Shown: in pieces, positions 1-23,456 of the stretch
How positions within the stretch are numbered: position 1 is the first letter of the stretch
Layout of the letters: every line of letters starts with the position of its first letter
Virus record (IMG/VR): IMGVR_UViG_3300008459_000416
Span: 1-23,456 of that record
From: a virus
Strand: one strand, 5' to 3'
DNA length: 23,456 nucleotides
Made by a program: the position numbers and the translations under genes
The notes under the pieces: model-generated
What the model was told of the DNA's origin: nothing
The model's input: only the letters and a program-made list of their open reading frames with translations
Databases searched by the model: none

Positions 1-2
1 CT

Positions 3-2714
3 AACGGTGTAATTAAATTTTTACCTGTTGAAAAAAATATAGACACTTCCATTTCAGCATCTTATATTTTTGTTTCTGGTTCAACAAATGATTTATATTT
101 TTCTCAAAATGGTAATGGATATGCTAACACAACTCGTTTACGTTGGTTAGAAGGTAACTTATACACTGGTTTATTAAATGGAGGTGTAATTACAACCCAA
201 TCCTCTACTGTTTATCAAATTAGTAGTGGTAGTGGTATTATTGTTGATTTAAATGCAAGTTTAAGTGATGATCCTTATCCTGTAATACAGTATTTAAACT
301 GGGGAAATTTATCTGCTAGTATAGCACCACTTACAGCTTCTTATCAACAAGCTTTTGTTGGTATTGATTCAACCAATAATATCTACGCTCAAGGAACACC
401 TTTTAGTAATGGTCAATTTGATACTATAATAAACATTGGTAACGTATTATTCCAAAACCAATCTACAATTAATGGTGTTAAAACACAACCTACTGTAGCA
501 TATGGTTTTGAGCAAGCACAAAATGTATTCAATAGAGCATTTGGACCTTTAAAATTATCAGGATATACTTTAGCACCTAGTGGATCAAGTACAGGTAGTT
601 TAGTTGTAGGAAGTGGTACTGCTTATTCTCCTGGTTCTAACTATACTATAGATCCAAACGAACCTTATTATACAGTTGACTCTGGTACTAATGTATCTAA
701 AATATTTAGATACTATCAATCAGGATCTAGCTGGGTTTATTTAACAAACGCAGGTGCTGGTTTTGCAACTATTGATCCAACACAATATTCAAATAACGGA
801 GTATTAACATTAGTACCTTCACCTGTAGCATCAAGGTGGACTATCCAAAGAGTATTCTGGTTCCCTAATTCAGTAACAAAAGCAATAGTTGTTTACTATG
901 GTAATGCAGTATATACAAGCGAATCAGAAGCTATTGCTAATATTAATATAGAACCATTTGTAGAAGCTCCTAACACAGCAGCTAATGCAATTTATCTGGG
1001 TGCTATTGTAATTAACGGTGATGGTGTATTTACAGATGCTGCTGACTTTACAATAGTACCTGGAGGCTTATTTAGACAAGTAGGAGGATCAGGTGGTGGT
1101 GGATCAATAATAACACAAACACTATCAGGATTATCTGATGTATTAATCTCAGGACCTACAGATTATCAACCATTAGCTTATAGTACAACTGCTAATAAGT
1201 GGATTAATCAATCCGCACTTAGTGCTTCATTATCAGGTAATGTAGTTGGTAATGTGACTGGTACTGCTTCATATGCTTCTCAAGCATTAAACGCTAGTAC
1301 AGCTTCATATGTAACTTTAGCTCAAACTGCTAGTTATGTTTTACAAGCAGTAAGTGCGTCATACGCGACTTATGCTAACACAGCATCTAATATTTTGGGT
1401 GGTGCTAATAATTATATTCCTGTTTTTAGTGGTAGTAGTACTTTATTAACTGGTAGTATAAGAGATAATAGAACTGATAATATTGATATATTCACTGGTA
1501 CTAATAACTATGGAAGTGTTACTATGTATGCTGCTACTGAACCTAGAATATATTTAAGTTCAAGTAATAATGATTATTTAGTAACATACAATAGTTATGG
1601 TAACTCAGGTGTTTCATATGCTTCACCTACAGGTACTAACTATTTAATATATTATACTTCAGCATCACAAACATTAGCTATTCAAGCTGGTAATTCTGAT
1701 AAAATTATAGCTACAAGTACTAAAATTGATCTTACTAGAAATACTATTATTACAGGTTCATTAAATGTAAGTAATGGTATTACAGGTTCATTATTTGGAA
1801 CATCTAGTTGGGCTTTAAATGCTGTAACATCTAGTTATGTTCAAATAGCTCAAACAGCATCTTATGTTTTAAATGCTGTAAGTGCTTCTTACGCTGAAAC
1901 TGCTTCATATGCTCCATCATATCTTCCATTAACAGGAGGTACTATAACAGGTAACTTAACTGTAAATGGAACCGCATCTATAACTTATTTAAATACTATT
2001 TACGAAACTGCCTCTGTTATTTATTCATCTGGTTCAAACCAGTTTGGAGATGCAGCTAACGATACTCAAACACTTTATGGTACTGTAGTTATTCCAACAG
2101 GTAGTTTAACTGTAACAGGTTCATTTGATGTACTTTACGGAGAAATTAAAGCTGGAAGAATTGATAATACAAATGAAGGAGGTCAGGTAAGTTTTGGTAG
2201 AGCATCTGATAATCTTACAGGATGGTATATTGATGTTTATGGTAATACATCAACACCAAGTTTACGTTTTGTTGATGTTAGTAACGCATCTGTTAGAATG
2301 ACCATAAACGGTAGTGGTAATACACAAATGGTTGGTAGTTTAGCAGTAGGTTCTATTTCTCCATCTACTACAGCTGGAAGAATTGATGCTTCAAATGATG
2401 TTGTAGCATTCTCAACATCAGATATCAGATTTAAAGAGAATATAACACCAATTTCAAATGCTTTACACAAACTAAATAAAATAGGTGGATATGAGTTTGA
2501 TTGGAAAAATGAAGAAGAGTTAGTAGCATTACATGGTTTCACTGGACATGATGTGGGTGTGATAGCTCAAGAAATAGAAGAAGTACTACCTGAAGTAGTG
2601 ACAGATAGAGACAGTGGATATAAAGCAGTTAAGTATGAAAAAATAGTTCCTTTATTAATTCAAGCAATAAAAGAACTACAACAAGAAATTATTGAATTAA
2701 AATCTGCTAAATAA
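3..2714 (+). CDS. Tail fibre protein with C-terminal S74-type intramolecular chaperone (5' partial)
   Basis: The reading frame is open from the left edge (first full codon at base 3) to the stop at 2712-2714, giving 903 visible residues. No ATG, GTG or TTG was found in frame before a GTG at 1254, so the true start lies outside the window. The last ~99 residues form an S74 peptidase / intramolecular chaperone domain. It opens with TSDIRFKENI, whose Ser (codon 2418) and Lys match the family's Ser-Lys catalytic dyad, and it ends in a coiled coil (LLIQAIKELQQEIIELK). In this family the domain helps the fibre trimerise and then cleaves itself off just before that Ser. The central part has TASY/SASY-type repeats (about 1255-1400 and 1800-1920), typical of phage fibre shafts, preceded by a Gly-Ser linker near 1084-1107. 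The N-terminal half is a beta-rich region I do not recognise. Likely role: host-recognition or side fibre. Confidence 0.85.
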   Translation, partial: NGVIKFLPVEKNIDTSISASYIFVSGSTNDLYFSQNGNGYANTTRLRWLEGNLYTGLLNGGVITTQSSTVYQISSGSGIIVDLNASLSDDPYPVIQYLNWGNLSASIAPLTASYQQAFVGIDSTNNIYAQGTPFSNGQFDTIINIGNVLFQNQSTINGVKTQPTVAYGFEQAQNVFNRAFGPLKLSGYTLAPSGSSTGSLVVGSGTAYSPGSNYTIDPNEPYYTVDSGTNVSKIFRYYQSGSSWVYLTNAGAGFATIDPTQYSNNGVLTLVPSPVASRWTIQRVFWFPNSVTKAIVVYYGNAVYTSESEAIANINIEPFVEAPNTAANAIYLGAIVINGDGVFTDAADFTIVPGGLFRQVGGSGGGGSIITQTLSGLSDVLISGPTDYQPLAYSTTANKWINQSALSASLSGNVVGNVTGTASYASQALNASTASYVTLAQTASYVLQAVSASYATYANTASNILGGANNYIPVFSGSSTLLTGSIRDNRTDNIDIFTGTNNYGSVTMYAATEPRIYLSSSNNDYLVTYNSYGNSGVSYASPTGTNYLIYYTSASQTLAIQAGNSDKIIATSTKIDLTRNTIITGSLNVSNGITGSLFGTSSWALNAVTSSYVQIAQTASYVLNAVSASYAETASYAPSYLPLTGGTITGNLTVNGTASITYLNTIYETASVIYSSGSNQFGDAANDTQTLYGTVVIPTGSLTVTGSFDVLYGEIKAGRIDNTNEGGQVSFGRASDNLTGWYIDVYGNTSTPSLRFVDVSNASVRMTINGSGNTQMVGSLAVGSISPSTTAGRIDASNDVVAFSTSDIRFKENITPISNALHKLNKIGGYEFDWKNEEELVALHGFTGHDVGVIAQEIEEVLPEVVTDRDSGYKAVKYEKIVPLLIQAIKELQQEIIELKSAK
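2418..2711 (+). other. S74 self-cleaving chaperone domain with predicted cleavage site
   Basis: Ser at codon 2418-2420 followed by D-I-R-F-K matches the S-D-x-R-x-K signature of phage tail-spike and fibre chaperones. By analogy, cleavage would fall before this Ser and release a ~98-residue C-terminal fragment after trimer assembly. The fragment retains the conserved GxIAQEIEEVLPEVV and YxKIVPLLIQAIKEL segments. Confidence 0.8.
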
Positions 2715-2741
2715 GTAGAATAAAAAACAAGTTACAGGAGT

Positions 2742-5700
2742 ATGACTTTACCAATATCAGGTTCTTTAGGTTTAAACGATATTAGAGTTGAGCTGGGTAT
2801 ACCATCTCAAACTCCTTTATCTTTAGAATCTGCTTCATTAGGACAATATGTACCTATTAATTATAATAGCCAATATTATCCTAACGCTACACCTCCATAT
2901 GCTGTTTCTGAATGGTATGGTTATAATCACTTAGCTAGTGCTAGTCCTTCAAGAACTCCTTCTTTAACTCCTACAGCTACACCTACTGTTACTCCAACAG
3001 TAACACCTACAGTAACACCAAGTAACACAGCTACTCCATCAAATACACCTTCAAATACTGTTACTCCAAGTAGTACTGTAACTCCAAGTAACACTGTTAC
3101 CCCTTCAAATACTGTAACACCTTCAAACACAGCCACACCAAGTAGTACTGTGACTCCAAGTGTAACTCCATCAAACACAGTTACACCTAGTAGTACAGTT
3201 ACTCCAAGTAGTACTGTGACTCCAAGTGTGACTCCATCTAATACTGTTACACCTTCAAATACTGTTACACCTTCAAATACAGTAACACCTAGTGTAACTC
3301 CATCAAATACTGTGACTCCAAGTAACACAGTCACACCTTCAAATACAACGACACCTAGTGTTACACCTTCAAATACTGTAACACCTAGTAATACTGTCAC
3401 TCCAAGTAGTACAGTAACACCTTCAAATACAGCAACACCTAGTGTAACTCCATCACGTACAGCAAGTGTAACTCCAAGTAACACTGCTACACCTTCAGTT
3501 ACACCTTCAGTAACAGCTTCTGTTACTCCTAGTAACACAGTTACTCCAAGTGTAACTCCATCTGTAACTGCAAGTATTACTCCAAGTAATACAGTTACTC
3601 CAAGTAATACTGTAACACCTTCAAATACTGTAACTCCAAGTGTAACACCTTCAAACACTGTTACACCTTCAAATACTGTAACACCTTCAAACACTGTGAC
3701 ACCAAGTAACACAGCAACACCTAGTGTAACTCCATCACGTACAGCAAGTGTAACTCCAAGTAATACAGCAACACCAAGTGTGACTCCATCTGTAACAGCT
3801 TCTGTCACACCATCTAATACTGTTACACCATCAGTTACTCCTTCAGTTACTGCGAGTATAACACCTTCAAATACTGTCACACCTTCAAACACTGTGACAC
3901 CAAGCAATACTGTTACTCCTAGTAATACAGCTACCCCAAGTGTAACACCATCAAATACAGTTACACCATCAAATACTGTGACTCCAAGTAACACTGCTAC
4001 TCCAAGTATAACACCTTCAAGAACTGCTTCTGTTACTCCAAGTATAACAGCAACTGTGACACCTAGTAATACTGTCACTCCTTCTAATACTGTCACACCA
4101 TCAAACACAGTAACACCTAGTATTACTCCTTCTAATACAGCTACTCCAAGTAATACTGTTACTCCAAGTAACACAGCTACACCAAGTGTAACACCAAGTA
4201 ATACTGTAACACCAAGTAACACAGTTACTCCTTCAAATACAGCTACTCCTAGTATTACTCCAAGTAGAACTGCTTCAGTAACACCAAGTGTAACAGCTTC
4301 AGTTACTCCAAGTAACACAGTAACACCTTCAAATACAGCTACACCAAGTAACACAGCTACACCAAGTGTAACACCAAGTAATACTGTAACACCAAGTAAT
4401 ACTGTAACACCAAGTAATACTGTGACACCAAGTAATACAGCTACTCCATCTATTACTCCAAGTAAAACAGCTAGTGTAACCCCTAGTAATACAGCTACAC
4501 CTTCAGTGACACCTAGTAGAACAGCAAGTGTAACTCCTAGTAACACTGTCACTCCTAGTATAACAGCTTCAATTACTCCTAGTAATACAGCAACACCAAG
4601 TGTGACTCCAAGTAGAACAGCTAGTGTGACACCTTCAAACACAGTTACTCCATCTATAACAGCTAGTGTAACACCAAGTAACACTGCTACACCTAGTATT
4701 ACACCTACAAGAACAGCTAGTGTAACACCATCAGCTTCTGTTACTCCTAGTATAACAGCTAGTGTGACACCTTCAAATACTGTCACTCCTAGTATTACAG
4801 CAAGTATAACTCCAAGTAACACTGCTACTCCATCAGTGACACCAAGTAGAACTGCGAGTATAACTCCATCAAATACAGTAACACCAAGTATAACAGCTTC
4901 AATTACTCCAAGTAATACAGCAACACCAAGTGTGACTCCAAGTAGAACAGCCTCTATTACTCCAACTGTTACTCCAAGTAATACAACTACACCAAGTGTG
5001 ACTCCAAGTAGAACTGCTTCTATTACTCCAACTGTTACTCCAAGTAACACTGCCACTCCATCAGTAACACCAAGTAGAACTGCTTCTATTACTCCAACTG
5101 TTACTCCAAGTAACACTGCCACTCCATCAGTAACACCAAGTAGAACTGCTAGTATAACACCTACAGTTACTCCAAGTAATACTGCTACTCCATCAATAAC
5201 ACCATCACGTACAGCAAGTATTACTCCAACAGTGACACCAAGTAACACAGCAACACCTAGTAGAACACCTAGTATTACACCTTCTAGAACAGCTTCTGTC
5301 ACACCAAGTAATACAGCTACTCCAAGTGTAACACCTAGTAGAACACCTAGTATTACACCTTCTACCTCTTGTATTTGTAATACACCAACAATTACTAGTA
5401 TAACAAATGCTGGCGGAGGCCAAATAAGTATAGCATTTAGTTTACCAAGTTGTGGAGGGTGTACAGCTACAAATATTCAATATTCAACAGACAATGTTAA
5501 CTGGGCTAATAGTAATACAGGTGGATGTACATCACCTAGAGTAGTAACACCACCATATTCAGCTCCATTCTATGTTAGAATACAACAAGTTGGTGCTTGT
5601 GGAACAAGTGCTTACTCAGCAGGTTATTATTATAATCCACCATCAGCTACACCTTCAGTAACACCAAGTATAACACCAAGTAAAACACCTAGTGTTACTC

Positions 5701-6116
5701 CATCACCATCAGTAGCTACTTATACTATTTCTTTCTATGGTGATCAATATACACCTGCTACAGGAAATGGATGGACTATAGTATATAGTACTGACTGTGT
5801 TAACTGGAGTGATATATATAGTGCTATGTATTGTCCAACTAATAATGGATGTGCTTACGCTGGTTATATTGATAATATAGCTTATAATACAACTCTTTAT
5901 ATAGCTGTTGTGGATTGTGCTTTTGGAATAGGTAATGGTATATCATTTGATCTTTCTTCTAATACAGATGCTTGTCCAGATACTAATAATTTCAGTTTTT
6001 GTGAATCAACAGACGGAAGTTGTTCTGGTAGTCCATATTCATTTACTGTTACACAAAATATAGATTTAGCTATTACAGTTAGTGTATCTAAATTTGGATA
6101 TGGTTATTGTTTTTAA
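2742..6116 (+). CDS. Mucin-like Thr-Pro-Ser repeat virion protein with Cys-rich Ig-like domains
   Basis: The protein is 1124 residues. Residues 1-66 form a small domain beginning MTLPISGSLGLNDIRVELG, an N-terminus I associate with phage virion proteins and probably an attachment domain. Residues ~68-873 are almost only Thr, Pro, Ser, Asn, Val, Ala, Ile and Arg in variants of VTPSNT, SVTPS and RTASVTPS. Such sequence is extended, non-globular and, if exposed, a candidate for O-glycosylation (inference). Residues 874-967 are a Cys-rich Ig/FnIII-like domain, 968-990 a short repeat linker, and ~991-1124 a second Cys-rich domain ending FGYGYCF. The start follows the previous gene by 27 nt. It is the only gene here with an AGGAG (2736-2740), but only 1 nt separates that from the ATG. 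No signal peptide is seen. Likely a long fibre or decoration on the tail or baseplate; function unproven. Confidence 0.75.
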   Translation: MTLPISGSLGLNDIRVELGIPSQTPLSLESASLGQYVPINYNSQYYPNATPPYAVSEWYGYNHLASASPSRTPSLTPTATPTVTPTVTPTVTPSNTATPSNTPSNTVTPSSTVTPSNTVTPSNTVTPSNTATPSSTVTPSVTPSNTVTPSSTVTPSSTVTPSVTPSNTVTPSNTVTPSNTVTPSVTPSNTVTPSNTVTPSNTTTPSVTPSNTVTPSNTVTPSSTVTPSNTATPSVTPSRTASVTPSNTATPSVTPSVTASVTPSNTVTPSVTPSVTASITPSNTVTPSNTVTPSNTVTPSVTPSNTVTPSNTVTPSNTVTPSNTATPSVTPSRTASVTPSNTATPSVTPSVTASVTPSNTVTPSVTPSVTASITPSNTVTPSNTVTPSNTVTPSNTATPSVTPSNTVTPSNTVTPSNTATPSITPSRTASVTPSITATVTPSNTVTPSNTVTPSNTVTPSITPSNTATPSNTVTPSNTATPSVTPSNTVTPSNTVTPSNTATPSITPSRTASVTPSVTASVTPSNTVTPSNTATPSNTATPSVTPSNTVTPSNTVTPSNTVTPSNTATPSITPSKTASVTPSNTATPSVTPSRTASVTPSNTVTPSITASITPSNTATPSVTPSRTASVTPSNTVTPSITASVTPSNTATPSITPTRTASVTPSASVTPSITASVTPSNTVTPSITASITPSNTATPSVTPSRTASITPSNTVTPSITASITPSNTATPSVTPSRTASITPTVTPSNTTTPSVTPSRTASITPTVTPSNTATPSVTPSRTASITPTVTPSNTATPSVTPSRTASITPTVTPSNTATPSITPSRTASITPTVTPSNTATPSRTPSITPSRTASVTPSNTATPSVTPSRTPSITPSTSCICNTPTITSITNAGGGQISIAFSLPSCGGCTATNIQYSTDNVNWANSNTGGCTSPRVVTPPYSAPFYVRIQQVGACGTSAYSAGYYYNPPSATPSVTPSITPSKTPSVTPSPSVATYTISFYGDQYTPATGNGWTIVYSTDCVNWSDIYSAMYCPTNNGCAYAGYIDNIAYNTTLYIAVVDCAFGIGNGISFDLSSNTDACPDTNNFSFCESTDGSCSGSPYSFTVTQNIDLAITVSVSKFGYGYCF
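2943..5360 (+). repeat. Thr-Pro-Ser coding repeat region, gene 1
   Basis: About 2.4 kb of degenerate short repeats encoding ~806 residues, built from 4-, 6- and 8-residue blocks (VTPS, NTVTPS, RTASVTPS). The protein is far more repetitive than the DNA. Pro-Ser is written variously as CCAAGT, CCTAGT, CCTTCA and CCATCA, and Thr alternates ACA and ACT, so most neighbouring units differ at synonymous positions. Confidence 0.95.
4944..5273 (+). repeat. Five tandem 66-nt units inside the Thr-Pro-Ser region
   Basis: A 22-residue unit starting RTASITPTVTPS recurs with its Arg codon at 4944, 5010, 5076, 5142 and 5208, exactly 66 nt apart each time. The copies around 5010-5141 are nearly identical in DNA, unlike the rest of the region. 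This points to recent unit duplication by slippage or unequal recombination. Confidence 0.9.
5361..5642 (+). repeat. Cys-rich Ig/FnIII-like domain, copy A
   Basis: Encodes residues 874-967 of the first repeat protein. Landmarks are STSCICNTP, LPSC, STDN.W, C.SPR, FYVRI.Q.G.CG.SAYS and YY.PP, with paired Cys compatible with disulphides. A second copy is at 22024-22305. Bases 5367-5398 are identical to 22030-22061 (32 nt). Confidence 0.85.
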
Positions 6117-6134
6117 TAAAATAAAAAATTAGAT

Positions 6135-6902
6135 ATGGGATTCTCAAAACTTAAGAAAAAAAATAATAACACTATCATTATAAAAAATATACATAATGGT
6201 GATAAAATACATTATACTAAAAATAGATCTAGTGGTTTAAAAATTTCCTCTACTATAGCTCATGAAGGATTTTATAATATAGAAACATCATCAGCATCAT
6301 CATTAATAGAACAAACAGGTTTAGTACCATCAAAAATTAATGTTTTAGATGTAGGATTTGGTTTAGGATATAGTGCTCAAAAATTTATTGATTTAGGAAT
6401 TAAATCATATACAGGTATTGAGATAAATGATTCATTATATGCTAATGCTCTTCATTGGTCTTTAGGTTTAAATACAACTACTAATGTTAGTATTATTAAT
6501 GGAGATTGGGCAGTAGCTATGCAAAATCTAATTAATTTAGGACATAAATATCATATTATATATTATGGTATGCTTGATGAAATAGGTGATAAACCAAATT
6601 TAGATTTATTTATGGATTTAAGTAGTAATTTAAGTAATATAGGTACTTTATGTTCTGTCCAAGGATTACCTTTATTTAAAAATATAGATTTAACAAATCA
6701 TTCTAAAAGTAACTTTAACATAGACATTTCAGGGTATACTTTTGATAATGTATTCACTTGGAACTTATACTTAACTTTAAGTAAACGTGGTTATTTTAGT
6801 GTATATTATCAATATTATGATGGTCAAAATTGGGTAATAGATCCTAATGAAAAAATTAACCAACCATCACCATGTGTTGGTTGTTTACCAATAAAATTTT
6901 AA
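6135..6902 (+). CDS. SAM-dependent methyltransferase-like protein (Rossmann fold)
   Basis: The protein is 255 residues. It carries a class I SAM-binding core: motif I NVLDVGFGLGY (residues 69-79), an acidic residue after strand 2 in GIEIND (E96) that would bind the ribose, and NGDW (122-125) at the motif III position. The GFGLGY form resembles MnmC- and spermidine-synthase-like enzymes, but the protein is not clearly assignable to either. The N-terminus is basic (KLKKKNNN) and there is no membrane segment. It lies 18 nt after the Thr-Pro-Ser repeat gene, so the two are probably co-transcribed. A related arrangement occurs at 22842. Substrate unknown; acting on the upstream fibre or a glycan on it is inference from position. 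The start has no Shine-Dalgarno sequence, only an A/T-rich leader. Confidence 0.7.
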   Translation: MGFSKLKKKNNNTIIIKNIHNGDKIHYTKNRSSGLKISSTIAHEGFYNIETSSASSLIEQTGLVPSKINVLDVGFGLGYSAQKFIDLGIKSYTGIEINDSLYANALHWSLGLNTTTNVSIINGDWAVAMQNLINLGHKYHIIYYGMLDEIGDKPNLDLFMDLSSNLSNIGTLCSVQGLPLFKNIDLTNHSKSNFNIDISGYTFDNVFTWNLYLTLSKRGYFSVYYQYYDGQNWVIDPNEKINQPSPCVGCLPIKF

Positions 6903-6930
6903 TAAGTTTGGATGTCTTAATTTCTTTTTA

Positions 6931-6940
6931 TATATTTATA
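6931..6940 (+). promoter_or_regulatory. Putative late promoter element
   Basis: TATATTTATA, 31 nt before the ATG at 6972. A TTTG lies exactly 20 nt upstream (6907-6910), an arrangement repeated at 23388-23419. Resembles the Bacteroidota TTTG / TAnnTTTG promoter with one mismatch. Confidence 0.45.
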
Positions 6941-6971
6941 TACACAAAATGTTAAACTTAAATAAATTATT

Positions 6972-7205
6972 ATGGTAACCATCATTATTATTTCTTTATT
7001 ATTAATTACAGCTGTTGTAGTTTTTAAAGCTTCTAAAACTAAAAATGAACAAAATTCTCATGTTGAAGATTTAGCTCCAGAATCAACTCCAGCTTTATCA
7101 ACAATTAAAGAATACACTGAAGCTGCTAAAAAATCAGCTAAAAAATCAACAACTAAAAAACCAGCTACTAAAAAACCAGCTGTTAAAAAAACAACTAAAA
7201 AATAA
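6972..7205 (+). CDS. Small membrane-anchored Lys-rich protein
   Basis: The protein is 77 residues. Residues ~2-18 (VTIIIISLLLITAVVVF) form one hydrophobic segment, a transmembrane helix or uncleaved signal anchor. A short polar linker follows. The last ~25 residues are Lys/Ala/Thr/Pro repeats (KKPATKKPAVKK) resembling the tail of histone H1. This predicts a membrane-tethered, strongly basic tail that could bind nucleic acid or acidic surfaces. It is the first gene after a promoter-like motif and is followed 3 nt later by the next gene. I do not recognise a family; low complexity makes any homology call unsafe. Confidence 0.7.
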   Translation: MVTIIIISLLLITAVVVFKASKTKNEQNSHVEDLAPESTPALSTIKEYTEAAKKSAKKSTTKKPATKKPAVKKTTKK

Positions 7206-7208
7206 GTT

Positions 7209-7454
7209 ATGAGTGAAGTAAAAAAATTAACAGCAGAAGAATTAGAAACTATTAAATCTATTAAAATAGAATATAATAATTTAGCTGTATCTTTAGGTGA
7301 ATTAGAATTACAAAAAGCTAATATTGAAAAAGATAAACAAGCATTATTATTACAAAGTGCTCAATTATCTGAAAAAGAATCAGTTTTAGCAAAACAGTTA
7401 TCTGACAAATATGGTAACGGAACAATTAACCTTGATACAGGAGAAATATCTTAA
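7209..7454 (+). CDS. Small coiled-coil protein, function unknown
   Basis: The protein is 81 residues. Residues ~5-70 are predicted helical with heptad-like Leu/Ile spacing (LTAEELETIKSIKIEYNNLA, then ELELQKANIEKDKQAL). The tail KYGNGTINLDTGEIS is short and polar. Similar small helical proteins ending in a KYG-GTI-L-G-type tail are, from memory, found in other T4-like marine phages, but I cannot name a function. It is probably translated together with the preceding Lys-rich gene (3 nt gap) and is the last gene before the terminator at 7487-7519. A virion assembly or chaperone role would fit its position, as inference only. Confidence 0.7.
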   Translation: MSEVKKLTAEELETIKSIKIEYNNLAVSLGELELQKANIEKDKQALLLQSAQLSEKESVLAKQLSDKYGNGTINLDTGEIS

Positions 7455-7464
7455 TATATTTATC
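7455..7464 (+). promoter_or_regulatory. Putative late promoter element before a terminator
   Basis: TATATTTATC, immediately after the stop codon at 7454 and ~22 nt before the terminator hairpin. It is part of a 15-nt direct repeat with 7539-7553 (13 of 15 identical). A transcript from here would meet the terminator at once, so this copy may be vestigial. Confidence 0.3.
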
Positions 7465-7486
7465 GTTAGGTGTTAGGAGTAAATAG

Positions 7487-7519
7487 AAAAGGCCCATGTC
7501 AGAAATGACTGGGCTTTTT
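7487..7519 (+). terminator. Rho-independent terminator
   Basis: Near-perfect hairpin. AAAAGGCCCA (7487-7496) pairs with TGGGCTTTTT (7510-7519) with one G-T wobble. After a one-base bulge, GTCA (7498-7501) pairs with TGAC (7506-7509) across a GAAA tetraloop. The T-run forms the 3' arm and tail. It separates the fibre/accessory genes from the sheath gene. Confidence 0.9.
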
Positions 7520-7538
7520 CGTTTTACAGAATAGTTTA

Positions 7539-7548
7539 CATATTTATC
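7539..7548 (+). promoter_or_regulatory. Putative late promoter of the tail sheath gene
   Basis: CATATTTATC, 20 nt after the terminator at 7487-7519 and 24 nt before the sheath ATG. It shares ATATTTATCNTTAG with 7456-7469. Confidence 0.5.
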
Positions 7549-7572
7549 ATTAGACATAAATCTAATTAAAAC

Positions 7573-9327
7573 ATGGCGCAAGAAACATTAATCTCACCAG
7601 GCGTTCTTACAAGAGAGAACGACTTATCTCAAATAACTCAGTTACCAGTGACCGTTGGTTTAGCTTTAGTAGGCCCTACTGTTAAAGGACAACCAAACAT
7701 TCCAACTGTAGTTACATCTTATAGTGATTATATTAACCGATTTGGTGGTTCATTTGTTAGTGGTGGTGCTACTTATGAGTTTTTAACTTCAGTAGCTGCT
7801 TATAACTACTTCCAACAAGGTGGTGAAACAATATTAGTAACAAGAGTAACTAGTGGTTCATTTACACCAGCATCTGCTAGTATTTGGACAAGTGGAAGTA
7901 CAGTATCTAATAATACAGCTTCATTTGTTCTTGAAACATTGAACTATGGTATTATGGCTAATAATACAAGTTCTATTTTAAGTAATGGATCATTATCAAG
8001 TGGTTCTTTAGAGAACGTGAAATGGGAAGTTAGAAATGTAAACACATCAAGTGGACAATTCACTTTATTAGTTCACCGTGGTGATGATAATACAAACACT
8101 CCTGTTATTTTAGAAACATATACAAACGTATCATTAGATCCAAACACTCCAAATTATATTGAAAATGTAATTGGTAACCAATCTAAAAATATTCAGTATG
8201 ATGCTGATATGGGTGGTTATTATATTCAAATTACTGGTGATTATCCAAATAATAGCCGTTACGTTAGAGTTAAATCTGTGAACAAACCAACTCCAAATTA
8301 TTTAAATAACGCAGGTGGTGTAGGTACAGATGCTGTTACTTTACAAAGTTACTCAGCTTCATTACCTCAAGCAGGTAGTGGTTCTTATGGTGGTTCATTT
8401 GCTGGTGCTTCTGGTAATGATATTCCTTATGTAGGTCCTACTTTATTTGGTAATATTGGATCAACAACACAAGGTTTAGTTAGTGATATGTATGTTACAT
8501 CTAGTAATATCTTAGCTAACAAAGATGAATATGATTATGAATTATTAATCACTCCAGGTTTGATCAAAAACCAACATACAGTAGTAGCTGACTTTATTCA
8601 AAATGCTGAAGAAAGAGGTGATTATTTCTATATTACTGACTTATGTGTTTATAACTCTTCAATTGGAACTCCAACAAACGTAGCTGCTGGTATGGACACT
8701 AACTATGCTGGTGCTTATTGGCCTTGGGTTCAAGTAGTATCTCAAGAAACTGGTAAATTAGTTTGGGTACCTACTTCAACTGTTATGGCTGGTGTTTATG
8801 CTTTCAATGATAATGTAAGTGCTGAATGGTTTGCCCCAGCAGGTTTAAACCGTGGTGGTTTAGGTGGTGTTATCCAAGCAGAAAGAAAATTATCTCCAAC
8901 TAACCGTGATAATTTATATGCTGGTAAAGTTAACCCAATCGCTACTTTCCCTAATGTGGGTGTTACAGCATTTGGTCAGAAAACATTACAACAAAAAGCT
9001 TCAGCTTTAGATCGTATTAATGTTCGTCGTTTATTAATTGCTCTTAAGAGATATATTGGTAACGTAGCTTCAACATTAGTATTTGAACAAAATACAACTG
9101 TAACAAGAAATAAATTCTTATCTCAAGTTACTCCATACTTAGAATCAGTACAACAACGTCAAGGTTTATACGCGTTCAAAGTAGTAATGGATGAAACTAA
9201 TAACACACCAGATGTAATTGATAGAAATCAGTTAGTAGGTCAAATTTATTTACAACCAACTAGAACAGCTGAATTTATCTTATTAGATTTCAACATCTTA
9301 CCAACTGGTGTAGAATTCGGTTCATAA
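7573..9327 (+). CDS. Contractile tail sheath protein (T4 gp18-like)
   Basis: The protein is 584 residues, within the usual range of phage sheath proteins. The N-terminus (MAQETLISPGVLTRENDLSQ) has the SPGV-x-x-x-E motif used for inter-subunit strand exchange. A variable beta-rich insert spans about residues 90-290. The conserved C-terminal sheath domain runs from ~430 to the end: NRDNLYAGKVNPIATFPNVG, RRLLIALKRYIG, then the terminal strand QIYLQPTRTAEFILLDFNI. The protein forms the contracting outer cylinder around the tail tube. The ATG at 7573 follows an A-rich leader without Shine-Dalgarno and is supported by the canonical N-terminus. The tube gene follows 38 nt later. Confidence 0.95.
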   Translation: MAQETLISPGVLTRENDLSQITQLPVTVGLALVGPTVKGQPNIPTVVTSYSDYINRFGGSFVSGGATYEFLTSVAAYNYFQQGGETILVTRVTSGSFTPASASIWTSGSTVSNNTASFVLETLNYGIMANNTSSILSNGSLSSGSLENVKWEVRNVNTSSGQFTLLVHRGDDNTNTPVILETYTNVSLDPNTPNYIENVIGNQSKNIQYDADMGGYYIQITGDYPNNSRYVRVKSVNKPTPNYLNNAGGVGTDAVTLQSYSASLPQAGSGSYGGSFAGASGNDIPYVGPTLFGNIGSTTQGLVSDMYVTSSNILANKDEYDYELLITPGLIKNQHTVVADFIQNAEERGDYFYITDLCVYNSSIGTPTNVAAGMDTNYAGAYWPWVQVVSQETGKLVWVPTSTVMAGVYAFNDNVSAEWFAPAGLNRGGLGGVIQAERKLSPTNRDNLYAGKVNPIATFPNVGVTAFGQKTLQQKASALDRINVRRLLIALKRYIGNVASTLVFEQNTTVTRNKFLSQVTPYLESVQQRQGLYAFKVVMDETNNTPDVIDRNQLVGQIYLQPTRTAEFILLDFNILPTGVEFGS

Positions 9328-9339
9328 GTTTAAAACATT

Positions 9340-9349
9340 AATATTTATA
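9340..9349 (+). promoter_or_regulatory. Putative late promoter element before the tail tube gene
   Basis: AATATTTATA, 16 nt before the tube ATG, in the 38-nt sheath-tube gap. It would give tube transcripts independent of the sheath message. Confidence 0.4.
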
Positions 9350-9365
9350 TTAAACAAATAATAAA

Positions 9366-9851
9366 ATGGCAGTATTAGACCCTACAGAAATAATGTTCAC
9401 CGCGTTTGAACCTAAAGTTCAAAATCGCTTCTTAATGTATATTGATGGTATTCCAACATACATGATTAGAAAAGCATCTTCACCTTCATTCAATGCTGGT
9501 GAGATTGTTTTAGATCATATCAACGTTTACCGTAAAGTAAAAGGTAAAGTTAGATGGAATGACATGACATTAGAACTTTACGATCCAGTAACACCAAGTG
9601 GTGCTCAAGCTGTAATGGAATGGGCTCGTTTAGCTCATGAATCAGTAACAGGCCGTGATGGTTACTCAGACTTCTATAAAAAAGACTTACGTTTAGACAT
9701 TTTAGGTCCAGTAGGTGATGTAGTAGGTGAGTGGATTATCAAAGGTGCTTATGTTAAAGAAGCTAACTTTGGTGAATACGATTGGGCAAATGAAGCTTAT
9801 GTAAGCATCAGTACCACAATCGCTATGGATTATTGTATCTTGAACTACTAA
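9366..9851 (+). CDS. Tail tube protein (T4 gp19-like)
   Basis: The protein is 161 residues, the usual size for T4 gp19-type tube subunits (163 in T4). Recognisable segments are FEPKVQNRFLMYIDGIPTYM near the N-terminus, the ASSPSF segment, GKVRWNDMTLELYDPVTPSG in the middle, and a C-terminal beta-strand region (EWIIKGAYVKEANFGEYDW, then ISTTIAMDYC). Subunits stack as hexameric rings to form the rigid inner tube for DNA passage. The gene lies directly after the sheath, the standard order in myophages, and is closed by the terminator at 9873-9902. Confidence 0.93.
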   Translation: MAVLDPTEIMFTAFEPKVQNRFLMYIDGIPTYMIRKASSPSFNAGEIVLDHINVYRKVKGKVRWNDMTLELYDPVTPSGAQAVMEWARLAHESVTGRDGYSDFYKKDLRLDILGPVGDVVGEWIIKGAYVKEANFGEYDWANEAYVSISTTIAMDYCILNY

Positions 9852-9872
9852 TTTAGTACAAAATATAACTTT

Positions 9873-9902
9873 AAAGGAGTCGTCCAAATGGACGGCTTCT
9901 TT
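9873..9902 (+). terminator. Rho-independent terminator after the tail tube gene
   Basis: A 13-bp stem: 9873-9885 pairs with 9890-9902, with two G-T wobbles and an AAAT loop, G+C-rich in the upper half and followed by TATTTTTA. It begins 22 nt after the tube stop codon. The AAAGGAG in the 5' arm is part of the stem, not a Shine-Dalgarno sequence. Confidence 0.9.
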
Positions 9903-9910
9903 TATTTTTA

Positions 9911-9920
9911 TATATTTATA
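9911..9920 (+). promoter_or_regulatory. Putative late promoter of the gp26-like gene
   Basis: TATATTTATA, 8 nt after the terminator stem and 23 nt before the ATG at 9944. Identical to the element at 6931-6940. Confidence 0.5.
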
Positions 9921-9943
9921 TATATAAACATTTATGAAACGTT

Positions 9944-10702
9944 ATGGAACAAAAATTTAAATACCCAACAGAACAAATTGACTTACCTTCTAAAGGTTTG
10001 TTTTATCCACCTGAATCTCCTTTATCATCTGGAGTTATTGAAATGAAGTATATGACAGCTAAGGAAGAAGATATTCTTTCAAATTCTAACTTCATTCGTC
10101 AAGGTATTGTTATTGATAAATTATTACAATCAATGATTATAACTCCTATTAATTACAATGAATTATTAAATGGTGATAAAAATGCTATCTTAATAGCTGC
10201 CCGTATTTTAGGTTATGGTAAAGATTATGACTTTTTATGGACAGATCCAATCACAGGTAAAGTTGAAAAATTAACAGCTGATTTAACAACACTTGAACCT
10301 AAAGTGATTGATGAATCATTATTTACTAAAGGTAAAAATGAGTTTAATTTCCAATTACCTTTTTCTAAAGTAACAGTTACTTTTAGATTATTAACACATG
10401 GTGATGAACAAAAAATTGATAAAGAAATTAAAGGTTTAGAAAAAGTAAACTCTCAAGGTTCATATGATATTACTACTCGTTTAAAACATACTATTGTAGC
10501 TGTTAATGGAGATAGTGATTTAGCTAATGTTAGAGAATTTTGTGAAAATATGTTAGCTAGAGATGTTAAAGCATTACGTGAACATATCAGTAAAATAATG
10601 CCAGATGTTGATTTAAAAATTGATGCTACAAAATCTAACGGCGACGTAGTGGAGGGCGTTGACTTACCAATTGGGGTTAACTTTTTTTGGCCTGACGCCT
10701 GA
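9944..10702 (+). CDS. gp26-like baseplate hub / tail assembly protein
   Basis: The protein is 252 residues. The N-terminus has the family hallmark DLPSKGLFYPPESPLSSG followed by EMKYMTAKEEDILSN, as in T4 gp26-type baseplate proteins. The C-terminus ends in FFWPDA. In T4, gp26 is a hub component, and by position just before gp51-like and tape-measure sequences it may also act as a tail assembly chaperone (inference). The last 50 nt overlap a second reading frame in the +1 phase that lacks an ATG. A run of seven T at 10682-10688 encodes the Phe-Phe before Trp-Pro-Asp-Ala-stop. A shifted product of ~341-342 residues is therefore expected in addition to the 252-residue form. The start is ATG after an A/T-rich leader; a promoter motif lies 23 nt upstream. 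Confidence 0.8.
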   Translation: MEQKFKYPTEQIDLPSKGLFYPPESPLSSGVIEMKYMTAKEEDILSNSNFIRQGIVIDKLLQSMIITPINYNELLNGDKNAILIAARILGYGKDYDFLWTDPITGKVEKLTADLTTLEPKVIDESLFTKGKNEFNFQLPFSKVTVTFRLLTHGDEQKIDKEIKGLEKVNSQGSYDITTRLKHTIVAVNGDSDLANVREFCENMLARDVKALREHISKIMPDVDLKIDATKSNGDVVEGVDLPIGVNFFWPDA

Positions 10703-10970
10703 TTATAAAAAAGTAATATTAGATGAAATAATATTACTATGTTATCACAGCCAAGGTGGTTTTACACATGATGAAGTATATGATATGCCTATAAGATATA
10801 GACGTTATTATTTACAGAAATTAAGTGAAATGGCTGAAAAACAACAAGAAGAAATAGATAAAAAATTTGGTTCATCTAACAATAAAGAATTATCACAATC
10901 TAATAGAAAACCAAAAGATAAACCACCAATTCCAGATTTCGCATTTAAAGCAAGAGCGCCTAAAAAATAA
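10650..10970 (+). CDS. gp51-like tail assembly reading frame, probably made by ribosomal frameshift
   Basis: The frame is open from just after an in-frame TAG (10647-10649) to the TAA at 10968-10970. Its only early start codons are TTG (10659 and 10671), and the first ATG comes 42 codons later, inside the conserved part. The segment YKKVILDEIILLCYHSQGGFTHDEVYDMP followed by RYRRYYLQKL (shown here in parts of one stretch) matches the pattern I know from T4 gp51-like hub assembly catalysts. The C-terminus is charged and Lys/Pro-rich. With no start of its own, it is best read as a C-terminal extension of the 9944 gene, entered by +1 or -2 slippage on the T7 run, much like the G/GT chaperones of lambda-type phages. 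Independent initiation at TTG is possible but weak. Confidence 0.7.
   Translation, partial: WRALTYQLGLTFFGLTPDYKKVILDEIILLCYHSQGGFTHDEVYDMPIRYRRYYLQKLSEMAEKQQEEIDKKFGSSNNKELSQSNRKPKDKPPIPDFAFKARAPKK
10679..10690 (+). promoter_or_regulatory. Candidate programmed frameshift site
   Basis: The zero-frame codons are AAC TTT TTT TGG, with the T-run at 10682-10688. Slipping +1 (or -2) moves from ...GVNFF-WPDA-stop into ...FF-GLTPDYKK. Phe-tRNA re-pairs perfectly with TTT in either direction. The flanks are unusually G+C-rich for this genome, and GGCGT (10655-10659) could pair with ACGCC (10695-10699) around the site. Confidence 0.65.
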
Positions 10971-10977
10971 GGCGCTC
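10954..10977 (+). terminator. Hairpin overlapping a stop codon, possible weak terminator
   Basis: GAGCGCC (10954-10960) is a perfect inverted repeat of GGCGCTC (10971-10977). The 10-nt A-rich loop contains the TAA stop. There is no T-run afterwards (TCATATTTAT follows), so termination may be weak; mRNA 3'-end protection or processing is an alternative. Confidence 0.5.
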
Positions 10978-10978
10978 T

Positions 10979-10988
10979 CATATTTATA
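10979..10988 (+). promoter_or_regulatory. Putative late promoter of the tape measure gene
   Basis: CATATTTATA directly after the hairpin and 23 nt before the ATG at 11012. The spacing equals that of the 9944 gene. Confidence 0.5.
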
Positions 10989-11011
10989 CCCGATATAAAC
11001 TAATTCACTAG

Positions 11012-13450
11012 ATGCCTACTCAACAAGAAGTACAATTACAACAAGCACTTAATGATCTTATTAAAGATCAAAGGGACTTGATTAAGGAGATAAATAATGA
11101 ATTAAAGGGAGGTGTTAACTATACTAAAGAAGTTAGAAAACAGTATGGTATTATAGAAAGTATTTCTGATAGATTAGTTGATGATGCTGAAGAATTAGTT
11201 GAGTTAGATATAAAACAGTTAGAAAAAGAACGAGTTAGAGCTACTAAAGCTTTAGAAAGCTTACAAACAGCTGGAAAAAGATTACTTACTGAGAAACAAC
11301 AAATAGAAGCCACACGAAAGTTAACTGATCAAGAACAAATTCTTTTAGCTGCTGCTAAGGAAGGATTCAAAAATGAGCTAGAAACTTTAAAATTAGTAAA
11401 TCAAAAAATTGACCAACAAAAATCATTAAATAAAGCTGTTGGTTTAACAGGTACTCTTCTTAAAGGATCAGCTGGTTTAATGGAAAAAATAGGCTTTAGT
11501 GGTACTATTGTTGAAGAATCTCTTAAAAAAGCTAAAGTAGCTGCTTATGATACAGCTAAAAATTTACAAGAATCAGGAAAGAATGTAGACACTTTAGGTG
11601 TTAAGATTCAAACAATGACTTCTGGTATAAAAAGTTTAGGTAAAAGTTTATTTAAATCATTTTCTGATCCTTTAGTATTATTAACAGCCCAAATAGCTTT
11701 AGTTAAGAAATTCTATGACTTATATGGTGGTGTTAATCAAAGAATAACTGATCAAGGTAAACAATTAGGTATAAATAAAGAGCAATCTCAAGTTTTATAT
11801 GAGAATGCTTTTAAATATGCTTCAGAACAAAGAAATGCTTTTGTAACTGAAGCTAGAATATTAGAAGGTAGAGCTAAATTAAATGAAGCATTAGGTACAT
11901 CAATTGTATTTACTGAAAAAGAAGCTATCACAGCTGAAAAATTATCTCATTATTATGGTATAAGTGAAGAACAAAATGCTCATTTAGCTACATTAGCAAG
12001 AGAAACAAATCAAACAAATGATGATATTTTAAATACAGTTATTAGAACTGCTAATGAACAGAAAAGACAATTTGGTGGCTCAATGAGTTATCAAAAAGTA
12101 CTACAAAAAGTAAGTTCAATTAGTGGTGATATATTAACTAGGTTTAAAGGTAATGTTGGTGAATTAGCTAAAGCTGTTCAACAAGCTGATAGATTAGGTT
12201 TAACATTAGATCAAGTAGATAAAATTGGTGAATCATTACTTAATTTTGAAACATCAATTGAAAGTGAACTTAAAGCTGAATTATTAACTGGTAAAGCAAT
12301 TAATTTAGAAAAAGCTAGATCAGCAGCATTATCAGGAGATACAGCTAAATTAACAAATGAAATATCTAAACAAGTTGGTAATATTCATGACTTTGAAAAG
12401 TTAAATACAATTCAAAGAAAAGCCTACGCTGAAGCATTCGGGATGACAGCTGGTGAAATGGGTGATATGCTTCGTAAAAAAGAACTTGAAGCTAAATTAG
12501 GAGTTGACATATCTAAATCAGCTACTGAAGCATTAGCTTTAGCAGATAAGAGAGGTATAACAATTGAAGAAAGCGTTAGAAAAGATCTTGAAGCAAAATC
12601 ATTAGCTGAATTACAAAAATATACTTTTGAAAAAATAAAATCTGTATTAGAAAGAATAGCCGCTGGTCCAATGGCTACAATATTTAAATACTTAGAAAAA
12701 GGACTTAAATTTGTAGAGAGTATATTTGGTGCTTTTAGTAAAATGACTGGTGGTGGTTTAGGTAATGCTTTAGGAGCTGCTATTTTAGGTGCTCCATTAT
12801 TATTAGCTACTACTAGATTAATGGCTGGTGGTTTAAAAGGATTATTTTTCCAACGTGGTACAGATCCAAATCCAATGGTTGTTCGTATGCAAGGAGCAAT
12901 TGGAGGAATGGGAGCTAGAACTGGATATACACCTGGTCTTGGATTTACAGGTGGAGCTTTACCAGGCGGTATAACACAAAATGCCGCTGGAAGATATATT
13001 GGAGCTAATGGTAGATTTGTATCAAATGCTTCTGTGACTGCTGCTCAACAAGCTCAAGGAGCTATGGGTATGAGAAATATGATGATAGGAGGAGGATTAG
13101 GTATGGCGGGTATGGCTTTAAATATGGTATCTTCAGGTATGGAACCAGGAGGAGCTAGAACAGCTGTTGGCGCTTTAGGCGGAGCAGCTACAGGTGCTGG
13201 TATGGGAATGATGTTTGGACCATGGGGAGCAGCTATTGGTGGTCTTGTGGGTGGTGTGTATGGATTAATTACTGAGATGAAAGCTGATAGAGAAAAAGAA
13301 GAAGCTGAAAAAGCCGCTAAAAAAGAAGCTGATAAGAAAACTAATGAATTATTAGAAAATTTAGCTATCAGACCAGTGAATATACAAGTAGGTCCTGAAA
13401 AAATGAACAACGCTTTAAATCAATATGGTAAATCAGTTTTAGAAAATTAA
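11012..13450 (+). CDS. Tape measure protein
   Basis: The protein is 812 residues and sets tail length while threading through the tube. Residues ~1-150 are strongly coiled-coil (QQALNDLIKDQRDLIKEI onward), and the middle is long-helical and charged. Two Gly/Ala-rich hydrophobic stretches, ~580-606 and ~690-752, look like the membrane-inserting segments common in tape measures. The C-terminal ~60 residues are charged and end NQYGKSVLEN. No lysozyme or peptidase motif is visible. Position after the gp26/gp51-like genes and before the baseplate genes matches T4 gp29. At ~0.15 nm per residue, the rule of thumb for tape measures, a tail of roughly 110-120 nm is expected (inference). Confidence 0.85.
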   Translation: MPTQQEVQLQQALNDLIKDQRDLIKEINNELKGGVNYTKEVRKQYGIIESISDRLVDDAEELVELDIKQLEKERVRATKALESLQTAGKRLLTEKQQIEATRKLTDQEQILLAAAKEGFKNELETLKLVNQKIDQQKSLNKAVGLTGTLLKGSAGLMEKIGFSGTIVEESLKKAKVAAYDTAKNLQESGKNVDTLGVKIQTMTSGIKSLGKSLFKSFSDPLVLLTAQIALVKKFYDLYGGVNQRITDQGKQLGINKEQSQVLYENAFKYASEQRNAFVTEARILEGRAKLNEALGTSIVFTEKEAITAEKLSHYYGISEEQNAHLATLARETNQTNDDILNTVIRTANEQKRQFGGSMSYQKVLQKVSSISGDILTRFKGNVGELAKAVQQADRLGLTLDQVDKIGESLLNFETSIESELKAELLTGKAINLEKARSAALSGDTAKLTNEISKQVGNIHDFEKLNTIQRKAYAEAFGMTAGEMGDMLRKKELEAKLGVDISKSATEALALADKRGITIEESVRKDLEAKSLAELQKYTFEKIKSVLERIAAGPMATIFKYLEKGLKFVESIFGAFSKMTGGGLGNALGAAILGAPLLLATTRLMAGGLKGLFFQRGTDPNPMVVRMQGAIGGMGARTGYTPGLGFTGGALPGGITQNAAGRYIGANGRFVSNASVTAAQQAQGAMGMRNMMIGGGLGMAGMALNMVSSGMEPGGARTAVGALGGAATGAGMGMMFGPWGAAIGGLVGGVYGLITEMKADREKEEAEKAAKKEADKKTNELLENLAIRPVNIQVGPEKMNNALNQYGKSVLEN

Positions 13451-13458
13451 TATTTATA
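13449..13458 (+). promoter_or_regulatory. Putative late promoter element after the tape measure gene
   Basis: AATATTTATA, overlapping the tape-measure stop codon and 15 nt before the ATG at 13474. No terminator is seen between the two genes. Confidence 0.4.
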
Positions 13459-13473
13459 TAAAATAATAATATC

Positions 13474-14037
13474 ATGGCATTATTCGATAAATTATCAACT
13501 AGTAACTATAGTTTAAAAGGACAACCAGGTCCTAATTTTGAAAACGAAGGACAAAAAACTTCTTCTAATATTCAAGCGTTAGCTAAAAATAACGCTATAA
13601 TATCTTCACAAGATTTAACTCTTGGTAGAACATATGGACAAGGAGGAACAACAGTTAAAGTTAATCCATCTAAATTAGATTTAAATGGAACAACTCCTCA
13701 ACAGTATGTTAATACTTTAGGTACAAATAATAGTTCAACTACTTTTAATTCATCTACTGGTACTGGATTAACTCTTGAAAAAAGATTAGCTTTTAGTGAT
13801 TTAGGTAATGGAGGAAAACCATTAGCTAATTTTGAAAATGTAAGTCAAATGGCAACATCTAATATTCAAGCCTTAGCTAGTAATAATATTTTAAAATCTT
13901 CTCAAGATTTAATATCTGGTAGAAAATATGGTAAAGGACGATTCACAGTATTTGTACCTGCTTCTACTCTAGATGCTAATGGATTACCAGTAGGAAATGA
14001 ATATATAAAAGCTGGTCCAAAAGAAGGAAGATACTAA
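13474..14037 (+). CDS. Small virion-associated protein with internal duplication
   Basis: The protein is 187 residues and I do not recognise a named family. Residues 21-72 and 119-170 are two copies of a 52-residue unit that align without gaps, 32 of 52 identical. Shared blocks are NFEN, SNIQALA-NN, SSQDL and LD-NG, joined by a Thr/Ser/Asn-rich linker (~73-100). No signal peptide, membrane segment or Cys is present. Lying between tape measure and baseplate genes, it is most likely a minor baseplate or tail-tip component, or an assembly factor. The gap to the next gene is 14 nt. Confidence 0.65.
   Translation: MALFDKLSTSNYSLKGQPGPNFENEGQKTSSNIQALAKNNAIISSQDLTLGRTYGQGGTTVKVNPSKLDLNGTTPQQYVNTLGTNNSSTTFNSSTGTGLTLEKRLAFSDLGNGGKPLANFENVSQMATSNIQALASNNILKSSQDLISGRKYGKGRFTVFVPASTLDANGLPVGNEYIKAGPKEGRY
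13534..13983 (+). repeat. Intragenic duplication, copies at 13534-13689 and 13828-13983
   Basis: Two 156-nt segments encode the 52-residue repeat described for the gene at 13474. The copies are diverged at DNA level, so the duplication is old and both copies look retained by selection. Confidence 0.85.
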
Positions 14038-14051
14038 AACAAAACTAATAG

Positions 14052-15668
14052 ATGCCGTTTTTAAATTTAAATAACAACTGGTCAAAATTATCCCAATATT
14101 ATAACCAGCCATTTAATAATAAACCTGAAGTACCTAGAATTAAGTACACGTCATTTGATGATGGTTTAATACGTGGTGGAGTTTTAAATGTAGGGATATC
14201 ATCTGTTAGAGATACAGCTCGTATTGGTAAATTTTTACTTTCTGGGAAAGGAGCTTTATTTATAATTAAACAAGTTGGATTACAAAAATCTAATCCAAGA
14301 TTAGAGCAATTACAAAATTTTAGAACGTTAAGTAATAATAATACTCAATTATATAATTTGGGTTTAAATACATTAACTCAAGTTCCAATAAACGCTTTAG
14401 GAGGTCATATTATACGTCATGGTATCCTTCCAGTTGGTGGTGTTGGATTTTTTGAAGGAGATAGTTTAAGTAATGTGAAAGGATATAATTATGAAAAAAT
14501 AGTTATTGAAAATAATACTCTTCAAGGAGCCAATTATTATAATATTCGAGTAACACCAAGTAAAAATCCTCAATTTAATACTAATAGATTAGTTCGCTAT
14601 TTAGCTATTATTAATAATGATAGTTCTAAACCAGTAACTTTAAGAGAATATAAAGGTGGAGCATCTTCAGTTTATGGTTTAGGAAGTACAACAATTAATA
14701 CAACTTCTATAAGAACTACTATAACTCAAGCTAATAATAATAAACTTGTGTTTAATGGTTTTAGTCCTTTACTTAGTGAAGATATCACTGAAGCCAAACA
14801 AGCTAAATTAGAAGATAATTTACAATCACAATTAAATAATTCTATATTAACATATAACAACATAATAGCAGGATATAATATAGAAAAAAGAATAGGTACA
14901 ACAGGAACTTTTAAAAAAATAGACGCTATAAATGTTATTGATATAACAGATGGCAAAACTTTTTATACCAATGAAAAAGGAAATAAAAAAGCCTCAGATG
15001 TGTTATCTGATTATAAAGATCAAATAGATGGAATTTATGGTAATGATATAATTAAATTCCGATTTGAATTTTTAAATAATGATGGTACTCCAGGAGTTGA
15101 TAATACTCAAGTTTTAGCTTTTAGAGCTTATTTAGACGATTTTAATGATGGTATGAATGCTAAATGGAATTCATATCGTTATATGGGACGTGGTGAGGAA
15201 TTTTATGTATATGAAGGTTTTACAAGAGATATTAGTGTATCATTCACATTATATGCTCATTCTGAAGCTGAAATGAAACCATTATATAGAAAATTAAACT
15301 ATTTAATGTCTACATTTACTCCAGATTACTCATCAGCTAATAAAATGAGAGGTAATATAGGTTATTTAACAGTTGGTGAATATCTATTACGTCAACCAGG
15401 TGTATTTACTGATATTAAATTATCTGGTTTCTTAGATACACATTGGGAAATTGGATTAGGTGAAGATGGCAATTTTAATGATCAATATGAAACACCTAAA
15501 CATATTAAAGTAGGTTTATCATTTAAACCAATTCATACATTTTTACCAAGAAAAGCTAAATACACAAACGGCAAACCAGATTACAATACACCGTTTATTA
15601 CACCGGATTCTAAGCGTTATCCATACTTTGCTAAAAAAGGTACAACAGAGAATAAATATTTAGGATAA
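14052..15668 (+). CDS. Baseplate / tail-tube-cap structural protein (candidate gp48/gp54 counterpart)
   Basis: The protein is 538 residues. The C-terminal part (~355-480) contains FRAYLDDFNDGMNAKW, GRGEEFYVYEGFTRDISVSF, EAEMKPLYRKLNYLMS and GYLTVGEYL. I associate this pattern with T4-like baseplate proteins having a tube-like domain, which would let the protein form the platform on which the tail tube starts. The N-terminal ~350 residues are less recognisable. The genomic position, after the tape measure and before a gp53-like gene, parallels T4 genes 48 and 54, but the sequence alone does not prove that equivalence. The start is ATG with an A-rich leader and no Shine-Dalgarno. A weak 5-bp hairpin (15662-15676) overlaps its stop codon. 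Confidence 0.6.
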   Translation: MPFLNLNNNWSKLSQYYNQPFNNKPEVPRIKYTSFDDGLIRGGVLNVGISSVRDTARIGKFLLSGKGALFIIKQVGLQKSNPRLEQLQNFRTLSNNNTQLYNLGLNTLTQVPINALGGHIIRHGILPVGGVGFFEGDSLSNVKGYNYEKIVIENNTLQGANYYNIRVTPSKNPQFNTNRLVRYLAIINNDSSKPVTLREYKGGASSVYGLGSTTINTTSIRTTITQANNNKLVFNGFSPLLSEDITEAKQAKLEDNLQSQLNNSILTYNNIIAGYNIEKRIGTTGTFKKIDAINVIDITDGKTFYTNEKGNKKASDVLSDYKDQIDGIYGNDIIKFRFEFLNNDGTPGVDNTQVLAFRAYLDDFNDGMNAKWNSYRYMGRGEEFYVYEGFTRDISVSFTLYAHSEAEMKPLYRKLNYLMSTFTPDYSSANKMRGNIGYLTVGEYLLRQPGVFTDIKLSGFLDTHWEIGLGEDGNFNDQYETPKHIKVGLSFKPIHTFLPRKAKYTNGKPDYNTPFITPDSKRYPYFAKKGTTENKYLG

Positions 15669-15686
15669 AAAATCCTTAATAAAGGT

Positions 15687-15696
15687 CATATTTATT
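15687..15696 (+). promoter_or_regulatory. ATATTTAT motif just before the gp53-like gene
   Basis: CATATTTATT only 3 nt before the ATG at 15700. If this is the promoter, transcripts would start at or inside the coding region, so this copy may not be functional for this gene. Confidence 0.25.
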
Positions 15697-15699
15697 ATC

Positions 15700-16017
15700 A
15701 TGGAACGCTATAATAATGTACCGATAATTGAAACTGTACCCACTGTACAGTACCCTAAAGCAATAAAATATAGAGAATCAGTTCGTTATCCTGATATACC
15801 ATTATCAGAAAATGATGTTTATCTATATACTATGCGTGGAGACAGATTAGACAATCTAGCTTATCAATTCTATAATGATTCAACATTATGGTGGATATTA
15901 TCTGTAGCTAATCCTGATTTACCTAATGATTCATTGTACCCAACTCTTGGTTATCAATTACGAATACCAACAGATATTACTACAATAATTAATAATTTCA
16001 ATCAATTAAATTCTTAA
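15700..16017 (+). CDS. Baseplate wedge protein, gp53/LysM-like
   Basis: The protein is 105 residues. The core GDRLDNLAYQFYNDSTLWWIL followed by SVAN-P (~49-74) has the LysM-like pattern of phage baseplate proteins such as T4 gp53 and related tail proteins. The C-terminal YPTLGYQLRIP resembles the end of the same fold. It is shorter than T4 gp53, so it is a minimal version. In T4 this protein bridges wedges to the central hub. The next gene starts 7 nt after its stop. The start is ATG, immediately after the ATATTTAT motif, without Shine-Dalgarno. Confidence 0.75.
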   Translation: MERYNNVPIIETVPTVQYPKAIKYRESVRYPDIPLSENDVYLYTMRGDRLDNLAYQFYNDSTLWWILSVANPDLPNDSLYPTLGYQLRIPTDITTIINNFNQLNS

Positions 16018-16024
16018 TATAGTT

Positions 16025-19000
16025 ATGTCCATTTTTAAAGGCACTATCGACCCAGTTATAGCCGCTCAACTTAAAGCTCGTGAAAAAGTTGTAGCACAAA
16101 TAGAGGACAATAAAGTAGGTATTGCTCCTAGAGGAGATGATTTTTTACGTTATACAACAGGTAAAAATGGTTGGACTAGAATGACATCATTTGTTAATGC
16201 AGATGTTTTTCCTGTTTCTATAAAAGACAAAACTACTGGAAAAGTTACTGGTACTAAATTTACATATACTGGTGATCAATTAGCTAAAAAATATGTTTTA
16301 GAAGGCGGTACTTTATATTACAATAAAGAAAATAATGGCTTTAATTTAAGAGAAGGTGTTGGTTCTAAAGGAGCTGTTTACGCTAGTAACATAGATGAAG
16401 GCTTTTTTAAAAGTAAAGATGATGTTAGACCATTTGGTTATAGACCAATGCCTGGTATATCATCAGTTAATATTATGAATAAAGGGGCTTATGGTTCTTT
16501 AAGACAAGCTACTATTAAATTTTATTGTTGGGATAAACATCAGTTAGAAGAATTAGAAATTCTATTTATGAGAGTAGGATATACTGTTCTTCTTGAATGG
16601 GGATGGTCTCAATACTTAACACATGGTGTTGGAATTAATGGTATTAATTCATATCCTAATGACGTGTCAATTAAAAATTTTACAGACCTGCCTGTTGATC
16701 CATTCTCAGTATCTTCTGAAGATGTTATATATGATAAAATAGAAAAAGGAATTAAAGATAATAAAGGCAATTATGATGCTATGTTAGGTTATATTCAAAA
16801 CTTTTCTTGGCAATTAATGTCAAATGGAGGTTTTGAATGTACAACAACATTAATTTCTCGTGGTGAAGCTATATCTAATATAAAAGCTAGTAGTAATCCA
16901 TACACTATAGTTGGATCAATAGCTAGTTCACAAGAAGAAGTTTATTTAGAGAACAAAATAAGTGCTGATGGTAATGCTAATGAAAAACCTACTTTAAGTT
17001 TATTTGAAAAAATATTCTTAAATATAAAAGCACATGATAATCAAACTGAAGTATTTGATCAAAAAGGAGAATTTTATGTCCAATTTGATGATGCTATTAA
17101 AGATAACACCGCTGTAAGAAAAGAAAATAATAAAAAAATTCAAGAACAAGTAGATAAAACTTTTAAAGAAATTAAAGAAACAGTTGCTAAAATTCCTTTT
17201 AAAAGATATATTAATGGACGTATAGAAAACTATACTGATCCTGATTTTCATGCTAATATTTGGTTAAAACCAACTGATGGAGGAAATGATGGTACAGCTA
17301 TTGAATATATAGTTTTAGACCAAGTTGTAGAATTACTAAACACTTATTTTCTCCCTAAAGATAAAAATACAAAGAAAAATGTTGTTGATATAATAATACC
17401 AGCTGAAACACCATGTTTAGCTAGTGAAGATTCAGTTTCAATTGATCCAACAACATGTTTAATTAGAAATGATTCAGCTACATTTATAGTAGATTTAAAA
17501 GATTCTAAAGATCCAAATAAAGATTTAGGATTTGATCCTGCGTTTTATAAAATGGGAATCACTTCTCATCCAACAGATGGAGATAAAACAGAATGGTCTG
17601 ATGAAGCTCATATTAATCCAACTTTCTCATTTACAAAATCTATAAAAGGTAGTAAAAAAACAGTCACTATAGGTCAAATAGGTAATATATATGTGTCTAT
17701 TAATAAAATAATTGAAATATATAGATCTAAAGCTGGAAGTAGTGATGGTGTATCTGTTATTGAATTTTTAAAAGAATTATTAGAACAAATATCTGTAGCT
17801 TTAGGTGGTATTAATGACTTCCAATTATACACTAATAAAAATATTGTTCAAATAATTGACGCTAAATACTTAGAATTATCTACAGATCCAAATGGTTCAA
17901 AAAATAGTAAATTTAAATTTGACTTACTAGGATTAAAAAGTATTTGTAGAGATGTTAGAATTAATTCCCGTATATATTCAGAACAAGCCTCAATGATAGC
18001 TATTGGAGCTGCTGCTTCTGGACAAAATCAAAATGTAGGGGATATCTATTCTTCAACTCAACAGCAATTTAATAAAGGATTAAGAGATAGAGTTATAAAT
18101 AATATCACTATAGCTCCTGACGACGGTTCTAACCAAAGTGTTGAAGTAAATGGTACTAAACTTAGTCCTGAAGTATTATATTATTATGGAATTTACAATA
18201 ATATAGCTTCTTTAACAGGATATATTCAACGTAAAGTTTTAGGTACACCTTTTACTAATGTAGATGGAACAAAAACATCTTGGAATGTTGTTAGAGTACC
18301 ATCACCAAATGAAGTAATAAATGCTAGTAGTTTATTAAAAACATATACATTCCAGTTAAATGGAAAAGATGTTGATTTTAAAGCTTTAATTCCTTTTGAA
18401 CTAGAAATAACTTTAGATGGAATAGCTGGTTTTATTATAGGACAGATTTTTACAATTGATGATTCAATATTACCTATCCAATATAGTAAAAGTAATATTG
18501 GATTTATTATAACTGGAGTATCTCATTCTTTACAAAATAATGATTGGGTTACAACATTAAAAACCCAAATATGTTTATTAGATAATGATAATTATGAAGA
18601 TAAATTAGGTGATAAAAATAAGTTAAAACAAGCTATAAAGTTAATTAAAGAACAATCTAAAACTAATTCTTATTTATCTATGGCTATGGCTGATTATTTA
18701 GTTTATTTAACTAAAGCTATGGCTAGACCAAAAAATAGAACTGCTTATCAAACAGATGATAATACTTTTTATCTTATGATTGATTTTGATGAGGTTTTAC
18801 TTAATACAAATAGTATAGGAACTTTCATCACTAATGGAACATATGATAAATTTGAAGTTTATCTTGATAAATGGATTGCTGCTTTAAAACCATTAAATTT
18901 ACCTAACTTTCCTCAAACAAAAAATGAAATAGCTGTTTATACAGATGTGACTACAGGAACTAAAACAACATTTGATTTTAAAGCTTTTAATGATTTTGTT

Positions 19001-19666
19001 CTTGACAAAAATAAATTTAATCAATTAAAACCATCACAACAAGCAGCTACTAATAACAACCAACAAGCAGTAGCTGAATCAACTGCGAACCCAAATGCAG
19101 CTGCTATAAGAAGAGAAGGAGAATGGAATCAATATCAAAATGCTTATAGACAATCTATATTTGTTTATAAAAATGGATTAGCTACAAATGGTGAATTTAA
19201 AGAATTTATATTAAATAATTACACAAAATCATACACATATTTAATAACACTTCCTCCTAGAGATAACCCATCAAGTTCTGTTAATGTATCTAGTAAAGAA
19301 GTTACAACTTTAAATTCAAATGCTTTATACGCTAAATATAGAGAATTTGTATATAATGAATATCTTGAAAAAAACTATCCAGGTTTATTTGGAAAAGCAA
19401 ATGGAATACCAGATATTAGTAATGAATCTAAATTAGGTGTAACAAGTGCTTCTCCAACAGCTGCTTTATATATTGATGTATATAATGTTATTAAATTTAA
19501 AAATGAAGATGATAATAATAGAGAAAATAATCTTAAAGATGAGTCACGTAATTCTCATATAATTAAAACTGAAGGAAACTATTATTATATATCACCAGAT
19601 GGATCAGGAGAACCTAGATATTTAGAAAAAAATACTTTAAGCTGGTCTATTAAAAAACAACCATAA
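16025..19666 (+). CDS. Large baseplate hub-like structural protein
   Basis: The protein is 1213 residues, large for a hub protein. Segments suggesting a hub / tail-spike-platform fold include RQATIKFYCWDKHQLEELEI and VLLEWGWSQYLTHG (~165-203), and YIQNFSWQLMSNGGFECTT (~256-274). A beta-rich segment around 785-860 (ELEITLDGIAGFIIGQ, then IITGVSHSLQNNDWVTTLKT) is reminiscent of gp27/gpD-type hub domains. Between them and beyond ~860 are long charged regions without a recognised domain. No lysozyme catalytic motif was seen, so cell-wall cleavage is not supported here. Position after the gp53-like gene and before a fibre gene supports a baseplate role. The 5-nt gap to the next gene suggests coupling. 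Confidence 0.6.
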   Translation: MSIFKGTIDPVIAAQLKAREKVVAQIEDNKVGIAPRGDDFLRYTTGKNGWTRMTSFVNADVFPVSIKDKTTGKVTGTKFTYTGDQLAKKYVLEGGTLYYNKENNGFNLREGVGSKGAVYASNIDEGFFKSKDDVRPFGYRPMPGISSVNIMNKGAYGSLRQATIKFYCWDKHQLEELEILFMRVGYTVLLEWGWSQYLTHGVGINGINSYPNDVSIKNFTDLPVDPFSVSSEDVIYDKIEKGIKDNKGNYDAMLGYIQNFSWQLMSNGGFECTTTLISRGEAISNIKASSNPYTIVGSIASSQEEVYLENKISADGNANEKPTLSLFEKIFLNIKAHDNQTEVFDQKGEFYVQFDDAIKDNTAVRKENNKKIQEQVDKTFKEIKETVAKIPFKRYINGRIENYTDPDFHANIWLKPTDGGNDGTAIEYIVLDQVVELLNTYFLPKDKNTKKNVVDIIIPAETPCLASEDSVSIDPTTCLIRNDSATFIVDLKDSKDPNKDLGFDPAFYKMGITSHPTDGDKTEWSDEAHINPTFSFTKSIKGSKKTVTIGQIGNIYVSINKIIEIYRSKAGSSDGVSVIEFLKELLEQISVALGGINDFQLYTNKNIVQIIDAKYLELSTDPNGSKNSKFKFDLLGLKSICRDVRINSRIYSEQASMIAIGAAASGQNQNVGDIYSSTQQQFNKGLRDRVINNITIAPDDGSNQSVEVNGTKLSPEVLYYYGIYNNIASLTGYIQRKVLGTPFTNVDGTKTSWNVVRVPSPNEVINASSLLKTYTFQLNGKDVDFKALIPFELEITLDGIAGFIIGQIFTIDDSILPIQYSKSNIGFIITGVSHSLQNNDWVTTLKTQICLLDNDNYEDKLGDKNKLKQAIKLIKEQSKTNSYLSMAMADYLVYLTKAMARPKNRTAYQTDDNTFYLMIDFDEVLLNTNSIGTFITNGTYDKFEVYLDKWIAALKPLNLPNFPQTKNEIAVYTDVTTGTKTTFDFKAFNDFVLDKNKFNQLKPSQQAATNNNQQAVAESTANPNAAAIRREGEWNQYQNAYRQSIFVYKNGLATNGEFKEFILNNYTKSYTYLITLPPRDNPSSSVNVSSKEVTTLNSNALYAKYREFVYNEYLEKNYPGLFGKANGIPDISNESKLGVTSASPTAALYIDVYNVIKFKNEDDNNRENNLKDESRNSHIIKTEGNYYYISPDGSGEPRYLEKNTLSWSIKKQP

Positions 19667-19671
19667 CAAAC

Positions 19672-22600
19672 ATGTATATATCATCATCACAAATAGTAGA
19701 AACAGGATATACACAAGGGAATCAGTTTGTTATATCATATAATCAACAACCTTATAAAGGTTTTTATCATAAAGATAATCAAGGAAGATATTGGTCTGAT
19801 AAAGAACATACTGTTAATTCTTTTTTATTAACAACTACTACTCCAACTCCTAATTTTTCATTTGAGGCTATGACTAAAAATAGTCCTGTTGGAGTTAATT
19901 ATACTAAACGTTTCACTGATGATTTAAGTACACCGTTACTTAAAAGTGATTTTATATTTCCAACTGAGGATAATTATACTAAAGGATTTTTTGTTAGATA
20001 TTTTGCTCAATTAAAAAATTCAACTCAACCATATATTATTGAAGTAAATTATAATACTTATAATACTTTTTCTAAAGATAAAAATATTACTAATCATTAT
20101 TTGATTACAACTTTATTATGGCAATTAACTGGTCCTATAAATGATGTTTATAACAATAATATAAGAACAACACCAGGAATTAAAGATACAAATTTACGAT
20201 CAATTCAAGATACAGAAAGAACATTTCCAAATTTATCATCATATTTAATAGACCCATTTCAATTTGCTAGAATACCAGCAGATGAAAACACTAATAGAGT
20301 TCAACCTCAACCATATGTTGTTGACTATGGAGTTATTCGTGAAGAAATAGATTTAATATTACCTACACCTCCAACTACTCCATCTAATTCACCAACACCA
20401 ACTGTTACTCCAAGTGTTACTCCAACTATTAGTATAACACCATCTAATACAGCTAGTATTAGTGTGACACCTTCTAATACTGCAACACCAACTCCTTCTG
20501 TAACATCAAGTATTAGTGTAACACCATCACAAACAGCTAGTACTACACCATCTATAACTTCAACACCTTCAGTAACTCCTGGAAATACAGCTAGTGTTAC
20601 TCCAAGTATAACATCTACACCAAGTATAACACCTAGTAACACACCTAGTGTTACTGCTTCATCTACTCCTTCAGTAACTCCATCAGTAACAGCAACTGTT
20701 ACACCATCTAACACAGCCACACCTAGTAACACACCTAGTGTTACTGCCTCTGTTACTCCATCAAATACAACAACACCTAGTAATACACCTAGCGCGACTG
20801 CTTCTGTTACTCCAAGTATAACACCAACTCCTTCTATGACTGCTGGTGCTTCAGCAAGTGTGACTCCAAGTATCACTGTTACACCTAGTAACACAGCCAC
20901 ACCTAGTGTGACTCCAAGTAGAACTGCTAGTGTGACTCCATCAAATACAGCAACGCCTAGTGTGACTCCAAGTAGAACCACTAGTGTGACTCCATCAAAT
21001 ACAACAACACCTAGTGTGACTGCTTCTACTACACCTAGTAACACAGCCACACCTAGTGTGACTCCATCTATAACAGCTTCAGTTACACCTAGTAACACAG
21101 TTACACCTAGTGTAACTCCAAGTAATACAGTTACTCCATCAATTACTCCAAGTGTGACTCCTTCAAGTACAGCTACTCCAAGTATCACACCTACACCAAC
21201 AATTACACCTACATCAACTCCATATCCTCCAGATTGTGGATTAGTATCAGGTAGCTTACCTTGGTATTCTTATTTTGATACTGCTCCACAAGGTACATTA
21301 ACTAATAATACTAGTACAACAATGTATGTTTGGTTAGGCGCAGGAGTTGCTCCAGGTACAAATGGTAACTTTAGTACTAATAGTCCATTTAGTTCATTAT
21401 CAGTAGCAGCTGGTGAAGGATTTGTTAATTATAGTTCAACATATTTAACATTATCTCCTGCTCAATCTTGGCCTTATAGTATAACTAGAACATCAGGTAA
21501 TGCGACAACATTAGATGTCAATTTATATTGGTCTACAAGTACATCAGGTACTAAAGTAGCTTTAAATTGTAATCCACCATCACCATCAACTTCACCTTCT
21601 CCAAGTGTGACGTCTACTCCAAGTACAACACCATCTGTTACTCCAAGTAATACTGCTACTCCATCTGTTACTCCAAGTAATACATCATCTGTAACACCTT
21701 CAGTTACACCTAGTAATACAACTACACCTTCAGTTACACCAAGTGTCACAGCTAGTGTAACACCAAGTAATACAACAACTCCATCAGTAACACCTTCAAG
21801 AACAGCTAGTGTAACTCCAAGTAACACAGTAACACCATCATCTACTCCAAGTGTAACACCTTCAATAACAGCTAGTGTGACTCCAAGTAATACTGCTACT
21901 CCAAGTATTACACCATCAAGAACAGCCTCAGTTACTCCAAGTGTGACTCCAAGTGTAACACCAAGCAACACAGCTACACCTAGTGTGACACCAAGTAACA
22001 CAGCTACTCCAAGTGTTACTCCATCTACTTCTTGTATTTGTAATACACCAACAATTACTAGCATAACAGACGCTGGTGGAGGAAATGTTAATGTTTACTT
22101 TACTTTACCTAGTTGTGGTGATGCTTGTTATTCTACTACTATACAAAAATCAACAGATAATTCAACATGGAGTAGTGATACATCAGGATGTAATTCACCT
22201 AGAACAGTATCATTAATAGCTGGTGGACCAACATATTTTAGAATAAACCAAGCTGGAAAGTGTGGAATAAGCGCTTACTCAACTAGTGTTTATTATGAAC
22301 CTCCAACTCCAACTCCAAGTGTAACACCAAGTAATACAGCTACACCAAGTGTAACTCCTACAATTACATCTTCTGTTACACCAAGTATAACTCCTTCTGT
22401 GACTCCAAGTAATACAGTAACACCAAGTGTTACACCATCAGCTAGTGTAACACCTTCTGTCACACCTAGTATTACACCTTCTCAATCAGGAGCATCAACT
22501 AAAACTGTTTATTGGCAAGCTTCATTAGGAGGATGTGCTGGAGCTTCATATCAAGTACTTAAAAACGGAAGTTCAATATCTTCAGGTGGTATTGATGCTA

Positions 22601-22830
22601 ATGGATCATTTACTGTTATTGCTGGTGATACAATAGAAATATCTCATACTACTGGTCCAAAAGCTGTTAGTGTTTGTCAATCAGCTACAGCTGCTATTGG
22701 TACAACACAAGGAGGAGGTGAATATGCCTTTGATTCAAATATTGGTCAAAATGCTTCAGCTACAGCTACATATACAATAACTTCAGGTACTGCTTCAACA
22801 ATATATGCTGATGCTGGAGCTGCTATTTAA
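19672..22830 (+). CDS. Second mucin-like Thr-Pro-Ser repeat protein with four globular domains
   Basis: The protein is 1052 residues arranged as beads on a string. Residues 1-230 form a non-repetitive N-terminal domain (with YHKDNQGRYWSDKEHTVNSF), presumably the baseplate anchor. Thr-Pro-Ser repeats run 231-520. A ~116-residue domain follows (521-636), beginning DCGLVSGSLPWYSYF. More repeats run 637-784, then the Cys-rich Ig/FnIII-like domain copy B (785-878), a short repeat linker (879-937), and a C-terminal domain (938-1052) beginning around KTVYWQASLGGCAGASYQV. The N- and C-terminal domains differ from those of the repeat protein at 2742. Likely a surface-exposed adhesive or spacer fibre; carbohydrate binding by the terminal domains is plausible but unproven. 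The ATG is 5 nt after the previous stop, without Shine-Dalgarno. Confidence 0.75.
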   Translation: MYISSSQIVETGYTQGNQFVISYNQQPYKGFYHKDNQGRYWSDKEHTVNSFLLTTTTPTPNFSFEAMTKNSPVGVNYTKRFTDDLSTPLLKSDFIFPTEDNYTKGFFVRYFAQLKNSTQPYIIEVNYNTYNTFSKDKNITNHYLITTLLWQLTGPINDVYNNNIRTTPGIKDTNLRSIQDTERTFPNLSSYLIDPFQFARIPADENTNRVQPQPYVVDYGVIREEIDLILPTPPTTPSNSPTPTVTPSVTPTISITPSNTASISVTPSNTATPTPSVTSSISVTPSQTASTTPSITSTPSVTPGNTASVTPSITSTPSITPSNTPSVTASSTPSVTPSVTATVTPSNTATPSNTPSVTASVTPSNTTTPSNTPSATASVTPSITPTPSMTAGASASVTPSITVTPSNTATPSVTPSRTASVTPSNTATPSVTPSRTTSVTPSNTTTPSVTASTTPSNTATPSVTPSITASVTPSNTVTPSVTPSNTVTPSITPSVTPSSTATPSITPTPTITPTSTPYPPDCGLVSGSLPWYSYFDTAPQGTLTNNTSTTMYVWLGAGVAPGTNGNFSTNSPFSSLSVAAGEGFVNYSSTYLTLSPAQSWPYSITRTSGNATTLDVNLYWSTSTSGTKVALNCNPPSPSTSPSPSVTSTPSTTPSVTPSNTATPSVTPSNTSSVTPSVTPSNTTTPSVTPSVTASVTPSNTTTPSVTPSRTASVTPSNTVTPSSTPSVTPSITASVTPSNTATPSITPSRTASVTPSVTPSVTPSNTATPSVTPSNTATPSVTPSTSCICNTPTITSITDAGGGNVNVYFTLPSCGDACYSTTIQKSTDNSTWSSDTSGCNSPRTVSLIAGGPTYFRINQAGKCGISAYSTSVYYEPPTPTPSVTPSNTATPSVTPTITSSVTPSITPSVTPSNTVTPSVTPSASVTPSVTPSITPSQSGASTKTVYWQASLGGCAGASYQVLKNGSSISSGGIDANGSFTVIAGDTIEISHTTGPKAVSVCQSATAAIGTTQGGGEYAFDSNIGQNASATATYTITSGTASTIYADAGAAI
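20362..21231 (+). repeat. Thr-Pro-Ser coding repeat region, gene 2 segment 1
   Basis: About 290 codons of VTPSNT/SVTPS-type repeats. The residue composition matches that of 2943-5360, but with more Ser-Thr dipeptide variants and without a regular 66-nt array. Confidence 0.92.
21580..22023 (+). repeat. Thr-Pro-Ser coding repeat region, gene 2 segment 2
   Basis: About 148 codons between the DCGLVSG domain and the Cys-rich Ig-like domain. The last units before the Cys-rich domain resemble those preceding the equivalent domain in gene 1. Confidence 0.9.
22024..22305 (+). repeat. Cys-rich Ig/FnIII-like domain, copy B
   Basis: Residues 785-878 of the second repeat protein. It shares STSCICNTPTITSIT, AGGG, LPSC, STDN, C.SPR and CG.SAYS with copy A at 5361-5642 and has the same 94-residue length. 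The first 32 nt of the conserved block (22030-22061) are identical to 5367-5398. Confidence 0.85.
22306..22482 (+). repeat. Thr-Pro-Ser linker, gene 2 segment 3
   Basis: About 59 codons of the same repeat type joining the Ig-like domain to the C-terminal domain. The corresponding linker in gene 1 is only 23 codons. Confidence 0.88.
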
Positions 22831-22841
22831 TATTTTAAAAA

Positions 22842-23381
22842 ATGATTAATAAACAGAATTTAATTAATAAGCTAAATAACGCACAAGGTATATTTAATCA
22901 TATATTAAATGAACCTGTGAATAATAATGGATATATCTTAAAAAATAGAGCAGGTATAAGTTATTTAGAATTATGGTATCCTGATAATAAATGTATTATG
23001 GATAATCCTGATTATATTACTATATATTCAAATGAATTATTAGATATTGAATATAGTTCAATTTTAATTGGTGGATTAGGATTAGGAACTCAAGCTTATG
23101 TTAGTCAAGATTTCGCACAAGTTGATGTTATAGAAAATGATCAAAATGTAATTAATATAAATAATCAATTAGGTTATTTAAATAATAATGTTAATATAAT
23201 ATTAGATGATATATTAACATTTATTCCAGAAAAAACATATGATATAGTTGTTTTAGATATATGGTGGGAAGCACCAAGTATGTCTATTATTGAATCTTTA
23301 ACAACTAAATATTTACCTTTTGTTAATCAAGGAGGATTTCTATATTTTCCTGTTAACAACTTTGTAGTTAATAAACAATAA
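22842..23381 (+). CDS. Spermidine-synthase/methyltransferase-like Rossmann protein
   Basis: The protein is 179 residues. The nucleotide-binding core is complete: ILIGGLGLGT (74-83) as motif I, VDVIEND (94-100) with E98 as the ribose-binding acid, DD at 122-123, and YDIVVLDIWWE (133-143) as motif IV. The layout is like spermidine synthases and related SAM-binding enzymes, but it is much shorter than a true spermidine synthase (~280 residues). It also lacks an obvious polyamine-binding domain, so a methyltransferase or other SAM-related activity is more likely. It lies 11 nt after the second Thr-Pro-Ser repeat gene, mirroring the arrangement at 6135, although the two enzymes share little beyond the fold. 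Substrate unknown. Confidence 0.65.
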   Translation: MINKQNLINKLNNAQGIFNHILNEPVNNNGYILKNRAGISYLELWYPDNKCIMDNPDYITIYSNELLDIEYSSILIGGLGLGTQAYVSQDFAQVDVIENDQNVININNQLGYLNNNVNIILDDILTFIPEKTYDIVVLDIWWEAPSMSIIESLTTKYLPFVNQGGFLYFPVNNFVVNKQ

Positions 23382-23387
23382 AACAAG

Positions 23388-23421
23388 TTTGGTTAGCTAG
23401 ATATTTTATTTTATATTTAAT
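23388..23421 (+). promoter_or_regulatory. Putative promoter after the second methyltransferase-like gene
   Basis: TTTG (23388-23391), 20 nt, then TATATTTA (23412-23419), the same arrangement and spacing as at 6907-6938. It lies 18 nt before an ATG at 23440. An 8-bp inverted repeat (TAGATATT at 23398-23405, AATATCTA at 23419-23426) overlaps the -7-like box and could be an operator or a weak hairpin. Confidence 0.4.
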
Positions 23422-23439
23422 ATCTAAGTAATTAAGGTT

Positions 23440-23456
23440 ATGTATTATATTGTTGA
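23440..23456 (+). CDS. Start of a further gene, cut by the window end
   Basis: An ATG at 23440 opens a frame (M-Y-Y-I-V) that runs off the window. Support is positional only: it follows a promoter-like motif at the usual distance and continues the strand of all its neighbours. Five codons are too few to say more. Confidence 0.35.

Follow-up and report, generated by a model that had tools for sequence, protein, structure and literature searches.

A T4 gp26/gp51-family tail assembly chaperone gene with two products, very probably made by programmed +1 ribosomal frameshifting

The window analysed in this study, a stretch of 23,456 nucleotides of viral DNA, carries a series of tail genes on its forward strand, in which two overlapping open reading frames lie between the tail tube gene and a putative tape measure gene. 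The features of this locus are as follows:

7573..9327 (+), tail sheath gene (PF17482, E=1.3e-12; phrog_23, E=9e-70)
9366..9851 (+), upstream tail tube gene (phrog_4542 tail tube, E=4.4e-23)
9944..10702 (+), first frame (TAC-N), start ATG at 9944, T4 gp26-like short chaperone of 252 aa (PF12322, E=2.7e-8; phrog_150, E=1.5e-13)
10647..10649 (+), TAG upstream of the overlap, closing the +1 frame
10650..10970 (+), +1 open frame, stop codon TAA at 10968-10970; the predicted fusion has 341 aa
10681..10692 (+), proposed slip site C TTT TTT TGG CC, with the slippery run at 10682-10688
10700..10702 (+), TGA ending the unshifted product
10953..10978 (+), terminator-like hairpin with the stop codon of the fusion in its loop (consensus match only)
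11012..13450 (+), putative tape measure protein gene, 812 aa, next downstream of the chaperone gene

The second frame lies in +1 relative to the first frame and, as originally noted, is open only from 10650 and lacks an ATG ahead of the conserved part. Its earliest in-frame ATG is found at 10785, within the 93-aa C-terminal domain (GLTPDYKK...) encoded by 10689-10967. Other codons that might serve as starts are TTG at 10659 and 10671 and CTG at 10692, and GGAGGG is present at 10651-10656. The product of the downstream gene has a glycine-rich hydrophobic C-terminal part, and the gene in the same position is annotated as tape measure in the phages immuto and LIS04, in agreement with the predicted location upstream of the tape measure gene. 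Overlapping frames between a tube gene and a tape measure gene, the second of them without its own start, are characteristic of gpG/gpGT-type chaperone genes.

Several additional features were noticed in the window. A second terminator-like hairpin is present at 9873-9902, such that hairpins flank the chaperone unit on both sides, and the conserved C-terminal ARAPKK of the fusion may partly reflect the hairpin at 10953-10978. Two very long Thr/Pro/Ser repeat proteins are encoded at 2742-6116 and 19672-22830 (with units such as ACACCAAGTAATACAGTA), the first of which contains an antisense open frame of 791 aa (2927-5302, minus strand) that is probably a by-product of the repeats. A tail fibre with a terminal Peptidase_S74 (endosialidase chaperone) domain is located at 3-2714, and 6972-7205 encodes a small protein of Lys/Ala/Pro repeats (ATKKPAKKKTTKKP-like), similar to DNA-binding basic tails.

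The first frame is a member of the T4 gp26/gp51 family, its product scoring 34.2 bits against PF12322 (curated cut-off 24.5). When the N and C parts were modelled separately, the N domain was predicted with a pLDDT of 91.7, and the best matches of this model in a comparison with predicted viral proteins were T4-like baseplate-hub assembly proteins, including a protein of Bacillus phage SP-15 and gp26 of Aeromonas phage 25. No relative was found in the PDB by sequence or by fold. The C domain was modelled as three helices with moderate confidence (72), and the second frame had no match in PHROGs. Its match to DUF6760 (PF20546) was weak (E=0.002 in the window and 1e-5 in a relative), and membership of this family was rejected at 18.6 bits, below the cut-off of 27 (26.0 for the best relative). 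A plasmid search for injection-system homologues found none.

To place the second frame within this family, we compared it with the two T4 proteins, each of which matches PF12322 and phrog_150. While gp51 reaches the end of the PHROG family, gp26 ends about 47 positions earlier, and gp51 carries approximately 48 extra C-terminal residues. A profile of 37 fusions was colinear with that of nine gp51 sequences through both domains (HHalign E=2.8e-4, probability 41%); with HMMER, the C domain compared with the gp51 C-terminus gave a non-significant score of 0.2 bits. Homology between the C domain and the gp51 C-terminus is therefore stated here as plausible. Judged by these alignments, gp26 would be the counterpart of the unshifted product and gp51 that of the fusion. 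Since gp51 itself consists of the N domain followed by a short C domain, the second frame would match the tail of gp51 and not the whole protein. The original prediction that a gp26-like and a gp51-like frame are joined here thus holds for the first frame and needs to be revised for the second.

Read in the first frame, the sequence of the overlap is AAC TTT TTT TGG CCT GAC GCC TGA. The run consists of exactly seven T (10682-10688), as had been noted before, and is the only T run of at least seven in the window, in which CTTTTTTTGG occurs once. Across 33 representatives, the ratio of observed to expected synonymous change in the last seven codons of the N frame was 0.04, compared with a mean of 0.80 for the gene, a reduction that is explained in part by double coding (CCT, GAC). 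If the shift takes place after them, as proposed, neither the third positions of the Phe codons nor the base preceding the run are constrained by the second frame. Among 87 distinct loci of the N-terminally keyed scan described below, which are related and hence not independent trials, the first slip codon was TTT in all 87 and the second was TTT in 78 and CTT in nine. The predicted conservation of the T-run was thereby borne out, and the +1 relation was kept in those relatives whose run is interrupted. The base before the run was T in only two of these 87 related loci, compared with 52.5 expected from the amino acids. As a T in this position would turn the site into the -1 slippery heptamer T TTT TTT, its scarcity looks like selection against the wrong shift. 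The slip site, close to where the first frame ends, is therefore constrained in sequence, as in gpG/gpGT-type genes. The locus does not have the form of a canonical -1 heptamer frameshift (X XXY YYZ in phase with an open -1 frame), as the stop-covering -1 frame in the window has only 6 codons. The codon TGG, which would occupy the A site, is not rare in the window (7.9 per 1000). Some 30 bases before the slip site, the codons GTA GTG GAG GGC (10644-10657) are synonymously conserved in the close clade, even though GAG is rare in the window (4.1 per 1000).

Searches among annotated phages retrieved relatives in Flavobacterium, Microcystis, Listeria, Bacillus, Streptococcus and Agrobacterium phages as well as in uncultured huge phages. 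In six annotated relatives, the downstream domain was found in +1 with the overlap at the same place. A scan of IMG/VR with the window protein yielded 80 loci, all with the CTTTTTTTGG run, and every locus of sufficient length had an open +1 frame encoding the same kind of protein. Because one pattern of this first scan spanned the junction, a second scan was keyed on the N-terminal motif only; here, 92 of 94 loci carried the C domain in the +1 frame and none carried it in another, the two misses being one truncated contig and one very distant sequence. The arrangement recurs in well over 100 related loci, far above chance. Past the overlap, divergence by codon position was 0.223/0.174/0.326, and therefore the +1 frame is under protein-level constraint, so that both overlapping frames are coding. 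Rhodothermus phage RM378 has TCC TTT TTT TGG (CTTTTTTTGG) together with a +1 extension. In the deposited annotations, the C frame is given as 36 aa from an internal ATG in immuto (L002) and as 39 aa in SP-15 (L006), and is lacking in LIS04 (L005).

The original prediction had allowed for either +1 or -2, and the latter, which would add one extra Phe, has to be considered first among the alternatives. Such shifts occur in Mu-like chaperones, and the seven T of the window taken alone would permit one, as P-site TTT at 10685-10687 could re-pair at 10683-10685; indeed, some synonymous re-pairing at -2 is available somewhere in the overlap in 135 of 146 distinct overlaps. The two directions differ in their predicted junctions, ...GVNFFGLTPDYK for +1 and ...NFFFGLT for -2. 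Synonymous P-site re-pairing at +1 was possible in all 146 distinct overlaps, whereas the other 11 offered no option at -2. Informative relatives are those in which the run is broken, i.e., GGC TTC TTT TGG in L090-L104, AGC TTT CTT TGG in Flavobacterium phage immuto, AAC TTT CTA TTC in LR756508 and GAA TTC TTT CGT in a Streptococcus phage. At the slip codons TTC TTT TGG, TTT CTT TGG and TTT CTA TTC, re-pairing is possible only at +1, yet the +1 relation of the frames is kept, and re-pairing of TTT to TTY (or CTT to TTT) at +1 is possible in all. Thus, +1 is the most likely direction, and on these sequences the only one open to all relatives of this clade; the +1 part of the prediction was retained and a -2 shift was considered improbable.

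Another explanation is that the second frame is an independent gene, translated without any frameshift from an internal start or by re-initiation at TTG (10659 or 10671) or CTG (10692). These TTG codons do exist, GGAGGG is present at 10651-10656, and in two related contigs, L101 (2214-2531) and L105 (2214-2501), the C domain is indeed a separate gene with its own ATG just after the first stop codon. Across the relatives, 118 of 154 distinct +1 frames have no ATG, 60 lack all of ATG, GTG and TTG, and in 53 the open stretch ahead of the slip site spans just 1-3 codons. The expected absence of ATG was therefore found in most frames and did not extend to L101 and L105. Both contigs are nested inside the +1 clade, and their decayed slip site reads TTC CTT TGG CCA GAT in L105 and TTC TTG TAT CCT in L101, while their nearest relatives (approximately 65% identical) keep the +1 site TTT CTT TGG CCT GAC. 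Decay of the slip site thus coincides exactly with the presence of a start codon, and the invariant TTT TTT and the avoided preceding T would be left unexplained by an independent gene, which we regard as very unlikely. In our reading of these sequences, a slip site that has become dispensable is lost, and the two contigs represent a natural switch from a frameshift to a separate gene.

Slippage of RNA polymerase on the T-run, giving mixed mRNAs that are read normally, is extremely unlikely: although T or A runs can cause it and a T7 is present, a seven-base run is short for transcript slippage, and the interrupted runs (TTTCTTT, TTCTTTT and TTTCTA) keep the same frame relation. Homopolymer runs are error-prone, but an error of sequencing or assembly, or a gene that is simply broken, has a negligible probability, being refuted by the recurrence of the arrangement in more than 100 distinct loci, as well as in phages that were isolated and sequenced. 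The identical record L047, also of 23,456 bases, may stem from the same assembly as the window.

The surroundings of the slip site had also been proposed to be G+C-rich with a possible GGCGT/ACGCC stem. Both are present in the sequence: G+C content is 52% in 10640-10702 compared with 32% in the window, a value reached by 78 of 23,393 windows of the same size. Pairing of the stem across relatives did not exceed what is expected from column composition (pairing in 401 of 595 cells, a score equalled or exceeded by 247 of 2000 shuffles), and folding of 32 relatives gave a mean z of about -0.7 and no shared fold. The stem is therefore not a supported element. A Shine-Dalgarno-like stimulator was rejected as well, as the GGGG before the site is a consequence of the codons for Ile-Gly-Val and is missing from Mel-JY01 and others.

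Based on these comparisons, it is very probable that this tail assembly chaperone gene gives two products by programmed +1 ribosomal frameshifting, as originally predicted for a 252-residue protein and an approximately 341-residue fusion. Most ribosomes would read TTT TTT TGG CCT GAC GCC TGA and release the 252-aa gp26-like N form. In a minority, Phe-tRNA would sit on TTT in the P site and, with the next codon (TGG) in the A site still undecoded, slip +1 onto the overlapping TTT; the ribosome would then read GGC CTG ACG CCT and complete the 341-aa fusion, whose added 93-aa helical domain would be the counterpart of the C-terminal domain of T4 gp51. We infer slippage in vivo, its rate and peptidyl-tRNA-Phe as the slipping species from these patterns of conservation. 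By analogy with lambda gpG/gpGT, and judging from family and gene position, the N form would serve to coat the product of the neighbouring, putative tape measure gene, and the fusion to recruit tube subunits.

In arrangement, with no sequence similarity claimed, the locus resembles lambda gpG/gpGT and its counterparts in P2, SPP1 and HK97: a short overlapping pair lies between tube and tape measure genes, and slippage shortly before the first frame ends provides a minor part of the product with an additional C domain. Those systems mostly use -1 at X XXY YYZ, whereas the site here is +1 at C TTT TTT TGG. A bacterial parallel is the +1 site of E. coli prfB, CTT TGA (CUU UGA C), where a P-site YUU tRNA likewise slips onto overlapping UUU/UUC, and some relatives have CTT TGG. 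In prfB a stop codon occupies the A site and a close Shine-Dalgarno-like sequence acts as stimulator, in contrast to the sense codon TGG and the lack of a detectable stimulator here. The influenza PA-X site UCC_UUU_CGU has been shown to be +1 (PMC3498833); P-site UUU slips onto overlapping UUC there, and the Streptococcus phage relative also reads TTT CGT, although PA-X is eukaryotic and no stimulator was found for the phage sites. The tail chaperone of the archaeal myovirus HSTV-2, likened here by description, has a very likely +1 frameshift in the same position (PMC5009743).

According to the latter, a major review, G-T frameshifting is widely conserved except in T4 (PMC5009743). Vladimirov et al. 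(2022) reportedly identified the T4-like chaperone genes as gp26/gp51 and argued for a mechanism other than frameshifting in T4-like phages. The predicted tie between T4 gp26/gp51 and the G/GT scheme is thus supported by the family match, but the link of gp26/gp51 to chaperones, like tail-chaperone frameshifting itself, had already been published. What looks new is the conserved +1 class at CTTTTTTTGG, of which our literature search found no description, a result that is not proof of absence.

Other members of the family are organized differently. In the cyanophages P-SSM2 and S-PM2, Delftia phage PhiW-14 and Agrobacterium phage Atu_ph07, homologues share the junction, but their C frame lies in -1 and T TTT TTC occurs in phase, and the same was observed in a group of huge phages; -1 GTTTTT sites have been described in Vandenendeviridae and Andersonviridae (PMC12846349). 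Campylobacter phage CP220 has separate short and long genes. In T4, gp26 (similar to the N form) and gp51 (similar to the N+C fusion) are encoded by two separate, divergently transcribed genes with no frameshift. The comparison of relatives suggests how T4 arrived at this state. On balance we favour the view that gp26/gp51-type chaperones are produced by means of a widespread and previously undescribed class of bacterial +1 sites (C TTT YTT TGG), which differ from the similar prfB site in that the A-site codon is a sense codon and no stimulator can be detected, and which are deeply conserved from Flavobacterium phages to RM378. In this view, +1, -1, a separate C gene and full duplication (T4) replaced one another, and T4 is a derived case and no exception.

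Many members of the gp26/gp51 family thus carry a frameshift sequence signature, and since its +1, -1, separate-gene and duplicated-gene forms occur in one family, the origin of the T4 arrangement becomes testable. The 93-aa domain, whose frame is missed or truncated in deposited annotations, can now be named. Moreover, a highly conserved +1 site of bacterial viruses that has no evident stimulator would be a useful model for what sets +1 slippage.
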